A stretch of DNA of 64,000 nt from Claveliimonas bilis (GTDB taxonomy: Bacteria; Bacillota; Clostridia; Lachnospirales; Lachnospiraceae): contig NZ_AP027742.1 in NCBI RefSeq assembly GCF_030296775.1, positions 1,302,001-1,366,000 on the forward strand, in the 5' to 3' direction. Positions 1 through 64,000 of the stretch are shown here, one piece after another (the first letter of the stretch is position 1; each line of letters begins with the position of its first letter). The notes under the pieces are model-generated. The model worked only from the letters and a program-made list of their open reading frames with translations, was not told the origin of the DNA and did no database searches. The translations under genes were made by a program, and so were the position numbers.

Positions 1-1770
1 AGTCAGAAAACCTATCAATATACAAAGGATTTTGGAATGACTAATATGATGGAGCGAGCAATCGTTAAGCTTCAGAGAAAAGACTTAGATCTTTATAATT
101 ATTGGAGAAAACAAAAGGCTGTAACTAAAAAGGAATTAAAGAAACAGAAAAATACAGTTTTTCCGATACAACCTAAGATATCTATAGTAGTACCTTTATA
201 TAAAACACCGGAAGAATATCTGAAAAAAATGATTACATCGGTGGAAAAACAAAGTTACACTAATTGGGAACTTTGCCTTTCAGATGGAAGTGGCGATAGT
301 TCTCCTCTTACTGACATTTTAAAGAATTATATAAAAAGAGACTCTAGAATAAAAGTGGTAAGTAATAAGACAGCGCTTCAGATATCAGATAATACGAATA
401 AAGCATTGGAAGTGGCCACAGGTGATTGGATTGCATTTATGGATCATGATGATGAGTTGACTCCAGATGCGTTATATGAATGTATAAAAGCAATAAATAA
501 AGATTCTGAAATTGATATGATTTATTCAGATGAAGACAAGGTGTCTATGGATGGTAAAGAATTTTTTCAGCCTCACTTTAAGTCGGATTTTAATATTGAC
601 ATGTTACGAGGAACTAATTATTTTTGCCATTTTACAGTAGTGAAACGAGAATTGTATCAGCAGGCAGGAAAGTTGAGGGGGGAGTTTGATGGAGCGCAGG
701 ATTATGATTTTGTGTTGAGATGCGTAGAGCATGCTAAAAAGGTGAAACATATTGCAAAAGTGCTTTACCATTGGCGAGCACATAGAGATTCTACAGCAGA
801 AAATCCAGAAAGTAAATTATATGCATTTGAAGCGGGGAAAAGAGCAGTACAGGCCCATTATGATCGTGTTGGGATTCGTGCAAAAGTGACATCCACAAAA
901 TATTTAGGGATTTATAGAAGTAAATATGATTTTGATGAAAGACCATTGGTTTCTATTATTATTCCTAATAAAGATCATATTGAGGATTTGGATAAATGTA
1001 TTTCATCGATAAATCAAAAAGGGACCTATAAAAATATAGAATTTATTATTGTTGAAAACAACAGTGAAAAGAAAGAGACTTTTGATTATTATAACGTATT
1101 AAAACAAAAGAATCCTAAAGTACGAATTGTAACATGGGATGGCCCATTTAATTATTCTTCTATTAATAATTTTGGAGTTACGTTTGCCAAGGGTGATTTT
1201 TATTTGTTTTTAAATAATGATACAGAGATTATTAATGAGGACTGTCTGGAAGAGCTTTTGGGATATTGTCGACGCTCAGACGTTGGAGCAGTAGGCGCTA
1301 GATTATTCTATAAAGATGGTACTATTCAGCACGCAGGTGTAGTTGTAGGAATGCAGGGTGTAGCAGGACATGAGGCGGCAGGGGAGCCTAATGAATTTCC
1401 GGGGTATTTTGGTCGGACAATTATTGCTCGTGATTGCAGTGCTGTAACTGCAGCATGTATTATGGTAAAAAGAAAAGTGTTTGAAGAAGTTGGAGGATTT
1501 AATCCTGAACTAGCAGTGGCATTTAATGATATTGATTTTTGTTTAAAAGTGCGGAAAGCAGGATATTTAATTCTGTATAATCCATATGCAGAATTGTATC
1601 ACTATGAGTCAAAATCTAGAGGACAGGAAGATACAGAAGAAAAGATTCGCCGTTTTCAAAGAGAGATTGAAATATTCCATGAAAGATGGTATGATTTTCT
1701 GTTGAAAGGCGATCCATATTATAATTCAAATTTAACATTAGCAGAAACAAATTTTGGATTACGTCTCTAA
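1..1770 (+). CDS. Tandem-domain family 2 glycosyltransferase, 5'-truncated by window edge
   Basis: This is probably a cytoplasmic membrane-associated glycosyltransferase that adds sugars to a surface polysaccharide. It carries two GT-A (GT2) domains. Counting from the ATG at 37, the first starts near residue 47 and has the metal-binding DHDD at 136-139. The second starts at VSIIIPNKD (about 305) and has NND at 393-395. The C-terminal GGFNPELAVAFNDIDF and YHYESKSRG motifs recur in the paralogues at 3940 and 15368. The frame stays open from base 1, and the residues encoded before the ATG at 37 (KTYQYTKDFG) align with KLYYQKNGI of the 3940 paralogue. The gene therefore very likely starts upstream of the window. 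An AAAGGA before the ATG at 37 leaves a start there possible but less likely. The acceptor and sugar donor are unknown. Confidence 0.85.
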   Translation, partial: SQKTYQYTKDFGMTNMMERAIVKLQRKDLDLYNYWRKQKAVTKKELKKQKNTVFPIQPKISIVVPLYKTPEEYLKKMITSVEKQSYTNWELCLSDGSGDSSPLTDILKNYIKRDSRIKVVSNKTALQISDNTNKALEVATGDWIAFMDHDDELTPDALYECIKAINKDSEIDMIYSDEDKVSMDGKEFFQPHFKSDFNIDMLRGTNYFCHFTVVKRELYQQAGKLRGEFDGAQDYDFVLRCVEHAKKVKHIAKVLYHWRAHRDSTAENPESKLYAFEAGKRAVQAHYDRVGIRAKVTSTKYLGIYRSKYDFDERPLVSIIIPNKDHIEDLDKCISSINQKGTYKNIEFIIVENNSEKKETFDYYNVLKQKNPKVRIVTWDGPFNYSSINNFGVTFAKGDFYLFLNNDTEIINEDCLEELLGYCRRSDVGAVGARLFYKDGTIQHAGVVVGMQGVAGHEAAGEPNEFPGYFGRTIIARDCSAVTAACIMVKRKVFEEVGGFNPELAVAFNDIDFCLKVRKAGYLILYNPYAELYHYESKSRGQEDTEEKIRRFQREIEIFHERWYDFLLKGDPYYNSNLTLAETNFGLRL

Positions 1771-1800
1771 ACATAAGACATAGATTGCGGAGGATATATA

Positions 1801-2577
1801 GTGTCAATATATATACAGAATTTTAAAAAGTATAAGCCGTTATTAAATGAATTAATAGCCAGGGATATAAAGACAAAATATAGACGGTCATTATTAGGAG
1901 TTTTATGGACAATCTTGAATCCCCTATTGATGATGGTTGTGCTATCGGTGGTATTTTCTAATTTGTTCCGATTTGATATAGAATACTTCCCGGTCTATTT
2001 GTTAAGTGGCCAGCTTATTTTCAATTTTTTTTCAGAGTCTACTACGAATGCAATGTCTGCAATCATTGCGAATGGTCCCTTGATTCGTAAAATTTATGTT
2101 CCTAAATATATGTTTGTACTATCTCGCATTTTTTCAAGTGCTATTAATTTACTAGCATCTTTTACAGCTTTGATTTGTGTAATGTTAGTAATGAGAGTAC
2201 GATTGCATTACACAGTATTGTTGTCAGCAATTCCCTTGACCTTGATTGTGCTTTTTTCTTTAGGAGCGGGAATGATTTTGGCTGCGCTGACAGTGAAATT
2301 TAGAGATGTTATGCATTTGTATTCGGTCTTTACTACAGCTTTAATGTACTTAACACCGGTTATCTATCCAATGTCGATTTTACCTTCGTGGTTAGAAAAA
2401 GTTGTCTTATTAAATCCGATTACAAATATTTTGATGATGTTTCGGGAATTTATGATTTATGGAACTTTACCATCCTTATTTTCAGTGTTTATCGGATTTG
2501 TCGAGGTGATTATTATTTTGATTTTAGGAATCTATATTTTTTATAAAAACCAAGATGAATTTATTTTGAATATATAG
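1801..2577 (+). CDS. Polysaccharide ABC exporter, permease subunit (Wzm/TagG-like)
   Basis: This is the membrane half of an ABC-2 type exporter that moves a lipid-linked polysaccharide across the cytoplasmic membrane. The 258-residue product has the usual size and about six hydrophobic segments. It shows the family's N-terminal amphipathic stretch followed by DIKTKYRRSLLGVLWTILNP, and the conserved LTPVIYP and LNPITNI motifs near the C-terminal third. It starts with GTG at 1801 behind GGAGG. The ATPase partner follows 13 bp downstream (ATG start). The surrounding glycosyltransferases imply a polysaccharide rather than a small-molecule substrate. Confidence 0.9.
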   Translation: MSIYIQNFKKYKPLLNELIARDIKTKYRRSLLGVLWTILNPLLMMVVLSVVFSNLFRFDIEYFPVYLLSGQLIFNFFSESTTNAMSAIIANGPLIRKIYVPKYMFVLSRIFSSAINLLASFTALICVMLVMRVRLHYTVLLSAIPLTLIVLFSLGAGMILAALTVKFRDVMHLYSVFTTALMYLTPVIYPMSILPSWLEKVVLLNPITNILMMFREFMIYGTLPSLFSVFIGFVEVIIILILGIYIFYKNQDEFILNI

Positions 2578-2590
2578 AAAGGAATTGAAA

Positions 2591-3325
2591 ATGAATCAGC
2601 AAGATATTATCCGTGTAGATCATGTTTCAATGCGATTTAGTTTGGCTTCAGAGAAGGTTGATAGTTTTAAGGAATATTTTATCAAAACATTAAAAAAGCA
2701 GCTGTTTTATGACGAATTTTGGGCACTGTCAGATGTTTCTTTTTCCATTCAAAGGGGAGACGCTTTAGGTTTGATAGGTTTAAATGGAAGTGGAAAGAGT
2801 ACGATGCTTAAAGTAATAGCGGGAGTATTAAAGCCAACTAAGGGGAGTGTGGAAGTTAGAGGGAATGTTGCGCCTTTAATTGAATTGGGCGCAGGATTTG
2901 ATATGGATTTAACTGCTTCAGAGAATATATTTTTAAATGGAGCGTTATTAGGACGTTCTCATGAAGAGATGGAAGAACATTATCAAGATATTGTAGATTT
3001 TTCAGAGTTGCAAAACTTTATGAATGTTCCTGTGAAAAATTTTTCATCAGGTATGGTATCGAGACTTGCTTTTGCGATTGCTACAATAGGTACACCAGAC
3101 ATTTTAATTGTAGATGAAGTACTATCTGTTGGAGACTTTCACTTTCAGGAAAAATGTCAGGCTAGGATTCAGCAGATGTTAGATGCGGGAACAACTTTGC
3201 TTTTTGTCTCTCATAGTATTGAACAAGTAAAAATGCTTTGTAATAAGATTGTATGGCTGGAAAAGGGCTGTGTTAAAATGTTTGGAGAGGCAGAGAAAAT
3301 AGCAGAGATATATAGTGCATCATAA
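2591..3325 (+). CDS. Polysaccharide ABC exporter, ATP-binding subunit (Wzt/TagH-like)
   Basis: This is the ATPase that drives the permease encoded just upstream. Counting from ATG 2591 (244 aa), Walker A GLNGSGKST is at about 63-71, the signature NFSSGM precedes Walker B ILIVDEV, and an H-loop histidine lies in LLFVSHS. The protein lacks the long C-terminal carbohydrate-binding domain of O9a-type Wzt, so it belongs to the short class, as in teichoic acid and rhamnan exporters. An upstream in-frame TTG at 2585 is too close to the AGAAAGGA ribosome site. The ATG at 2591 has 7 bp spacing and is preferred. Confidence 0.92.
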   Translation: MNQQDIIRVDHVSMRFSLASEKVDSFKEYFIKTLKKQLFYDEFWALSDVSFSIQRGDALGLIGLNGSGKSTMLKVIAGVLKPTKGSVEVRGNVAPLIELGAGFDMDLTASENIFLNGALLGRSHEEMEEHYQDIVDFSELQNFMNVPVKNFSSGMVSRLAFAIATIGTPDILIVDEVLSVGDFHFQEKCQARIQQMLDAGTTLLFVSHSIEQVKMLCNKIVWLEKGCVKMFGEAEKIAEIYSAS

Positions 3326-3349
3326 ATGTTAATTAGGAGCATATAAAGT

Positions 3350-3913
3350 ATGAAGAAAAAAATGATGATCTTTTTGGCAAGTATTTTTTTTGTTGCGCTG
3401 GCAATGATTTATGCTGTGATTGATCGGACGACAGATATATATGATAGTAATATTGACAGTAGTGATTATAATGCGGTGGGTTTGACAAAGAGTGGGGTGG
3501 TAGAACAAGAATTTGAATCAGCAGAAGAGTATTTAGATGGGATGGCGGTTAAGTTAGATGCATCGGGGAATACAAATAAAATAGTTTTAGATTATGCTTT
3601 GCTTGATAAAGACACTCGGAAAGAAATTACACAAGGAGAAATTTCTTTGGAAGATGTACAATCAGGTAAATTTTTTCACCTAAAATTCGATCGAATTAAT
3701 GGGTGTATGGGGGAAAGTTATATTTTTAAAATACAAGTAAAAGAATGTGATGAAAGCAGTGTGGTATCGGTCTATTATGCAAATGATGTCCTTGTTGCAC
3801 GTACATTGAGACATGGTTTTGATTTGGAAACATTCATTATTACAATTTGTTTTGTGTTATATATTGTGTTGTTTATGAAGTGGTTGTCAAAATTATTTAA
3901 TCAGGGAAACTGA
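3350..3913 (+). CDS. Small bitopic membrane protein of unknown function
   Basis: The product is 187 aa with a hydrophobic N-terminal segment (about 5-23), an extracytoplasmic middle of roughly 130 residues with alternating polar and hydrophobic strands, and a second transmembrane segment (about 157-177) ending in a short basic tail. No catalytic motif is recognisable. It lies between the ABC exporter and a large glycosyltransferase, transcribed in the same direction with short gaps. A role in export or in anchoring the glycosyltransferase complex is plausible, but this is inferred from context only. Confidence 0.7.
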   Translation: MKKKMMIFLASIFFVALAMIYAVIDRTTDIYDSNIDSSDYNAVGLTKSGVVEQEFESAEEYLDGMAVKLDASGNTNKIVLDYALLDKDTRKEITQGEISLEDVQSGKFFHLKFDRINGCMGESYIFKIQVKECDESSVVSVYYANDVLVARTLRHGFDLETFIITICFVLYIVLFMKWLSKLFNQGN

Positions 3914-3939
3914 ATGTAGGATGAAATGAGGAGAAGGAT

Positions 3940-6282
3940 ATGAAAAATAAGTTTTTTGTGACTTCATGTAGATTCCATGTGAATAACAAAAGGAAGCTAT
4001 TAGTTACAGGTTATTTTCGCAGGAATCAAATGGGAAAAAACAAACTTATTATTTTACTTGGACAAGAGTGCCTTCCAAGTAAAATAGAAGAGCATGAATT
4101 TTTAAATGGTTCTATGCGTAATAGTAGTGGTATGCCAATTACTAAACAATATTATCTATGGATTACACTTCCAGATACTTGGAGAGAAGAAAAGGGGATT
4201 CGTATTATCGAATGTGAAGAAGGGAATAGAAAACAAGTATGCTATCTTCCTATAAATAAAATAGAAAAAAAGTTACAAGAATTGCCTTGCGCTATCGATA
4301 AGACAGAGATAGGGCAGGGCTGTTTTTGGTTACGTGGATGGTATGTCAACAAAGGTGATGTAGAGATGAATTTCCAAGACCAAGGGGAACGGAATTTGGA
4401 GATGCATATAGAAAAAATACGCAGACCAGACATTTGTAAAAAGTTCCCAGAGTGTACGGAAGATGAGGTGGTAGGGTTTATCGCTACGTGTGAAAGCAAG
4501 AAAATAGTTCCGCGAAAGGTCGTTATTCATATTGTTTCTGTTGAAAATGCGTCAAAGAAAATATGTATACTTCAACCAACAAATATAGAAAAAATTTTTT
4601 CGAAATCAATACTAGTAATCCAAAAAGTAAAACTTTATTATCAAAAAAATGGAATACAGGCGGTAGTGAAACGCATATGGGATAAAATTACAAATCGAAC
4701 AGAAATTTCTTATAAAGAATGGTATCGTAGAAATCGTCCTTCGTTTAGGAATCTAAAAAAACAGAAAAATGAAAAATTTGAATATTTACCTTTGATTTCT
4801 ATTTTCATCTTTACGGGTAAGGCTTCGCAAACGGATATCTATAAAACCCATAAAGCATTGAGAAAACAATCTTATCCTAGATGGAAAGCATATGTATTTG
4901 AAGAAGAAAGAGCACTGATGAATGAAAAACAGGGAGAGTGGTTTGCTTTTGTAAGTGCTGGGGATATTCTTAGCCCTGATGCGCTATATGAGTCAGTAAA
5001 ATTAATGAATATACATCGGGATGCTGAAGTGATATATAGCGATGAAGATAAAATTGATTTTCATGGAAAGAATCATAGTGAGCCAAACTTTAAATCAGAT
5101 TTTAATAAAGACATGCTCTGTAGCATGAATTATATTGGCGATTTTTTCCTTGTAAGTGGGAAATTGTATCAAAGAGTAGGTGAGCTGAATATAGAGTTGG
5201 GAGCGGCGGCAAGATATGACTATTTATTAAGATGTATTGAAAAGACAGAAAAAATTTTCCATATTCCCAAAATACTTTATTCAAAGAAGATATCTCCGCA
5301 AAAGAGGACGGAATTTGAAGAAATATTTAAGCAAGCAATTCAAAATTATTATAATAGAACAGGAGTACAAGCCCAAGTAGTAGGGACAGAACATTTAGGA
5401 GTTTACCGATCAAAATACGAATTGGTATATGAACCATTAGTTTCTGTTATTATTCCCAATAAAGACCATATTGAAGATTTGAATAAATGTCTGCGTTCAC
5501 TATTCGAAACAAATGTATATCAAAATTTGGAATGCATTGTGGTAGAAAATAACAGTATGGAGGAGGATACATTTGTTTATTATAAACAAATAATGGAAGA
5601 GTTTCCAAAAGTTAAAGTGGTGTATTGGAGTGGTACAGGATTTAATTACCCAGCAATCAATATGTATGGAGTGGAAGAAGCTAAGGGAGAGTACCTACTA
5701 TTTTTAAATAATGATACTGAAATTATAAATGAAGATTGTATCAAAGAATTGTTGGGATATTGTATGAGAAAAGATGTGGGTGCAGTAGGAGCCAGACTTT
5801 ATTATGAGGATAGAAGTATTCAGCATGCAGGAGTAATAGTAGGCTTGGGAGGAGTCGCGGCACATGCTTTTGTTGATATGCCAGGAGATAATCCGGGATA
5901 TAAGTATCGTATTGTAGTAACACAAGATTATAGCGCTGTCACAGCGGCTTGTATGATGGTGAAAAGAAGTGTTTTTGAAGAAGTGGGGGGATTTGACACA
6001 AATTATGCTGTTGCATTTAATGATGTGGATCTGTGTCTGAAAATTCGGGAAGCGGGCTACCTAATAGTTTATAATCCATATGCTGAACTTATACATTATG
6101 AATCAAAGTCAAGGGGGTATGAAGATACTCCAGAGAAAATAGCGAGATTTCAGTCGGAGATAGAGAGATTTCATAAAAGATGGTCGAAAATATTGGAAAA
6201 TGGGGATCCATACTATAATCTCAATTTAACTCTGGATAAAACAGATTTTAGTATGAGCGTAGTGCCTAGAGTGAAAGGATAA
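3940..6282 (+). CDS. Large multidomain glycosyltransferase with a degenerate first GT2 domain
   Basis: The product is 780 aa. Residues 1-210 look like two beta-rich accessory domains (the second with FWLRGWYVNKG, about 129-139). A linker carrying WYRRNRP (261-267) follows, then two GT2 domains. The second is intact (VSVIIPNKD, then FLNNDTEI and the GGFDTNYAVAFNDVDLCLK motif). The first is shortened: W315 is only 19 residues from GEW (332-334), against about 54 in the paralogue at the window start. The metal-binding DHDD is replaced by SAGD (339-342). The first domain is therefore probably catalytically dead and the second active. The protein keeps IYSDEDK and the other paralogue landmarks, so this is decay within a shared architecture. 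Confidence 0.87.
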   Translation: MKNKFFVTSCRFHVNNKRKLLVTGYFRRNQMGKNKLIILLGQECLPSKIEEHEFLNGSMRNSSGMPITKQYYLWITLPDTWREEKGIRIIECEEGNRKQVCYLPINKIEKKLQELPCAIDKTEIGQGCFWLRGWYVNKGDVEMNFQDQGERNLEMHIEKIRRPDICKKFPECTEDEVVGFIATCESKKIVPRKVVIHIVSVENASKKICILQPTNIEKIFSKSILVIQKVKLYYQKNGIQAVVKRIWDKITNRTEISYKEWYRRNRPSFRNLKKQKNEKFEYLPLISIFIFTGKASQTDIYKTHKALRKQSYPRWKAYVFEEERALMNEKQGEWFAFVSAGDILSPDALYESVKLMNIHRDAEVIYSDEDKIDFHGKNHSEPNFKSDFNKDMLCSMNYIGDFFLVSGKLYQRVGELNIELGAAARYDYLLRCIEKTEKIFHIPKILYSKKISPQKRTEFEEIFKQAIQNYYNRTGVQAQVVGTEHLGVYRSKYELVYEPLVSVIIPNKDHIEDLNKCLRSLFETNVYQNLECIVVENNSMEEDTFVYYKQIMEEFPKVKVVYWSGTGFNYPAINMYGVEEAKGEYLLFLNNDTEIINEDCIKELLGYCMRKDVGAVGARLYYEDRSIQHAGVIVGLGGVAAHAFVDMPGDNPGYKYRIVVTQDYSAVTAACMMVKRSVFEEVGGFDTNYAVAFNDVDLCLKIREAGYLIVYNPYAELIHYESKSRGYEDTPEKIARFQSEIERFHKRWSKILENGDPYYNLNLTLDKTDFSMSVVPRVKG

Positions 6283-6290
6283 AACAGAAG

Positions 6291-7409
6291 ATGAAAGTTG
6301 TTATTGTATTTGGAACGAGGCCAGAAGCAATAAAAATGTGTCCGGTTATTAAAGCAATTAAAAGATGTGAAGGCTTAGAATGTTGTGTATGTGTAACTGG
6401 GCAACATAAGGATATGTTGCAACAGGTTTTAGATGTATTCCATGTCAAAGCGGACTACAATTTGGATATTATGAGAGAAAAACAGACATTGTATGATATT
6501 ACATATGCTGTTATGGAAGGAATTCGAAATGTAATACGGAAAGAAAGACCAGGTATTGTTTTGGTGCATGGGGACACTACAACAACATTTGCAGCAGCAT
6601 TATCTTGTTTTTATGAAAAAATTCCAATTGGACATGTGGAAGCAGGATTGCGGACGCGAAACAAGTATTCGCCTTATCCAGAAGAGTTTAATAGACAAGC
6701 TGTAGATATAGTTTCTGATTTATATTTTGCACCAACAAATTCGGCAAAAGACAATTTGTTAAAAGAGGGTAAGAAAGAAGAGTTAGTTTTTGTTACAGGA
6801 AATACAGCAATAGATGCACTTAAGACAACTGTAAGGGAAGATTACAATCACGAGATTTTAAACTGGGCTGCTGGAAGCCGTATGATTTTGTTGACAGCAC
6901 ACAGAAGAGAAAACTGGGGAACATCACTTGAGAATATTTTTGAAGCGGTGAGAACAATAGTTGATGAACAGCAAGATATAAAAGTAGTTTGTCCGGTACA
7001 TAAGAATCCAATTATACAGGAAACAGCACATAGGATATTAGGAAATCATAAAAGGATTAAACTGGTGAGTCCGCTTAATGTAATTGATTTTCATAATATT
7101 ATTGCAAAAGCATATTTGATATTAACGGATAGTGGAGGGATCCAGGAAGAAGCTCCTTCGCTGGGGAAACCGGTTTTGGTATTGCGGGATATGACAGAGA
7201 GACCAGAAGGAGTGGCCGCTGGTAGTCTGAAGTTGGTGGGTACAGATAAAGAGCAAATTAAAAGAAATCTAAAGAACATTCTGCGTGACTCTAAAGAATA
7301 TTTAAGGATGAGCAGTGCCCAGAACCCATATGGAGACGGTCATGCAAGTGAAAAAATTGTAAAAATTCTTATGGAGTGGAGGGAGAGGTATACAAAAAAT
7401 GAAAAATAG
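6291..7409 (+). CDS. wecB: UDP-N-acetylglucosamine 2-epimerase, non-hydrolysing
   Basis: It interconverts UDP-GlcNAc and UDP-ManNAc in the cytoplasm and so supplies ManNAc for surface polymers. The 372 aa match the usual length. Family landmarks are GTRPEAIKMCPVI near the N-terminus, VHGDTTTTFAAAL, GHVEAGLRT, PEEFNRQ, LTAHRRENWG, PVHKNP, LTDSGGIQEEAPSLGKPVLVLR and a terminal NPYGDG. The gene lies 8 bp after the glycosyltransferase and overlaps the next gene by 11 bp, so the three are probably translated from one message. The symbol mnaA would also fit. Confidence 0.96.
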   Translation: MKVVIVFGTRPEAIKMCPVIKAIKRCEGLECCVCVTGQHKDMLQQVLDVFHVKADYNLDIMREKQTLYDITYAVMEGIRNVIRKERPGIVLVHGDTTTTFAAALSCFYEKIPIGHVEAGLRTRNKYSPYPEEFNRQAVDIVSDLYFAPTNSAKDNLLKEGKKEELVFVTGNTAIDALKTTVREDYNHEILNWAAGSRMILLTAHRRENWGTSLENIFEAVRTIVDEQQDIKVVCPVHKNPIIQETAHRILGNHKRIKLVSPLNVIDFHNIIAKAYLILTDSGGIQEEAPSLGKPVLVLRDMTERPEGVAAGSLKLVGTDKEQIKRNLKNILRDSKEYLRMSSAQNPYGDGHASEKIVKILMEWRERYTKNEK

Positions 7410-8841
7410 TGAGACTGAGGCAATTAAACTAAATATTCGGGAACAAACAAAAATTTTGAACGATGTTCGTAATACAAAAGCATATAAAGCCGTAGAAGGT
7501 TATCATTTCTTGAAAGGGCAAAAAGGAATCGGAAAAATCCAAAAAACAGGAGAAGTATTAAAACATATCTGTTGTCAAGCGGATAAAAGAATACAGTCTC
7601 AAGATCCCTTGGAAGCAGTGTTGAAAATGCAGGCGGAAGGGGAAGAACAGATAAATTCTCTCGGGGTAGAATTGACGGAATATCAAGGATGCATGCAGAT
7701 TTTATCAAAGATTCTGGAAGTAAAAAATACTGAGCGTAAAGTGATCTGTGTTTTTGCGCCTTATGAGATGATGGACCAGCCTGACGGTTATGCAAGACGA
7801 ATAAAAAATATAGATGACTTACTAGGAGACAGAATGCTTAGAATTTATATTGCAAAGTCAAGTGTAGTGAATGCAGTGTTGCCGGAATGTTCGGAAAAGT
7901 CGGGAAATTATATATCTATAAGATACAATGATTTAAAAAAGCAACATTGTGATTTTGTTACAATAATAGCGCATTTGGTAGGGAGTGTTTATATTCACAG
8001 TGTTTACCAAGCGATGTTGTCTGTGGCACAAGATAGAAATATTATTAAGCTTTATGATTTTCATGGTGTTGTTCCTGAAGAGTTAGCTTTTATGGGGATG
8101 GAGAAAGAAGCGGAATACTATAGTAAGCAGGAAGCAGAGTTAATAAATAATAGCAATTATATTATAATAGCGAATCAGGCAATGAAAGAGCATATACTTT
8201 CGAAATATCCAGGCTGTAAGTCAGAGTTTATTCTTATGCCGATGAATAATGATGATAATAATCTTGATTTAATGTCAACGCAAACAGATAAATCTGAAAT
8301 AAAACAGATGAAAGAAATTGTTGAAATGCCAAGAGTTATTTATTCGGGTGGACTTCAGAAATGGCAATTGATACCAGAAATGCAAGATGCGATTTATAAT
8401 AATAGAGATAAATGTGAATATCATCTTTATGTTTCTAATCCAGATGAGTTTATGAAACTCTGGGGAGATAGAGAAATTCCGAAAAAGTGGGAAGTTACAA
8501 CTAAAACTGCAGAAGAATTAAAAGAAGCGTATGGCAACGCACAATATGGTTTTGTGCTTCGAGATGATATTGTTGTTAATAAGGTTGCTTGTCCTACCAA
8601 GATAATAGATTATATTAAGTATGATATTATACCAATTATGAAAACGGTACATATTGGTGATTTTGGACAATATGGCTTGGAGTATTTATCTGTAGAAGAC
8701 TTTTTGGCAGAGCGATTTCCGACAGAGGAAGAACGACTGGAAATGTGCAGTAAGAACAGGAGGATAATAAATAAAATATTTGAAGAATACCAAATTGGCA
8801 GGAACATGGTGAAAAAAATCATTATAGAGCAAAATGGGTAG
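7399..8841 (+). CDS. Putative GT-B-fold glycosyltransferase
   Basis: The product is 480 aa. The first ~110 residues are polar and helical. A middle section (VICVFAPYEMMDQPDGYARRI onward) and a C-terminal half with PRVIYSGGLQKWQ, YHLYVSNPDE, AYGNAQYGFVLRDD and PTKIIDYIKY resemble the two lobes of GT4-type enzymes. The last motif corresponds in position to the donor-binding segment of that fold. It starts inside the end of wecB (11 bp overlap). I cannot name the donor or acceptor, and the assignment rests on fold-like motifs rather than a diagnostic signature. Confidence 0.65.
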   Translation: MKNSETEAIKLNIREQTKILNDVRNTKAYKAVEGYHFLKGQKGIGKIQKTGEVLKHICCQADKRIQSQDPLEAVLKMQAEGEEQINSLGVELTEYQGCMQILSKILEVKNTERKVICVFAPYEMMDQPDGYARRIKNIDDLLGDRMLRIYIAKSSVVNAVLPECSEKSGNYISIRYNDLKKQHCDFVTIIAHLVGSVYIHSVYQAMLSVAQDRNIIKLYDFHGVVPEELAFMGMEKEAEYYSKQEAELINNSNYIIIANQAMKEHILSKYPGCKSEFILMPMNNDDNNLDLMSTQTDKSEIKQMKEIVEMPRVIYSGGLQKWQLIPEMQDAIYNNRDKCEYHLYVSNPDEFMKLWGDREIPKKWEVTTKTAEELKEAYGNAQYGFVLRDDIVVNKVACPTKIIDYIKYDIIPIMKTVHIGDFGQYGLEYLSVEDFLAERFPTEEERLEMCSKNRRIINKIFEEYQIGRNMVKKIIIEQNG

Positions 8842-8871
8842 AAAATCATTGGAGAAAGTGAAAAAGCAGAA

Positions 8872-10056
8872 ATGAAAAAACCAGGTTATTATTCTTCCGG
8901 AGAGTTTGCCCGCATGGCAGGCGTTACTCTAAGGACAATCCGTTATTATGATAAACAGAATATCTTAAAGCCCTCGCTTGTGACAGAAGCGGGGGCTCGT
9001 TTCTATACAGACGAAGATTTTGCCCGGCTTCAGCAGATTCTCCTGCTGAAATATTTAGGCTTTTCTTTGGATGATATCCGGGAAATGACATTTGCGGATG
9101 CAGATTATCATTTTCTGTTGAACTCTTTAAATATTCAGCTGAAGCTGGTTCAGGACCGTATTGAGAAGATGCAGCTCATGGAGAGGGCTATTCAAGATAC
9201 AGAAGAAGAAGTCCGGGCGACGCACACAGTGGACTGGAATAGGATGCTGAATCTGATTCACTTAACAGGCATGGAAGAAAGCCTGAAGAAGCAGTATCAG
9301 AATGCCTCAAATATTTCAGCCAGAATTAGCCTGCATAGCCTGTATTCTCAAAATAAGCAGGGATGGTTTCCTTGGATTTTTCATCAGCTTGGTTTGAAAC
9401 CTAAAATGAAGGTGTTGGAAATTGGCTGTGGAGATGGCGCGCTTTGGAAAAGTAATATGCAAAATATCCCGGATGAAGTAGAAATTACTCTTTCTGACGT
9501 GTCAGAGGGAATGCTCCGGGATGCAAGAAGAGAGCTTGGCGGAGAAGATCAAAGATTTATTTTCCAGGCATTTGACTGCCATAAGCTTCCTTATGAATCT
9601 GAAACTTTTGATATTGTGATAGCAAATCACGTGCTTTTTTACTGTCAGGACATTCCAAAGGTATGCAGGGAAGTAAAGAGAGTTCTGAAACAAGGGGGAG
9701 TTTTTGTCTGCAGCACATATGGAAATCGGCATATGAAAGAAGTGAGCCTTCTTGTACAGGAATTTGATAATCGGATTGTTTTGTCGGCAGACAGGCTTTA
9801 CGAAAGATTTGGTATGGAAAATGGCCGCGAAATCTTAGAAAAGTGTTTTCAAGAGGTAGAATGGCGATTATATGAAGATAGTCTTTTGGTAACGGAGGCA
9901 GAAGCTTTAATTTCTTATATTCTCTCCTGTCATGGAAACCAGGCACAGTATATCGGAGAGCGGTATACAGAGTTTCGCTCTTTTGTGAAAGAGAAGACAG
10001 AGGATGGTTTTTATATAACGAAGGAAGCAGGGATTTTTCTATGTGAAAATAGATGA
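8872..10056 (+). CDS. MerR-family regulator fused to a SAM-dependent methyltransferase
   Basis: The product is 394 aa. The N-terminal ~115 residues form a MerR winged helix (SSGEFARMAGVTLRTIRYYD, then the second wing and a dimerisation coiled coil). The C-terminal half is a class I methyltransferase with the SAM-binding motif VLEIGCGDG (about 181-189), DVSEGML and ANHVLFYCQD. Such fusions are known in Firmicutes, but their substrate is generally unknown. It begins 30 bp after the glycosyltransferase with no obvious own promoter. A MerR-type dyad-promoter lies 1.5 kb downstream, before rfbA (see 11547). The link between the two is inference. Confidence 0.88.
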   Translation: MKKPGYYSSGEFARMAGVTLRTIRYYDKQNILKPSLVTEAGARFYTDEDFARLQQILLLKYLGFSLDDIREMTFADADYHFLLNSLNIQLKLVQDRIEKMQLMERAIQDTEEEVRATHTVDWNRMLNLIHLTGMEESLKKQYQNASNISARISLHSLYSQNKQGWFPWIFHQLGLKPKMKVLEIGCGDGALWKSNMQNIPDEVEITLSDVSEGMLRDARRELGGEDQRFIFQAFDCHKLPYESETFDIVIANHVLFYCQDIPKVCREVKRVLKQGGVFVCSTYGNRHMKEVSLLVQEFDNRIVLSADRLYERFGMENGREILEKCFQEVEWRLYEDSLLVTEAEALISYILSCHGNQAQYIGERYTEFRSFVKEKTEDGFYITKEAGIFLCENR

Positions 10057-10076
10057 CATAATTATGGCGAAATATC

Positions 10077-10105
10077 TTGCTTTGCTATGATCTTTTCGTT
10101 ATAAT
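10077..10105 (+). promoter_or_regulatory. Sigma-A-type promoter of the three-gene cassette
   Basis: TTGCTT (10077-10082), a 17-bp spacer and TATAAT (10100-10105). It lies 66 bp before the ATG of the first cassette gene and downstream of the MerR-methyltransferase gene, so the cassette can be transcribed independently. Confidence 0.65.
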
Positions 10106-10171
10106 ATACATAAGCGACTTATTTGAAATGGAAAGTTATTGTAGCGAAGGTTATTGGATTTGGAGGAAATT

Positions 10172-10576
10172 ATGGTTGAAGTTAAAAATTTCTTATATTG
10201 TTTAAATATTAATACGGCAGATGGAAGGACTGATATTGTAGGAATCCTGACTGCAATAACCCCTGAATATATACCAGGATTATTTTCCTTTTCTATCAAT
10301 TTTACACTTTTGAATTTGACTGAAGGGGAGCATGAAGTTACGATTAAATTCAAAAATCCGGAAAACGAAATAATAACCTCAATTGATAATGTTAAACTGG
10401 ACTATAAAAAAGATGAGAATAGTAACCTTCCGGAACAATATTTGGGAATTAACGTGGCGGCTGGTCTTCAGAATGTTGATTTCAAAAAATCCGGTGTATA
10501 TTCTACACAAGTTATTGTAGATGGAATAGATATGGGGAATTTTAAAATATTTGCCAAGGGAAAGAATGAGGAGTAA
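10172..10576 (+). CDS. Cassette protein 1: beta-rich hypothetical protein (DUF6941-like)
   Basis: The product is 134 aa from ATG 10172, which has GGAGGAAAT directly upstream. A TTG at 10154 extends the frame but has no ribosome site. The sequence alternates short strands (FLYCLNINTADGRTDIVGIL, LTEGEHEVTIKFKNPENE, YSTQVIVDGIDMGNFKIFA) and looks like a beta-sandwich. It resembles DUF6941-type proteins in layout, recalled from memory and not checked. There is no signal peptide or transmembrane segment. The stop overlaps the next start (TAATG), implying translational coupling. Confidence 0.7.
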   Translation: MVEVKNFLYCLNINTADGRTDIVGILTAITPEYIPGLFSFSINFTLLNLTEGEHEVTIKFKNPENEIITSIDNVKLDYKKDENSNLPEQYLGINVAAGLQNVDFKKSGVYSTQVIVDGIDMGNFKIFAKGKNEE

Positions 10577-11151
10577 TGGTAGGAACAAATTGTGTGCGGT
10601 TATCAAATGACGCTTCTTTTTTGAAAGAAAATAGTACTTCTAACAAAAGTAATATGTATGGGGATATGTTTTTTGATAAAAAGAATATCTTTCGGTTCCC
10701 GATTCATAATATAAGCAAGAGTGAGAAATCTGCCATAATATTAATTTATGACAATAGAAATGGAATGCTTTTTATGAATAATGACGTAATTGCCAGTATC
10801 AGGAGATTGGATGAAATAAAAGAGTTGCCATATGATTGGAATGGATATGGTGCGGCTCCTTTTTCATCTGAATTAATTGATAAATGTAAAAAAATCATAA
10901 ATATATTATTGCCTCAACCACAAATTTATCCGACGGGGAGACAAAGCATACAGTTTCAATATGAGTTGAAAGATAAAAGTTATTTGGAATTTGAAATCTT
11001 TGAACATAAAACAATGTGTTTATTTGTACCTAAACGAATTTACACAGAGGCTGAGGAGATAGAAATCACAGATGCGGAAGAAAAACGGATCAAGGAGATG
11101 GTAGAAAAGTTTTATGGAAACAGTAGTACAGAGAGAAGAAATATTATATAG
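10576..11151 (+). CDS. Cassette protein 2: hypothetical protein with a DWNGYGA motif
   Basis: The product is 191 aa and cytoplasmic. The first ~65 residues are low in recognisable features. The core (about 70-160) has IKELPYDWNGYGAAPFS, followed by PQIYPTGRQSIQFQYE and SYLEFEIFEHK. I recall this motif series in small bacterial proteins of unknown function, but no reaction can be assigned. It is coupled to cassette gene 1 by a 1-bp overlap and overlaps cassette gene 3 by 38 bp. The coding sequence is AT-rich compared with the rfb genes downstream. Confidence 0.7.
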   Translation: MVGTNCVRLSNDASFLKENSTSNKSNMYGDMFFDKKNIFRFPIHNISKSEKSAIILIYDNRNGMLFMNNDVIASIRRLDEIKELPYDWNGYGAAPFSSELIDKCKKIINILLPQPQIYPTGRQSIQFQYELKDKSYLEFEIFEHKTMCLFVPKRIYTEAEEIEITDAEEKRIKEMVEKFYGNSSTERRNII

Positions 11152-11503
11152 AGTCATAAAACGGTCACAGCCAGATACGGTAGATAATAATGGGCATCCG
11201 ACATCAGCGCTGTTTAAGCAGGAAGACGGTGTTTCTGTAGATCGGGATGGGGAAAGAAGAGAAAGTACTATTATTGAAACATTCAAAAACAGATTTGAAA
11301 AGAGATTCAAGGGATTAGTAAAAGTTCAGGCAAGTGTTTGTATTGACAATGCCATGGCGGTAATTCCGGAAACAAAAAGTAATATATATCATGCGGAAAT
11401 ATTTGAAAACACTAATAAGGAACCATTAACTCAGCTAAAGGCATTAATTTTAGCAGATAGTTCTGAAATGGTGGTCTATGATTCCAGTGTTGAATGGAGA
11501 TAG
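11114..11503 (+). CDS. Cassette protein 3: hypothetical protein with a SALFK..GVSVDRDG motif
   Basis: The product is 129 aa. It opens with LYRVIKRSQPDTVDN, then HPTSALFKQEDGVSVDRDG (about 29-47), a basic helix (FKNRFEKRFKG) and NIYHAEIFE near 90-98. This order (LxRxI, SAxF, SVDR, then xHAxI) matches a widespread family of small proteins whose function I do not know. It starts inside gene 2 with 38 bp overlap. The nearest ribosome-site-like sequence (AAGGAGATGG) is about 16 bp from the ATG, so expression probably depends on coupling. Confidence 0.68.
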   Translation: METVVQREEILYRVIKRSQPDTVDNNGHPTSALFKQEDGVSVDRDGERRESTIIETFKNRFEKRFKGLVKVQASVCIDNAMAVIPETKSNIYHAEIFENTNKEPLTQLKALILADSSEMVVYDSSVEWR

Positions 11504-11546
11504 AAGCGTAATTTCGTAACAAATTCTTAATATTTTCAAAAAAAGC

Positions 11547-11577
11547 TTGAAGGTGACCTAAGGTCACCTTTTATAAT
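11547..11577 (+). promoter_or_regulatory. MerR-type dyad promoter before rfbA (or terminator of the cassette)
   Basis: TTGAAG (11547-11552) and TATAAT (11572-11577) are 19 bp apart. The interval holds a perfect 9-bp dyad, AAGGTGACC-TAA-GGTCACCTT (11550-11570), overlapping the -35 and abutting the -10. An over-long spacer filled by a dyad is the hallmark of MerR-activated promoters. The same hairpin, with A's before and TTTT after, could instead terminate the cassette transcript. Both uses are possible. Confidence 0.5.
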
Positions 11578-11640
11578 GCATGTAGATGGAAATACTGAAA
11601 GAAAAGACAGCAATCAAAATTACATTTCAGGAGGATAAAA

Positions 11641-12537
11641 ATGAAAGGTATTATTTTAGCAGGCGGTTCAGGCACACGGCTTTATCCATTGACAATGGTA
11701 ACATCCAAACAGCTGTTGCCGATTTATGACAAACCGATGATCTATTATCCTATGTCGGTGCTTATGAATGCAGGAATCCGGGATATTCTCATTATTTCCA
11801 CACCGCAGGATACCCCCAGGTTCCAGGAGCTTTTAGGGGACGGCCATCAGTTTGGCGTGGAGCTTTCTTATGCAGTACAGCCAAGTCCGGACGGACTGGC
11901 ACAGGCCTTTATTATCGGAGAAGAATTTGTGGGAGATGATACAGTTGCCATGGTTCTCGGAGATAATATTTTTGCAGGACATGGCCTGAAAAAAAGACTT
12001 CGCGCAGCTGTGGAAAATGCCCAGTCCGGAAAAGGAGCTACTGTGTTTGGGTACTATGTAGATGATCCGGAGCGTTTCGGTATTGTGGAATTTAATAAAG
12101 AGGGGAAAGCGGTTTCTATTGAGGAAAAACCGGAACACCCAAAGAGCAACTACTGTGTCACAGGTCTTTATTTCTATGACAATAAAGTTGTGGAGTATGC
12201 GAAAAATCTGAAGCCAAGCGCCAGAGGAGAGCTGGAGATCACTGATCTGAACCGGATTTATCTGGAAGAAGGAAAGTTAAATGTAGAACTTCTGGGACAG
12301 GGATTTACCTGGCTGGATACAGGAACACATGAGAGTCTTGTAGATGCCACTAATTTTGTAAAAACAATGGAAACTCATCAGCACAGAAAGATTGCCTGCC
12401 TGGAAGAAATTGCCTACTTGAATGGATGGATCTCCCAGGAAGAAGTGCTTAAAGTTTATGAAGTGTTGAAAAAGAATCAGTATGGGCAGTATTTAAAAGA
12501 TGTTCTGGATGGAAAATATCAGGACGGATTATACTAA
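11641..12537 (+). CDS. rfbA: Glucose-1-phosphate thymidylyltransferase
   Basis: First step of dTDP-L-rhamnose synthesis: dTTP + glucose-1-phosphate gives dTDP-glucose. The 298 aa are typical. The nucleotide-binding [11 protein letters not shown] lies at residues 8-18, followed by [47 protein letters not shown] and [10 protein letters not shown]. An AGGAGG ribosome site precedes the ATG by 7 bp. It heads an rfbABDC block whose genes are separated by at most about 40 bp. Confidence 0.97.
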
Positions 12538-12564
12538 AAAAGAAAGCAGATAGGAGTAAATATT

Positions 12565-13596
12565 ATGAACATTATCGTTACCGGCGGAGCCGGCTTTATT
12601 GGAAGCAATTTTATTTTTCACATGTTAAACAAATACCCGGACTACCGGATTATTTGTCTGGATTGTCTGACCTATGCAGGAAACTTATCTACACTGGCGC
12701 CTGTTATGGATAATCCTAACTTCCGTTTTGTAAAGGAGAGTATTACAGACCGTGAAGCTGTCTATAAACTTTTTGAAGAGGAACATCCGGACATGGTGGT
12801 AAACTTTGCGGCAGAGAGCCATGTAGACCGCTCTATTGAAAACCCGGAAGTATTTCTTGACACAAATATTAAAGGAACTGCAGTTTTAATGGATGCCTGC
12901 AGAAAATACGGAATCCAGAGATATCATCAGGTATCTACAGATGAGGTTTACGGAGATCTGCCTCTGGACCGCCCGGATCTCTTCTTTACAGAAGAGACAC
13001 CGATCCACACAAGCAGCCCGTACAGCTCGTCCAAAGCAGGCGCTGACCTTCTTGTACTGGCTTATCACAGGACATATGGACTTCCGGTTACCATCAGCAG
13101 ATGTTCCAATAATTATGGACCCTATCATTTCCCGGAGAAGCTGATTCCGCTTATGATCGCCAATGCACTGAATGACAAGCCGCTTCCGGTTTACGGGAAA
13201 GGGGAAAATGTCCGCGACTGGCTTTATGTAGAAGATCACTGCAAGGCAATTGACCTGATCATTCACAAAGGCCGTGTGGGAGAAGTTTACAACATCGGCG
13301 GACATAATGAAATGAAAAATATTGATATCGTGAAGATTATCTGTAAAGAGCTTGGCAAGCCGGAAAGCCTGATCACTTATGTGGAAGACAGAAAAGGCCA
13401 CGATATGCGTTACGCTATTGACCCGACTAAGATCCATAATGAGCTTGGATGGCTGCCGGAGACAAAGTTTGCAGATGGAATTAAGAAGACGATCCAGTGG
13501 TATCTGGACAACAAGGAGTGGTGGGAGACGATCATTTCCGGAGAGTATCAGAACTACTATGAGAAAATGTATGGAAACCGGAAGGAGATGGAATAA
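12565..13596 (+). CDS. rfbB: dTDP-glucose 4,6-dehydratase
   Basis: Second step of dTDP-rhamnose synthesis, converting dTDP-glucose to dTDP-4-keto-6-deoxyglucose with bound NAD. The 343-aa product has the Rossmann motif GGAGFIGSNF (residues 7-16), VNFAAESHVDRSI, the catalytic TDEVYGDL region, and the YSSSKAGAD (YxxxK) pair. NNYGPYHFPEKLIPL and YNIGGHNE follow. The last base of its TAA stop is the first base of the next ATG (TAATG), so rfbD is translationally coupled. Confidence 0.97.
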   Translation: MNIIVTGGAGFIGSNFIFHMLNKYPDYRIICLDCLTYAGNLSTLAPVMDNPNFRFVKESITDREAVYKLFEEEHPDMVVNFAAESHVDRSIENPEVFLDTNIKGTAVLMDACRKYGIQRYHQVSTDEVYGDLPLDRPDLFFTEETPIHTSSPYSSSKAGADLLVLAYHRTYGLPVTISRCSNNYGPYHFPEKLIPLMIANALNDKPLPVYGKGENVRDWLYVEDHCKAIDLIIHKGRVGEVYNIGGHNEMKNIDIVKIICKELGKPESLITYVEDRKGHDMRYAIDPTKIHNELGWLPETKFADGIKKTIQWYLDNKEWWETIISGEYQNYYEKMYGNRKEME

Positions 13597-14537
13597 TGAA
13601 GGTTCTTGTAACAGGTGTAGCAGGTCAGCTGGGCCACGATGTAATGAATGAGCTGGCGGGGCGCGGTTATGAGGGAATCGGATCAGATATCCAGGAAGTG
13701 TACAGCGGGATTCAGGACGGTACGGCCGTGACTTCTATGCCTTATGTGCAGATGGATATTACAGATGCAGACTGTGTAAAGCGCGTGATCTCGGAAGCTG
13801 CTCCGGATGCGGTCGTGCACTGCGCGGCGTGGACAGCAGTAGATCTTGCAGAAGAGGAAGAAAAGAAGCCGATCGTCCAGGCGGTAAATGTGGACGGCAC
13901 AAGAAATATTGCCAAAGTCTGCAAAGAACTGAACTGCAAAATGGTTTATTTAAGCACGGACTATGTGTTTGACGGACAGGGAGAGACGCCTTGGGATCCT
14001 GACTGCAAAGATTACAAGCCTCTCAATGTTTATGGGCAGACAAAACTGGAAGGGGAGCTGGCTGTTTCAGAGCTTCTTACAAAATATTTCATTGTACGAA
14101 TTGCATGGGTATTTGGGAAAAATGGAAAGAATTTCATCAAGACCATGTTAAATGTGGGAAAGAATCATGATACCATTAAGGTAGTCAATGACCAGATCGG
14201 CACGCCGACCTACACCTTTGACCTGGCAAAGCTTCTTGTTGACATGATCGAGACGGAAAAATATGGTTATTATCATGCTACAAACGAGGGCGGCTATATC
14301 AGCTGGTATGATTTTACCAAAGAAATCTTCCGCCAGGCTGTGGAAATGGGCCATGAAGAGTACAGTGAGGACAAGGTGAAAGTCCTTCCGGTCACAACAG
14401 AGGAATATGGTGTATCCAAAGCGGCAAGGCCGTTTAACAGCAGGCTGGATAAGAGCAAGCTGACAGACAATGGATTCCATCTGCTTCCTACATGGCAGGA
14501 TGCGCTGAACAGATATTTGAAGGAAATCGACTTCTAA
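13596..14537 (+). CDS. rfbD: dTDP-4-dehydrorhamnose reductase
   Basis: Final step, reducing dTDP-4-keto-L-rhamnose to dTDP-L-rhamnose with NAD(P)H. The 313-aa product has VTGVAGQLGHDV at the N-terminus, VVHCAAWTAVDLAEEE, YLSTDYVFDG, and the YGQTKLEGE (YxxxK) catalytic pair. IAWVFGKNGKNF and DQIGTPTYTFDLA follow. It overlaps rfbB by one base. In this operon the reductase precedes the epimerase gene rfbC, so the gene order differs from the order of reactions. Confidence 0.97.
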   Translation: MKVLVTGVAGQLGHDVMNELAGRGYEGIGSDIQEVYSGIQDGTAVTSMPYVQMDITDADCVKRVISEAAPDAVVHCAAWTAVDLAEEEEKKPIVQAVNVDGTRNIAKVCKELNCKMVYLSTDYVFDGQGETPWDPDCKDYKPLNVYGQTKLEGELAVSELLTKYFIVRIAWVFGKNGKNFIKTMLNVGKNHDTIKVVNDQIGTPTYTFDLAKLLVDMIETEKYGYYHATNEGGYISWYDFTKEIFRQAVEMGHEEYSEDKVKVLPVTTEEYGVSKAARPFNSRLDKSKLTDNGFHLLPTWQDALNRYLKEIDF

Positions 14538-14579
14538 AAAAGTGGTTTCGGTGAAAAAGAGAAGAGGAGAAGATCATAA

Positions 14580-15188
14580 ATGGGACAGATCAAAGTAGAA
14601 AAGAACGCTGGCGGCATTGAGGGCCTGTGCGTGATCGAGCCGGCCGTTCACGGCGATGCCAGAGGCTATTTCATGGAGACATACAATCAAAGAGATATGG
14701 AAGAGGCGGGGCTTACCATGCAGTTTGTCCAGGACAATCAGTCCTGTTCTTCCAAAGGTGTTTTGAGAGGGCTTCATTTCCAGAAAGAGTTTCCCCAGGG
14801 AAAACTTGTCAGAGTGATCAAGGGCGCTGTCTTTGATGTTGCGGTGGATTTAAGAAGCGACAGCAAAACGTATGGAAAATGGTTCGGCATCGAGCTGACA
14901 GAAGAAAATAAAAAACAGTTTTATATTCCGGAAGGCTTTGCCCATGGCTTCCTGGTATTGAGCGATGTGGCAGAATTTTGTTATAAATGTACAGATTTCT
15001 ATCATCCGGGCGATGAGGGCGGACTTGCCTGGAACGATCCTGAGATCGGCATTACCTGGCCGTCTCTGGAGGGAGAGTATAAGGGAAGCGCTTCCGGGGA
15101 AGGTTATCATCTGGAAGATGGCACAAAGCTGAATTTAAGCGACAAGGATCAGCTCTGGAGGGGGCTTAAGGATACGTTCCACTTCTAG
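14580..15188 (+). CDS. rfbC: dTDP-4-dehydrorhamnose 3,5-epimerase
   Basis: Third enzymatic step of the pathway, epimerising C3 and C5 of the 4-keto intermediate. The product is 202 aa with a cupin fold. It has DARGYFMETYNQR, QDNQSCSSKGVLRGLHFQ (with the catalytic His), GKLVRVIKGAVFDVAVDLR, FYIPEGFAHGFLVLS and the C-terminal tyrosine region FCYKCTDFY. The ribosome site is GAGGAGAAG, and a strong terminator follows. With rfbA, rfbB and rfbD this makes the window self-sufficient for dTDP-L-rhamnose. Confidence 0.96.
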   Translation: MGQIKVEKNAGGIEGLCVIEPAVHGDARGYFMETYNQRDMEEAGLTMQFVQDNQSCSSKGVLRGLHFQKEFPQGKLVRVIKGAVFDVAVDLRSDSKTYGKWFGIELTEENKKQFYIPEGFAHGFLVLSDVAEFCYKCTDFYHPGDEGGLAWNDPEIGITWPSLEGEYKGSASGEGYHLEDGTKLNLSDKDQLWRGLKDTFHF

Positions 15189-15204
15189 GAACAAAGAGAG
15201 TGAG

Positions 15205-15235
15205 GGCAGAAGCTAAGAGAGGCTTCTGCCTTTTT
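15205..15235 (+). terminator. Rho-independent terminator after rfbC
   Basis: GGCAGAAGC (15205-15213) pairs perfectly with GCTTCTGCC (15222-15230) over an 8-nt loop and is followed by TTTTT. It closes the rfb operon. Confidence 0.92.
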
Positions 15236-15297
15236 ACTTTAATCAGGAAACGCTTGCGGAACTCTTTGCTCTTTATTGTGGCAGTTATGCGGTTTTT

Positions 15298-15307
15298 GTG
15301 GTAAAAT
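15298..15307 (+). promoter_or_regulatory. Possible extended -10 promoter for the 15368 glycosyltransferase
   Basis: TGTGGTAAAAT contains a TGn-TAAAAT extended -10 (hexamer 15302-15307) about 60 bp before the ATG. There is no convincing -35 at 17 bp. The position just after the rfb terminator supports a promoter here. Confidence 0.35.
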
Positions 15308-15367
15308 GACATATAACCATGTGAAAGTGAAACAGAAAAGAAAAAGTGAGGATATAAATAGAAATAT

Positions 15368-17194
15368 ATGGAAACATATAAGATCAGCTGGATAAAGTTT
15401 TTAAAAAAATTATCTCCCTACAATATAAAAAAGGGGATTCTGTATTTTAAGCATTTTGGACCAAAGGAATTTTGGGTCAGACTGACAGAGCGGTTTCAGA
15501 CAGATGATGTGGATTATGAGGAGTGGTATTGTAATCACAGGCCGCAAGAAGAAGAACTGGAGAGGCAGCGGAAGGAAAAGTTTGACTACATGCCGCTGAT
15601 CAGTATTCTGGTACCTGTGTATAATACGCCAGAGGCATTTTTGAAACAGATGATCCAGTCTGTGAGAGCACAGACCTATGGAAATTGGGAGCTCTGTATC
15701 GCTAATGCGAATCCGGGAAACAAAGAGGTAGGAGATATCTTAAGAATTGCATCGGAAAAGGATCAAAGGATCCGGGTGACCGATGTTCCGGAAAATGAGG
15801 GGATTGCGCAGAATACAAATGCAGCCATGAAGATTGCTTCCGGAGAATATGTGGGACTTCTCGACCATGATGATCTTTTGACAAAAGACGCCCTTTATGA
15901 GGTGGTAAAAGCGCTTAATCAGCAGGAAAGGCCGGAAATGATCTATTCCGATGAAGATAAGGTGACAACAGATCTTACCGAACATTTTCAGCCTTATATG
16001 AAACCGGATTTCAATCTGGATCTTTTGAGATCCAATAATTATATCTGTCACTTCTTTGTGGCAAAGAAATCGCTGATCGAGGATGTGGGGGCATTTCGGG
16101 GAGAATTTAACGGAGCACAGGATTATGATCTGATCCTGCGCTGCAGTGAAAAAGCAGTGGGGATTGCTCATATTCCACGGATCCTCTATCACTGGAGAGT
16201 GCATAAGGCTTCCACAGCGGATAACCCGGCAAGTAAAATGTACGCCTTTGACGCGGGAAAGCGTGCCATCGAGGATCATCTTAAACGGTGCAGTCAGGAC
16301 GGGGAAGTTTCCCATGCGAAAGATCTGGGATATTACAGAGTCAAATATGAGCTGAAAGGCAGTCCGCTTGTCTCTATTATCATTCCTAACAAGGATGAAG
16401 TGGAAAGTCTGGATAAATGTCTTCAGTCCATAGAAAAATCTACCTATAAAAATTACGAGATCATTGTTGTGGAAAACAACAGTGTAAAGGACGAAACTTT
16501 TTCCTATTATAAAAAAATTGAGGCAAAAGGCGTGAAGGTCGTATATTGGGAAAAAGGCTTTAACTATTCCGCCATCAATAATTACGGAGCCAGCTATGCG
16601 AAAGGGGACTATCTTCTGCTTCTTAATAATGATGTGGAAGTGATCACACCTGACTGGCTGGAAGAAATGCTTGGCAACTGCCAGAGAAAAGAAGTGGGTA
16701 TCGTCGGCGTGAAATTATACTATCCGGACGATACGGTGCAGCATGCCGGAATTATTGTGGGAATCGGGGGTATTGCCGGAAATATTTTTGTGGGTCTCCC
16801 AAGGCGGTATACCGGTTATTTCCACAAGGCTTCCGTTCAGCAGGATCTCTCTGCAGTTACAGCGGCCTGCATGATGGTAAAGAGATCTGTCTATGAGGCC
16901 GTGAAAGGACTGGATGAGAAGCTTCAGGTTGCTTTCAATGATGTGGATTTCTGTCTTCGGGTGAGAAAGGCAGGATACTTGGTTGTGTATAACCCTTATG
17001 TGGAGCTTTATCATTATGAATCAAAGACAAGGGGCGCAGAAGATACCAAGGAGAAGGTGCGTAGATTTCAAAGTGAGATTGAATATATGCGAAGCCATCA
17101 CCTGGATATACTGAAGAACGGAGATCCAATGTATAACAGAAATCTGACGCTGACAAAATGGGATTATTCCCTGAAAAACAATCAAAAAGGATAA
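15368..17194 (+). CDS. Tandem-domain family 2 glycosyltransferase
   Basis: The product is 608 aa, the third member of the paralogous set (see 1 and 3940). A short N-terminal region with FWVRLTERFQ and EEWYCNHRP leads into GT2 domain 1 (LISILVPVYNTPE at about 77, DHDD near 167) and domain 2 (VSIIIPNKDEVES near 335, LLNNDVEVI near 423). The YHYESKTRGAEDT motif lies near the C-terminus. Both domains keep their acidic metal motifs, so both are probably active. Compared with the 3940 gene it lacks the long N-terminal beta domains and is noticeably less AT-rich. ATG 15368 is the first possible start after an in-frame TAG at 15359. Confidence 0.88.
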   Translation: METYKISWIKFLKKLSPYNIKKGILYFKHFGPKEFWVRLTERFQTDDVDYEEWYCNHRPQEEELERQRKEKFDYMPLISILVPVYNTPEAFLKQMIQSVRAQTYGNWELCIANANPGNKEVGDILRIASEKDQRIRVTDVPENEGIAQNTNAAMKIASGEYVGLLDHDDLLTKDALYEVVKALNQQERPEMIYSDEDKVTTDLTEHFQPYMKPDFNLDLLRSNNYICHFFVAKKSLIEDVGAFRGEFNGAQDYDLILRCSEKAVGIAHIPRILYHWRVHKASTADNPASKMYAFDAGKRAIEDHLKRCSQDGEVSHAKDLGYYRVKYELKGSPLVSIIIPNKDEVESLDKCLQSIEKSTYKNYEIIVVENNSVKDETFSYYKKIEAKGVKVVYWEKGFNYSAINNYGASYAKGDYLLLLNNDVEVITPDWLEEMLGNCQRKEVGIVGVKLYYPDDTVQHAGIIVGIGGIAGNIFVGLPRRYTGYFHKASVQQDLSAVTAACMMVKRSVYEAVKGLDEKLQVAFNDVDFCLRVRKAGYLVVYNPYVELYHYESKTRGAEDTKEKVRRFQSEIEYMRSHHLDILKNGDPMYNRNLTLTKWDYSLKNNQKG

Positions 17195-17198
17195 AACT

Positions 17199-18152
17199 AT
17201 GTGTAAAGTGACGGTTGTAATACCTAATTACAAAGGTGAAAAATATCTGCTTCCCTGTCTGGAGTCTGTGTATGAGATGACAGGGATACCAGTGCATGTC
17301 ATTGTTGTGGATAATGGATCCACAGACAGCTGTATTGAGAAAGCAAAAGAGCGTTATCCGCAGACGGAGTTTATCTGTTTTTCAAAGAACTACGGCTTTT
17401 GCCGTGCGGTCAATGCAGGGATTAAAGCAAGCCGCACGTCCTATGTCATCCTGTTGAATAATGATACCAAAGTAAAAGAAGGGTTTGTGGAAAATCTGCT
17501 TCACAGAATAGAAGAAAATGAGAGATGTTTTTCGGTGGAAGCGAAAATGCTGCAGTACCAGGATCAGGATAAAATGGACAGCGCCGGAACCTTTTACAAC
17601 GCGCTCGGCTGGGCTTTTGCCAGAGGACGGGACGGTAAGGCAAAGCAGTATGACAGGCCATGCAGCGTATTTGCCGCCTGTGCAGGCGCTGCCATATACC
17701 GACGGGATGTGTTTGAAAAAATCGGATATTTTGACGAAAGACATTTTGCTTATCTGGAAGACATAGATGTGGGATACCGGGCAAGGATATACGGCTATGT
17801 GAATCTCTATGAACCGTCAGCGGAAGTCATTCATGTAGGAAGCGCTTCCAGCGGTTCCCGGTACAATGTTTTTAAGACGAAGTATTCTTCCAGAAATAAT
17901 GTTTATTTGATTTATAAGAACATGCCTTTTTTGCAGATTCTTCTGAACAGTCCCTTCCTTTTGGCCGGGTTTGCGGTAAAAACGGTATTTTTCTTCCGGA
18001 AAGGTCTGGGAAAGGAATATGTAAAGGGGCTGCTTGCTGGTGTGAAAATCTGCCGGAAGGAAAATAAAGTGTCTTTTCAAAAGGGAAATTTGAAAAATTA
18101 TCTCGTAATACAGGCTGAATTGTGGAGAAATCTTTTTCGAAAGCGATCATAG
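17199..18152 (+). CDS. Family 2 glycosyltransferase, rhamnosyltransferase-like (WbbL type)
   Basis: The product is 317 aa. It has a GT-A domain with VTVVIPNYKGEKYL, VVDNGSTD, SKNYGFCRAVNAG and the metal-binding LLNNDTKV (about 87-94). The acceptor half has KMDSAGTFYNALGWAFARG, FAACAGAAIYRRDVF and FDERHFAYLEDIDVGYRAR. This layout is typical of dTDP-rhamnose transferases of the WbbL/RfbF kind. A hydrophobic stretch near the C-terminus (about 245-270) may attach it to the membrane. It starts 4 bp after the preceding gene's stop and probably uses the dTDP-rhamnose made by rfbABDC. Confidence 0.86.
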   Translation: MCKVTVVIPNYKGEKYLLPCLESVYEMTGIPVHVIVVDNGSTDSCIEKAKERYPQTEFICFSKNYGFCRAVNAGIKASRTSYVILLNNDTKVKEGFVENLLHRIEENERCFSVEAKMLQYQDQDKMDSAGTFYNALGWAFARGRDGKAKQYDRPCSVFAACAGAAIYRRDVFEKIGYFDERHFAYLEDIDVGYRARIYGYVNLYEPSAEVIHVGSASSGSRYNVFKTKYSSRNNVYLIYKNMPFLQILLNSPFLLAGFAVKTVFFFRKGLGKEYVKGLLAGVKICRKENKVSFQKGNLKNYLVIQAELWRNLFRKRS

Positions 18153-18190
18153 CGTGAATGAAGGTTAATGAAGTCTTAAGATAGTTTCCC

Positions 18191-18219
18191 TTGCCCTCGG
18201 CGAAAAAGTATTGTATCAT
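18191..18219 (+). promoter_or_regulatory. Sigma-A-type promoter of the first LCP gene
   Basis: TTGCCC (18191-18196), 17-bp spacer, TATCAT (18214-18219), about 80 bp before the ATG at 18299. The hairpin at 18237 would lie in the leader. Confidence 0.45.
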
Positions 18220-18236
18220 AATAAAAGTGTTTCTAT

Positions 18237-18265
18237 AGCGTTGGTATGTACTGACGCTTTTATTT
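18237..18265 (+). other. Leader hairpin AGCG...CGCT related to the one at 26497
   Basis: AGCGT pairs with ACGCT around GTATGTAC, then TTTTATTT. The outer sequence (AGCG, GGTAT, TACTGACGCTTT) recurs in the hairpin after glf. It could act as an attenuator for the LCP gene or be a copy of a small dispersed repeat. Confidence 0.4.
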
Positions 18266-18298
18266 AAGTAAAAATGTCTGTTACCATGGAGAAGATAG

Positions 18299-19423
18299 AT
18301 GCGAGAAGAGAAAAGAATAAAGAGAAGAGAAAAGGAACTGCAGAAAAGGAAGCGAAAGAGAAGAAGGAAAAGGCGTGTGGCGGTTCTTGTGATAGAGCTG
18401 GTTATTCTGTGTGTGCTTGGAGCAGTAGCCTTTGGTATGTTCAAACTGGATAAGTTGAATCATACGGTATTTAATGAAGACAGCATTTTGAATAATGGGG
18501 TTAACCAGGAAGGGTTTAAAAATATTGCACTGTTTGGAACAGACAACAGGGCAGGAGAGACATCCGGGGTAAGAAGTGACTGTATTATCGTGGCCAGTAT
18601 CAATACAAACACGAAGGAAGTAAAAATGCTTTCTGTGTATCGCGACACCATGCTTCAGCAGGCAGATGGTACATATGATAAAGCAAATTCTGCGTATGCT
18701 ACAGGCGGCGCTGAGGCGGCTATCAATATGCTGAATAAAAATCTGGACTTGGATATCACAGATTATGTTACAGTAAATTTCCTTGCATTGGCAGATGCGG
18801 TAGATTTATTGGGCGGAATTGAATTGGATCTTACAGAAGAGGAAGTTGTCCACATGAATAATTACTGCGTGGAAACTTCAGAAATTACCGGGAAAGATTA
18901 TGAAAGAATTGAGCCGGAGGTTGCTGGAACCTACCAGCTGAATGGGGTACAGGCAGTTTCCTATGCCCGGATCCGTTATACTGCCGGAGGAGATTTTGAG
19001 CGTACCTCCCGTCAGAGGCTTGTGATTGAAAAACTGGTGGAAAAAGCCAAAAGCGCCAATCTGGGAACTATCAATAAGGTGATCGATGCTGTTTTCCCGG
19101 AAATATCAACAAGTTTTTCTTCCACAGAGATCATAGGACTTGCGGCTGATGTTTTCAATTATGAGCTGGGAGAGAACGGCGGATTCCCGTTTACACCGGA
19201 GACTCCGGAATCCATTCCGGGATATTCGGGGTCCTATGTAGTGGCTGCAGGTTTGGCGGATAATGTAAGGCAGGCCCATGAGTTCCTTTTTGGTGATGAA
19301 GATTATGAACCGACAGAAGTTGTTCAGGGAATCAGCGATGAACTTTCTGAAATGACAGGGATATATCCGCAGGCAGATGAGGAGCAGACGGAGGATACAC
19401 AAAATGAAACCGGAAGTGAATAG
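18299..19423 (+). CDS. LCP (LytR-CpsA-Psr) family wall-polymer ligase
   Basis: LCP enzymes transfer lipid-pyrophosphate-linked polymers to peptidoglycan on the outer face of the membrane. The 374-aa product has a very basic cytoplasmic tail (residues 1-28), one transmembrane helix (about 29-49) and an extracellular LCP domain. That domain has NIALFGTDNRAGETSGVRSD, MLSVYRDTML, YDKANSAYATGG, VDLLGGIELDL and YARIRYTAGGDFERTSRQR, which carry the Asp and Arg residues that bind the pyrophosphate. The C-terminus is a short acidic tail. It overlaps the next glycosyltransferase by 20 bp. Confidence 0.93.
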   Translation: MREEKRIKRREKELQKRKRKRRRKRRVAVLVIELVILCVLGAVAFGMFKLDKLNHTVFNEDSILNNGVNQEGFKNIALFGTDNRAGETSGVRSDCIIVASINTNTKEVKMLSVYRDTMLQQADGTYDKANSAYATGGAEAAINMLNKNLDLDITDYVTVNFLALADAVDLLGGIELDLTEEEVVHMNNYCVETSEITGKDYERIEPEVAGTYQLNGVQAVSYARIRYTAGGDFERTSRQRLVIEKLVEKAKSANLGTINKVIDAVFPEISTSFSSTEIIGLAADVFNYELGENGGFPFTPETPESIPGYSGSYVVAAGLADNVRQAHEFLFGDEDYEPTEVVQGISDELSEMTGIYPQADEEQTEDTQNETGSE

Positions 19424-20342
19424 GCGGATCGTAGATGTGATTATACCAGTGTATAAACCGGAAAAAGATTTTTATAAGCTGGTGGAAAGACTGGAGAAAC
19501 AGACAGTTCCCATAAGGCATATCCACATTATGCACACGGTAGATGGTATGGATTTGTCAGAATTAGCCGGGAAGTATGAGAATCTTCTGCTTACAGAGAT
19601 ACGGCCGGAAAAGTTTGATCATGGCGGGACAAGAGATCAGGCTGCCCGTATGTCAGATGCGGATATTCTTGTGTTTTTTACACAGGATGCTCTGCCAAAG
19701 GGAAAAGATTTGATTGAAAATTTGATAAGGCCCCTTGAAAATGATAAGACGGCAGTCTCTTTTGCACGGCAGCTGCCAAGAGAGGATTGTGCTATTATTG
19801 AACGGTATGTAAGGAAATTTAATTATCCGGAGAAAAGCCGGATAAAGTCAGAAGAGGATCTGGAAGAACTGGGAATAAAAACCTTTTTTTCTTCGAATGT
19901 CTGTGCAGCTTACAACAGAAGAATTTATCTTGAGGTGGGCGGATTTGAAAAGCAGACTATTTTAAATGAGGATATGCTGTTTGCTGCCAGATGTATCAAA
20001 CAGGGTTACAGCGTGTCTTATACAGCAGAAGCAAAGGTGATCCATTCTCATAATTACACACATTTGCAACAGTTCAGGAGAAATTTTGATGTGGCAGTTT
20101 CACAGGCACAGCACCCGGAAATTTTCTGTGGGATAAAGTCGGAAAAAGAAGGGATACGGCTGGTAAAGAGTGGGGCAGTATATCTTCTAAGGACCGGCAG
20201 ACCGTTTAAAGTACTATCGCTGTTCTGGGGAAGCGCAGTAAAATATGCAGGATTTTTTATGGGGAAACATTACCGGAGCCTTCCTAAAAGGATGATTCTT
20301 TGCTGTACCATGTTTCCGGCATACTGGAAGCGGGTAATGTGA
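19404..20342 (+). CDS. Family 2 glycosyltransferase, rhamnosyltransferase-like
   Basis: The product is 312 aa from ATG 19404, which has GGAGG 9 bp upstream. The longer frame from 19377 has no ribosome site. The sequence VDVIIPVYKPEKDF, then EIRPEKFDHGGTRDQAA, DILVFFTQDALP (in place of the usual DxD), FARQLPREDC and FFSSNVCAAYNRRIY is characteristic of rhamnosyltransferases acting on dTDP-rhamnose. Its ribosome site lies inside the LCP gene it overlaps. Polymer assembly and wall attachment are thus encoded in one transcript. Confidence 0.87.
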   Translation: MKPEVNRRIVDVIIPVYKPEKDFYKLVERLEKQTVPIRHIHIMHTVDGMDLSELAGKYENLLLTEIRPEKFDHGGTRDQAARMSDADILVFFTQDALPKGKDLIENLIRPLENDKTAVSFARQLPREDCAIIERYVRKFNYPEKSRIKSEEDLEELGIKTFFSSNVCAAYNRRIYLEVGGFEKQTILNEDMLFAARCIKQGYSVSYTAEAKVIHSHNYTHLQQFRRNFDVAVSQAQHPEIFCGIKSEKEGIRLVKSGAVYLLRTGRPFKVLSLFWGSAVKYAGFFMGKHYRSLPKRMILCCTMFPAYWKRVM

Positions 20343-20360
20343 AAAAAGAGGGGTAAAATA

Positions 20361-20389
20361 TTGAAAAAAAGCATAAAGTAATGTATTAT
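20361..20389 (+). promoter_or_regulatory. Sigma-A-type promoter of the second LCP gene
   Basis: TTGAAA (20361-20366), 17-bp spacer, TATTAT (20384-20389), 57 bp before the chosen ATG. Confidence 0.65.
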
Positions 20390-20445
20390 GTTGTTTGAAA
20401 TGTTTGAAGCGCGGAAAGAAACTGTACCAAAGAAAGGATGTTACC

Positions 20446-21789
20446 ATGGCAGGTAGAGGGCGAAAAAGAGGCCGGCGTAAGCGCCACAGTTTTGCAGCGT
20501 GGTCGCTTGGGAAAAAAATAGGAGTCATTTTTGGCGGAGTTGCATTTGCGGTGCTTTCGACAGCGGCAGTGCTGCTGGCTGGAAAGATGAGTAAGATAGA
20601 AACAACCAAAATTGATACAGACAAGTTGAATATATCTTCAGAAGTGGAGCATGAGGAGGGATATACGAATATCGCTCTTTTTGGTCTGGATTCCAGAGAA
20701 AACAGCCTTGGAAAGGGAAATCGGAGCGATACGATTATGATCGCAAGTCTCAATAATGAAACAAAAGAGGTAAAACTGGTCTCCATATACCGGGATACGC
20801 TGCTCCAGCTGGATGACGGAAGTTATAATAAAGCAAATTCCGCTTACTCTTTTTATGGACCGGAAGGCGCGATTTCCATGATCAATAAAAATCTGGATAT
20901 GAATATTGAAAAGTATGTCACGGTCAATTTCAATGCACTGGTAGATGTGATCGATGCAGTGGGAGGACTGGACATAGAAATGACGGAAGAGGAAGTTGTC
21001 CATATGAACAATTATTGTGTGGAGACTTCTGAAGTAACGGGTAAAAGCTACACAAAAATCGAGCCTGAGGTTGCGGGAACCTATCATTTAAATGGGGTGC
21101 AGGCTGTTTCTTACTCCAGAATCCGTTATACAGCCGGTGGAGATTTTGAACGGGCATCCAGACAGCGGCACGTGCTGGAACTGATTGCCAATGAAGCGCA
21201 GTCTATGAGCCTTGGAACCATTAATAAGATCATTGATGAAGTTTTTCCACAGATTTCCACTAATTTTACTTTGACAGAAATGGTAAGCTATGCGAAAGAC
21301 TTTGCGAAATATACACTGGGAGACTCTTTGGGCTTTCCGTCAAAGAATACGACAGATATGCTGAATGAAGTGGGAAGCGTTGTCATTCCGGATACGCTTT
21401 CGACAAATGTGCAGGAGGTTCATCAATTTTTGTTTGGCAATGATGGATATACAGTCTCCAGTACGGTTCAGGATATCGAATATGGAATTTCAGAGAGGGC
21501 GTCCAGCTCATCCTATGACAGTTCCGGAGAGACCTGGGAAGATGACAGCGGAGAGACTTATGATGACAGTTATGATACGGGATATGACTCTTCCTATTAT
21601 GATGATGGAACGGATGATTCCAGCTGGGATAGCAGTGGAACTGGAGACGGCGGATATACAGATACGGGGACATCGGATGGATGGACCGATTCCGGCACTG
21701 ATTCCGGAACCGATTACGGAGATGGATCAACTGACGGAGGATATGTAGACGACAGCGGAGGCGGCAGCGAATATTCTGGTACGGAATAA
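20446..21789 (+). CDS. LCP family wall-polymer ligase with a low-complexity C-terminal tail
   Basis: The product is 447 aa from ATG 20446, which has AAAGGATG 5-7 bp upstream. An ATG at 20395 lengthens the frame, but the promoter and ribosome site favour the shorter form. A basic N-terminus (GRGRKRGRRKRHS) is followed by a transmembrane helix (about 22-43) and an LCP domain. Landmarks are NIALFGLDSRENS, VSIYRDTLLQ, VDAVGGLDIEM and YSRIRYTAGGDFERASRQR. From about residue 358 the protein becomes a ~90-residue tail rich in Ser, Asp, Gly, Thr and Tyr, with repeats such as DSGTDSGTDYGD. It is a close paralogue of the LCP gene at 18299, which lacks this tail. Confidence 0.92.
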   Translation: MAGRGRKRGRRKRHSFAAWSLGKKIGVIFGGVAFAVLSTAAVLLAGKMSKIETTKIDTDKLNISSEVEHEEGYTNIALFGLDSRENSLGKGNRSDTIMIASLNNETKEVKLVSIYRDTLLQLDDGSYNKANSAYSFYGPEGAISMINKNLDMNIEKYVTVNFNALVDVIDAVGGLDIEMTEEEVVHMNNYCVETSEVTGKSYTKIEPEVAGTYHLNGVQAVSYSRIRYTAGGDFERASRQRHVLELIANEAQSMSLGTINKIIDEVFPQISTNFTLTEMVSYAKDFAKYTLGDSLGFPSKNTTDMLNEVGSVVIPDTLSTNVQEVHQFLFGNDGYTVSSTVQDIEYGISERASSSSYDSSGETWEDDSGETYDDSYDTGYDSSYYDDGTDDSSWDSSGTGDGGYTDTGTSDGWTDSGTDSGTDYGDGSTDGGYVDDSGGGSEYSGTE

Positions 21790-21813
21790 ATAATGCATAA
21801 GAGAGGTAATGGT

Positions 21814-23391
21814 ATGAAATTGGTAAAAAAAATGACGGCAGTTATCATAGCGCTGTGTATGACTGTTATGGTTCTGCCTTTCAGCGTAAATGCAGCTGAA
21901 CCGCAGCTTCGATTTTCAGATCCTACTACTACACAGGGGGCGACTTTTGATGTGGAGGCGACCTTCTATGCAGATGCAGGAATCGGTGATGTCAATGCAA
22001 CTCTGACCTATGATGCGGCGGCATTGAAATTTATCAGCGGAGATGGAGCAACAGCCAGCAACGGACAAATCCAGCTGACCGGAAACGGCGGCGGAAGTAC
22101 AGAGATGAAATGGACGCTTCAGTTCCAGGCACTGGCAGTTCAGACTACAAGCATCACGATTGCTTCAGTAAGCGCTTCTTCTACTGATGGGACATCGTTC
22201 CAGGTGGCACAGGGGAGCTCCACTATCACAATTGGCGAAGGGGATCCTTCTCTGATCGACAGCACAGATTCTTCAGGAGAAACAGGTGCTGCATCCGGCG
22301 TTCAGGTAGATGTTGACGGGCAGACATACAGCGTGGTGGACTTTTCTGATATTTTAATCCCTACGGGATTTACCAAGACAGAAATGACCTTTGAAGGGCA
22401 GACCTGTCCGGCAGCGTTGCAGGAGAGCAGCGGGAAATATGCGGTTTATCTTTCCGATTCGGAGGGAGAAGAGAATTTCTTTCTCTATGACCCGGACGGA
22501 GGAACCTTCTCTCCTTTTGAACAGATTGAGGTTTCACAGGACAGATATATTATTCCTCTGACAGAGGAGGTTGGAAGTCAGCTGCCAAGCAATCTTCAGG
22601 AAACGACTTTTACAGTCAATGGCAAAGATTTTCCGGCATGGCAGAATGTAGATTCGACGGACTATTATGTATTATATGCACTGAACAGTGACGGGGAGAA
22701 AGGCTTCTATCAGTATGATTCCATAGATGACACTTATCAGAGATATACCCCGGATACCTCCTCACAGGAAGAGGAGAACGAATCTTCTTCTCTGCTGGGG
22801 GGACTGATCGATACATTACGGGATAATCTGGACAGATTCCTTGTGGGGACCTGGGTATTATTCCTAATCTTCCTCATTATTATCATTATACTTGCAATCA
22901 AGCTTCGGCATCGTAATCTGGAACTTGACGATCTCTATGATGAGTATGATATTGATGTAGATGAAGAGGAAGATAAGAAGGCCTCGAAAAAAGCTGCAAA
23001 AGATAAGAAGGCTCCGGCAGCGAAAAAGGAAAAAGCGTCAAAAGCTAAGGCGGCAGTAATGGAAGACGATGATTTCGACGATGACTTTGACGATTATGAT
23101 GACGGCTTTGAATATGAAGATGACGACTTTGATGATTACGAAGACGACGGAGAAGATTTTGAAGAGGATGATTTCTCGGCCAATGATGATTTCGAAGATT
23201 TTGAAGAAGACGATGATGATGTTTTCCGCGTACAGTCCCGTGAGTCGGTTGAAGACGATATAGATGACCTTGATGCTCTTCTGGAGGCAAGAGTTCGTGA
23301 GCCGGCTAAAAGACCGCCGCGTACGCCAAAGAAGAGAAGTCATGCTGAGGAAGACGATACCTTTAAAATGGATATTATCGATCTTGATTAA
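21814..23391 (+). CDS. Secreted/membrane protein with cohesin-like domain, TM helix and acidic cytoplasmic tail
   Basis: The product is 525 aa from ATG 21814 (GAGAGG 8 bp upstream). Residues 1-28 form a signal peptide ending near VNAAEP. Residues ~30-140 resemble a cohesin-type beta-sandwich (LRFSDPTTTQGATFDVEATF, VNATLTYDAAALKFISGDG, TIASVSASSTDG). A mid region of ~170 residues carries repeated FYQYD-type segments. One transmembrane helix (TWVLFLIFLIIIIILAIKL, about 346-364) follows. The tail of ~160 residues is first Lys/Ala-rich, then almost wholly Asp/Glu with Phe/Tyr (about 412-478). There is no dockerin or cellulosome gene nearby. A strong terminator follows. Confidence 0.8.
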   Translation: MKLVKKMTAVIIALCMTVMVLPFSVNAAEPQLRFSDPTTTQGATFDVEATFYADAGIGDVNATLTYDAAALKFISGDGATASNGQIQLTGNGGGSTEMKWTLQFQALAVQTTSITIASVSASSTDGTSFQVAQGSSTITIGEGDPSLIDSTDSSGETGAASGVQVDVDGQTYSVVDFSDILIPTGFTKTEMTFEGQTCPAALQESSGKYAVYLSDSEGEENFFLYDPDGGTFSPFEQIEVSQDRYIIPLTEEVGSQLPSNLQETTFTVNGKDFPAWQNVDSTDYYVLYALNSDGEKGFYQYDSIDDTYQRYTPDTSSQEEENESSSLLGGLIDTLRDNLDRFLVGTWVLFLIFLIIIIILAIKLRHRNLELDDLYDEYDIDVDEEEDKKASKKAAKDKKAPAAKKEKASKAKAAVMEDDDFDDDFDDYDDGFEYEDDDFDDYEDDGEDFEEDDFSANDDFEDFEEDDDDVFRVQSRESVEDDIDDLDALLEARVREPAKRPPRTPKKRSHAEEDDTFKMDIIDLD

Positions 23392-23403
23392 AAGAAGAAA
23401 AAA

Positions 23404-23436
23404 GGGAAGGTGCAGTTGCTGCAGCTTCCTTTTTTC
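23404..23436 (+). terminator. Rho-independent terminator before glmS
   Basis: GGAAGGTGCAG pairs with CTGCAGCTTCC with one G-G mismatch over a short loop, followed by TTTTTT. Confidence 0.88.
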
Positions 23437-23461
23437 TCGTCTAATAGGAAATTTCTTTGTC

Positions 23462-23490
23462 TTTACATGCAGATGCAAATTTGATACAAT
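23462..23490 (+). promoter_or_regulatory. Sigma-A-type promoter of glmS
   Basis: TTTACA (23462-23467), 17-bp spacer, TACAAT (23485-23490). The expected leader is only about 55 nt, too short to hold a glmS ribozyme. Confidence 0.7.
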
Positions 23491-23551
23491 ACAATTTGAT
23501 AGTGCAAAAAAAACGGATGTTTGTACAAAGAGAAAGTAAAGGAGATAAATT

Positions 23552-25378
23552 ATGTGTGGAATAGTTGGATATATTGGAAAGCTACAGGCAGCACCTATTC
23601 TCTTGGATGGTTTGGAAAAGCTGGAATACCGAGGATATGACTCTGCCGGGATTGCGGTCTATGACGGAAAGGAAATCAACATGCTGAAAGCTCAGGGACG
23701 CCTGAAGGTGTTGAATGAGATCAGCCATGGGGGAGAGAAACTTCCCGGAACCCTTGGAATCGGGCATACGCGCTGGGCCACTCATGGGGCTCCGTCCGAT
23801 ATCAATGCGCATCCACATTTTAATGCAGATAAAAGTATCGTTGTTGTTCACAACGGAATTATTGAAAATTATTTGAAATTAAAGAAAAAACTGGAAAAAA
23901 AGGGATATAAATTTGTCTCTGAAACGGATACTGAGATTATAGCACATCTTCTGGACTATTATTATGACGGGAATCCTCTCCGGGCGATTACAAAAGTTAT
24001 GCATCGTATGGAAGGATCTTATGCACTGGGAATTATTTTCAGCGACCATCCGGAAGAATTGTATGCGGTGCGTAAAGACAGCCCTTTGATCGTAGGTCAT
24101 ACAGATGGAGGAAGCATTATTGCGTCTGATGTACCTGCAGTACTGAAATACACGAGAGATGTTGTATTTATAGAAAATGAAGAGATCGTGCGGCTGACAG
24201 AAGAAAGCATGGAGTTTTTCAATGTAGATGAGGAACCTATTGAGAAGACGGCAACTCATATTGACTGGGATGTGAATGCGGCAGAAAAAGGCGGATATGA
24301 GCACTTTATGCTGAAAGAAATGTATGAGCAGCCAAAAGCGATCATGGATACATTTTCACCCAGACTTAAAAACGGAAATATTGTGATCGAAGAGCTGGGA
24401 ATGTCAGAGGAAGATATCAGAAGTATCCGCAAGATTATGATTGTGGCCTGCGGAAGCGCTTACCATACGGGTATGACAAGCAAGTATGTCTTTGAAGGTT
24501 TGGCAAGGATACCGGTAGAAGTAGATCTGGCTTCTGAATTTAGATACAGAAATCCAATCCTGGATGAAGGAACGCTTCTCATTGTAGTGAGTCAGTCGGG
24601 TGAGACAGCAGATACTCTTGCGGCTCTTCGGGAAGCAAAAGATAAAGGTGTCAGAGTTCTTGGAATTGTCAACGTAGTGGGAAGCTCTATTGCAAGGGAG
24701 GCAGATAATGTAATGTATACATGGGCCGGACCGGAAATAGCGGTCGCTACTACAAAGGCTTATTCTGCACAGTTGATATCTTTGTATCTGCTTGCAATGA
24801 AGTTTGCTCATGTCAGAGGAGAATTAAGCGACAAAGGTCTGGCAGATATGATAGAAGAGCTGAAGGAGCTGCCGACACAGGTGGAGATGCTTCTCAATAA
24901 CAAAAACAAAATACAGAAGTTTGCAAACCGTTACCTTGCAGCCAAGAGCATTTTCTTTATCGGAAGAGGAATCGATTATGCAATTTCCCTGGAAGGGTCT
25001 CTGAAGCTGAAGGAGGTTTCCTATATTCATTCAGAAGCGTATGCGGCCGGAGAACTGAAGCACGGAACCATTTCTCTGATCGAAGAAGGTACTCTGGTAT
25101 GTTCTGTCCTTACACAGGAAGAGTTGTACAAAAAGACGATCAGCAATATGGTAGAAGTAAAGACAAGAGGAGCATTTGTGATGGCGGTCACAAATGTGGA
25201 CAATACGGAAGTGGAAAAGGCAGCAGATTATGTGATCTATCTTCCGAAAACCAATAAATATTTTACCAACTCCCTGGCAATCATTCCTCTGCAGCTTTTC
25301 GGATACTATGTTGCCGTAGGCAGAGGATGCGATGTGGATAAACCGAGAAATCTGGCAAAATCTGTCACTGTAGAATAA
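23552..25378 (+). CDS. glmS: Glutamine-fructose-6-phosphate aminotransferase (isomerizing)
   Basis: It makes glucosamine-6-phosphate from fructose-6-phosphate and glutamine, the entry point to UDP-GlcNAc for peptidoglycan and surface polymers. The 608 aa are standard. The N-terminal MCGIVGYIG exposes the catalytic Cys after Met removal. RWATHG and HNGIIENY belong to the glutaminase domain, CGSAYHTG, SQSGETADTL and TTKAYSAQL to the two SIS domains, and the protein ends in KSVTVE. AGGAGAT lies before the ATG. The product also feeds wecB in this window. Confidence 0.97.
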   Translation: MCGIVGYIGKLQAAPILLDGLEKLEYRGYDSAGIAVYDGKEINMLKAQGRLKVLNEISHGGEKLPGTLGIGHTRWATHGAPSDINAHPHFNADKSIVVVHNGIIENYLKLKKKLEKKGYKFVSETDTEIIAHLLDYYYDGNPLRAITKVMHRMEGSYALGIIFSDHPEELYAVRKDSPLIVGHTDGGSIIASDVPAVLKYTRDVVFIENEEIVRLTEESMEFFNVDEEPIEKTATHIDWDVNAAEKGGYEHFMLKEMYEQPKAIMDTFSPRLKNGNIVIEELGMSEEDIRSIRKIMIVACGSAYHTGMTSKYVFEGLARIPVEVDLASEFRYRNPILDEGTLLIVVSQSGETADTLAALREAKDKGVRVLGIVNVVGSSIAREADNVMYTWAGPEIAVATTKAYSAQLISLYLLAMKFAHVRGELSDKGLADMIEELKELPTQVEMLLNNKNKIQKFANRYLAAKSIFFIGRGIDYAISLEGSLKLKEVSYIHSEAYAAGELKHGTISLIEEGTLVCSVLTQEELYKKTISNMVEVKTRGAFVMAVTNVDNTEVEKAADYVIYLPKTNKYFTNSLAIIPLQLFGYYVAVGRGCDVDKPRNLAKSVTVE

Positions 25379-25392
25379 AAGGAGCTGAAAAG

Positions 25393-26493
25393 ATGAAATA
25401 TGACTATCTGATAGTGGGAGCGGGACTGTTTGGAGCAGTATTTGCCCACGAGGCGGGGAAAAAAGGGAAAAAGTGCCTGGTGGTGGATCGGAGAAATCAT
25501 ATTGGGGGAAATATTTATACAGAAGAAATAGAAGGTATCCAGGTTCATCGGTATGGGGCCCATATTTTCCATACTTCAAACAAGGAAGTGTGGGAGTATG
25601 TGAACCGGTTCGCAGAATTTAATCATTATATCAATTCGCCTATTGCTGTTTATAAAGATGAACTGTATAATCTTCCTTTTAATATGAACACTTTCAGTAA
25701 GATGTGGAATATAAAAACCCCCGCAGAGGCGAAGGAGATCATTGACAGGCAGATTGCAGATCTTGGAATTACAGAGCCGGCCAATTTGGAAGAACAGGCG
25801 CTGTCTCTTGTGGGGCGTGATGTTTATGAGAAACTGATAAAAGGGTACACAGAAAAACAATGGGGACGAAAGTGTACAGAACTTCCGGCCTTTATTATCC
25901 GCCGTCTGCCCCTTCGTTTTACGTATGACAATAACTATTTTAACGATCGGTATCAGGGAATCCCCATCGGCGGCTATACCGCGATTATTAAGAAGCTTCT
26001 GGAACAGGCAGATGTAAAACTTGGGACCGATTATCTGAAGGAGCGGGAAACATACAAAGATATGGCGGACCGTATTGTTTTTACCGGTATGATAGATGAA
26101 TATTTTGATTATATACTGGGAGCGTTGGAATACAGGAGCGTCCGTTTTGAGACAGAGGTTTTGGACTGCCCTAACTACCAGGGCAATGCGGTGGTAAATT
26201 ATACGGAAAGAGAAGTTCCCTATACAAGAATCATCGAGCATAAACATTTTGAGTTCGGCACTTCGGATAAGACTGTGATTTCCAGAGAATATTCATCAGA
26301 ATGGAAGGTGGGGGACGAGCCTTATTATCCGGTCAATGATGAGCGGAACAGCAGTCTGTATGAGAAATATAAGGAGCTGGCGGAAAAAGAGAAACGAGTA
26401 GTTTTTGGCGGTCGGCTGGGCGCTTACAAGTACTATGATATGGATAAAGTGATTCTGGCAGCGCTTGAATTAGCTGAAAAAGAATTGAATTAG
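25393..26493 (+). CDS. glf: UDP-galactopyranose mutase
   Basis: This flavoenzyme converts UDP-galactopyranose to UDP-galactofuranose. The 366 aa are typical. The FAD-binding YLIVGAGLFGAVFAHEA is at residues 5-21, followed by VVDRRNHIGGN, VHRYGAHIFHT, YTEKQWGRKCTELP, FNDRYQGIPIGGY and, near the C-terminus, FGGRLGAYKYYDMD. It starts 14 bp after glmS. Its presence suggests that the surface polymer made here contains galactofuranose, although no Galf transferase is identified in the window. Confidence 0.96.
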   Translation: MKYDYLIVGAGLFGAVFAHEAGKKGKKCLVVDRRNHIGGNIYTEEIEGIQVHRYGAHIFHTSNKEVWEYVNRFAEFNHYINSPIAVYKDELYNLPFNMNTFSKMWNIKTPAEAKEIIDRQIADLGITEPANLEEQALSLVGRDVYEKLIKGYTEKQWGRKCTELPAFIIRRLPLRFTYDNNYFNDRYQGIPIGGYTAIIKKLLEQADVKLGTDYLKERETYKDMADRIVFTGMIDEYFDYILGALEYRSVRFETEVLDCPNYQGNAVVNYTEREVPYTRIIEHKHFEFGTSDKTVISREYSSEWKVGDEPYYPVNDERNSSLYEKYKELAEKEKRVVFGGRLGAYKYYDMDKVILAALELAEKELN

Positions 26494-26496
26494 AGC

Positions 26497-26568
26497 AGCG
26501 CCGGTATACAAAGAAATGCGGCTGAATCCGTGAAAATTCTTTTGTATACTGACGCTTTCAACATTTTT
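26497..26568 (+). terminator. Inverted repeat after glf, probable terminator
   Basis: AGCG and GTATACAAAGAA (26497-26515) pair with TTCTTTTGTATAC and CGCT (26537-26556) around a ~20-nt loop, followed by TTTCAACATTTTTT. The T-run is offset, so termination may be inefficient. The outer sequence matches the hairpin at 18237. Confidence 0.55.
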
Positions 26569-26586
26569 TAATTGATTTATCACAAT

Positions 26587-26615
26587 TTATACACAATTAT
26601 AAGTTAGACTACAAT
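26587..26615 (+). promoter_or_regulatory. Sigma-A-type promoter of the HtrA gene
   Basis: TTATAC (26587-26592), 17-bp spacer, TACAAT (26610-26615), 39 bp before the ATG. Confidence 0.5.
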
Positions 26616-26653
26616 CATAGAAACAAAAGAAAGACATGAAAGGAGTCTTAACT

Positions 26654-27922
26654 ATGAGTAATGAGTATAATTATTACAATCCTAATCCAGAGGATTTCGA
26701 TCATAATAATATTTTTGATGAACAGCCAAAACAGGAGAAACCAAAAAAGCCAAAAAAGAAAATGCCAAAATGGGCGGGAGTTGTCGGCCTGGCCCTTGTA
26801 TTTGGAATTGTTGCAAGTGCTGCCTTCCAGGCAAGCAATGTGGTATTTGACAGGGTGACAGGAAATGATACAAAGACAGTGAAGCAGTCTTCCACATCAG
26901 GGAACACGCAGCTGACACAAACTGCCAGCACAGTGACATCGGATGTTTCACAGATTGTAGAATCAGCTATGCCGTCCATCGTGTCTATCACAAACATGAG
27001 TGTACAGGAAGTGCAGAATTTCTTCGGACAGACACAGCAGGAAGAAAGCACAAGCCTTGGTTCCGGTATTATCATCGACCAGAGTGATTCAGAGCTTTTG
27101 ATCGTAACTAATAATCATGTGGTGGAAGGTGCAGATACACTGACAGTTACATTTGTAGATAATGAAAGTGTAGAGGCCAATATAAAAGGAACGGATTCGG
27201 CACGGGATCTGGCAGTAGTCGCAGTGCCGGTAGATTCTATTAAGGATTCCACCATGGAAGAGATCAGTATTGCCTCCCTTGGAGATTCTGATGAACTTCA
27301 GGTAGGCGAACCTGCCATTGCAATTGGAAATGCACTTGGATATGGACAGTCTGTAACAACTGGTATTATCTCTGCGACAGACCGGGAGCTGGATGGATTT
27401 GACGGAAAACTGATCCAGACAGATGCAGCGATCAATCCTGGAAATAGTGGAGGAGCGCTGCTTAACGCTAATGGACAGGTAGTTGGTATTAATACGGCCA
27501 AGATCAATTCCAGTGTTGCGGAAGGTATGGGATATGCAATCCCGATCAGTGACGCAAGCGATATCATTACTTCACTCATGAATCAGGAGACAAAGACAAA
27601 AGTTTCTGAAGAAGAGCAGGGATATCTTGGAATTACCGGAGTAGATGTATCAGATGACAGCTCTGAAATGTATAATATGCCTACAGGCGTATATATCAGG
27701 GAGGTATCTAAAGGCAGCGGAGCAGAGCAGGCAGGCCTTGCACAGGGTAATATTATAACAGCTATCAACGGAACAACTGTTGACAGCATGTCTACTTTAA
27801 AGGAACAGCTTACTTACTATAAAGTCGGTGAAACTGTGGAACTGACAGTACAGGTTGCAGCAAACGATGGTTCCTATCAGGAACAGACAGTATCTGTAAC
27901 TCTGGGAACTGCAAGTGAATAA
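26654..27922 (+). CDS. HtrA/DegP-family membrane-anchored serine protease
   Basis: A surface quality-control protease for misfolded exported proteins. The 422 aa start at ATG 26654, behind AAAGGAG at about 10 bp; an ATG at 26636 lies before that site. A polar N-terminus with a Lys/Pro-rich stretch precedes one transmembrane helix (about 40-60) and a Ser/Thr-rich linker. The trypsin-like domain has the catalytic triad in TNNHVV (His, ~154), ARDLAVV (Asp, ~185) and GNSGGALL (Ser, ~263). A single C-terminal PDZ domain starts at GYLGITGVDV. The layout matches HtrA of Gram-positive bacteria. Confidence 0.94.
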   Translation: MSNEYNYYNPNPEDFDHNNIFDEQPKQEKPKKPKKKMPKWAGVVGLALVFGIVASAAFQASNVVFDRVTGNDTKTVKQSSTSGNTQLTQTASTVTSDVSQIVESAMPSIVSITNMSVQEVQNFFGQTQQEESTSLGSGIIIDQSDSELLIVTNNHVVEGADTLTVTFVDNESVEANIKGTDSARDLAVVAVPVDSIKDSTMEEISIASLGDSDELQVGEPAIAIGNALGYGQSVTTGIISATDRELDGFDGKLIQTDAAINPGNSGGALLNANGQVVGINTAKINSSVAEGMGYAIPISDASDIITSLMNQETKTKVSEEEQGYLGITGVDVSDDSSEMYNMPTGVYIREVSKGSGAEQAGLAQGNIITAINGTTVDSMSTLKEQLTYYKVGETVELTVQVAANDGSYQEQTVSVTLGTASE

Positions 27923-27929
27923 AAAACAA

Positions 27930-27963
27930 AAGTGCGGCGGTAAAATCCACCGCACTTCTTTTT
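27930..27963 (+). terminator. Rho-independent terminator after htrA
   Basis: AAGTGCGG (27930-27937) pairs with CCGCACTT (27950-27957), followed by CTTTTT. Confidence 0.88.
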
Positions 27964-27978
27964 ATTATCCGGGATGTG

Positions 27979-27987
27979 TGGTATAAT
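27979..27987 (+). promoter_or_regulatory. Possible extended -10 promoter of glyA
   Basis: TGG-TATAAT (hexamer 27982-27987) with no good -35. Transcription from here would include the hairpin at 28028 and both 55-bp repeats in a ~240-nt leader. Confidence 0.45.
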
Positions 27988-28027
27988 GTCCACGTAGGCA
28001 ATGAGCCGTGCAAAAATGCAAAAGGAC

Positions 28028-28052
28028 AAAATACCTGCTTGCAGGTATTTTT
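28028..28052 (+). terminator. Leader hairpin, possible attenuator upstream of glyA
   Basis: AAAATACCTGC (28028-28038) pairs with GCAGGTATTTT (28041-28051), then more T's. If formed it could stop leader transcription before the repeats and glyA. Confidence 0.5.
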
Positions 28053-28071
28053 GGCGTTTTGTATTTTTATA

Positions 28072-28126
28072 GGGCGAAGCCCGTGAGCGAGAGCCCGAAG
28101 GGTTCGAGCTTAGCAGGGCGAATGAG
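28072..28126 (+). repeat. 55-bp structured repeat, copy 1
   Basis: It matches copy 2 at 28146-28200 in 52 of 55 positions. It begins with the mini-hairpin GGGC-GAA-GCCC and contains GAGCCC-GAAG-GGGTTC, a 6-bp stem with a G-U pair. The three differences fall in the stem (a G-U to A-U change), the loop and the tail. Function unknown; there is no ORF of note. Confidence 0.85.
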
Positions 28127-28145
28127 ATCTGAGTTTGCCGAAAAG

Positions 28146-28200
28146 GGGCGAAGCCCGTGAGCGAGAACCCGGAGGGTTCGAGCTTGGCAGGGCGAATGAG
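28146..28200 (+). repeat. 55-bp structured repeat, copy 2
   Basis: Second copy, 19 bp after copy 1 (74-bp period), ending 32 bp before the glyA start. Its central stem GAACCC-GGAG-GGGTTC is fully Watson-Crick. Confidence 0.85.
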
Positions 28201-28232
28201 GCTTGCAAGGCTACTTAAAAAGGAGGAAAAGG

Positions 28233-29468
28233 ATGTACGCTTTTGAGGACATTAGAAAAACGGACAGCGAAATAGCAGATGCTATTGTAAAGGAGATGGA
28301 AAGACAGGATTCCCATTTGGAACTGATTGCTTCCGAAAACTGGGTAAGCAAGGCAGTTATGGCGGCTATGGGAAGTCCCTTGACAAATAAATATGCAGAA
28401 GGGTATCCGGGAAGAAGGTATTATGGCGGATGTGATTACGTTGATGTAGTAGAGAATCTGGCAAGGGAGAGAGCAAAGAAACTTTTTGGATGCGAGTATG
28501 TCAACGTGCAGCCTCATTCAGGAGCACAGGCAAATATGGCAGTTTTCTTTGCCATGCTGAAACCGGGGGACAAGATTCTTGGAATGAATCTGGATCAGGG
28601 AGGGCATCTGACCCATGGATCACCGGTAAATTTCTCGGGAAATTATTTTCAGACCTCCTTTTACGGAGTAAATGAGGAAGGTTTTATTGATTATGAAGAG
28701 GTGCGCCGTATTGCTTTAGAGGAAAAGCCGAAACTGATCATTGCAGGGGCAAGCGCCTATGCAAGAAAAATCGATTTCAAGAAATTCCGCGAGATTGCTG
28801 ATGAGGCAGGTTCCTACCTTATGGTAGACATGGCTCATATTGCAGGACTTGTAGCGGCAGGCCTTCATCAAAGCCCGATTCCGTATGCAGATGTTGTGAC
28901 AACTACAACACATAAGACTCTGAGGGGACCGAGGGGAGGCATGATCCTTTGCAACCAGGAAGCAGCGGACAAATTTAATTTTAATAAAGCAGTATTCCCT
29001 GGTATACAGGGAGGCCCGCTGGAGCATGTGATTGCCGGAAAAGCAGTCTGTTTTAAAGAAGCGCTTCAGCCTGAATTTCGCGAATATCAGGAACAGATTG
29101 TAAAGAATGCCCAGGCATTGGCCCGGGCTTTGATGGAAAGAGGAGTAAAACTGGTATCAGGAGGCACAGACAACCATTTGATGCTGGTTGATCTAAGCCA
29201 GGAAGAGGTAACAGGAAAAGAACTGGAAAAACGTCTGGATGCTGCTCATATTACATGTAATAAAAATACAATTCCAAACGATGCCAGAGGACCGATGGTG
29301 ACAAGCGGAGTGAGGCTTGGAACACCTGCAGTTACCACTCGCGGATTAAAGGAAGAGGATATGGAGCACATTGCAGAAGCTATTTCTCTTGTGATTAAAA
29401 GTGAGGATAATATTGGAAAGGCACAGGAAATCGTAGCGCAGCTTACAAAGAAATACCCGCTGATCTAA
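28233..29468 (+). CDS. glyA: Serine hydroxymethyltransferase
   Basis: A PLP enzyme that converts serine and tetrahydrofolate to glycine and methylene-THF. The product is 411 aa from ATG 28233, with AGGAGG 6 bp upstream; the longer frame from 28203 runs into the repeat region and is rejected. Motifs are [57 protein letters not shown] and the PLP-lysine site [30 protein letters not shown] lies near the C-terminus. The CsoR-like gene follows after 41 bp. Confidence 0.97.
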
Positions 29469-29509
29469 CAAAAAAGTACAGGCCTGAAATAGAGGAGGAA
29501 GGCGAAAGA

Positions 29510-29788
29510 ATGAAAACAAAACACAGAAATGATGAAGAATACAGAAAACTGATGAATCGTCTGAACCGCGTGGAAGGCCAGGTTCGGGGAGTAAAAAAAA
29601 TGCTGGAAGAAGAGCAGTACTGTGTTGATATTCTCACACAGGTGTCTGCAATTCAGGCGGCGCTTAATTCTTTTAATAAAGAGCTTTTATCCAGCCATAT
29701 ACATTCCTGTGTGGTAAGTGAAATACAGAACGGAAATACAGAAGTGGTAGATGAATTGTGTGAATCTATCAAAAAGCTTATGAAATAG
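29510..29788 (+). CDS. CsoR/FrmR-family (DUF156) metal- or stress-sensing repressor
   Basis: A small all-helical DNA-binding repressor of 92 aa. The signature RLNRVEGQVRGVKKMLEEEQYCVDILTQ is present, as is a downstream HIHSC. The Cys of YCVD plus His and Cys of HIHSC give the Cys-His-Cys pattern of copper-sensing CsoR. No copper exporter or chaperone gene is adjacent in the window, so the ligand is unproven. It probably shares the glyA transcript, and a strong terminator follows. Confidence 0.9.
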   Translation: MKTKHRNDEEYRKLMNRLNRVEGQVRGVKKMLEEEQYCVDILTQVSAIQAALNSFNKELLSSHIHSCVVSEIQNGNTEVVDELCESIKKLMK

Positions 29789-29800
29789 TGTGCTATCAGT

Positions 29801-29837
29801 AAAGGGCAGTCTCCCGGAGCAAGGGGACTGCCTTTTG
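29801..29837 (+). terminator. Rho-independent terminator after the csoR-like gene
   Basis: AAAGGGCAGTCTCCC pairs with GGGGACTGCCTTTT around GGAGCAA; a long GC-rich stem with T-run. Confidence 0.92.
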
Positions 29838-29851
29838 TAGTATGATGCCAA

Positions 29852-29879
29852 TCACATTTTTATTCCAATCCCATACAAT
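29852..29879 (+). promoter_or_regulatory. Sigma-E-like promoter of cotJABC
   Basis: CATACAAT (29872-29879) is a perfect sigma-E -10. TCACATT (29852-29858) matches the -35 consensus KMATATT in six of seven positions, with a 13-bp spacer. This agrees with mother-cell expression of cotJ genes in known spore formers. Confidence 0.65.
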
Positions 29880-29914
29880 AATATTGTAGATTGTTATGGA
29901 AGGAGTAATGACAC

Positions 29915-30172
29915 ATGCAGAATTACCGGTATCAGTCCCAGGACTGCAGGAGAGGACAGCAAAGAAGCTTTTCTGCTCAGGGAATGCAGAGACAAAGTTC
30001 GTGCTGCGCAGAAAGAAAAGAAGTAGCCGGTCTTTCAGACCTGGCCCTTGCCATGGCGTATGTACCATGGCAGGAGTGGCGTGAAATATACGATCTGGAG
30101 AAGGGATTTTGCTGCGGCACGATTTTTCGCGAGCTGCATAAACCATTTTTAGGAGCAGGAGGGAGAAGATAA
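29915..30172 (+). CDS. cotJA: Spore coat-associated protein CotJA
   Basis: The product is 85 aa. The C-terminal half LAMAYVPWQEWREIYDLE and GTIFRELHKPFLGAG is the CotJA signature. The N-terminal half is Gln/Arg/Ser-rich. ATG 29915 has GAAGGAG 9 bp upstream. The gene overlaps cotJB by one base. CotJA is a minor coat component made in the mother cell. Confidence 0.92.
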   Translation: MQNYRYQSQDCRRGQQRSFSAQGMQRQSSCCAERKEVAGLSDLALAMAYVPWQEWREIYDLEKGFCCGTIFRELHKPFLGAGGRR

Positions 30173-30444
30173 TGGCAGATAACAGGCCCTGCAGGAGAGA
30201 CCTGCTTCAATGGATCAATGTAGTTAGTTTCGCCGTAGATGATGTAAAGCTTTTTCTGGATACCCATCCCTGTAATTCCCAGGCTCTCGCCTTTTTTGAG
30301 GAATGTCAGGAACAAAGAAATCGGGCATTGAAAGAGTATGCCAGGTATTACGGACCTCTGACTGTGGATGCGGCAGATCTGTCTCAGACAGACAGGTGGA
30401 ACTGGATCAATGAGCCATGGCCATGGCAGGAAGGGGGATGTTAA
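30172..30444 (+). CDS. cotJB: Spore coat protein CotJB
   Basis: The product is 90 aa. LLQWINVVSFAVDDVKLFLDTHP, ALAFFEECQEQRNRALKEYARYYGPLT and WINEPWPWQEGGC match CotJB domains end to end. Its ATG shares the last base of the cotJA stop codon, and cotJC follows after 3 bp, so the three coat genes form a tight operon. Confidence 0.93.
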   Translation: MADNRPCRRDLLQWINVVSFAVDDVKLFLDTHPCNSQALAFFEECQEQRNRALKEYARYYGPLTVDAADLSQTDRWNWINEPWPWQEGGC

Positions 30445-30447
30445 TTT

Positions 30448-31059
30448 ATGTGGAATTATGAAAAAAGATTGCAGTATCCTGTGAAAATCACTCAGACAAA
30501 TCCCAAAATAGCACAGGTGATCATCAGTCAGTTCGGAGGCCCTGACGGAGAACTCGGAGCTTCGATGCGCTACCTTGCCCAGAGGTATACTATGCCTTAC
30601 AAAGAAGTGACAGGAATACTCACAGATATCGGAACAGAAGAATTGGCACATCTCGAGATGATCTGTGCAATTGTCTACCAGCTTACGAAAAACCTGACGC
30701 CGGAAGAGATTGAGAAATCCGGATTTGATAAATATTATGTGGATCATACTCTGGCACTCTGGCCGCAGTCGGCAGGAGGAGTGCCATGGAGCGCGACTAC
30801 ATTCCAGTCCAAAGGAGACCCTGTTACAGACCTTCATGAAGATATGGCGGCAGAGCAGAAGGCAAGAACAACTTATGACAATATTCTAAGACTTGTGAAG
30901 GATCCGGAAGTGGCAGATCCTATCCGTTTCCTGCGGGAAAGGGAGATTGTGCATTACCAGAGATTCGGCGAGAGTCTGCGCATTGTGCAGGATCATCTTG
31001 ACAGTAAAAACTTTTATGCTTTTAACCCGGAATTTGATATGGGGAGATGTACGAAATAA
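30448..31059 (+). CDS. cotJC: Spore coat protein CotJC, manganese-catalase family
   Basis: The product is 203 aa, of the non-haem manganese catalase fold. It opens with MWNYEKRLQYPVKI, then FGGPDGELGASMRYLAQRYTM, GTEELAHLEMICAIVYQL and REREIVHYQRFGESL, where the Glu and His residues correspond to the dimanganese ligands. It is last in cotJABC and may protect the spore against peroxide, although catalase activity of CotJC is not shown by the sequence alone. Confidence 0.94.
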   Translation: MWNYEKRLQYPVKITQTNPKIAQVIISQFGGPDGELGASMRYLAQRYTMPYKEVTGILTDIGTEELAHLEMICAIVYQLTKNLTPEEIEKSGFDKYYVDHTLALWPQSAGGVPWSATTFQSKGDPVTDLHEDMAAEQKARTTYDNILRLVKDPEVADPIRFLREREIVHYQRFGESLRIVQDHLDSKNFYAFNPEFDMGRCTK

Positions 31060-31101
31060 TATAAAGATAAACGCGGCTGGATACTTAGGAAAAATTCCTC
31101 A

Positions 31102-31130
31102 TTGTCATTCCAGACATATGCCGTTATAAT
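31102..31130 (+). promoter_or_regulatory. Sigma-A promoter of the RodA/FtsW-family gene
   Basis: TTGTCA (31102-31107), 17-bp spacer, TATAAT (31125-31130), 23 bp before the ATG. One of the best matches in the window. Confidence 0.8.
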
Positions 31131-31153
31131 AATAGCGATTGGAGTGTAAATAA

Positions 31154-32389
31154 ATGGAGAATAAAAATACGAAAGTAACACAGATTCCGAAAAGAGGCCG
31201 CGGTGAGCACAGAGGCCGGTCAGCGCAGGCCAGAGAGAGTATGGGGGCAAGAATGAAAAGCGGTATGAAATATTTTGACTACAGCCTTGTGGCGGTTATT
31301 GTATTTCTTATATGCTTTGGTCTGGTCATGCTCTACAGTGCCAGCGCTTACTCGGCAGAAGTCAATTATTCGGGGGACAGTATGCATTATTTTAAAAGGC
31401 AGCTGTTTTTCTGTATCGTGGGAGGCGCGGGAGCATATGTCGTATCGCTGTGGGATTATCATAGAGTTGCCAAGCATGCGAAAAAAATCTTTTTCTTTTC
31501 TATTTTCCTGATGGCTCTTGTAAAGACGCCGCTTGGAGTGGAAGTAAACGGGGCGACAAGATGGATTGCCCTTCCGTTTGGACAGCAGCTTCAGCCTGCC
31601 GAGGTGACGAAAATAGCTGTCATTGTTTTTGTCCCGGTCGTTATATGCCAGATGGGGAAAGAGATCCGGACTCTGGCAGGAGTGATTCGGGCAATCAGCT
31701 GGGGATTGCTGGCAGCAGGCTGTGTATATTTTCTGACAGAAAATTTGAGTACAGCAGTTATCGTGCTGGGAATTACCTGTATGATGGTCTTTATTGTTCA
31801 TCCCAAGACAGCTCCGTTTATTGCCCTGGTTGTTCTGGGAATCATTGCTCTTGTAGTGGGGGCGACCATCCTGGGAAGTATGATACAGGCGGGTGATCTG
31901 GGAGATAATTTCCGGCTTCGGCGTATCATTGTATGGCTGGACCCGGAAAAACATGCTTCTGATTATGGCTATCAGGTCGTACAGGGGCTTTATGCTATTG
32001 GTTCCGGCGGCTTTTTTGGGAAAGGTCTTGGAAACAGTACGCAGAAACGACTGATACCAGAAGTGCAAAATGACATGATCCTTTCGGTTATCTGCGAGGA
32101 GCTGGGAGTGTTTGGGGCCATTATGGTCCTGGTTCTGTTTGGCCTTTTGCTGTACAGGCTTATGGTAATTGCACAGAATGCTCCGGATATGTATGGAGCT
32201 TTAATTGCCAGCGGTATCTTTTCCCACATTGCGCTTCAGGTATTTCTGAATGTTGCGGTTGTAATTAATTTGATCCCCAATACCGGAATTACGCTGCCAT
32301 TCATCAGCTATGGAGGGACATCATTACTTTTTCTGATGTTGGAAATGGGTGTCGCGCTTGGAATTTCAAGAAAAATAAAGATGCAATGA
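31154..32389 (+). CDS. FtsW/RodA/SpoVE-family peptidoglycan glycosyltransferase
   Basis: A SEDS-family polymerase in the cytoplasmic membrane, 411 aa with a basic ~40-residue cytoplasmic N-terminus and about ten transmembrane segments. Landmarks are FGLVMLYSASAYSAE, NGATRWIALPFGQQLQPAEVTK, LTENLSTAVIVLGI, GYQVVQGLYAIGSGG, QNDMILSVICEELG and IPNTGITLPFISYGGTSLLFLMLEMG. It stands outside the dcw cluster, which has its own SEDS gene at 41923. This one may therefore serve elongation (RodA) or sporulation (SpoVE), which motif reading cannot separate. Confidence 0.92.
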   Translation: MENKNTKVTQIPKRGRGEHRGRSAQARESMGARMKSGMKYFDYSLVAVIVFLICFGLVMLYSASAYSAEVNYSGDSMHYFKRQLFFCIVGGAGAYVVSLWDYHRVAKHAKKIFFFSIFLMALVKTPLGVEVNGATRWIALPFGQQLQPAEVTKIAVIVFVPVVICQMGKEIRTLAGVIRAISWGLLAAGCVYFLTENLSTAVIVLGITCMMVFIVHPKTAPFIALVVLGIIALVVGATILGSMIQAGDLGDNFRLRRIIVWLDPEKHASDYGYQVVQGLYAIGSGGFFGKGLGNSTQKRLIPEVQNDMILSVICEELGVFGAIMVLVLFGLLLYRLMVIAQNAPDMYGALIASGIFSHIALQVFLNVAVVINLIPNTGITLPFISYGGTSLLFLMLEMGVALGISRKIKMQ

Positions 32390-32399
32390 TAGAAAAGCC

Positions 32400-32428
32400 T
32401 TTTCAATCTTCCTATTATATGCTATGAT
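32400..32428 (+). promoter_or_regulatory. Sigma-A-type promoter of the degV gene
   Basis: TTTTCA (32400-32405), 17-bp spacer, TATGAT (32423-32428), about 90 bp before the ATG. Confidence 0.45.
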
Positions 32429-32518
32429 ATATAAGTGGTTTTTGAAACTACATACACTAGAAGTCAATGACGTTAATGCTAGATATTGAAGATAGAAATG
32501 TAGGAGGATGGAAGGAAG

Positions 32519-33358
32519 ATGAGCTATAAAATAATCGTGGACAGCTGCGGAGAGCTGACAAAAGAAATGAAAGAGTCGGAGGTTTTTGAAACAGCGTCTT
32601 TGAGTATAGACATAGATGGCCATCATATTGTGGATGATGAATCTTTTGACCAGAAAGAATTTTTAAAAATCGTGGCGGAAAGTCCCAATTGCCCGAAATC
32701 GTCCTGTCCGTCACCGGAAGCTTATATGGAAGGATACCACTGCGAGGCGGAAAGGGTCTATGCAGTGACTCTGTCAGCAGAACTCAGTGGATCTTATAAC
32801 AGTGCAGTGCTTGGAAAGAATCTTTATCATGAAGAGTATGGAGAGAAGGATATCTATGTTTTTAATTCACGTTCTGCATCTGTGGGAGAAACCCTTATTG
32901 CTTTGAAAATCGAAGAATGTGAGAAGAAAAATTTGAGCTTTCACGAAGTCGTCCGGCAAGTGGAGGAATATATTGAAGAACAAAATACGTATTTTGTTCT
33001 GGAAACTCTGGAAACATTGAGAAAAAACGGACGTTTGACGGGGCTGAAGGCAATTGTGGCAACGGCGCTGAATATAAAACCGGTAATGGGAGCTACACCA
33101 CAGGGAGTAATCTGCCAGCTTGGACAGGCAAGGGGTATAAAGAAAGCTCTGGTGAAAATGGTGGATGAAGTTGTGAAAGATGTGAAAAGGCCCGAGGAGA
33201 AGACGCTTGCCATCAGTCATTGCAACTGCCTGGAGAGAGCGGAAGCGGTGAAGAGGATGATTCTGGAGAAGATTTCACCGAAAAAGGTCATTATTCTGGA
33301 TACAGCCGGAATCAGCAGTATGTATGCGGCAGACGGCGGTATAATCGTAGTTGTATAA
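32519..33358 (+). CDS. DegV-family fatty-acid-binding protein
   Basis: The product is 279 aa. DegV/FakB proteins bind a fatty acid in a two-lobed fold and present it to a kinase. The N-terminal YKIIVDSCGELTKEM, the PNCPKSSCPSPEAYME segment with the SCPSPE motif, VTLSAELSGSYNSAVLG, and the C-terminal ETLEALRKNGRLTG-like region (ETLETLRKNGRLTG here) all match. No FakA kinase gene lies in the window. The promoter of the next gene overlaps its stop codon. Confidence 0.92.
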   Translation: MSYKIIVDSCGELTKEMKESEVFETASLSIDIDGHHIVDDESFDQKEFLKIVAESPNCPKSSCPSPEAYMEGYHCEAERVYAVTLSAELSGSYNSAVLGKNLYHEEYGEKDIYVFNSRSASVGETLIALKIEECEKKNLSFHEVVRQVEEYIEEQNTYFVLETLETLRKNGRLTGLKAIVATALNIKPVMGATPQGVICQLGQARGIKKALVKMVDEVVKDVKRPEEKTLAISHCNCLERAEAVKRMILEKISPKKVIILDTAGISSMYAADGGIIVVV

Positions 33359-33379
33359 TCCCTGCCTTTGTGATATAAT
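33351..33379 (+). promoter_or_regulatory. Sigma-A promoter of the 33410 gene
   Basis: TTGTAT (33351-33356), 17-bp spacer, TATAAT (33374-33379). The -35 overlaps the stop codon of the DegV gene. Confidence 0.65.
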
Positions 33380-33409
33380 GTTATCCAGTTGACGAAGGAG
33401 TACAAAGAT

Positions 33410-33652
33410 ATGAGTCAGGAAAAAGTAGATAAATATAAAAAGGAAAAGGCGAACCGTAAGCAGATCATGCAGAAACAGAAAGTGCGTCACCTGCTAAGGC
33501 GCTGCATAGTGGCAGTATTGGGATTGGCTCTGGTGTGCTGGATTGGTTATTCGGCATATGGCGTGTATGAGGACAGCAGACCGCAGGAGAGTGCGGAAGT
33601 TGATTATTCAGCCATCACTGACTATGAAACAAATCTGAACGGAACAGAATAG
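33410..33652 (+). CDS. Small single-pass membrane protein of unknown function
   Basis: The product is 80 aa from ATG 33410 (GAAGGAG 9 bp upstream; a TTG at 33389 is rejected). A Lys-rich cytoplasmic segment (residues 1-32) is followed by one transmembrane helix (about 35-53) and a short acidic extracellular tail. The gene has its own promoter and terminator just upstream of the mraZ promoter. The topology is like that of small division or sporulation membrane proteins, but no family is recognised. Confidence 0.75.
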   Translation: MSQEKVDKYKKEKANRKQIMQKQKVRHLLRRCIVAVLGLALVCWIGYSAYGVYEDSRPQESAEVDYSAITDYETNLNGTE

Positions 33653-33678
33653 ATGCTCATAAAAGTAAATTGTGAGAC

Positions 33679-33710
33679 AAAGAACAGGAATTTTTTCCTG
33701 TTCTTTTTTT
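33679..33710 (+). terminator. Rho-independent terminator before mraZ
   Basis: AAAGAACAGGAA pairs with TTCCTGTTCTTT over TTTT, then further T's. Confidence 0.92.
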
Positions 33711-33770
33711 GTTGCACAGGAAAACTGGGTTCCCATCACATTTTATTAAGGAATTTTTAGAAAAAAGGGC

Positions 33771-33799
33771 TTGAAATCAATAGTAAAGTGGTTTACAAT
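33771..33799 (+). promoter_or_regulatory. Sigma-A promoter of the mraZ/dcw operon
   Basis: TTGAAA (33771-33776), 17-bp spacer, TACAAT (33794-33799), 82 bp before the mraZ ATG. It overlaps the first MraZ boxes. Confidence 0.75.
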
Positions 33800-33852
33800 G
33801 GTTTCAAGTGGTAGAAAGTGGCGAAAAGTGGTATAAAGTGGTGCGAAAGTGG
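33785..33852 (+). promoter_or_regulatory. MraZ operator array (AAAGTGG boxes, 10-bp period)
   Basis: GTGG cores lie at 33788, 33808, 33818, 33828, 33838 and 33849, with a variant ATGG at 33798. Most are preceded by AA or AAA. The spacing is exactly 10 bp except for the last (11 bp), so the boxes face one side of the helix. MraZ is known to repress its own operon through tandem GTGG-type repeats. Confidence 0.82.
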
Positions 33853-33881
33853 CAGACCGCTTTGAAAGAAGGTGAGTTCTA

Positions 33882-34322
33882 ATGTTGAAAGGAGAATACA
33901 GTCACAATATCGATCCCAAAGGAAGGCTGATTATTCCGGCTAAATTCCGTGACGATTTAGGGGAGCATTTCGTCATAACAAAAGGGATGGAAAATTGCCT
34001 GTATGTATATCCGGAAAACGAATGGAACGCCTTTGAAGAAAAACTGAACGCCTTACCAACGACCACAGATAAAAAAGCCAGAGCTTTTGCATATTTCTTT
34101 CAGGGAAGTGCAACAGACGGCGACCTTGATAAGCAAGGTAGAACACTGATTCCATCTGTTCTTAGAGAATACGCTAAACTTGGAAAAGAAGTTGTGTTTA
34201 TCGGTATGGGGAAGCGTGCCGAGATCTGGGACAAGGCCAGATGGGATGAAAAGAATGCTGAAGTGGAGCTTTCTATCGAAGATATTGCATCAGATATGGA
34301 AGCAAACGGATTCAGTATCTAA
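33882..34322 (+). CDS. mraZ: Transcriptional regulator MraZ
   Basis: The product is 146 aa with two AbrB-like SpoVT-type DNA-binding halves: GEYSHNIDPKGRLIIPAKFRDDLGE at the N-terminus and a second copy around DKQGRTLIPSVLREYAKL (about 87-104). It forms ring-shaped oligomers and autoregulates the dcw operon. The box array directly upstream fits this. AAGGTGAG precedes the ATG. rsmH follows 12 bp later, the standard order. Confidence 0.96.
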   Translation: MLKGEYSHNIDPKGRLIIPAKFRDDLGEHFVITKGMENCLYVYPENEWNAFEEKLNALPTTTDKKARAFAYFFQGSATDGDLDKQGRTLIPSVLREYAKLGKEVVFIGMGKRAEIWDKARWDEKNAEVELSIEDIASDMEANGFSI

Positions 34323-34334
34323 GAGGGAGAAGAT

Positions 34335-35270
34335 ATGGGATTCAGTCACAAATCAGTATTGCTTGAAGAAACTGTAAATGGACTTAACATCAAGCCGGAC
34401 GGCATATATGTAGACGGAACGCTTGGTGGAGGCGGACATGCATATGAAATATGCAGGCGTCTCGGAAACAAGGGGAGTATTGTAGGAATAGACCAGGATG
34501 AAGCCGCCGTGGAAGCGGCAGGCATCCGCTTAAAAGACTTCGGGGAGAAAGTTACAATAGTCAGGAGCAACTATTGTGATATGAAGTCGCAGCTCCAAAA
34601 GTTAGGCATTGACAAGGTCGATGGGATCGTGCTTGATCTGGGCGTATCTTCCTATCAATTGGATACGGCAGAGCGGGGATTCTCCTATCGCGAAGATGCA
34701 CCTCTGGATATGAGAATGGACAGGCGTCAGAAAATGACGGCCAGAGACATCGTCAATGACTATAGTGAGATGGATCTTTATCGCGTGATCCGTGACTACG
34801 GGGAGGACAAGTTTGCAAAAAACATTGCCAGGCATATTGTGGCGGAACGCGCGAAAAGACCCATTGAAACAACCGGACAGCTGGTGGAGATCATCAGACA
34901 TGCCATACCGATGAAATATCAGAAAAAGTCAGGGCATCCGGCAAAGAGAACCTTTCAGGCAATTCGTATTGAGTTGAACAGAGAGCTGGAGGTTTTAAGA
35001 AATTCACTGGATGATATGATCGATTTGCTGAATCCGGGAGGAAGATTGTGTATCATTACGTTTCATTCACTGGAAGACAGGATTGTAAAGAGTGCATTTA
35101 AAAAGAATGAGGATCCATGTACCTGTCCCAAGGATTTTCCGGTGTGTGTGTGCGGAAAAGTTTCAAAAGGGAGTATTGTTACAAAAAAACCGATTTTGCC
35201 AGGTGAGGAGGAAATGGAGGAGAACAGCCGCTCTAAGAGCGCAAAACTCCGCATTTTTGAACGAAACTAA
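34335..35270 (+). CDS. rsmH: 16S rRNA (cytosine1402-N4)-methyltransferase
   Basis: It methylates N4 of C1402 in 16S rRNA using SAM. The 311 aa are normal for RsmH/Mra[29 protein letters not shown] (SAM motif, about 24-38), [48 protein letters not shown] and [12 protein letters not shown] are all family landmarks. A Cys cluster near the C-terminus ([15 protein letters not shown]) is also typical of Firmicute members. Confidence 0.97.
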
Positions 35271-35319
35271 AAAAACGGCAGAAACGGAAATAGAAGGAGT
35301 ATAAAAAAGAAAGGGGACG

Positions 35320-35874
35320 ATGAAGATGGCAGCAGGAAGAACTTCAAAGAGGCAGACAGCAGCATACAGCAGAAGAAGCAATCCCCAATCTATGTATGTA
35401 TATGGGAATGCAGTTCCAAAGCCGGAGTATACCCCGGAGAGGGAACCGGAAAAACGCAGGAGAGATCCGCAGCATACAAGAAGAAGCCGTCAGATTCGTC
35501 AAAACCAGAGGAAGGCTTTAAAAGTCAACAAGGGTTATGTTATTTTTCTTACGGTAGCAGCTGTACTTGCGCTGGTAATCTGCGTGAATTATGTGAGACT
35601 TCAGTCACAGATTACGAGCCGTTCCAGGAACATTACTGCAATGCAGGAAGAACTGGCGGATATGAAAGAGGAAAATACAACAAAGTATAATACGATCATG
35701 GATTCTGTCAACCTGGAAGAGGTGCGCGATAAAGCTATCAATGAGTTGGGCATGGTGTATGCCGATAAAGATCAGATTGTAGAATATGATAATCCGAATG
35801 GAGACTATGTAAAGCAGTATGAGGAGATACCGGATGACGGAATGCTTGCAAGCTCCAAGGATGTACAGAATTAA
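35320..35874 (+). CDS. ftsL: FtsL-like cell-division protein
   Basis: The product is 184 aa, counted from ATG 35320; a second in-frame ATG at 35326 is equally well placed for the AAAGGGG site. The long basic, disordered cytoplasmic region (1-65) is followed by one transmembrane helix (about 68-88), an extracellular coiled coil (ITAMQEELADMKEENTTKYN), and the FtsL-typical DSVNLEEVRDKAINELGMVYADKDQIVEYDNP. Position between rsmH and the PBP genes supports the call. The sequence itself is poorly conserved in this family. Confidence 0.85.
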   Translation: MKMAAGRTSKRQTAAYSRRSNPQSMYVYGNAVPKPEYTPEREPEKRRRDPQHTRRSRQIRQNQRKALKVNKGYVIFLTVAAVLALVICVNYVRLQSQITSRSRNITAMQEELADMKEENTTKYNTIMDSVNLEEVRDKAINELGMVYADKDQIVEYDNPNGDYVKQYEEIPDDGMLASSKDVQN

Positions 35875-35883
35875 GGTGGGAAT

Positions 35884-37743
35884 ATGACAAAAAAAACTAT
35901 GCATCGTTTGAGAAAAAAATTCCCTAAATTTATGCAGAAAAAGCTAGTCATCCTCTATTTGGGGATTATACTAGCTTTTGTTTTTCTAATAGGAAGAATT
36001 ACCTATATTAATGCATCTGACGGGGAAGAATATACGAAAATTGTTCTGGACCAGCAGCAGTATGACAGCAGGGTCATTCCCTATAAGCGGGGAGATATTG
36101 TAGACCGGAACGGCACGAAAATTGCCACCAGTGAAAGAGTGTACAATGTCATACTGGATGTGAAGACTATGCTGAGTGATGAAGATTATGTGGAACCTAC
36201 AAAGCAGGTCCTGAAAGACTGCTTTGGGATAGAGGAAGAGGAAGTAGATGCTCTGATCGAAGAGTCGCCTGACAGCAGATACAGCGTGCTGAAAAAAGGA
36301 ATTGACTATAATACGGCCAAAGAATTTGAAGCCATTGATGAAGATGATGAAAATTATCCGGATGTAAAAGGAATATGGCTGGAATCAGATTATGTGCGCA
36401 CTTATCCCTATAATACGCTTGCGAGTGATGTTATTGGATTTACAGTAGACGGAAACGTGGGAAACGGAGGCATAGAAGGCTACTATAATACGATACTAAA
36501 TGGGACAGATGGAAGAGAATATGGTTATCTTGATGGCGGGACTTCTGTAGAACAGACTGTAAAAGAACCAATTAATGGGAAAACAGTGGTTTCTACGATT
36601 GATGTACAGGTGCAGAGTATTGTAGAAAAATATATCAAACAATTCAACGATGAAAGAAAGAATAATGCAACTGCCGGCGAGGGAAGCAAAAATACAGCTG
36701 TCATGATCATGAATCCGCAAAATGGAGAGATCCTTGCCGAAGCCAGCTATCCGAATTATGATCTGAATAATCCCAGAGACCTGTCAAGCTACTATACACA
36801 GGAACAGCTGGATGCCATGTCGGATGAAGAACAGCTGGATGCCTTAAACTCTCTGTGGAAAAATTTTTGTGTCAGCGATACTTACGAGCCTGGGTCGACG
36901 ATAAAACCTTTTACTGTAGCAGCAGCTTTAGAGACAGGGGCACTGAACGGGGATGAAACCTTTTACTGTGAAGGAAGCCTGCATATTGGAGGATATGACA
37001 TTCATTGTATCAATCGGGAGGGACACGGAACACAAACCTTGAAAGAAGCGGTGGAAAATTCCTGCAATGTGGCCCTTATGCAGATTGGAGAAAAAATCGG
37101 CGCCGAGGATTTCATTAAATATCAGCATATATTTGGATTCGGAGAGCTGGCGGGGATCGATCTTCCCGGCGAAGCCGCTACAGAGGGGCTTTTATATACA
37201 GTAGATAACATGGATGAAACCAGTCTTGCGACCAACGCATTTGGTCAGAACTTTAATGTAACAATGACACAGATGCTGGCAGGTTTTTGTTCGCTTATTA
37301 ACGGCGGAGAATACTATGAGCCTCACATTGTAAAACAGATACAGGATGAAAATGGAAATGTAGTGGAAAATGAAGAGCCGGTTCTTGTGAAACGAACAAT
37401 TTCGGAAGAGACAAGTACTCTCGTAAAAGATTATATGAGGGGAGTTGTTCAGAATGGAAGCGGTAAGCTGGCGGATCTGGAAGGCTATGAAGTAGGAGGA
37501 AAGACTGGTACAGCAGAGAAACTTCCAAGATCAGAAGGAAAGAACCTGGTATCTTTTATTGGATATGCACCCCAGGAAAATCCGGAGATTGCAATTTATG
37601 TTGTGATTGATGAGCCAAATGAGTACGACCAGGCCCAGAGTTCTCTGGCGGTGCAGATGGCAAGTGATATTATGAAAGAAATTTTCCCGTATCTGGGGAT
37701 CTCCAAGACATCTGAAACAGCGGACGATACGGCAACGCAATAA
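35884..37743 (+). CDS. Class B penicillin-binding protein (division transpeptidase)
   Basis: A peptidoglycan transpeptidase, 619 aa. A basic cytoplasmic N-terminus precedes one transmembrane helix (about 19-39). The pedestal domain has RGDIVDRNGTKIATS. The transpeptidase domain has SxxK in PGSTIKPF (~340), SxN in NSCNVA and KTG in GGKTGTAEKLPRS. It lies 9 bp after ftsL, the position of ftsI/pbpB, so it is the likely septal PBP2B. No PASTA domains are present. A strong terminator follows, although the operon continues with a second PBP. Confidence 0.94.
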   Translation: MTKKTMHRLRKKFPKFMQKKLVILYLGIILAFVFLIGRITYINASDGEEYTKIVLDQQQYDSRVIPYKRGDIVDRNGTKIATSERVYNVILDVKTMLSDEDYVEPTKQVLKDCFGIEEEEVDALIEESPDSRYSVLKKGIDYNTAKEFEAIDEDDENYPDVKGIWLESDYVRTYPYNTLASDVIGFTVDGNVGNGGIEGYYNTILNGTDGREYGYLDGGTSVEQTVKEPINGKTVVSTIDVQVQSIVEKYIKQFNDERKNNATAGEGSKNTAVMIMNPQNGEILAEASYPNYDLNNPRDLSSYYTQEQLDAMSDEEQLDALNSLWKNFCVSDTYEPGSTIKPFTVAAALETGALNGDETFYCEGSLHIGGYDIHCINREGHGTQTLKEAVENSCNVALMQIGEKIGAEDFIKYQHIFGFGELAGIDLPGEAATEGLLYTVDNMDETSLATNAFGQNFNVTMTQMLAGFCSLINGGEYYEPHIVKQIQDENGNVVENEEPVLVKRTISEETSTLVKDYMRGVVQNGSGKLADLEGYEVGGKTGTAEKLPRSEGKNLVSFIGYAPQENPEIAIYVVIDEPNEYDQAQSSLAVQMASDIMKEIFPYLGISKTSETADDTATQ

Positions 37744-37750
37744 TATGAAT

Positions 37751-37802
37751 AACCTCACAAAAGCAGTAATAAAGTATAAAAAGGCTTTTGTGAGGTTTTT
37801 TT
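37751..37802 (+). terminator. Terminator hairpin between two PBP genes, abutting the next start codon
   Basis: AACCTCACAAAAGC (37751-37764) pairs perfectly over 14 bp with GCTTTTGTGAGGTT (37784-37797). The T-run ends at 37802 and the next gene's GTG begins at 37803. The only ribosome-site-like sequence (GTGAGG) is inside the 3' arm of the hairpin. Confidence 0.85.
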
Positions 37803-39527
37803 GTGCGTAGTAAGACATATAATAAGAAGAAAATCCTGATCGTTTTTCTGTGCGCAGTTTTTATCATTCTGTTTTTGATGGGGAGACTTGTCTACCTGAT
37901 GGTATTTGACGCCGAATATTATCAGGAGAAAGCGGAAGCCCTCCATGAAAGAGAGAGGGAAATTAAGGCGGCAAGAGGAGAGATCATAGATGCTTCGGGA
38001 AATATTCTTGCGACAAACCGCACGGTGTGTACGATTTCTGTGATCCATAGTCAGGTAACAGATCCTGAAGAGGTGATCACGGCTCTTTCCCAGGCTTTGG
38101 ATATGGAAGAGGCCTCTGTGCGTGAGAAGGTGGAGAAGGTTTCAGCTCTGGAAAGGATTAAGACAAATGTGGATAAAGAAATCGGTGACCGGATTCGGGA
38201 GATGAATCTTAATGGTGTAAAAGTGGATGAGGACTTTAAACGTTATTATCCCTATGATGAGCTTGCATCTACAGTGCTGGGATTTACCGGGGGAGATAAC
38301 CAGGGGATTATCGGCCTGGAGGTAAAATATGAAGAATACCTGAAAGGACAGAACGGGCGGATACTGACTACTACAGATGCAAGAGGCATAGAGCTTAAAG
38401 GAGTGGCAGAAGATCGGGTGGAGCCGGTTCCCGGGAATACCCTCCGGATCACATTGGACTATAATGTACAGATGTATGCACAGCAGATGGCGGAAAAGGT
38501 GATGGAAGAGAAACAGGCCGATGCAGTATCCGTTCTTCTTATGAATCCACAGAATGGGGAGATCATTGCAATGGTAAATGTTCCGGAATTTAATCTCAAT
38601 GATCCCTTCACCTTAAATACAGGAGAAGATACATCGGGACTTTCAGAAGAGGAAAAACAGGATAAGCTGAATCAAATGTGGAGAAACCGCTGTATCAATG
38701 ATACCTATGAACCCGGGTCGACTTTTAAGATCATTACAGCCTCTGCCTGTCTGGAGGAGGGAGTTGTTTCCCTGGACGATACGTTTCAATGTCCGGGATA
38801 CCGGATTGTGGAAGACAGGAAGATCCGGTGTCATAAAGTGGGGGGACACGGACAGGAGACATTTGTGGAAGGGGTGCAAAATTCCTGCAATCCTGTATTT
38901 ATGGATATCGGTCTTAGATTAGGAGCAGATAAATTTTATGATTATTATGAAAAGTTTGGTCTTCTGAATTTGACTGGAGTAGATCTTCCGGGAGAGGCGG
39001 GGACGATCATGCATAAAAAGGAAGATATTGGAACGGTGGAGCTGGCAACGATGACGTTCGGGCAGTCCTTTCAGATTACGCCTATTCAGCTTGCCTCCAC
39101 AGTAAGTTCCATCATTAACGGCGGAGTGAGGGTAACGCCTCACATTGGGAAAAGCGTGATCTCTTCAGATGGGAAAACAGAGGAAGTTTTAGGAGCTGAA
39201 AAGGGGGACAGAATCCTTTCAGAAAAAGTTTCTGGTCAGATGAGGGAGCTTTTGGAGGGAGTCGTACGGGAAGGATCCGGGAAGAACGGAGCGGTGGAGG
39301 GTTACCGTATCGGAGGAAAGACAGCTACGTCGCAGACTCTTCCGAGAAGCGCAAACAAATATATATCCTCATTTCTGGGCTTTGCACCGGCTGACAACCC
39401 GCAGATACTGGGAATGTGTATTATTTATAATCCCCAGGGAATTTATTATGGAGGTACGATCGCCGCACCGGTAATGCGGGAGATTTTTGAAAATGTACTT
39501 CCCTATCTTGGCATTGAAAAAGAATAA
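37803..39527 (+). CDS. Class B penicillin-binding protein (SpoVD/FtsI-like)
   Basis: The product is 574 aa and starts with GTG 37803. No other start precedes the transmembrane helix (about 10-32), so GTG is required for a full-length protein. The pedestal has RGEIIDASGNILATN. The catalytic SxxK is in PGSTFKIITA (~302), SxN in NSCNPVF. The third motif is GGKTATSQTLPRS, with KTA where most class B PBPs have KTG. It lacks PASTA domains. Two class B PBPs in tandem in a dcw cluster suggest one for vegetative septation and one for sporulation. Which is which is inference. Confidence 0.92.
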   Translation: MRSKTYNKKKILIVFLCAVFIILFLMGRLVYLMVFDAEYYQEKAEALHEREREIKAARGEIIDASGNILATNRTVCTISVIHSQVTDPEEVITALSQALDMEEASVREKVEKVSALERIKTNVDKEIGDRIREMNLNGVKVDEDFKRYYPYDELASTVLGFTGGDNQGIIGLEVKYEEYLKGQNGRILTTTDARGIELKGVAEDRVEPVPGNTLRITLDYNVQMYAQQMAEKVMEEKQADAVSVLLMNPQNGEIIAMVNVPEFNLNDPFTLNTGEDTSGLSEEEKQDKLNQMWRNRCINDTYEPGSTFKIITASACLEEGVVSLDDTFQCPGYRIVEDRKIRCHKVGGHGQETFVEGVQNSCNPVFMDIGLRLGADKFYDYYEKFGLLNLTGVDLPGEAGTIMHKKEDIGTVELATMTFGQSFQITPIQLASTVSSIINGGVRVTPHIGKSVISSDGKTEEVLGAEKGDRILSEKVSGQMRELLEGVVREGSGKNGAVEGYRIGGKTATSQTLPRSANKYISSFLGFAPADNPQILGMCIIYNPQGIYYGGTIAAPVMREIFENVLPYLGIEKE

Positions 39528-39581
39528 GAAATGAAGTATACTGTTTTAAGCTGAATAACAAAAGAGATAAGAGGTGTATCT

Positions 39582-40538
39582 ATGGATTATACAATTTTTA
39601 TTCCGGTATTGATATCATTTGCATTGAGCGTTGTAATGGGACCGGTGATCATCCCCATTCTTCGCAGACTGAAAATGGGACAGACAGAAAGAGAAGAAGG
39701 AGTAAAATCTCATCTGAAAAAGGCGGGAACGCCTACCATGGGCGGGGTAATTATTCTTATTGCTGTTGTGGTGACCTCCGTATTTTACATTGGAGATTAT
39801 CCCAATATTATCCCGATTCTTTTTGTTACACTGGGATTCGGACTGATCGGTTTTCTGGATGACTATTTGAAAGTAGTGCTGAAGCGTTCCGACGGATTGT
39901 TCCCGAAACAGAAAATGGCTCTTCAGATCCTTGTGACGGCAGTATTTGCCTTTTATATGGTGAAATTTACAGATGTTTCTCTCGCCATGTTAATCCCTTT
40001 TTCAGGGGGAAGATATCTGGATATCGGATGGCTTGCGATCCCGCTCCTTTTTGTGGCGGTGATCGGAACAGTAAACGGAGTCAATTTTACCGATGGGCTG
40101 GATGGGCTGGCTTCCAGTGTTACGGTGCTTGTAGCTACCTTTTTTACAGTGGTGGCGGTGGGAACCGAGAGTGGAATTGAGCCTATTACCTGTGCGGTAG
40201 TCGGGGCCCTGATGGGATTCCTTCTTTTCAATGTATATCCCGCAAGTGTATTCATGGGAGATACAGGGTCGCTGGCTCTGGGAGGTTTTGTGGCTTCCAC
40301 GGCCTATATGCTGCAGATGCCGATTTTTATTGTGATCGTGGGGCTTATCTATCTGGTAGAAGTACTGTCTGTTATGATACAGGTTACATACTTTAAAAAG
40401 ACAGGCGGCAAAAGGTTCTTCAAGATGGCTCCGATCCATCATCATTTTGAACTGTGCGGCTGGTCAGAGACAAAGGTAGTAGCGGTCTTTTCGATTATTA
40501 CAGCCATTCTGTGTCTGATTGCACTGATGGCTATGTAA
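39582..40538 (+). CDS. mraY: Phospho-N-acetylmuramoyl-pentapeptide-transferase
   Basis: It makes lipid I from UDP-MurNAc-pentapeptide and undecaprenyl phosphate in the membrane. The product is 318 aa with about ten transmembrane segments. Signature sequences are HLKKAGTPTMGG, GFLDDYLKV (catalytic Asp pair), NGVNFTDGLDGLAS, VFMGDTGSLALGG and the C-terminal KMAPIHHHFELCGWSE. AGAGGTG precedes the ATG. murD follows 12 bp later. Confidence 0.97.
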   Translation: MDYTIFIPVLISFALSVVMGPVIIPILRRLKMGQTEREEGVKSHLKKAGTPTMGGVIILIAVVVTSVFYIGDYPNIIPILFVTLGFGLIGFLDDYLKVVLKRSDGLFPKQKMALQILVTAVFAFYMVKFTDVSLAMLIPFSGGRYLDIGWLAIPLLFVAVIGTVNGVNFTDGLDGLASSVTVLVATFFTVVAVGTESGIEPITCAVVGALMGFLLFNVYPASVFMGDTGSLALGGFVASTAYMLQMPIFIVIVGLIYLVEVLSVMIQVTYFKKTGGKRFFKMAPIHHHFELCGWSETKVVAVFSIITAILCLIALMAM

Positions 40539-40550
40539 GGAGGACAAATA

Positions 40551-41909
40551 ATGGAAAAAACGGTACTGGTATTCGGACTTGGGATCAGCGGGATCGGAGC
40601 AGCGAAGCTTTTAGAAAAGCGAGGGGCTGATGTGATCTTATATGACGGCAATGAAAAACTCAATAAGGAAGCAACACTTAAAAAGATGGGAGAAGGCACA
40701 AAGGCACGGATTATTACCGGTTCTCTTCCGGAGGAAGTGATGGATGAACTGGATCTTGTGGTCATCAGTCCCGGAGTGCCGACGGATCTTCCAGTCGTTC
40801 AGAAAATGAGAGAGAAAAAGATTGAGATCATGGGAGAAATTGAGCTTGCCTATCTGTGCGGAAAAGGAGAAGTCCTTGCCATTACAGGGACGAATGGCAA
40901 GACTACCACAACTGCTCTGTTGGGAGAGATTATGAAAAACGCTTCAGACAGTGCATTTGTAGTGGGAAATATTGGAAATCCTTATACGACTGTAGCGGAA
41001 GATACCAGGGAAGATTCTGTCGTTGTGGCAGAGATGAGCAGTTTTCAGCTGGAGACGATTCACACATTCCGTCCCAGAGTATCGGCCATTTTGAATTTGA
41101 CGCCGGACCATTTAGACAGGCATCATACCATGGAGGCATATATTCAGGCAAAGATGAATATTGCCTCGAACCAGACGGAAGAAGATTTTTGCATCTTAAA
41201 CTATGAGGATGAGGTGCTTCGCAGATTTGCTGCTGAAGTGAAGGCGAAAGTTTTTTTCTTCTCCAGTGTGCATAAGATGGAGAGAGGCATTTATCTGGAT
41301 AACGGGAATATAATTTATAAGAACCCGGATGATGGAAATGCCGAAGGTACGCTGATCTGTAATGTAGATGAACTGAAACTGCTTGGTGTTCACAATTATG
41401 AGAATGTCATGGCGGCATCGGCTATGGCCGCTGTGTATGGAGTGTCCCTTGATATTATAAGAAAGACGCTTCGGGAGTTTGCAGGCGTGGCCCATAGAAT
41501 AGAATTTGTAGCGGAAAAAGATGGAGTCGCCTATTACAATGATTCCAAGGGGACAAATCCGGATGCGGCTATCAAAGGAATCCAGGCAATGAGGCGCCCT
41601 ACCGTTTTGATTGGAGGGGGATATGACAAAAATTCAACTTACAAAGAATGGATTGAAAGCTTTGACGGCAAGGTTAAACTTCTGGTCCTTCTTGGGGCTA
41701 CAAGGGAAAAGATTGCAGAAGAGGCCAGAGAGTGCGGTTTTACAGATATTGCTTTTGCCGATACATTTGAGGAGGCTGTCCTTACGTCCGTAAAGGCGGC
41801 GCAGCCGGGAGACGCAGTGCTGCTGTCGCCGGCGTGTGCAAGCTGGGGAATGTTTAAGAACTATGAGGAACGAGGAGATAAGTTCAAAGAGATTGTAAAT
41901 TCCCTATAA
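40551..41909 (+). CDS. murD: UDP-N-acetylmuramoylalanine-D-glutamate ligase
   Basis: It adds D-Glu to UDP-MurNAc-L-Ala with ATP in the cytoplasm. The product is 452 aa. VFGLGISGIGAAKLL is the N-terminal Rossmann motif, followed by ISPGVPTDLP, the ATP loop ITGTNGKTTTTAL, SSFQLETI, LNLTPDHLDRH, AHRIEFV, NDSKGTNPDA and LLSPACASWGMFKNYEERG near the end. GGAGG lies before the ATG. Confidence 0.97.
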   Translation: MEKTVLVFGLGISGIGAAKLLEKRGADVILYDGNEKLNKEATLKKMGEGTKARIITGSLPEEVMDELDLVVISPGVPTDLPVVQKMREKKIEIMGEIELAYLCGKGEVLAITGTNGKTTTTALLGEIMKNASDSAFVVGNIGNPYTTVAEDTREDSVVVAEMSSFQLETIHTFRPRVSAILNLTPDHLDRHHTMEAYIQAKMNIASNQTEEDFCILNYEDEVLRRFAAEVKAKVFFFSSVHKMERGIYLDNGNIIYKNPDDGNAEGTLICNVDELKLLGVHNYENVMAASAMAAVYGVSLDIIRKTLREFAGVAHRIEFVAEKDGVAYYNDSKGTNPDAAIKGIQAMRRPTVLIGGGYDKNSTYKEWIESFDGKVKLLVLLGATREKIAEEARECGFTDIAFADTFEEAVLTSVKAAQPGDAVLLSPACASWGMFKNYEERGDKFKEIVNSL

Positions 41910-41922
41910 GGAGAGAACAAGA

Positions 41923-43008
41923 TTGCCAGATTCAGTCAAAAAAAGAAAGTATGACTATACACTTCTTACGGCGCTGTTCTTGCTGCTGCTTATCGGACTT
42001 GTGATCCTGTACAGCACCAGCGCATACAATGGAGAGGTAAAGTTTCATGATTCCTTTTACTATCTGAAGAAGCAGGTGTTTGCCACCAGTCTGGGCATTG
42101 CAGGTATGTTTCTGATGGCGCAGATTGATTACCGGAGATTGCGGAAATTTGCAGTGCCGGCCTATCTTGCAGCAGTGCTTTTGTCTGTTGCAGTGCTTTT
42201 GGTGGGAGATGAGTATAATGGGTCCAAAAGATGGTTGTCTTTGGGCCCTTTTTCTTTTCAGCCCTCTGAATTTGCGAAAATAGCAGTCATTCTTTTTCTT
42301 GCTGCTGTCGTGACAAAGAATGCAGACAAAATGGGGCAGATGAGAACGCTTCTGAAGATCATGCTCAGTGTTCTTCCTATTGCAGGTCTGGTAGGCGCCA
42401 GCAATTTGAGTACAGCCATTATTATTCTCGGAATTGCGGTTACTCTTGTCTTTACGGCAAGTCCCAAATACGGGCAGTTTATCTGGATGGGAGTGATAGG
42501 CTGCGGATTTATGGCTGTGTTTCTTGCGTTGGAGAGCTACCGGCTGGAGCGGCTGGCAATCTGGAGAAATCCGGAGGCATACGAGAAGGGATATCAGACC
42601 CTTCAGGGGCTGTACGCCATAGGATCAGGCGGACTCTTTGGGAGAGGACTGGGGGAGAGCGTACAGAAGCTGGGCTTTGTTCCGGAGGCTCAAAATGATA
42701 TGATATTTTCCATCATCTGTGAGGAGCTTGGCCTTTTTGGAGCAGGATTTATTCTCCTTCTTTTCCTGATTCTGATCTGGCGTTTCTTTCGGATCGCATC
42801 CCATGCGGAAGATCTTTTCGGAGCATTGATTGCAGCCGGAGCTATGGCTCATATGATGATCCAGGTGATTTTGAATATTGCGGTTGTGACAAATACCATT
42901 CCAAATACAGGTATTACACTTCCCTTTATCAGCTACGGAGGAACATCGGTTGTGTTCCTTTTGATGGAAATGGGGGTTGTGCTAAGTGTGTCATCTCTGG
43001 TAAAATAA
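41923..43008 (+). CDS. ftsW: FtsW-type SEDS peptidoglycan glycosyltransferase of the dcw cluster
   Basis: The product is 361 aa and begins with TTG 41923 behind AAGGAGAG; no ATG precedes the first transmembrane segment. It has about ten membrane segments and the SEDS motifs GLVILYSTSAYNGE, NGSKRWLSLGPFSFQPSEFAK, GASNLSTAIIILGI, GYQTLQGLYAIGSGGLFGRGLG and IPNTGITLPFISYGGTSVVFLLMEMG. The location between murD and ftsQ indicates the divisome polymerase; in spore formers the gene at this place is often called spoVE. It is clearly related to the SEDS gene at 31154. Confidence 0.93.
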   Translation: MPDSVKKRKYDYTLLTALFLLLLIGLVILYSTSAYNGEVKFHDSFYYLKKQVFATSLGIAGMFLMAQIDYRRLRKFAVPAYLAAVLLSVAVLLVGDEYNGSKRWLSLGPFSFQPSEFAKIAVILFLAAVVTKNADKMGQMRTLLKIMLSVLPIAGLVGASNLSTAIIILGIAVTLVFTASPKYGQFIWMGVIGCGFMAVFLALESYRLERLAIWRNPEAYEKGYQTLQGLYAIGSGGLFGRGLGESVQKLGFVPEAQNDMIFSIICEELGLFGAGFILLLFLILIWRFFRIASHAEDLFGALIAAGAMAHMMIQVILNIAVVTNTIPNTGITLPFISYGGTSVVFLLMEMGVVLSVSSLVK

Positions 43009-43038
43009 TAGCATTGGTTTACAAGGAGGATGCTTTTT

Positions 43039-43836
43039 GTGGAACGAAAGAGAAAAAGCGGACATAAAAAATCTCATAAAATATATGCATTTGTTGTAAT
43101 CCTGCTGGGACTGGCAATTATTGCCCTGGCTGTGCTGCTGCTGTTCTATGTGCAGCGGATCGAGGTGACGGGGAACGAATACACATCCAGTGAGGAGATT
43201 GTTAATGTAGTGGAGGAGGATCAGGGATCTTTTAACTCCATTTACCTTTTATGGAAATATCATTTTACCGATTATAAAAAGCCGGACAGCATCCAGGATA
43301 TGCAAGTGAGCCTGAAAGCGCCGTGGATCGTGCAGGTGAAAGTAAAAGAAAAGCCGATCCTCGGGTATGCTGTGGCAGAAAAATCCTACCTGTATTTTGA
43401 CGGCAGCGGAGAAGTGGTGTTGGAAAGCTCCACATTACTTGAAGGAGTCCCGGCAGTGGAAGGGCTTGAAGTGGGAGATGCCTCTGTAGGAGATTCCCTG
43501 AGCAAGGGAAAGGAGCGGCTGTTCAAAGAGCTGACGGAGCTGAAAGAGGATATGGAGAAATTTGAATTGTCATCGGATAGAATTGTCTGTGACGGGAAAC
43601 AGATTTACACATATTTTGGAGATGTTTGTGTGGCGCTGGGCAGCAGCATCACTACGGAAAAAGTATCACAGATATCACCGATCCTGGAAAAGCTGGGCGG
43701 CCAGAAAGGGACGCTGCATTTAGAATATTTTGCGGATGAGAACGATGTGATAACATTCGATAAAGACGAGCTGCCTGAAGCGGCGCAGGAATCTACGGAT
43801 GGACAGACCGGGGAGACCGCGGAAGAAAATCAATAA
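43039..43836 (+). CDS. ftsQ: FtsQ/DivIB-type division protein
   Basis: The product is 265 aa from GTG 43039. An ATG at 43030 touches the AGGAGG site directly (no spacing), whereas the GTG is 9 bp away. A basic tail (residues 1-13) leads to one transmembrane helix (about 16-38), and a POTRA domain starts at IEVTGNEYTSSEEIVNVV, followed by APWIVQVKVKEKPILGYAV. The last ~25 residues are acidic and disordered. It probably bridges FtsL and the PBP at the septum. Confidence 0.87.
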   Translation: MERKRKSGHKKSHKIYAFVVILLGLAIIALAVLLLFYVQRIEVTGNEYTSSEEIVNVVEEDQGSFNSIYLLWKYHFTDYKKPDSIQDMQVSLKAPWIVQVKVKEKPILGYAVAEKSYLYFDGSGEVVLESSTLLEGVPAVEGLEVGDASVGDSLSKGKERLFKELTELKEDMEKFELSSDRIVCDGKQIYTYFGDVCVALGSSITTEKVSQISPILEKLGGQKGTLHLEYFADENDVITFDKDELPEAAQESTDGQTGETAEENQ

Positions 43837-43873
43837 AAATGGGCTAAAATCCATAAAAATAGAGAAAATTCTA

Positions 43874-43902
43874 TTGATATTTTGCACAAAAGCTTATATT
43901 AT
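43874..43902 (+). promoter_or_regulatory. Sigma-A promoter of ftsZ
   Basis: TTGATA (43874-43879), 17-bp spacer, TATTAT (43897-43902), in the 149-bp gap between ftsQ and ftsZ. Confidence 0.7.
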
Positions 43903-43913
43903 ATACTATATAT

Positions 43914-43932
43914 GGCGGACTCCGAGTCTGCC
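43914..43932 (+). other. Hairpin in the ftsZ leader
   Basis: GGCGGACT-CCG-AGTCTGCC, 8 bp with one G-U pair, just downstream of the expected transcription start. There is no T-run, so it is more likely a 5' stabilising or regulatory hairpin than a terminator. Confidence 0.45.
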
Positions 43933-43985
43933 GTTTATGGGATGTATAATTATATAATAAGGATAGAACAAAGGAGGAGAAACCC

Positions 43986-45206
43986 TTGCTAGAAATTAAA
44001 ACAAACGAATCAGAAGCAGCGGCAAAGATAATTGTTGTGGGAGTCGGCGGAGGCGGAAATAACGCTGTAAACCGAATGATTGATGAACAGATTGCCGGTG
44101 TTGAATTTATTGCAATCAATACAGATAAACAGGCCCTTCAGTTATGTAAGGCGCCGACCCTTATGCAGATAGGGGACAAGATCACAAAAGGACTTGGTGC
44201 GGGAGCACGTCCTGAAATCGGTGAGAAAGCAGCAGAAGAAAGCGCTGAGGAAATTTCAGCTGCATTAAAGGGAGCAGACATGGTCTTTGTAACCTGCGGT
44301 ATGGGAGGCGGAACCGGAACCGGTGCGACTCCTGTTGTTGCGCGCATTGCAAAAGAACAGGGAGCGTTGACAGTAGGTGTTGTTACAAAACCCTTCCGTT
44401 TTGAATCCAAGACAAGGATGAATAATGCGCTGGCTGGAATTGAAAAATTAAAAGAAAGCGTTGACACTTTGATTGTTATTCCGAATGATAAACTGTTAGA
44501 AGTGGTTGACAGAAGAACAACTATGCCGGAAGCTCTGAAAAAAGCGGACGAGGTTCTGCAGCAGGGTATCCAGGGTATCACAGACCTGATCAATGTACCG
44601 TCTCTTATTAATCTTGACTTTGCGGATGTGCAGACAGTCATGACAGATAAGGGAATTGCGCATATCGGTATTGGACAGGGCCGCGGCGATGATAAAGCGC
44701 TGGAGGCTGTAAAGCAGGCGGTTGCAAGTCCGCTGCTTGAGACAACAATTGCAGGGGCATCTCATGTTATTATTAATGTATCCGGTGATATTACTCTTAT
44801 GGACGCATCGGATGCGGCAGAATTTGTACAGGAACTGGCAGGAGAAGATGCAAATATCATCTTCGGTGCTATGTATGATGATTCCAGAGCAGATGAAGCT
44901 ACTATTACTGTAATTGCTACGGGATTACATAATGTAGGTGGGACGTCTTCAAAATTAAAATCAAGACTGGAAGGCGTACAACGCTCCGGTATGGTTCCGC
45001 CGGCAAGCAGTTATGATAAACAGCTTCATTCCAATCATACCAGCCACAGCCCGAAAGTTGATTTGGGAGCAGCTCCGACGACAAACGGTGGTACAAGCCT
45101 GAAGCGTCCGGTTGGAGGTACAACTCCGACTCTGGATACACCAAGGACACCGACCAGCAAAGTGAAGGAGCAGTCTATCAAGATTCCGGATTTCTTTAAA
45201 AAGTAA
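43986..45206 (+). CDS. ftsZ: Cell-division GTPase FtsZ
   Basis: A tubulin-like GTPase that forms the Z ring. The product is 406 aa, starting at TTG 43986 with AAGGAGGAG about 9 bp upstream. [39 protein letters not shown], the tubulin signature [12 protein letters not shown] (~104-115) and IPNDKLLEV are all present. After a Thr/Pro-rich linker the C-terminal peptide IKIPDFFKK, which binds membrane anchors, is intact. It has its own promoter and terminator. Confidence 0.97.
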
Positions 45207-45228
45207 ATAACGATTCAGGCAACAGACA

Positions 45229-45284
45229 GCAGCCATGACAGATTGTGGATTTTTTCGACCACAGTTGACATGGCTGCTTTTTTT
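45229..45284 (+). terminator. Rho-independent terminator after ftsZ
   Basis: GCAGCCATG (45229-45237) pairs with CATGGCTGC (45269-45277), with GTGG/CCAC pairing inside the loop, followed by TTTTTTT. Confidence 0.9.
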
Positions 45285-45350
45285 GTCGAAAAAATCTGTT
45301 TTCCTTCTAACAGTATCTGACAAATTCTGAACCCTTCTTTTCTTTATAAT
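45282..45350 (+). promoter_or_regulatory. Spo0A-controlled spoIIG-type promoter
   Basis: There is a Spo0A box TTTGTCGAA at 45282-45290 and an inverted one, TGACAAA, at 45318-45324. The -35 CTGACA (45317-45322) lies 22 bp from the -10 TATAAT (45345-45350). A -35 separated by 22 bp and overlapped by a Spo0A box is the distinctive design of the Bacillus subtilis spoIIG promoter. Confidence 0.75.
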
Positions 45351-45425
45351 TAATCCTGCCCAGATGAGGGCGCAGGCTTTCAGGCCGCCCTATGCCGGAA
45401 GTGCAAAAGAGAAAGAAGGTGGAAC

Positions 45426-46205
45426 GTGTATTATGAACTGTATATAGACATACTGTTTCTCGTCAACTTTATGATGGACTACATATTGCTCCTGCTGATA
45501 AAAAAGATATTGAAATGCACTGCCACGCTTGGAAATATCTCACTGGGAGCATTGACAGGAGCTCTTCTTACCTGTCTGGTAGTCGCGCTTCCTATTCCCT
45601 GGCCACTTTTGAAAATTCTTCTGTTTCATGGCGTTGTGAATATCCTGATGCTGAAAATTGCTTTACGCCTCAAATGGGACAAAAAGCTGTGGAAAGCGCT
45701 TTTCCTTCTGTACATCACAAGTTTTTTGCTGGGAGGGATTTTGGAGCATGTACGTCAGTATGTGGAGATCGGAAGTCTTTTTTTTGTACTGGCAGTAGGG
45801 TGCTATTACATCTCATCGGGAATATGGAAGATTTTGGATCTGATCTTCAAGACAGGGCAGTGCCGGTGTGATGTGGAACTATATGTAAATGGACGGTGTG
45901 TGACAGTGCCGGCTCTGATAGATACCGGAAACACACTGCGGGATCAACTGACGGGAAAGCCGGTAAACATCATAGAGAGCCAGACGGCAGAAGAACTGTT
46001 TGGTAAGGAAATCCCGGAAGGAATCCGATATATTTCCTATCACACGATAGGCAGGAAAAACGCTGTTATGCCTGTTGCCGTTCTGGATAGCCTGCGTATT
46101 GCCGGAGAAAATGAGAAATGGGTGGATAAGCCGATGATAGGAATTAGTGAAGAGAAAATATCTTCAGATGGAGAATACAGGATGATCATAAATCCTGATA
46201 CATAG
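45426..46205 (+). CDS. spoIIGA: Sigma-E processing peptidase SpoIIGA
   Basis: A membrane aspartyl protease that matures pro-sigma-E during engulfment, after a forespore signal. The product is 259 aa, starting at GTG 45426 (AAGGTGG upstream). Five hydrophobic segments fill residues 5-140. The protease half contains the catalytic DTGN at 166-169 ([17 protein letters not shown]). It is about 50 residues shorter than the Bacillus enzyme as I recall it. sigE, its substrate, follows 17 bp downstream. Confidence 0.93.
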
Positions 46206-46222
46206 ATTGGAGGAAACGAAAC

Positions 46223-46963
46223 ATGATGATAAAAATAGCTGTGCCAAATCAATTTAAACTGAAAGTAATGCCGAATTTCCGTACGTTTTTTTTCCCGGAT
46301 AAAAAAGACGTACACTATATCGGAGGATCCGATATTCTTCCTGCTCCGCTGGAAGTGGAAGAGGAAAGCCGCGCGATCGCAATGCTGGGAACAGAGGAAG
46401 ACAAAAGCGCCCGCAAAATATTGATTGAACATAACCTCAGGCTGGTAGTGTATATTGCAAAAAAGTTTGACAATACAGGCGTTGGAGTGGAGGATCTGAT
46501 ATCGATCGGGACGATTGGGCTGATCAAGGCAATTAATACATTTGATCCGGGAAAAAATATCAAACTGGCCACCTATGCATCCAGATGTATTGAAAATGAG
46601 ATCTTAATGTATCTTAGAAGAAATAACAAGACACGCATGGAGGTTTCGATTGACGAGCCTTTAAATGTGGACTGGGATGGAAATGAGCTCCTTTTGTCGG
46701 ATATTCTCGGAACAGAGGAGGACACCATATATCGGGACCTGGAACAGGAAGTAGAGAAAAAACTTCTTGTGAAAGCTCTCGGGAGGCTGTCCGGCCGGGA
46801 GCAGACGATCATAAAAATGAGATTTGGTATCGGTATGCCGGATGGGGAAGAGAAGACACAGAAAGAAGTGGCAGATATGCTGGGGATTTCTCAGTCTTAC
46901 ATCTCCAGACTGGAGAAGAAAATTATGCAGCGGCTGCGAAGGGAGATGGTAAAATATTCATAG
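46223..46963 (+). CDS. sigE: Sporulation sigma factor E, pro-form
   Basis: The early mother-cell sigma factor, made as a membrane-bound precursor. The product is 246 aa. The first ~30 residues ([20 protein letters not shown]) are the pro-sequence removed by SpoIIGA. Region 2 has [38 protein letters not shown] and [16 protein letters not shown]. Region 4 has [14 protein letters not shown] and [27 protein letters not shown] precedes the ATG. It would drive cotJABC at 29852. Confidence 0.97.
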
Positions 46964-46988
46964 TCACTTTCTGAAAAAGGTGTTACAA
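46960..46988 (+). promoter_or_regulatory. Weak promoter candidate for the beta-CASP gene
   Basis: TAGTCA then 17 bp then TACAAT before the ATG at 47013. The -35 is poor, and read-through from sigE is also possible. Confidence 0.3.
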
Positions 46989-47012
46989 TGAAAAGAAAAA
47001 GGGGTTGGTGAT

Positions 47013-48620
47013 ATGCGTCTGAGCTTTATTGGAGCTGCCCATGAAGTGACCGGAAGTTGTCATCTTCTGGAAGCATGCGGAAAAAATATATTGATTGACT
47101 GTGGGATGGAGCAGGGACCGGATCTTTATGAGAATCAGAAACTGCCTGTCAGTGCCGGGGATGTGGACTATGTCCTTCTGACCCATGCCCATATTGACCA
47201 TTCCGGAAACCTGCCGCTTTTATGCAAACAAGGCTTTCAAGGAGACATTGTAACCACGTTTGCTACTGCAGATCTGTGCAGCATTATGCTTCGTGACAGC
47301 GCCCATATTCAGGAATTTGAGGCGGAATGGAGAAACCGCAAGGCCAAAAGGAGCGGGGAAGAGCCTTACGAACCTGTTTATACAATGGCGGATGCAGATA
47401 TGGCCATCTCTCTTTTGGCCCCTTGCGATTACGGGCAGAAGATCGATCTGTGTCCGGGCGTTCAGGTATGTTTCAACGATATGGGACATCTGCTTGGTTC
47501 AGCCAGTATAGAAGTGTGGGTGACCGAAGAAAATGTTACGAAAAAAATCGTATTTTCCGGTGATGTAGGCAACATTAATCAGCCTATTATCCGGGATCCC
47601 CAGCCGGTGAAAGAGGCAGACTATGTAGTGATCGAATCCACTTACGGCGACCGGACCCACGGGGAGGAGATTCCGGATTATGTGGGAGAATTTACAAGGA
47701 TCCTGAAAGAAACCTTTGATAAAGGCGGAAATGTGGTTATTCCATCTTTTGCTGTGGGGCGTACACAGGAACTGTTATATTTTATCCGTGAGATCAAAGA
47801 GAAAAGGCTTCTCCCGGAATATCAGAACTTTGAAGTCTATGTGGACAGTCCTCTTGCAATCGAGGCAACTTCAGTGTTTAACAAAAACGTAAAATCCTGT
47901 TTTGATGAGGAAGCGATGGCGCTGGTGGAACAGGGGATCAACCCCCTTATTTTCCCGGGATTGAAAACAACCATCACAACAGAGGAATCCAAACAGATTA
48001 ATCTGAATGAACGTCCGAAAGTGATACTCTCTGCCTCTGGTATGTGCGAAGCAGGACGGATCCGCCATCATCTGAAGCATAATCTGTGGAGAGAGGAATG
48101 TACCATCTGCTTCGTGGGTTACCAGGCAGTCGGCACGCTGGGAAGAAAGCTGCTGGAAGGAGCAGAGAGTGTGAAACTGTTCGGTGAGAACATTACAGTT
48201 AATGCAAGGATTGAGTCTATAAAAGGGATCAGCGGACATGCGGACAGAAACGGACTCTTAAACTGGCTGAAAGGTTTTGAGAAGAAACCGGATCGTGTCA
48301 TTGTGGTTCATGGCGAAGATACAGTGACGGATGCTTTTGCAGAAACGGTAGAAAAGGAGATCGGCTGTCCGGCATTTGCACCATACTCAGGCGGATGTGT
48401 TGATCTGATGGAAAACAGAATCGTGACTGCCGGCATAAAGATTCCGAAGAAATCTGCAGAGAAGCCGGCAAGAGTCAGAGCGCAGAATGCGTTTGACAGA
48501 GCGGTTGCGGCAGCAAAACATCTGGTGGAAGTTGTAATGAAAAACGAAGGACTCTCCAACAAGGATCTTGCAAAGCTGGAATCTCAGATTCAGAATCTGG
48601 CGGACAAATGGGAACCATAG
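47013..48620 (+). CDS. MBL-fold beta-CASP RNA-processing nuclease-like protein
   Basis: The product is 535 aa. The metallo-beta-lactamase core has LTHAHIDHSGNLPLL (HxHxDH, about 49-63), NDMGHLLGSASIEVW and FSGDVGNINQPI. The beta-CASP insert has ESTYGDRTHGEE, IPSFAVGRTQELL, YVDSPLAIEAT and ILSASGMCEAGRIRHHL. The C-terminal HADRNGLLNW and VVHGEDTVTDAF complete an RNA-specificity (RMMBL) motif. Such proteins are related to archaeal CPSF-like and bacterial RNase J nucleases, but substrate and polarity are unknown. A ~65-residue helical tail follows the catalytic region. Confidence 0.92.
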   Translation: MRLSFIGAAHEVTGSCHLLEACGKNILIDCGMEQGPDLYENQKLPVSAGDVDYVLLTHAHIDHSGNLPLLCKQGFQGDIVTTFATADLCSIMLRDSAHIQEFEAEWRNRKAKRSGEEPYEPVYTMADADMAISLLAPCDYGQKIDLCPGVQVCFNDMGHLLGSASIEVWVTEENVTKKIVFSGDVGNINQPIIRDPQPVKEADYVVIESTYGDRTHGEEIPDYVGEFTRILKETFDKGGNVVIPSFAVGRTQELLYFIREIKEKRLLPEYQNFEVYVDSPLAIEATSVFNKNVKSCFDEEAMALVEQGINPLIFPGLKTTITTEESKQINLNERPKVILSASGMCEAGRIRHHLKHNLWREECTICFVGYQAVGTLGRKLLEGAESVKLFGENITVNARIESIKGISGHADRNGLLNWLKGFEKKPDRVIVVHGEDTVTDAFAETVEKEIGCPAFAPYSGGCVDLMENRIVTAGIKIPKKSAEKPARVRAQNAFDRAVAAAKHLVEVVMKNEGLSNKDLAKLESQIQNLADKWEP

Positions 48621-48653
48621 CAGTCTCTTGTGCAATAATGTGAAAAAGTGAAG

Positions 48654-48692
48654 AAAAAGTTTTGGCCCTTGTCAAGGGCTAAAACTTTTTTT
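48654..48692 (+). terminator. Rho-independent terminator after the beta-CASP gene
   Basis: AAAAAGTTTTGGCCCTT pairs with AAGGGCTAAAACTTTTT (one G-U) over GTC, and the T-run continues. The stem is symmetrical and very strong. Confidence 0.92.
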
Positions 48693-48792
48693 ATTTCCAG
48701 CTGCTACAGTATAAGGAAAAGACATAATGAGAAAAATCTTATTGTACGTAATCAAATGACGGCAGATACGTTCAATAAGGAGGATTCAGATT

Positions 48793-49572
48793 ATGGCACA
48801 GGGTAAGGTTGAAATATGCGGCGTAAATACAGCGAAGCTTCCGCTACTTACAGAGGAGGAAAAAGAAGATTTGCTGGCGCGCATGAAAGAAGGGGATGAA
48901 GCGGCAAAGGAGGAATATATCAAAGGAAATCTGCGGCTTGTGTTAAGTGTGATCAAACGTTTTTCGGGAAGCAATGAAAATCCGGATGACCTTTTCCAGA
49001 TTGGATGCATTGGACTGATCAAAGCAATTAATAATTTCAATACAGAACTTGATGTTAAATTTTCTACTTATGCAGTGCCGATGATCATTGGAGAGATCCG
49101 GCGGTATATGAGGGATAATAATTCGATCCGTGTCAGCAGATCCTTGAGAGATACGGCATACAAAGCGATTTACGCGAAAGAACACTACATGCGGGAGAAC
49201 CTGAAGGAACCAACGGTACAGGAAATCGCTGATGAGATTGGAATTTCCAAAGAAGATATTGTGTTTGCGCTGGACGCGATACAGGTACCTATGAGTCTGC
49301 AGGAGCCTGTTTACAACGATGGAGGAGACGCCCTGTATGTCATGGATCAGATCAGCGATAAGAAGAACAGAGAAGAGAAATGGATTGAAGATCTTTCTTT
49401 AGAAGCTGCTATGGACCGCCTGACAAGCCGGGAGAGATATATTATCCGTCTGCGTTTCTTTGAAGGGAAGACACAGATGGAAGTGGCAGAAGAGATAGAA
49501 ATTTCACAGGCACAGGTCAGCAGGCTGGAAAAGCATGCTTTGAAAGTAATGCGGCAGTATTTGAGTGCATAA
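48793..49572 (+). CDS. sigG: Sporulation sigma factor G
   Basis: The late forespore sigma factor, 259 aa with no pro-sequence. The N-terminal VEICGVNTAKLPLLTEEE is the sigma-G signature where SpoIIAB/Gin-type regulators act. [38 protein letters not shown] is region 2, RVSRSLRDTAYKA and PTVQEIADEIGISKEDI region 3, and LTSRERYIIRLRFFEGKTQMEVAEEIEISQAQVSRLEKHAL region 4. AAGGAGG lies before the ATG. It would recognise the spoVT promoter at 60794. Confidence 0.97.
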   Translation: MAQGKVEICGVNTAKLPLLTEEEKEDLLARMKEGDEAAKEEYIKGNLRLVLSVIKRFSGSNENPDDLFQIGCIGLIKAINNFNTELDVKFSTYAVPMIIGEIRRYMRDNNSIRVSRSLRDTAYKAIYAKEHYMRENLKEPTVQEIADEIGISKEDIVFALDAIQVPMSLQEPVYNDGGDALYVMDQISDKKNREEKWIEDLSLEAAMDRLTSRERYIIRLRFFEGKTQMEVAEEIEISQAQVSRLEKHALKVMRQYLSA

Positions 49573-49591
49573 CAAATCTGAAAATATGAGA

Positions 49592-49648
49592 AAAAAATAT
49601 TCCCGCCGGCTGGATAAAAGTATAAAAACAGAGCGGGAATGTTTTTTC
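49592..49648 (+). terminator. Rho-independent terminator after sigG
   Basis: ATTCCCGC (49599-49606) pairs with GCGGGAAT (49633-49640), extended by A-run/T-run pairing, with GTTTTTT after. Confidence 0.85.
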
Positions 49649-49658
49649 CTTCAGGGCA

Positions 49659-49687
49659 TTGAAATTTTGGGCGCTTCATACTATGAT
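49659..49687 (+). promoter_or_regulatory. Sigma-A promoter of the HAD phosphatase gene
   Basis: TTGAAA (49659-49664), 17-bp spacer, TATGAT (49682-49687), 27 bp before the ATG. Confidence 0.7.
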
Positions 49688-49714
49688 AGATGAAGAAGAA
49701 AGGAGCAACATATT

Positions 49715-50362
49715 ATGAGAGGCTGTATTTTTGACTTGGATGGAACATTGACAGATACCCTGGATTCCCTAACTTATTCAGTAAACCTGACATTGGAAGA
49801 GATGGGGCTGCCTCGAATTACGGAAGAACAATGCAGGCTGTTTGTAGGAAACGGTGCCAGATATTTGATGGAAAAAGCATTGAAAGCCTCCGGAGATGCT
49901 AATTTAAGCCGTATTGAAGAAGGAATGGCGGTATATGGAAGAATATTCAGTGCAAACTGTACATATCATGTAACACCGTACAAAGGGATCTTAGAACTTC
50001 TGGAACAGCTTAAAGTGCGGGGAATCAAACTGGCAGTGCTTTCCAATAAACCCCACGGGCAGACGGTGGACGTAGTAAAACAGATATTTGGAGAGAATGT
50101 GTTCGACTATGTGCAGGGACAGTGTGAGAACCTTGCCAGGAAGCCGGATCCTTCCGGAGTATGGAAGCTTCTTGAGGAGATGGGGATATCACGGGAGGAA
50201 TGTCTGTATGTCGGGGATTCGGAAGTGGATGTGAAAACCGCAGAGGCGGCCGGCGTTCAGGAAATTGCAGTGACCTGGGGATTTCGTGACCGGGTATCGC
50301 TGGAGAAGGCGGGGGCTATGACTTTGATAGACAGCCCGAGGGAACTGCTTGCATATGTATAG
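49715..50362 (+). CDS. HAD-family hydrolase, phosphoglycolate-phosphatase-like
   Basis: The product is 215 aa. HAD motif I FDLDGTLTDTLDSL (~5-18), motif II LAVLSNKP, the Lys of motif III in ARKPDPSG and motif IV YVGDSEVDVKTAEAAG are all intact, with a helical cap between I and II. It resembles Gph/PpaX enzymes, but the cap does not fix the substrate. It is probably co-transcribed with the small acidic gene 61 bp downstream. Confidence 0.92.
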   Translation: MRGCIFDLDGTLTDTLDSLTYSVNLTLEEMGLPRITEEQCRLFVGNGARYLMEKALKASGDANLSRIEEGMAVYGRIFSANCTYHVTPYKGILELLEQLKVRGIKLAVLSNKPHGQTVDVVKQIFGENVFDYVQGQCENLARKPDPSGVWKLLEEMGISREECLYVGDSEVDVKTAEAAGVQEIAVTWGFRDRVSLEKAGAMTLIDSPRELLAYV

Positions 50363-50423
50363 GGCACAACGCCGAGAGATCCCGTCAGGAAAAAGCATGC
50401 AATAAAAGAGGGAGGACAAAGCA

Positions 50424-50687
50424 ATGTATGAGTATGATGAGGAATGTTTACAGGTGTTTTTGGAAAATCAAAGCCAGCTTTTTGATGAGCCGGTAGCAGA
50501 GACACCGGAAGAAGCAGAGGCATTTCTGGAGGAATGTATGGCGGTAGTAGTGGACAGCATTGAAGAAGTAGCTGCATTCTTTCGGGAAGAGGGCATCGAC
50601 ATGGAGGATATGTCTATGGAAGAGTTGGAAGAGGCTTCCGAAGTGTTTGCTCTCCCAAGCGGTAAGTATCTGATCGTAGAAGGTTAG
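50424..50687 (+). CDS. Small acidic protein of unknown function
   Basis: The product is 87 aa, very rich in Glu and Asp and nearly all helical (ETPEEAEAFLEECMAVVVDS, EEVAAFFREEGIDMEDMS), ending in LPSGKYLIVEG. There is no signal peptide, membrane segment or catalytic motif. I recall similar short proteins in Lachnospiraceae, sometimes labelled glyoxalase without clear basis. GGGAGG precedes the ATG. The segment after its stop may be a structured RNA (50690-50794). Confidence 0.75.
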   Translation: MYEYDEECLQVFLENQSQLFDEPVAETPEEAEAFLEECMAVVVDSIEEVAAFFREEGIDMEDMSMEELEEASEVFALPSGKYLIVEG

Positions 50688-50689
50688 CG

Positions 50690-50794
50690 CCGGTGCGCGA
50701 AGTCTTCCGGCAGGAGGCGTACCCACTTAGATAAAAAGATGTCGCTGAAGCGGCCGTACTTGATAAAGGAGTTCCGTTTGTGGAACTCCTTTTT
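50690..50794 (+). ncRNA. Candidate structured RNA or structured 3' UTR
   Basis: This ~105-nt GC-rich stretch with no ORF follows the small acidic gene. It can form GCGC-CGGU-GCGC, CUUCC-GGCA-GGAGG, a GUAC/GUAC-closed domain holding the tetraloop hairpin CGC-UGAA-GCG, and a terminal GGAGTTCC/GGAACTCC terminator. It matches no RNA family I can name; I considered 6S and SRP RNA and could not support either. Confidence 0.35.
50765..50794 (+). terminator. Rho-independent terminator, possibly bidirectional
   Basis: AAAGGAGTTCC pairs with GGAACTCCTTT over GTTTGT, followed by T's. A-runs on the other side allow use by the convergent gene at 50824. Confidence 0.9.
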
Positions 50795-50823
50795 ATACAC
50801 ATGCCCTTCGTTTTTGGGTGATG

Positions 50824-51255
50824 TTATTCGATTTCGGCATTTTTCAGTGCATTTTTAATGGCGTCTATGATGATCTGCGAGGTGTATGCGGAATCTTCGG
50901 AATATTGGATGTTTTCCAGAGACTGTGTCTCACAGATCTGCTGGGCTATATCTTCCATGGCCGGCTGAACAAGCGGAAACATGGCATCTACTGTCTCATC
51001 CATATTGGAAAAACGGATGGAATCAATCTGAGATTCGTCGACGGACACCTCTACTTCCAGTTCCGTATTGTTTAAAGTGAAAGAAGAAGTGTATACTCCT
51101 TCTTTGTATTTTTTTTCGGGAGTTTCGTTTTTGCTGTGTCCGGGAAGAAACATAAATACAAGAAGAAGGATCAGAACGATAGCCAATACAGCAAAAACGG
51201 CGGTGTATATGATCTCTTTCATATGTAGCACAAAAATTTTAGTTTTGGAACTCAT
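50824..51255 (-). CDS. Membrane-anchored small protein, FMN-binding-domain-like
   Basis: The product is 143 aa on the minus strand. A short polar N-terminus, one transmembrane helix (about 16-38), a linker, and a ~100-residue extracellular domain starting YKEGVYTSSFTLNNTELEVEV follow in order. The repeated strands and IDSIRFSN resemble FMN-binding domains of the RnfG/NqrC type. The usual flavinylation Thr motif is not evident, so the fold may be kept without flavin. AGGAGG lies 5 bp before the ATG. It is one of three minus-strand genes in the window. Confidence 0.75.
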   Translation of the reverse strand: MSSKTKIFVLHMKEIIYTAVFAVLAIVLILLLVFMFLPGHSKNETPEKKYKEGVYTSSFTLNNTELEVEVSVDESQIDSIRFSNMDETVDAMFPLVQPAMEDIAQQICETQSLENIQYSEDSAYTSQIIIDAIKNALKNAEIE

Positions 51256-51342
51256 AAAGGCCTCCTGTGTCTGAATGTGTATTTGTACTCTATATAATAT
51301 ATGAGCGAAAGCAGAGAAATATTCCGGCAGGATGGGTTTTGC

Positions 51343-51371
51343 GTGACAAATCTGCCGGCTTCCTGTAGAAT
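51343..51371 (+). promoter_or_regulatory. Sigma-A-type promoter of pth-mfd
   Basis: GTGACA (51343-51348), 17-bp spacer, TAGAAT (51366-51371), 31 bp before the pth ATG. Confidence 0.55.
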
Positions 51372-51401
51372 GGAAAAGTAAGAAATGAGGTGGAAGAACA
51401 A

Positions 51402-52013
51402 ATGTTTATTATTGCAGGGCTTGGAAATCCCGGTCTGCCCTATGAGGGTACCAGACATAATGTTGGATTTGATGTCATAGATGCTATTGCGGACGAATAT
51501 AATATTTCCGTGGATTACCGGAAAAACCGCGCCTTGATCGGAAAAGGGATCATCGAAGGACAAAAGGTGATTCTGGCAAAACCCCAGACTTATATGAATT
51601 TAAGCGGAGAGAGCATCAGGGGACTTGCAGATTATTATAAGATTGATGAGGAGGCAGAGCTGATCGTTATATATGATGATGTGAGCCTTGACGTAGGACA
51701 GCTTCGTATAAGAAAAAAAGGAAGCGCGGGAGGACATAACGGAATAAAAAGCATTATTTCTCATCTTGGGACAGATGTCTTTCTAAGAATTAAGGTAGGC
51801 GTCGGTGAAAAGCCGAAGAAATATGACCTGGCGGATTATGTGCTGGGGCATTTCTCCAAAGAGGAAAGGCAGCAGATGGAAGAGGGATATCACCGTGCAG
51901 TCAAGGCTGTGGAAATGATGGTATCCGGGGAGATCGAGGCGGCAATGAATGAATTTAACCGTAAAGCAAAGAAGGATGCTGCCCGGTCCGGTGAGGAGAC
52001 AAAAAGATCATAA
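51402..52013 (+). CDS. pth: Peptidyl-tRNA hydrolase
   Basis: It releases peptides from stalled peptidyl-tRNA. The product is 203 aa from ATG 51402, with GAGGTGG 8 bp upstream; the GTG at 51390 lies within that site. FIIAGLGNPGLPYEGTRHNVGFDVID holds the catalytic Asn and His, then KPQTYMNLSGESI, YDDVSLDVGQLRIRKKGSAGGHNGIKSI and LRIKVGVGEKP. A short Lys-rich tail follows. mfd begins 20 bp after it. Confidence 0.97.
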   Translation: MFIIAGLGNPGLPYEGTRHNVGFDVIDAIADEYNISVDYRKNRALIGKGIIEGQKVILAKPQTYMNLSGESIRGLADYYKIDEEAELIVIYDDVSLDVGQLRIRKKGSAGGHNGIKSIISHLGTDVFLRIKVGVGEKPKKYDLADYVLGHFSKEERQQMEEGYHRAVKAVEMMVSGEIEAAMNEFNRKAKKDAARSGEETKRS

Positions 52014-52032
52014 GAATAGGAGAGAAAGGATT

Positions 52033-55000
52033 ATGGAAGCCTTGACAAGGCCCCTGCATGAACTGGCGGAATTTGAAGAAATATGGAAACAGAGAGAGAA
52101 AGAACCGGGAATGCTGCAGATATCGGGCTGCGTCAATTCTCAGAAAACTCATCTGATGTATGCGCTTGGCGATGGCTGTGATTATAAAGTCATCGCTTGT
52201 TCCAGTGAATCAAAGGCAAAGCAGATTTATGAGGAATACCGGTTCCTGGATGGAAACATATATCTGTATCCGGCAAAGGATTTTCTTTTTTACCAGGCGG
52301 ATATCCGCAGTAAGGAGCTGATGCGCCAGCGAATGACAGTGATACAGGCAATCCTGGAACAGAAGAACATTACGGTTGTAACCAGTTTTGACGGATTTAT
52401 GGACGTTCTGCAGTCAAGAGAAGTTATACAGGGAAAAGTACTGGAGATTAAAAACGGCGAAATCATAGATTTTCCGGAGATTCAAAAGGCTCTTGCGGCT
52501 AATGGATACGACAGGGAAGAGCAGGTGGAAGGCCCCGGACAGTTTGCAGTGAGAGGGGGGATCCTGGATATTTATCCGCTGACAGAGGAGCTTCCGGTCC
52601 GGATTGAACTGTGGGATGATGAAGTAGATTCTATTCGGACCTTTGATGTGGAAAGTCAGCGTTCCATTGAAAATCTGGAATCTGTCTGTATTTATCCAAC
52701 AGAAGATATGGAAAAGGAGACAGCCGAAAGTGTATCTTTTCTGGATTATTTCCCAAAAAAGGGAACGTTGATTTTTCTGGACGAGCCGGCCAGACTTTTG
52801 GAAAAAGGGAAAGCAGTAGAAGAGGAGTTCGTAGAAGCACAGGCGAAACGACTGGAGAGCGGGTATGAGGTCAGCGACAGGGAGATGCAGCTTTACCATA
52901 CTGAAAAAATTACGGAAAAAATAAACCGCCGCTGCAGTATCGGTTTCTGTTCTCTTGATACAAAGTGTCCTCAGTTTAAGGTACGGGCTAAATATCATAT
53001 ACAGACAAAAGGGATCAATCCCTACAATAACAGTTTTGAAATGCTGACAAGAGATCTGAAGAGACTGAAAAGGGAAGGGTACAAAGTTGTGCTTCTTTCC
53101 GGTTCCAGAACACGGGCGAAACGTCTTGCCGAGGATCTGCGTGATTATAACTTAAGCAGCTTTTACAGTGATGAAATGGATCGGCAGGTGCTTTCGGGGG
53201 AAATCATGACAGCTTACGGCCATGTGGCGGAAGGCTATGAATACCCTATGCTGAAATTTCAGGTCATTTCCGAGACGGATATTTTTGGAAAGGTCAGAAA
53301 GAAAAAGAAAAGAAAATCCTATGAAGGACGGAAGATCCAAAGTTTTTCAGAGCTTAAGCCAGGAGATTATGTTGTCCATGAGAATCATGGACTTGGAATT
53401 TATCAGGGAATTGAAAAGATTGTGGTAGATAAAGTAGCCAAGGATTATATGAAGATTTCCTATGCAAAGGGAGGCAATCTTTATATTCCGGCTACCCAGC
53501 TTGATCTGATCCAGAAATATGCCAGTGCAGACGCCAAGAAGCCGAAACTGAATCGCCTTGGTACTCAGGAGTGGACCAAGACAAAAACAAGGGTCCGGGG
53601 AGCGGTAAGAGAAATTGCAAGAGATTTGGTGCAGCTGTATGCGGCAAGACAGGAAAAGGAAGGCTATGTTTACGGAGAAGATACCGTCTGGCAAAAAGAA
53701 TTTGAGGAGATGTTCCCTTTTGAAGAGACAGAAGATCAGCTTCTGGCTATTGAGGCGGTAAAAAAAGACATGGAAAGCCATAAGATCATGGACCGTCTGA
53801 TCTGTGGAGATGTAGGATACGGGAAAACCGAAATCGCTATTCGTGCCGCCTTCAAAGCTGTACAGGAAAATAAACAGGTTGTCTATCTGGTGCCGACAAC
53901 GATTCTTGCACAGCAGCATTACAATACGTTTTTGCAGAGGATGAAAGAATTTCCGGTCCGTGTAGATCTCATGTGCCGTTTCCGAACTCCGGCTCAGCAG
54001 AAAAAAACCATAGAAGATACGAAAAGAGGCCTTGTTGACATTGTGATCGGTACTCACAGGGTTCTGAGCGACGATTTAAAATACAAGGATCTGGGACTTC
54101 TGATTATTGATGAGGAACAAAGATTCGGCGTACAACATAAGGAAAAGATTAAAAAGCTGAAAGAAAATGTGGATGTTCTGACTTTGACGGCAACGCCGAT
54201 TCCCCGTACTCTCCATATGAGCCTCATCGGAATCCGGGATATGAGCGTTCTGGAGGAAGCTCCGCAGGAGAGAATGCCTATACAGACCTATGTCATGGAA
54301 TACAATGAAGAAATGATACGGGAGGCCATAGAGAGGGAATGTGCCCGGCAGGGGCAGGTATACTATGTCTACAACCGCGTGGAAGATATTGCCGAGGTGA
54401 CGGCAAGAATACAAAGGCTTGTGCCGGAAGTTTCCGTTGCTTTTGCTCACGGGCAGATGAGGGAACATGAACTGGAAAAGATCATGTATGCTTTTATTAA
54501 CCGGGAGATTGATGTTCTTGTCTCTACAACAATTATTGAAACGGGACTTGACATTTCCAATGTCAATACGATGATCATCCATGATGCTGACAGGCTGGGA
54601 CTTTCCCAGCTGTACCAGCTTCGTGGCAGAGTCGGGCGTTCCAATCGGATGGCTTATGCTTTCCTCCTTTACCGGAAAGACAAAATGCTCAAAGAAGTGG
54701 CCGAGAAGCGATTGTCCGCTATCCGGGAGTTTACGGACCTTGGATCCGGATTCCGGATTGCCATGCGGGATTTGGAAATCCGGGGTGCCGGAAATCTTCT
54801 GGGAGCAGAACAGCACGGTCACATGGAAGCGGTAGGATATGATCTCTATTGTAAAATGTTGAATGAAGCAGTGAAACATTTGAAAGGAGAGATGGAGGAA
54901 GAGACTTACACAACGACGATAGATCTCAATGTGGATGCCTATATTCCGGAATCCTACATTCCCAATGAATATCAGAAGCTGGATGTTTATAAGAGGATCG

Positions 55001-55371
55001 CTGCTATTGAGAATGAAGAAGAGATGGAAGACATGTTGGAAGAACTGATCGACCGGTTTGGAGATATACCAAAAAAGGTGCAGCAGCTTCTTAAGATCGC
55101 AAATCTGAAAGCGATGGCTCACCAGGTTTACGTTACAGCAGTAGAACAAAAGGGAGAGCAGTATATTTTTACGATGTACGAGAAGGCCAGGGTAAACCCG
55201 GCCAGGATTCCGGCTATACTGGAAAGCTATAAGGGAAGTCTCGTTTTCCGGGCGGAAGAAACACCGTGTTTTATTTATCAGAAAAAAGGCTTTAATAAGA
55301 AGGAGAAAGACGAAGATATTCTGGAAGTAGTGAAAAATGTGTTAATTTCCATGCAAGGATTGCTTGAATAG
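52033..55371 (+). CDS. mfd: Transcription-repair coupling factor
   Basis: It removes RNA polymerase stalled at DNA lesions and recruits UvrA. The product is 1112 aa from ATG 52033 (GAGAAAGGA upstream; an in-frame start inside pth is rejected). The UvrB-like N-terminal part has PGQFAVRGGILDIYP. The RNAP-interacting domain begins at LKPGDYVVHENHGLGIY. The translocase has Walker A ICGDVGYGKTEIA, the DEEQRFGV box, TLTATPIPRTLHMS, ETGLDISNVNTMIIHDAD and QLRGRVGRSNRMAYAFL. The C-terminal TRCF domain is complete. Confidence 0.97.
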   Translation: MEALTRPLHELAEFEEIWKQREKEPGMLQISGCVNSQKTHLMYALGDGCDYKVIACSSESKAKQIYEEYRFLDGNIYLYPAKDFLFYQADIRSKELMRQRMTVIQAILEQKNITVVTSFDGFMDVLQSREVIQGKVLEIKNGEIIDFPEIQKALAANGYDREEQVEGPGQFAVRGGILDIYPLTEELPVRIELWDDEVDSIRTFDVESQRSIENLESVCIYPTEDMEKETAESVSFLDYFPKKGTLIFLDEPARLLEKGKAVEEEFVEAQAKRLESGYEVSDREMQLYHTEKITEKINRRCSIGFCSLDTKCPQFKVRAKYHIQTKGINPYNNSFEMLTRDLKRLKREGYKVVLLSGSRTRAKRLAEDLRDYNLSSFYSDEMDRQVLSGEIMTAYGHVAEGYEYPMLKFQVISETDIFGKVRKKKKRKSYEGRKIQSFSELKPGDYVVHENHGLGIYQGIEKIVVDKVAKDYMKISYAKGGNLYIPATQLDLIQKYASADAKKPKLNRLGTQEWTKTKTRVRGAVREIARDLVQLYAARQEKEGYVYGEDTVWQKEFEEMFPFEETEDQLLAIEAVKKDMESHKIMDRLICGDVGYGKTEIAIRAAFKAVQENKQVVYLVPTTILAQQHYNTFLQRMKEFPVRVDLMCRFRTPAQQKKTIEDTKRGLVDIVIGTHRVLSDDLKYKDLGLLIIDEEQRFGVQHKEKIKKLKENVDVLTLTATPIPRTLHMSLIGIRDMSVLEEAPQERMPIQTYVMEYNEEMIREAIERECARQGQVYYVYNRVEDIAEVTARIQRLVPEVSVAFAHGQMREHELEKIMYAFINREIDVLVSTTIIETGLDISNVNTMIIHDADRLGLSQLYQLRGRVGRSNRMAYAFLLYRKDKMLKEVAEKRLSAIREFTDLGSGFRIAMRDLEIRGAGNLLGAEQHGHMEAVGYDLYCKMLNEAVKHLKGEMEEETYTTTIDLNVDAYIPESYIPNEYQKLDVYKRIAAIENEEEMEDMLEELIDRFGDIPKKVQQLLKIANLKAMAHQVYVTAVEQKGEQYIFTMYEKARVNPARIPAILESYKGSLVFRAEETPCFIYQKKGFNKKEKDEDILEVVKNVLISMQGLLE

Positions 55372-55388
55372 AAGAAAAACGGTATAAT
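55360..55388 (+). promoter_or_regulatory. Sigma-A promoter of the prsA-like gene
   Basis: TTGCTT (55360-55365, inside the end of mfd), 17-bp spacer, TATAAT (55383-55388), 37 bp before the ATG. Confidence 0.7.
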
Positions 55389-55424
55389 GACAGAGTCAGC
55401 AATACGAAGGAGGGTGTAAAAACC

Positions 55425-56489
55425 ATGAAAAAAAGAGCAGTTATCTGTCTACTGGCAGGGGTGCTGGCGGCGGCATCTCTGTCCGGCTGCGGAAGTTTTG
55501 ACGGCAGTGATGTGGTAGTGACTGTAGATGATAAAGAGATCACGGCAGATCTTGCCAATTTTCTGGCGCGGTACACACAGGCGCAGTATGAGACATATTA
55601 TGCAGGGTATTTGGGCGATGATATGTGGAACAGCGAGGGATCTTCAGATGGGGAATCCTATGAGGATACAGTGAAGGATTCTGTTCTGGAATCTTTAGAG
55701 AATATGTATCTGATGGAAGCTCATATGGGAGATTATGATATTGCTTTGACGGAGGAGGAAGAAAATTCCATCAAAGAGGCGGCAAAGCAGTTCGATGAAA
55801 ACAACGGTCTTGAAGAGAAGGAAAAAGTATCGGGAAATACAGATACCGTAGAGCGTATACTGGAGCTTATGACGATCCAGAAGAAAGTGCAGGATGCAGT
55901 GATGGCAGGGGCGGATACAGAAGTTTCTGATGAAGAGGCAGCTCAGAAGAAAATGCAGTATGTGACGTTCAGTTTTACCACAACAGATGAAGAAGGAAAT
56001 TCCAGCGAGATGACGGATGAGGAGAAGGCAGAATTGAAAACACAGGCAGAGGAATTTGCAGCAGGAGCAGCAGGCGCCTCAGATTTTTCTGCTTATGCGT
56101 CACAGCAGGGATATGAAGCTGTGGAAGGAACTTTTGATTCAGAATCTACCGGATATCCGGAAGAGCTGGTGGCTGAAATGGATAAGCTGGAGGAAGGCGG
56201 TACTACAGGAGTAGTGGAGAGTACAGGAGGCTATTATGTGGCCAGAGTGACCAGCCTTTTTGACCGGGAAGCCACAGATACGAAGAAGACAGAAATTGTG
56301 CAGGAGCGGCAGCAGAAGCTTTTGGACGATACCATATCGGAATGGCGGGATGACGCCAAGATTGATGTTAATAACCGCGTTTGGGATAAGGTAGACTTCA
56401 ATAAATTGAGTGTGACAATGAAGCAGGACGAGACAGATCCGTATGCAGACGAAGTGCAGACAGACGATCAGGCAGAGGAAACAGAATAG
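55425..56489 (+). CDS. PrsA/SurA-like lipoprotein foldase (parvulin-type peptidylprolyl isomerase)
   Basis: An extracytoplasmic chaperone for secreted proteins, 354 aa. The lipoprotein signal ends in the lipobox LSGC at residues 20-23. A SurA/trigger-factor-like N-terminal domain begins at VVVTVDDKEITADLANFL. The parvulin domain runs from about 178 to 290 (QYVTFSFTTTDEEG, EGTFDSESTGYPEELV, GVVESTGGYYVARV). The usual active-site His of parvulins is not clear, so isomerase activity is uncertain. The C-terminus is acidic. The TAG stop lies inside the left inverted repeat of the IS element. Confidence 0.88.
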   Translation: MKKRAVICLLAGVLAAASLSGCGSFDGSDVVVTVDDKEITADLANFLARYTQAQYETYYAGYLGDDMWNSEGSSDGESYEDTVKDSVLESLENMYLMEAHMGDYDIALTEEEENSIKEAAKQFDENNGLEEKEKVSGNTDTVERILELMTIQKKVQDAVMAGADTEVSDEEAAQKKMQYVTFSFTTTDEEGNSSEMTDEEKAELKTQAEEFAAGAAGASDFSAYASQQGYEAVEGTFDSESTGYPEELVAEMDKLEEGGTTGVVESTGGYYVARVTSLFDREATDTKKTEIVQERQQKLLDDTISEWRDDAKIDVNNRVWDKVDFNKLSVTMKQDETDPYADEVQTDDQAEETE

Positions 56490-56547
56490 TTAAAAACATA
56501 ACAGGGGACGTAGTAAAATTGAATTTCAATGTCATTAAGTTTAGAAA
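56485..56547 (+). repeat. Left terminal inverted repeat of the IS element
   Basis: It starts AATAGTTAAAAACATAAC, then AGGGGACGTAGTAAA. It differs from the complement of the right repeat at three clustered positions after base 33. Confidence 0.85.
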
Positions 56548-56557
56548 ATGAGTCCTC

Positions 56558-56603
56558 AAAAGAAAGACAGTGTTGATATCCAAATCTACGCTGTCATTCT
56601 TTT
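56558..56603 (+). terminator. Hairpin inside the IS left end, probable terminator
   Basis: AAAAGAAAGACAGTGT pairs with ACGCTGTCATTCTTTT (one mismatch, one G-U) around a 14-nt loop. It would stop transcription entering from prsA and so limit transposase antisense read-through. Confidence 0.55.
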
Positions 56604-56663
56604 ATGCAGACCGATAAAGCAGACCGCTGTCTGCTTCAAATTCCTGTTCCGTATTTTCCCCTT

Positions 56664-57974
56664 TTATGCTATCCTATAAGTGAAATAGATCACTGCTTTT
56701 GGGGAAAGTGTTCTGGGAAAACTTCTTTCCCTTCTTATTGGGACTTTATATTTAAGCAGTAATATTTCAACATCTGGCGGCGCTGTCCCATTTGGACAGC
56801 GCCATGATTTTAAGCAGATATCTACTGCTGTACTCAGGCTGATCTGATAATCATATTTCCAGGATGTTTTTTGGGGAAGCGAGATGTGAAACAGGATGCT
56901 TTTACAATAATTGAACATGATGACTTTTGCATACAGTTCCTGCAGGACATACTCTATTCTTTTTGAATGAAGCGCACTGGCCCCAAGATTATATTTTAGC
57001 TGGGAAAATGCTGTCTCTATCATCCAACGCATACGGTAGAGTTCCTGAAGCATTCCAACGGGCATTTCTTCTTTGGACAGATTCGTAAAAAGGATCTCGG
57101 AAAGATCTTCGTTTACTTTCAACTTTATCACTCGTAGTTTCATCGGATATTCCGTTTGCTCTTCCGTAAAAAAGTCAAACTTTGCACCGGATCGGATCCG
57201 TTTGTAGAGTTCCGGCTGTTCTTTGGTGCCACGGCAGTGTTTTTTACAGATGACGACAGGACATTCCACATCGAATTGTTCCTGATCGGGTATGGCTAAA
57301 CTGGAAAGGATCCCCCTGTCTCCCTGCCGTCCTCGGATCACAAAATTCCATCCTTTTTCCAAGATATGTGCAAAGGTATTATAACTTTCATATCCCCGGT
57401 CGGCAGTAAGGATGACTTTGCTGGAAATTTCCGTTTGTGCCAGCATGGTAATAAGGGCGGAGTGTTCATCTTTTTCATGGACAGGCTGAAACAGGACCTG
57501 ATCAAAAATACCGCTGTTTAGATGGTATAAAGCGTTTAGATGGATTGCGTTTTTCCCTTTTTGTGTGTTAGGGATCTTTCGATGGCAGAGAGGTTCTTTT
57601 TTATTTTCCGGGAAGGAGAGCTCTGAACCGTCAGCAGCAAGAAGATGATAGCCATGGAAGTTGGAATGTTTGGGGAGAGAGGCCGTAAAAACAGAAAAGA
57701 GGACTTTCATAGTATTGGGCTTGAGTTTGCCGCGCTGTTGCAGCATGGCGGAAGAGGTAGGAAGATCCGGGCGATAGGAGAAAAAGTCCAAAAGTTCCTT
57801 ATCCAAAGACTTAGCGCCTAAAGAAAGAAGGAAACGTAAGGTATCAAAAAAGGAAATTTTTCTGGAACGGGAAAAATCTTTTCCGGGACGTTTTACATAA
57901 GAATCAGAACTACGGGACATTTTTTTCATAATGTGTATTAATTTTTGTTTTGTGATAAGGGAATAATCAGCCAT
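56664..57974 (-). CDS. IS4-family DDE transposase
   Basis: The product is 436 aa from ATG 57974 on the minus strand, with GGAGG about 6 bp upstream; a longer frame to 58037 lacks a ribosome site. The DDE triad is D115 (LLAADGSE), D192 (ILTADRGYES) and E320 in YRMRWMIETAFSQLK, the Y-R-x-W-x-I-E signature of IS4 elements. The frame is intact, so the element may be active. The C-terminal ~100 residues are basic and helical, as usual. Confidence 0.94.
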   Translation of the reverse strand: MADYSLITKQKLIHIMKKMSRSSDSYVKRPGKDFSRSRKISFFDTLRFLLSLGAKSLDKELLDFFSYRPDLPTSSAMLQQRGKLKPNTMKVLFSVFTASLPKHSNFHGYHLLAADGSELSFPENKKEPLCHRKIPNTQKGKNAIHLNALYHLNSGIFDQVLFQPVHEKDEHSALITMLAQTEISSKVILTADRGYESYNTFAHILEKGWNFVIRGRQGDRGILSSLAIPDQEQFDVECPVVICKKHCRGTKEQPELYKRIRSGAKFDFFTEEQTEYPMKLRVIKLKVNEDLSEILFTNLSKEEMPVGMLQELYRMRWMIETAFSQLKYNLGASALHSKRIEYVLQELYAKVIMFNYCKSILFHISLPQKTSWKYDYQISLSTAVDICLKSWRCPNGTAPPDVEILLLKYKVPIRRERSFPRTLSPKAVIYFTYRIA

Positions 57975-58093
57975 TTGAAACCTCCAAAAAAGTATATATT
58001 CAAATGGCTTCGCCACAAATTTTGTATGATTTGTCAAGTGTTTTCATCAAAAAAGCATGGAATATTTCTTGTTCCATGCTTTTCGAATCTTAA

Positions 58094-58156
58094 TTTCTAA
58101 ACTTAATGACATTGAAGTTTAACTTTACTACGTCCCCTGTTATGTTTTTAACTATT
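58094..58156 (-). repeat. Right terminal inverted repeat of the IS element
   Basis: Complement of the left repeat with three mismatches; its outer end covers the TAG stop codon (complement, 58152-58154) of the yqeY gene. Confidence 0.85.
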
Positions 58157-58598
58157 TGATATAGCTTCCAACCAGTTCATTTACCAGCTTTCCGTCAGCC
58201 TTTCCTTTTACTTTGGGCATAAGGGTTTTCATGATCTTGCCTTTATCAGAGGAGGCGGGAGTTTCGATTCCAAGCTCTTTTAGAGTTGCAGTGATAATGC
58301 CGCGAATCTCATCTTCGCCCATCATGACAGGCGCATATTGTTCCAGAACAGCCAGTCTGTTTTTGCATTCTTCGATGATTTCCGTGCGGTCAGCCGGTGT
58401 CATTTCAAGAGTTTCCTTTGTCTGTTTGATCTCCTTCATAACAACCTGAATTTCTTCGTCCTCAGTCAGATCGGCCCGTTTGTCGATTGCTTTATTTTTT
58501 AAAGCGGCAAGGAGCATGGACAGAGTTTCTTTTGTCGCCTTGTCACCGGCCTTCATTGCCTGTACCATGGCGCTTCTTACTTCATCAATTTTGCTCAT
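58152..58598 (-). CDS. yqeY: GatB/YqeY domain protein
   Basis: The product is 148 aa, full length for the family. It opens with MSKIDEVRSAMVQAMKAGDKATKETLSML, then ALKNKAIDKR, VVMKEIKQTKETLEM, YAPVMMGEDEIRGII and ends MKTLMPKVKGKADGKLVNELVGSYIK. The domain is the tRNA-binding tail of GatB as a free protein, and its cellular role is unclear. AGGAGG precedes the ATG. It converges with prsA, and the IS sits between them. The ending looks natural, so the element has not truncated the gene. Confidence 0.94.
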   Translation of the reverse strand: MSKIDEVRSAMVQAMKAGDKATKETLSMLLAALKNKAIDKRADLTEDEEIQVVMKEIKQTKETLEMTPADRTEIIEECKNRLAVLEQYAPVMMGEDEIRGIITATLKELGIETPASSDKGKIMKTLMPKVKGKADGKLVNELVGSYIK

Positions 58599-58630
58599 GA
58601 TGATATTCCTCCTAGAAAATTTTTTCTTTT

Positions 58631-58660
58631 ATTATAACGAAGAGTACCCCTTCTTTACAA
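58631..58660 (-). promoter_or_regulatory. Sigma-A-type promoter of yqeY
   Basis: On the minus strand, TTGTAA (complement of 58655-58660), an 18-bp spacer and TATAAT (complement of 58631-58636), 33 bp before the start. Confidence 0.65.
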
Positions 58661-58689
58661 GGGCATATTGAAAAGGGGTGGGAGGTGAA

Positions 58690-58719
58690 TTGACGGAAAC
58701 ACAGGAAATCTGATACAAT
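58690..58719 (+). promoter_or_regulatory. Sigma-A-type promoter of the DUF5685 operon
   Basis: TTGACG (58690-58695), 18-bp spacer, TACAAT (58714-58719), divergent from the yqeY promoter 30 bp away. Confidence 0.65.
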
Positions 58720-58760
58720 AACTGGCAGAATATTTTAGATAAAAAGTGCAGGGAGAGCAA

Positions 58761-59630
58761 ATGTTTGGATATATAAGAATTTATGAGCCGGAGCTCAAAA
58801 TGAAGGACTTCAGAAGATATAAAGCATATTACTGCGGACTGTGTCAGGAACTGAAAAAGAAATATGGAGCTATGGGGCAGATGACGCTTACATATGATAT
58901 GACTTTTGTGCTGATCTTTTTGCATTCCCTGTATGAGAGTCCGAATATTCAGGAAGAGCATCGCTGTAAAGTACATCCGGTCAAAAGGCAGAAAATGCTT
59001 TTGAATGAAATGACAGGATACTGTGCAGATATGAATATTTTGATGTCTTACTATCATTTGAAAGACGATTGGGAAGATGACAGAAAGAAAAAAAGTCTGA
59101 TTGGAACAAAACTGCTGCAGTCCAAAAAGGAAAAACTCTCTCATATTTATGAGAGACAGAGCCGTGTCTTTGAAAAAGAATTGAAAGAACTTTCAGCCCT
59201 GGAAAGAGAGAGCAGCGCTGATATTGACAGAACGGCAGGATGTTTCGGCCGTATGATGGGAGAGATGCTGGCTGTCCGGGAAGATGTATGGGCAGAAACA
59301 TTGAGGAGAATGGGATTTTATTTGGGGAAATTTATTTATATCATGGATGCCTATGAGGATTTGAAGGAGGATCAAAGAGCCGGCAGATACAACCCGTTGA
59401 AACAACTTTCAGAAAAGGAAGATTATGAGGAGAGGATGAGGGACATCCTGTGTATGATGATGGGCGAGTGCAGTGCGGAATTTGAAAAACTTCCTTGTTT
59501 ATTAGATATAGACATTTTAAGAAATATTTTGTATGATGGAGTATGGAATCGTTATCGAAGTATACAAGAGAAAGAAAAAGAAACCGATAGAAGAGAGGAC
59601 GAAAAAAACAATGACGAAAAATCCATATGA
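58761..59630 (+). CDS. DUF5685 family protein
   Basis: The product is 289 aa from ATG 58761 (GGGAGAG upstream; the GTG at 58746 is rejected). The N-terminus [31 protein letters not shown] with its CGLC motif, plus a helical body with [10 protein letters not shown] and [10 protein letters not shown] and [30 protein letters not shown], is that of DUF5685. The helical Asp-rich motifs recall an isoprenoid-synthase-like all-alpha fold, but this is speculative. It overlaps the J-domain gene by 20 bp. Confidence 0.88.
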
Positions 59631-60243
59631 TGTTCTGGGGGTTTCTCCCAATGCATCTGATGATGAGGTAAAAAGAGCTTACAGGGATTTGAGCAGAAAG
59701 TACCATCCGGATGCCAATGTAGACAATCCGCTGGCAGATCTTGCGGAAGAAAAGTTCAAGGAAATACAGGAAGCATACGATGAGATTATGCGCCAGAGGT
59801 CAACAGGCGGAGGACAGACATCCAATTCTTATAATTATGGAAGATATCAGCAACAGTCATCCGGCGATCAGGATGTGGAGATGCAGGCGGTCATTAATTT
59901 TATCAATAACAGGAGATATCAGGAAGCGCTGAATCTTTTGAATCGTATGCCAAACCGGACTTCTATGTGGTATTATGCAAGCGCCTTTGCCAATGCAGGA
60001 CTTGGAAATAATATTGTCGCAAGAGATCATGCGGCTCAGGCAGTCAATATGGAACCGAATAATGTACAGTACAGGCAGCTTCTGAATCAGATCGAATTTA
60101 ACAGCCGAAGGTATCAGAGTAATCCTTACGGCGGATATGGAATGGGAGGAGGAAGCTGCGGAACAGGAAATATATGCTGCGATCTTTGTATTGCAGACCA
60201 GTGCTGCGAATGTATGGGAGGAGACCTTTGTCAATGCATGTAA
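59611..60243 (+). CDS. J-domain (DnaJ-like) protein with a Cys-rich C-terminus
   Basis: The product is 210 aa from ATG 59611; the longer frame back to 59533 would overlap the DUF5685 gene by ~100 bp and lacks a ribosome site. An N-terminal J domain ([34 protein letters not shown] intact) is followed by a Ser/Gln/Tyr linker and a TPR-like pair of helices ([30 protein letters not shown]). The last ~35 residues hold ten Cys ([26 protein letters not shown]). It lacks the DnaJ G/F and zinc domains. It presumably recruits DnaK to a specific client. Confidence 0.9.
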
Positions 60244-60776
60244 AGACGAAGATGATGGCGTTTGGGGGACTGCTGCTTGCGTTATGTGTTCTTTGCATGG
60301 CGCTGGGCAGTGTGTTTGAAACAGGGACACTGTTTTTTCTGGCAGCAGGATCCTATTTTGTCGGAATTGTGATCCGTGAGATGGGCATGAAAATGGGAGT
60401 TGCCTTTTATCTGGCGGCAGTGCTGCTGGGAGTGATTTTGGCGCCGAATAAATTTTATGTGCTTACTTTTGCCGCCATGGGATTTTATATTACTGCGGTG
60501 GAAGGGATGTGGAGACTTCTTGCAAAAGGCCCGGGAAAAGTTCAAAGAAGAGGGATTTTTTTTGGAATGAAATTTGTTTTGTTTAATCTAATGTACATTC
60601 CTCTTGTGGTATTTTTTCAGGAGATTTTGTTTTCACAGAAGCTATCCGGAGGGATGGCGACAGCAGTGCTGATTGGAGGTCAGATCCTGCTGTGGATATA
60701 TGACAATGCGTATGAGTATTTTCAGGGACATGTATGGCCCGGATTCAGAGGCAGACTTTTTAAAATAAAAGATTAG
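60234..60776 (+). CDS. Multi-pass membrane protein of unknown function
   Basis: The product is 180 aa from ATG 60234, which has GGGAGGAGA about 9 bp upstream; the longer frame from 60174 lies in the J-protein coding region. About five to six hydrophobic helices span the protein, with a basic loop ([13 protein letters not shown]) between. It overlaps the J-domain gene by 10 bp, making a three-gene coupled unit with DUF5685. No family is recognised. Confidence 0.78.
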
Positions 60777-60793
60777 AAAAGGCAGATGGAAGA

Positions 60794-60822
60794 GTATAAT
60801 TTCCTCTATTTTACAGATACTA
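60794..60822 (+). promoter_or_regulatory. Sigma-G-like promoter of spoVT
   Basis: GTATA (60794-60798), 17-bp spacer, GATACTA (60816-60822), which differs from the sigma-G -10 CATAMTA at one base. spoVT is a known sigma-G gene in Bacillus. Confidence 0.6.
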
Positions 60823-60880
60823 CCGTTATCTACAAAAAGCAAGATAAATGGAAAGAATGTAAAATGGAGGAAATTTTATT

Positions 60881-61426
60881 ATGAAGGCAACGGGGATTGT
60901 AAGGCGGATCGATGATCTGGGACGGGTGGTCATTCCAAAAGAGATCAGGAGGACCTTGAGAATCCGGGAAGGAGATCCGCTGGAAATATTTACTGACCGG
61001 GAAGGAGAGATTATCCTGAAAAAGTATTCTCCCATCGGGGAACTGTCGGGGTTTGCCGCACAGTATGCAGACAGTCTGGCGCAGACCTCAGAGAGGCTGG
61101 TCTGTATCTGCGATATGGATCAGATAGTGGCGGCTTCCGGAAGCGGGAAAAAAGATTTTCAGGAGAAATTCATTACCAAAGCACTGGAAAAGGCGCTGGA
61201 AGGGCGCCGTGATATCTTTGCGTCGCAGGGAGATAAAGGATTTATAAAAATTACGGAGGAACACAGCGGATACAGCCAGGAAGTAATTTCTCCCATTCTT
61301 TCCGAGGGAGATGTCATTGGAGGCGTGATCCTTTTAGAGGCAGACGACAGAAAAAAAATGAACGATACAGAAATGAAACTGGCCGCCTGTGGTGCGGGAT
61401 TTCTGGGCCGTCAGATGGAGCAGTAA
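60881..61426 (+). CDS. spoVT: Stage V sporulation protein T
   Basis: A forespore transcription factor that tunes sigma-G-dependent genes. The product is 181 aa. The N-terminal AbrB-type swapped-hairpin DNA-binding domain (MKATGIVRRIDDLGRVVIPKEIRRTLRIREGDPLEIF) is almost invariant. The C-terminal GAF-like domain begins near residue 55, with ICDMDQIVAASGSGKKDF and YSQEVISPILSEGDVIGGVILLE. ATG 60881 sits behind GGAGG. It is a single gene with its own forespore-type promoter. Confidence 0.96.
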   Translation: MKATGIVRRIDDLGRVVIPKEIRRTLRIREGDPLEIFTDREGEIILKKYSPIGELSGFAAQYADSLAQTSERLVCICDMDQIVAASGSGKKDFQEKFITKALEKALEGRRDIFASQGDKGFIKITEEHSGYSQEVISPILSEGDVIGGVILLEADDRKKMNDTEMKLAACGAGFLGRQMEQ

Positions 61427-61507
61427 AAAAATCCATATCCTACTCATAAACGCCCCGGTCTTTTCATATCAATTAGATAGGAAATGACTGGACAAGGAGA
61501 AAAGGAT

Positions 61508-61882
61508 ATGGATAGGAAGATGGGGAAAGAAACAAAAATATTGTGGGTGTTAAAGGCACTTTTGATTTCGTACATTGTAACAGGAGTGCTCCTTGTGGGG
61601 CTGGCCTTTTTGCTGTATAAGCTTGATCTGGGGGAGCAGGCAGTATCGGCAGGCATTGTTGCTATCTACATTGCAGCGACTCTGGTAGGAGGGATCGTGA
61701 TCGGAAAAACAGCCAAAGTAAGGCGGTTTGTATGGGGTCTGGCAATAGGAATCCTGTATTTTCTGCTCCTTGTATTCATTACTTTGGGAGTGTACAGAAG
61801 CCTTGACGGCAGCGGAATACACATGGTGACAACCTTTCTTCTGTGCGCGGGAGGAGGCATGATCGGGGGAATGATTTCCTAA
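61508..61882 (+). CDS. TIGR04086 family membrane protein
   Basis: The product is 124 aa from ATG 61508, with AAGGAG 8 bp upstream. Four hydrophobic helices, with GGIVIGKTAKVRRFVWGLAIG between helices 2 and 3 and CAGGGMIGGM at the end, match TIGR04086 (YrzE-like) proteins of Firmicutes. In Clostridia this gene is commonly next to the SCIFF locus, as here. Function is unknown. Confidence 0.85.
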   Translation: MDRKMGKETKILWVLKALLISYIVTGVLLVGLAFLLYKLDLGEQAVSAGIVAIYIAATLVGGIVIGKTAKVRRFVWGLAIGILYFLLLVFITLGVYRSLDGSGIHMVTTFLLCAGGGMIGGMIS

Positions 61883-61890
61883 AAAAGTGC

Positions 61891-61919
61891 TTCCAAAAAG
61901 CAGGGGCATGTGCTATAAT
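61891..61919 (+). promoter_or_regulatory. Promoter of scfA
   Basis: Weak -35 TTCCAA (61891-61896), 17-bp spacer, and an extended -10 TGC-TATAAT (TG at 61911, hexamer 61914-61919), 35 bp before the ATG. Confidence 0.65.
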
Positions 61920-61954
61920 AGCATAAGTTAAAGTAAGAGAAGGAGGCTGCAAGG

Positions 61955-62098
61955 ATGAAACACATAAAAACATTAAATACACAGACCTTAAACAATACAA
62001 TGAAAAAAGGTGGATGTGGGGAATGTCAGACATCCTGTCAATCCGCTTGTAAAACTTCCTGCACAGTAGGAAATCAGACATGCGAACAGAAGAAATAG
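61955..62098 (+). CDS. scfA: SCIFF peptide precursor (six Cys in forty-five residues)
   Basis: The product is 47 aa: a leader MKHIKTLNTQTLNNTMKKGG followed by a core with Cys at 21, 24, 28, 32, 36 and 43 and Ser/Thr/Ala between them. This is the SCIFF (TIGR03973) pattern. Known SCIFF peptides receive thioether crosslinks from Cys sulfur to residue backbones or side chains, and are classed as ranthipeptides. AGGAGG lies 8 bp upstream. The maturase follows after a strong palindrome. The biological role of SCIFF is unknown despite near-universal presence in Clostridia. Confidence 0.94.
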   Translation: MKHIKTLNTQTLNNTMKKGGCGECQTSCQSACKTSCTVGNQTCEQKK

Positions 62099-62139
62099 GA
62101 ATCTGATGAACAGAAAAGATCAATAATAAGGTAATTTTT

Positions 62140-62173
62140 GTATCGTATAGGAACCCAGGTTCCTATACGATAC
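62140..62173 (+). terminator. Perfect 34-bp palindrome between scfA and scfB (attenuating hairpin)
   Basis: GTATCGTATAGGAACC (62140-62155), CA, GGTTCCTATACGATAC (62158-62173): 16-bp arms with no mismatch. The T-rich sequence after it (ATTTTGTGCTTTTTT) is interrupted, so termination may be partial, giving more precursor than enzyme mRNA. It could also be a processing site or a protein-binding dyad. Confidence 0.7.
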
Positions 62174-62222
62174 ATTTTGTGCTTTTTTAGAGGAATTTTA
62201 GCGACAGAAAGGGGTACGAAAG

Positions 62223-63632
62223 GTGATACATCAGTACCGTAACAATGGATATAATATTGTCCTGGATGTGTACAGCGGAGCCGTTCATCTTGTGGACGAT
62301 CTGTGTTACCGGATGCTGGAGCTTTTGCAGGAAGGAAAAGAAGATCCTACCATCGAAAGTCTGGAACAGCCGGAGACAAAAGAAATGCTCCTTGAGCGAA
62401 TGCAGGATACATATAAAAAGGAAGATATAGAAGATGCTCTGGATGACATTAAAGAGCTTACCCGGGAAGGACAGCTTTTTACAGAGGATGTCTATGAGTC
62501 TTATGTGGGGGAAGTGAAGAAGAGAAAGACGGTTGTCAAAGCACTCTGTCTTCATATTGCCCATGACTGTAATCTTGCCTGTAAATACTGCTTTGCGGAA
62601 GAAGGAGAATATCATGGCCGAAGGGCGCTGATGAGCTATGAAGTGGGCCGCAAAGCGCTGGATTTTCTGATACAAAATTCCGGCAGCAGGAGGAACCTGG
62701 AGGTGGATTTCTTTGGCGGAGAGCCACTGATGAACTGGCAGGTAGTGAAAGATCTGGTGGCATACGGCAGGGAACAGGAAAAGATCCATGATAAACATTT
62801 CCGCTTTACTGTAACAACCAACGGTGTGCTCCTGAATGATGAGATACAGGAGTTTATCAATAAAGAGATGGACAATGTGGTGCTGAGCCTGGACGGAAGA
62901 AAGGAAATTAACGATCAGATGAGACCTTTCCGGAACGGCAAGGGAAGCTATGACCTGATCGTGCCGAAGTTCCAGAAACTTGCTGAGAGCAGAAACCAGG
63001 AGAAATATTATATCAGAGGAACTTTTACAAGAAATAATCTGGATTTTTCCAATGATATTCTTCACTTTGCAGATCTTGGCTTTAAACAGATGTCTATCGA
63101 GCCGGTAGTGGGAGAGGAATCTGATCCCTATGCGATCCGCGAAGAGGATATCCCGAAGATCTGTGAGGAATATGATAAGCTTGCTAAAATAATGATAGAA
63201 AGAGAGAAGGAAGGAAAGGGCTTTCATTTTTTCCATTTTATGATCGATCTGGAAGGAGGTCCCTGCATTTCCAAACGTTTGTCCGGCTGCGGGTCCGGGA
63301 CAGAATATCTGGCAGTGACTCCCTGGGGAGATTTGTACCCCTGTCATCAATTTGTTGGAAAAGAAGAATTTTTGATGGGCAATGTGGATGAAGGCATCAC
63401 AAAGCCGGAGATTGCCGAGGAATTTCGCGGATGCAGCGTCTACTCCAAGGAAAAATGTAAAGATTGTTTTGCAAAATTTTACTGCAGCGGCGGCTGCATG
63501 GCTAACTCTTATAATTTCCATGGAACCATCCATGATGCTTATGATATCGGCTGTGAAATGCAGCGGAAGCGTGTGGAATGCGCGATTATGATGAAGGCGG
63601 CAATGGCGCAAATAGAAGAAGAAGGAGTGTAG
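62223..63632 (+). CDS. scfB: SCIFF maturase, radical SAM thioether-forming enzyme
   Basis: The product is 469 aa, from GTG 62223 behind AAAGGGG. An N-terminal ~95-residue RiPP-recognition region begins YRNNGYNIVLDVYSGAVHLVD. The radical SAM site is CNLACKYCFA (Cys for the 4Fe-4S cluster binding SAM), then DFFGGEPLMNW and TTNGVLL. The C-terminal SPASM region has CGSGTEYLAVTPWGDLYPCHQF and CKDCFAKFYCSGGCMAN, which bind two further clusters. This matches TIGR03974. It acts on the adjacent SCIFF precursor. Confidence 0.96.
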   Translation: MIHQYRNNGYNIVLDVYSGAVHLVDDLCYRMLELLQEGKEDPTIESLEQPETKEMLLERMQDTYKKEDIEDALDDIKELTREGQLFTEDVYESYVGEVKKRKTVVKALCLHIAHDCNLACKYCFAEEGEYHGRRALMSYEVGRKALDFLIQNSGSRRNLEVDFFGGEPLMNWQVVKDLVAYGREQEKIHDKHFRFTVTTNGVLLNDEIQEFINKEMDNVVLSLDGRKEINDQMRPFRNGKGSYDLIVPKFQKLAESRNQEKYYIRGTFTRNNLDFSNDILHFADLGFKQMSIEPVVGEESDPYAIREEDIPKICEEYDKLAKIMIEREKEGKGFHFFHFMIDLEGGPCISKRLSGCGSGTEYLAVTPWGDLYPCHQFVGKEEFLMGNVDEGITKPEIAEEFRGCSVYSKEKCKDCFAKFYCSGGCMANSYNFHGTIHDAYDIGCEMQRKRVECAIMMKAAMAQIEEEGV

Positions 63633-63635
63633 GCG

Positions 63636-64000
63636 ATGAACAAGAAGAAGGGCATAATAAGCCTGATCGCAACAGCAGCGCTGCTGGTGCTTCTTGCCTT
63701 TACCTGTTTCAAAGGCTTTGGCGAGCTGGGAACAGGGGCGACCAGAAATATTACATTGGGCCTGGACCTGGCCGGAGGTGTCAGTATTACTTACCAGGTA
63801 AAAGACGAGAATCCTACCAGTGAGGAAATGAGCGATACGATCTACAAGCTGCAGCGGCGTGTAGAACAGTACAGTACGGAGGCCAGTGTCTATCAGGAAG
63901 GCGATGACCGGATCAATATTGAAATTCCAGGCGTAACTGACGCAAATACGATCCTGGATGAACTCGGTAAGCCGGGTTCTCTGGAATTTCAGACAATGGA
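63636..64000 (+). CDS. secD: Protein translocase subunit SecD, 3'-truncated by window edge
   Basis: The first 121 residues are visible. A transmembrane helix (about 6-27) is followed by the SecD landmark ITLGLDLAGGVSITYQV (about 39-55), DTIYKLQRRVEQY and RINIEIPGVTDANTI, the start of the periplasmic-side P1 domain. It begins 3 bp after scfB, the usual neighbour in Clostridia. SecD uses the proton gradient to finish protein export with SecF and YajC. Confidence 0.94.
   Translation, partial: MNKKKGIISLIATAALLVLLAFTCFKGFGELGTGATRNITLGLDLAGGVSITYQVKDENPTSEEMSDTIYKLQRRVEQYSTEASVYQEGDDRINIEIPGVTDANTILDELGKPGSLEFQTM

Follow-up and report, generated by a model that had tools for sequence, protein, structure and literature searches.

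Background

In Bacillus subtilis, a hairpin of 20 or more pairs has been proposed to block translation of the sigG RNA that reads through from PspoIIG; this hairpin cannot form in RNA made from the sporulation promoter of sigG itself (PMC5942855). A similar arrangement has been described for the phage T4 genes e, soc, 49 and I-TevI, in which a late promoter lies within the hairpin that holds the SD: early read-through RNA sequesters the SD, and RNA from the late promoter does not carry the 5' strand of the hairpin (PMC3014915, PMC2988022). The element reported here, upstream of a spoVD-like gene of Claveliimonas bilis, shares this logic, but it differs from both precedents. The sigG promoter is read by sigma-F and sigma-G, whereas the spoVD-upstream motif is of sigma-E type; the accessible text on sigG mentions no terminator role, whereas here a T-tract terminator is merged into the element and the arms covary across many genera (PMC5942855). 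The T4 genes follow the early and late timing of a phage, and their reports, in the parts available, mention no merged terminator, whereas the spoVD element would answer to a bacterial developmental sigma factor (PMC3014915, PMC2988022).

Like any intrinsic terminator, the element has a stem followed directly by a U-tract; unlike an ordinary one, its 3' arm is also an SD, its U-tract is also the SD-to-start spacer, and its loop holds a promoter-like motif. In B. subtilis, spoVD follows the vegetative PBP gene pbpB. It is a spore-specific PBP gene under sigma-E, as we propose for the gene studied here, and it differs in that its promoter is reported to be repressed by SpoIIID (PMC517825); Clostridioides difficile spoVD is listed among SigH-controlled genes (PMC7438776). 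A literature search, whose coverage left most subscription journals outside, turned up no paper describing such an element in Lachnospiraceae, either at spoVD or at spoIVA. The logic is known from sigG, T4 e and I-TevI; what looks new is that it is merged with an operon terminator at spoVD.

The locus in C. bilis

The window, that is, the whole 64-kb stretch of C. bilis DNA analyzed here, carries a division cluster in the order mraZ (from 33882), rsmH (34335), an FtsL-like gene (35320, a weak match), a first PBP (35884-37743) and a second PBP (37803-39527), followed by mraY (39582), a gene at 40551 that we take to be MurD-like, an FtsW-type gene (41923), ftsZ (43986), spoIIGA (45426), sigE (46223) and sigG (48793). 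The features that matter for the argument are the following.

35884-37743, + strand: first PBP of 619 aa, the gene directly preceding the element, ending in TAA at 37741-37743
37747-37751, + strand: predicted -35, GAATA, of a sigma-E-type promoter, from motif conservation; touches the base of the 5' arm
37751-37764, + strand: 5' arm of the hairpin, AACCTCACAAAAGC, within the promoter spacer
37765-37783, + strand: hairpin loop, 19 nt, between the arms
37768-37775, + strand: loop sequence AATAAAGT, the predicted -10, at a gap of 16 nt from the -35 and starting with A where C is canonical
37782-37783, + strand: place where transcription is predicted to begin, 7 nt 3' of the -10
37784-37797, + strand: 3' arm of the hairpin, GCTTTTGTGAGGTT, contains the SD
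37790-37795, + strand: GTGAGG, the SD that serves the second PBP; part of the 3' arm, with 7 nt between it and the GTG
37796-37802, + strand: T7, U-tract of the terminator and also SD-to-start spacer
37803-37805, + strand: GTG start codon of the second PBP, directly after T7
37803-39527, + strand: second PBP, SpoVD-like, 574 aa, GTG start; best match TIGR02214
39514-39542, + strand: sigma-A-like promoter TTGAAA-17-TATACT, spanning the spoVD stop, 5' of mraY
46223-46963, + strand: sigE (TIGR02835, 373.3 bits, cut-off 348.6), within the same 64-kb window

The two arms form 14 perfect pairs out of 14, beginning 7 nt after the stop codon of the first PBP. The segment 37752-37802 folds at -18.4 kcal/mol (z -5.95), a value that none of 200 shuffled sequences equaled, and a stable stem-loop of 14 bp with T7 directly after it is what is expected of an intrinsic terminator. 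Perfect stems of at least 11 bp with a loop of 3 to 25 nt and a T-rich tail are found only three times in a + strand scan of the 64 kb, the one upstream of spoVD being the longest. The hairpin was absent from a simple terminator scan because that scan is limited to loops of at most 8 nt. A known RNA family was set aside as an explanation, as Rfam gave no match above the gathering score in the window.

A reading made earlier from this sequence alone had described a perfect 14-bp terminator ending at 37802 and fused to the GTG start at 37803, with the only ribosome site buried in the hairpin. The perfect pairing, the fusion and the buried SD all stand; the end point has to be amended, since the stem closes at 37797 and it is the T-tract that reaches 37802.

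A hairpin conserved by compensatory change

For close relatives of the locus we used the best 80 of 232 confirmed loci, and the element lies directly 5' of the second PBP in all 80. Seventy-nine of these are listed loci and the 80th, [Ruminococcus] torques (L085), was found by pattern at L085:3753; promoter-rule, start-codon and SD-opening counts refer to the 79, with L085 left out. All counts given in this report treat related genomes as independent, and L252 and L253 enter none of them. The start codon chosen is ATG in 66 of the 79, GTG in 10 and TTG in 3, and the relatives support GTG 37803 as the start of the second PBP. At least five T follow the SD in all of the 77 loci, among the 79, where they could be counted.

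A MAFFT alignment made from sequence only, with 72 distinct close loci (L073, L085 and duplicates left out), has standard pairs in 97.5% of 1007 cells, and changes on both sides occur at 9 of the 14 pairs (146 cells). These pairing and double-change values were reached by none of 500 shuffles, and sliding the partner by one to three columns as a control lowered pairing to 36-59%. RNAalifold, given no structure, recovered 12 of the 14 pairs. Searched against the C. bilis genome itself, a covariance model of the element matched at the spoVD locus only, where the palindrome gave a hit on each strand; the search scored 150 of 1943 candidates. The hairpin is not a matter of chance.

The loop is conserved as strongly as the stem, with ATAAC at the left edge and three loop positions among the invariant columns. 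Apart from one gap in L035, insertions and deletions fall only 3' of the predicted -10, a pattern that fits a promoter whose spacing is held while its distance to the gene drifts. The sequence-only reading had missed both the conservation of the loop and the candidate promoter in it.

A promoter-like motif in the loop

To look beyond close relatives, we used 200 genomes of the family, one per genus and each at least 90% complete, of which 133 have a strong second-PBP match; removing seven partial matches and the C. bilis genome itself, which is counted with the close set, leaves 125 family loci. The conserved pattern fitted to the loop and its left flank, NMATA-16-HATAnnnT, is found in 73 of the 79 close loci, where shuffles average 0.6, and in 78 of the 125 family loci, where they average 2.3; looser patterns of this kind were set after the alignment had been viewed. 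A scoring rule finds a site in all 79 close loci, with a gap of 16 in 78 and of 15 in one, and finds none in 16 of the 125 family loci. Three family loci (L139, L146 and L147) have no stable hairpin, yet the -10, CATATACT, is present.

An external standard is offered by spoIVA, a known sigma-E gene, for which 30 upstream regions (L221-L250) were sampled from 133 genomes and 24 could be analyzed. A gap of 16 is the commonest at both spoVD and the spoIVA promoters of the family, so that the two share their geometry. With a matrix built only from 24 spoIVA sites, 52 of the 79 close regions and 61 of the 125 family regions score above the 95th shuffle percentile, and only 12 and 27, respectively, above the 99th. 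The sigma-E consensus has a -10 beginning with CATA together with a consensus -35; the window does not show this combination, its -10, AATAAAGT, beginning with A. With the consensus written strictly (CATAnAnT as -10, [GCT][AC]ATA as -35), matches number 0 of 79 in the close loci, 12 of 125 in the family loci and 13 of 30 in the spoIVA regions. We therefore speak of a promoter of sigma-E type rather than of a proven sigma-E promoter. Two other assignments were set aside: a sigma-H promoter with GAAT as its -10, since many members have GCATA or TCATA at that place, and a sigma-70-type promoter in the loop, since the promoter scan does not list one. On balance the loop reads as a sporulation promoter of sigma-E type, with the factor and the start site being predictions, and the product of sigE at 46223-46963 is the sigma factor that we propose would read it.

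The ribosome site in two predicted transcripts

Folding predictions were compared for RNA that reads through the element and RNA that begins at the predicted start. In the window, the SD is predicted to be paired in read-through RNA, where it is 3% unpaired and costs 14.4 kcal/mol to open, in agreement with the earlier proposal that read-through sequesters it; in RNA from the predicted start it is computed to be 21% unpaired, at 4.0 kcal/mol. Median opening costs in the 79 close loci are 11.5 (read-through) versus 3.4 kcal/mol (own start), with a difference of at least 5 in 71 of them; in the 108 family loci that could be analyzed the medians are 9.2 and 3.1 kcal/mol, with a difference of at least 5 (hereafter the lock) in 57. 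The sigma-A-like mraY promoters of the close loci, taken as a control, give 2.6 versus 2.9 kcal/mol and a difference of at least 5 in 0 of 76, and in a scan of the genus the lock accompanies only 4 of the 24 promoter matches of CATA type and 1 of the 9 that are strictly sigma-A. The lock is therefore no general trait of promoters, nor of all CATA-type promoters. In L321 and L323, we observed a CATA-type promoter with CCTCC just 5' of it, GAGGAGG as SD and an ORF starting MTPV, in which the read-through SD is predicted to be locked.

Distribution in the family, order and class

Within the family the T-tract goes together with the hairpin: at least five of the 8 nt that follow the SD are T in 47 of the 57 family loci with a lock, versus 3 of the 51 without. 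In Lachnospiraceae the element is thus probably both terminator and lock, to judge from its sequence. Five loci of another family of the order, f20 (L268, L271, L274, L276 and L277), have the same nesting with a hairpin that is not followed by a T-tract, so that SD locking can stand alone. At the order level 29 loci were fetched and 26 read, L255 being of the same family; 22 were analyzable, and the lock is found in 10 of the 22. At the class level, a match was present in 73 genomes, and of the 29 loci read from these, 28 lie outside the order. A promoter-like site is present in 6 of the 29, and the lock in none of these six, the figure covering promoter-bearing loci only (the remaining 23 comprise 22 weak cases and one without a start); outside the order, the corresponding numbers are 5 of 28 and 0 of 5.

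The second PBP and sporulation

The best family for the second PBP is TIGR02214, the SpoVD equivalog, at 561.5 bits; this lies under the curated cut-off of 688, and we therefore call the protein SpoVD-like. Only transpeptidase and dimerization domains were found in it, and it is identical to its counterpart in C. bilis c-25 (L007). TIGR02214 is also the best NCBIfam match of the first PBP, at 454.7 bits, under the same cut-off. Among the 200 family genomes, SpoIVA is present in 133, as many as have the strong second-PBP match: both occur in 131 genomes, either one alone in 2 and 2, and neither in 65 (compared by genome handle, with a Fisher test that treats genomes as independent). A gene that occurs almost only together with SpoIVA supports, by comparison, the split between vegetative and sporulation PBP synthesis that had been suggested from the sequence.

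The window contains two FtsW/SpoVE/RodA-type genes (31154-32389 and 41923-43008), of which only the second exceeds the FtsW cut-off; one of the two may work with the SpoVD-like PBP in sporulation.

Three proposed signals in one stretch

Sequence and comparison establish a hairpin, its covariation, a promoter-like motif at fixed spacing and co-occurrence with a sporulation marker. We consider it probable that 37747-37802 combines three signals, a terminator, an SD lock and a sigma-E-type promoter, with the use of sigma-E, the start site, termination and the translation block all being predicted parts of the proposal. The vegetative operon, with the first PBP as its last gene, would have its intrinsic terminator in this element. 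In read-through RNA, the SD of the SpoVD-like PBP would be paired with the 5' arm, and this PBP would be poorly translated. As DNA, the same stretch would be a mother-cell promoter, with its -35 at the base of the 5' arm and its -10 inside the loop. Sigma-E polymerase would start at about 37783, 3' of the 5' arm, and a leader of about 20 nt without that arm could not form the hairpin, so that there would be no termination there and the SD would be more open.

The sequence-only reading held that the second PBP should be expressed only when the hairpin is prevented or from an internal start. The sigma-E-type promoter in the loop favors the second of these routes, and with a start inside the element no hairpin-melting factor would be needed. 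A promoter and start site between 37784 and 37803 had been named as evidence against that reading, and our predicted start of about 37783 comes very near to this; its biological conclusion nevertheless survives.

If the upstream operon ends at the hairpin, the genes 3' of spoVD need a promoter of their own. A promoter 5' of mraY scoring at least 9 of 12 is present in 76 of the 79 close loci, in the form TTGAAA-17-TATACT in 73 of these, and persists even where its position is shifted by about 100 nt. In the window, the sigma-A-like promoter at 39514-39542 would restart mraY and the genes beyond, and terminator and restart together would insulate spoVD as a sporulation cistron inside the division cluster. 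At the other end of the cluster, a T-tailed 12-bp hairpin (33679-33706) is followed by a sigma-A-like promoter, TTGAAA-17-TACAAT (33771-33799), before mraZ, and this is likely to be the start of the vegetative operon.

Other explanations give weight to part of these data. In stem and T-tract the element looks like any normal terminator, and tight spacing is common, so that plain compaction might have brought an ordinary terminator against the next gene, with the 3' arm serving by coincidence as part of its SD; the loop would then hold no promoter, and inefficient read-through would make the second PBP. We give this little credence: it does not account for a conserved loop and fixed spacing, for the motif that persists where the stable hairpin is missing (L139, L146, L147), for f20 hairpins that have no T-tract, or for a second PBP that tracks SpoIVA. 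Translational coupling deserves slightly less. Ribosomes finishing the first PBP would melt the base of the hairpin, prevent termination and open the SD, so that both PBPs would be made in growth; the nearby stop in the window (7 nt 5' of the arm) suits this, as do 11 of 78 close loci in which the stop overlaps the arm region or lies inside it. Across those 78 loci, however, the gap from stop to arm runs from -22 to 276 nt (median 17), which is too loose for such coupling, whereas the promoter spacing is fixed; coupling also leaves the conserved loop and the sporulation link unexplained.

That the loop is highly conserved and AT-rich could also point to a binding site, in RNA or as a DNA operator, at which a protein or ligand controls termination. 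We regard this as the least likely of the explanations considered, given that the window has no Rfam match, that the conserved positions agree with a promoter at constant distance, and that spoIVA regions share promoter and nesting but not the arm sequence. A milder departure would keep the lock and a real promoter and have another sporulation or transition factor, sigma-K or sigma-H, read it. The -10 without its canonical first C and the listing of C. difficile spoVD under SigH (PMC7438776) lend this some color; it is still unlikely in our view, because the spacing is that of the family's spoIVA promoters and B. subtilis spoVD is a sigma-E gene (PMC517825).

If the three-signal reading is right, it would show how a spore-only PBP gene surrounded by an essential division cluster can stay silent in growth, by DNA sequence alone and with no repressor. 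One short stretch would then be under triple constraint, as terminator, translation lock and promoter, with natural covariation to follow, and in gut Lachnospiraceae the element would let the sporulation control of genes be read from the sequence.

Similar layouts at other sporulation genes

Many of the spoIVA regions repeat this arrangement with arms of unrelated sequence: CCCCCTTG is followed by a loop that contains CATATACTGTA, then by the SD CAAGGGGG, TATTTTT and ATG. The SD-opening difference is at least 5 kcal/mol at 18 of the 24 analyzable sites, as computed for this promoter-in-hairpin layout, and shuffling the 5' arm region costs 16 of the 24 at least 3 kcal/mol of it. By eye, some spoIIIAA genes of the genus (L284, L285, L289 and L292) show TTGTCCAC/GTGGACAA, or a near form, around CATATATAT, and this short inverted repeat around the CATATATAT box overlaps the SD region. 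In the C. bilis genome itself, no strong hairpin was seen by eye at spoIVA or spoIIIAA (L288), and use of the device therefore varies gene by gene. Upstream of SpoIID, no promoter was found under the offset used.

We lean, with reserve, towards a recurring device of Lachnospirales, in which a mother-cell promoter lies in a hairpin whose 3' arm is the SD of the gene, so that only RNA made by the sporulation sigma factor would be well translated. Its sites would be spoVD, spoIVA and some spoIIIAA genes. In Lachnospiraceae it would be joined to a terminator and in another family not, and it would make key spore genes leak-proof where their surroundings are vegetative.

Two further observations concern this genome. 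A SpoIID-like match contains one in-frame TAG, both here (G000:C1:1053338-1054183) and in a genome of the same species (G001). Directly 3' of ftsZ, a perfect inverted repeat of 12 bp with a 25-nt loop occupies 45248-45296.
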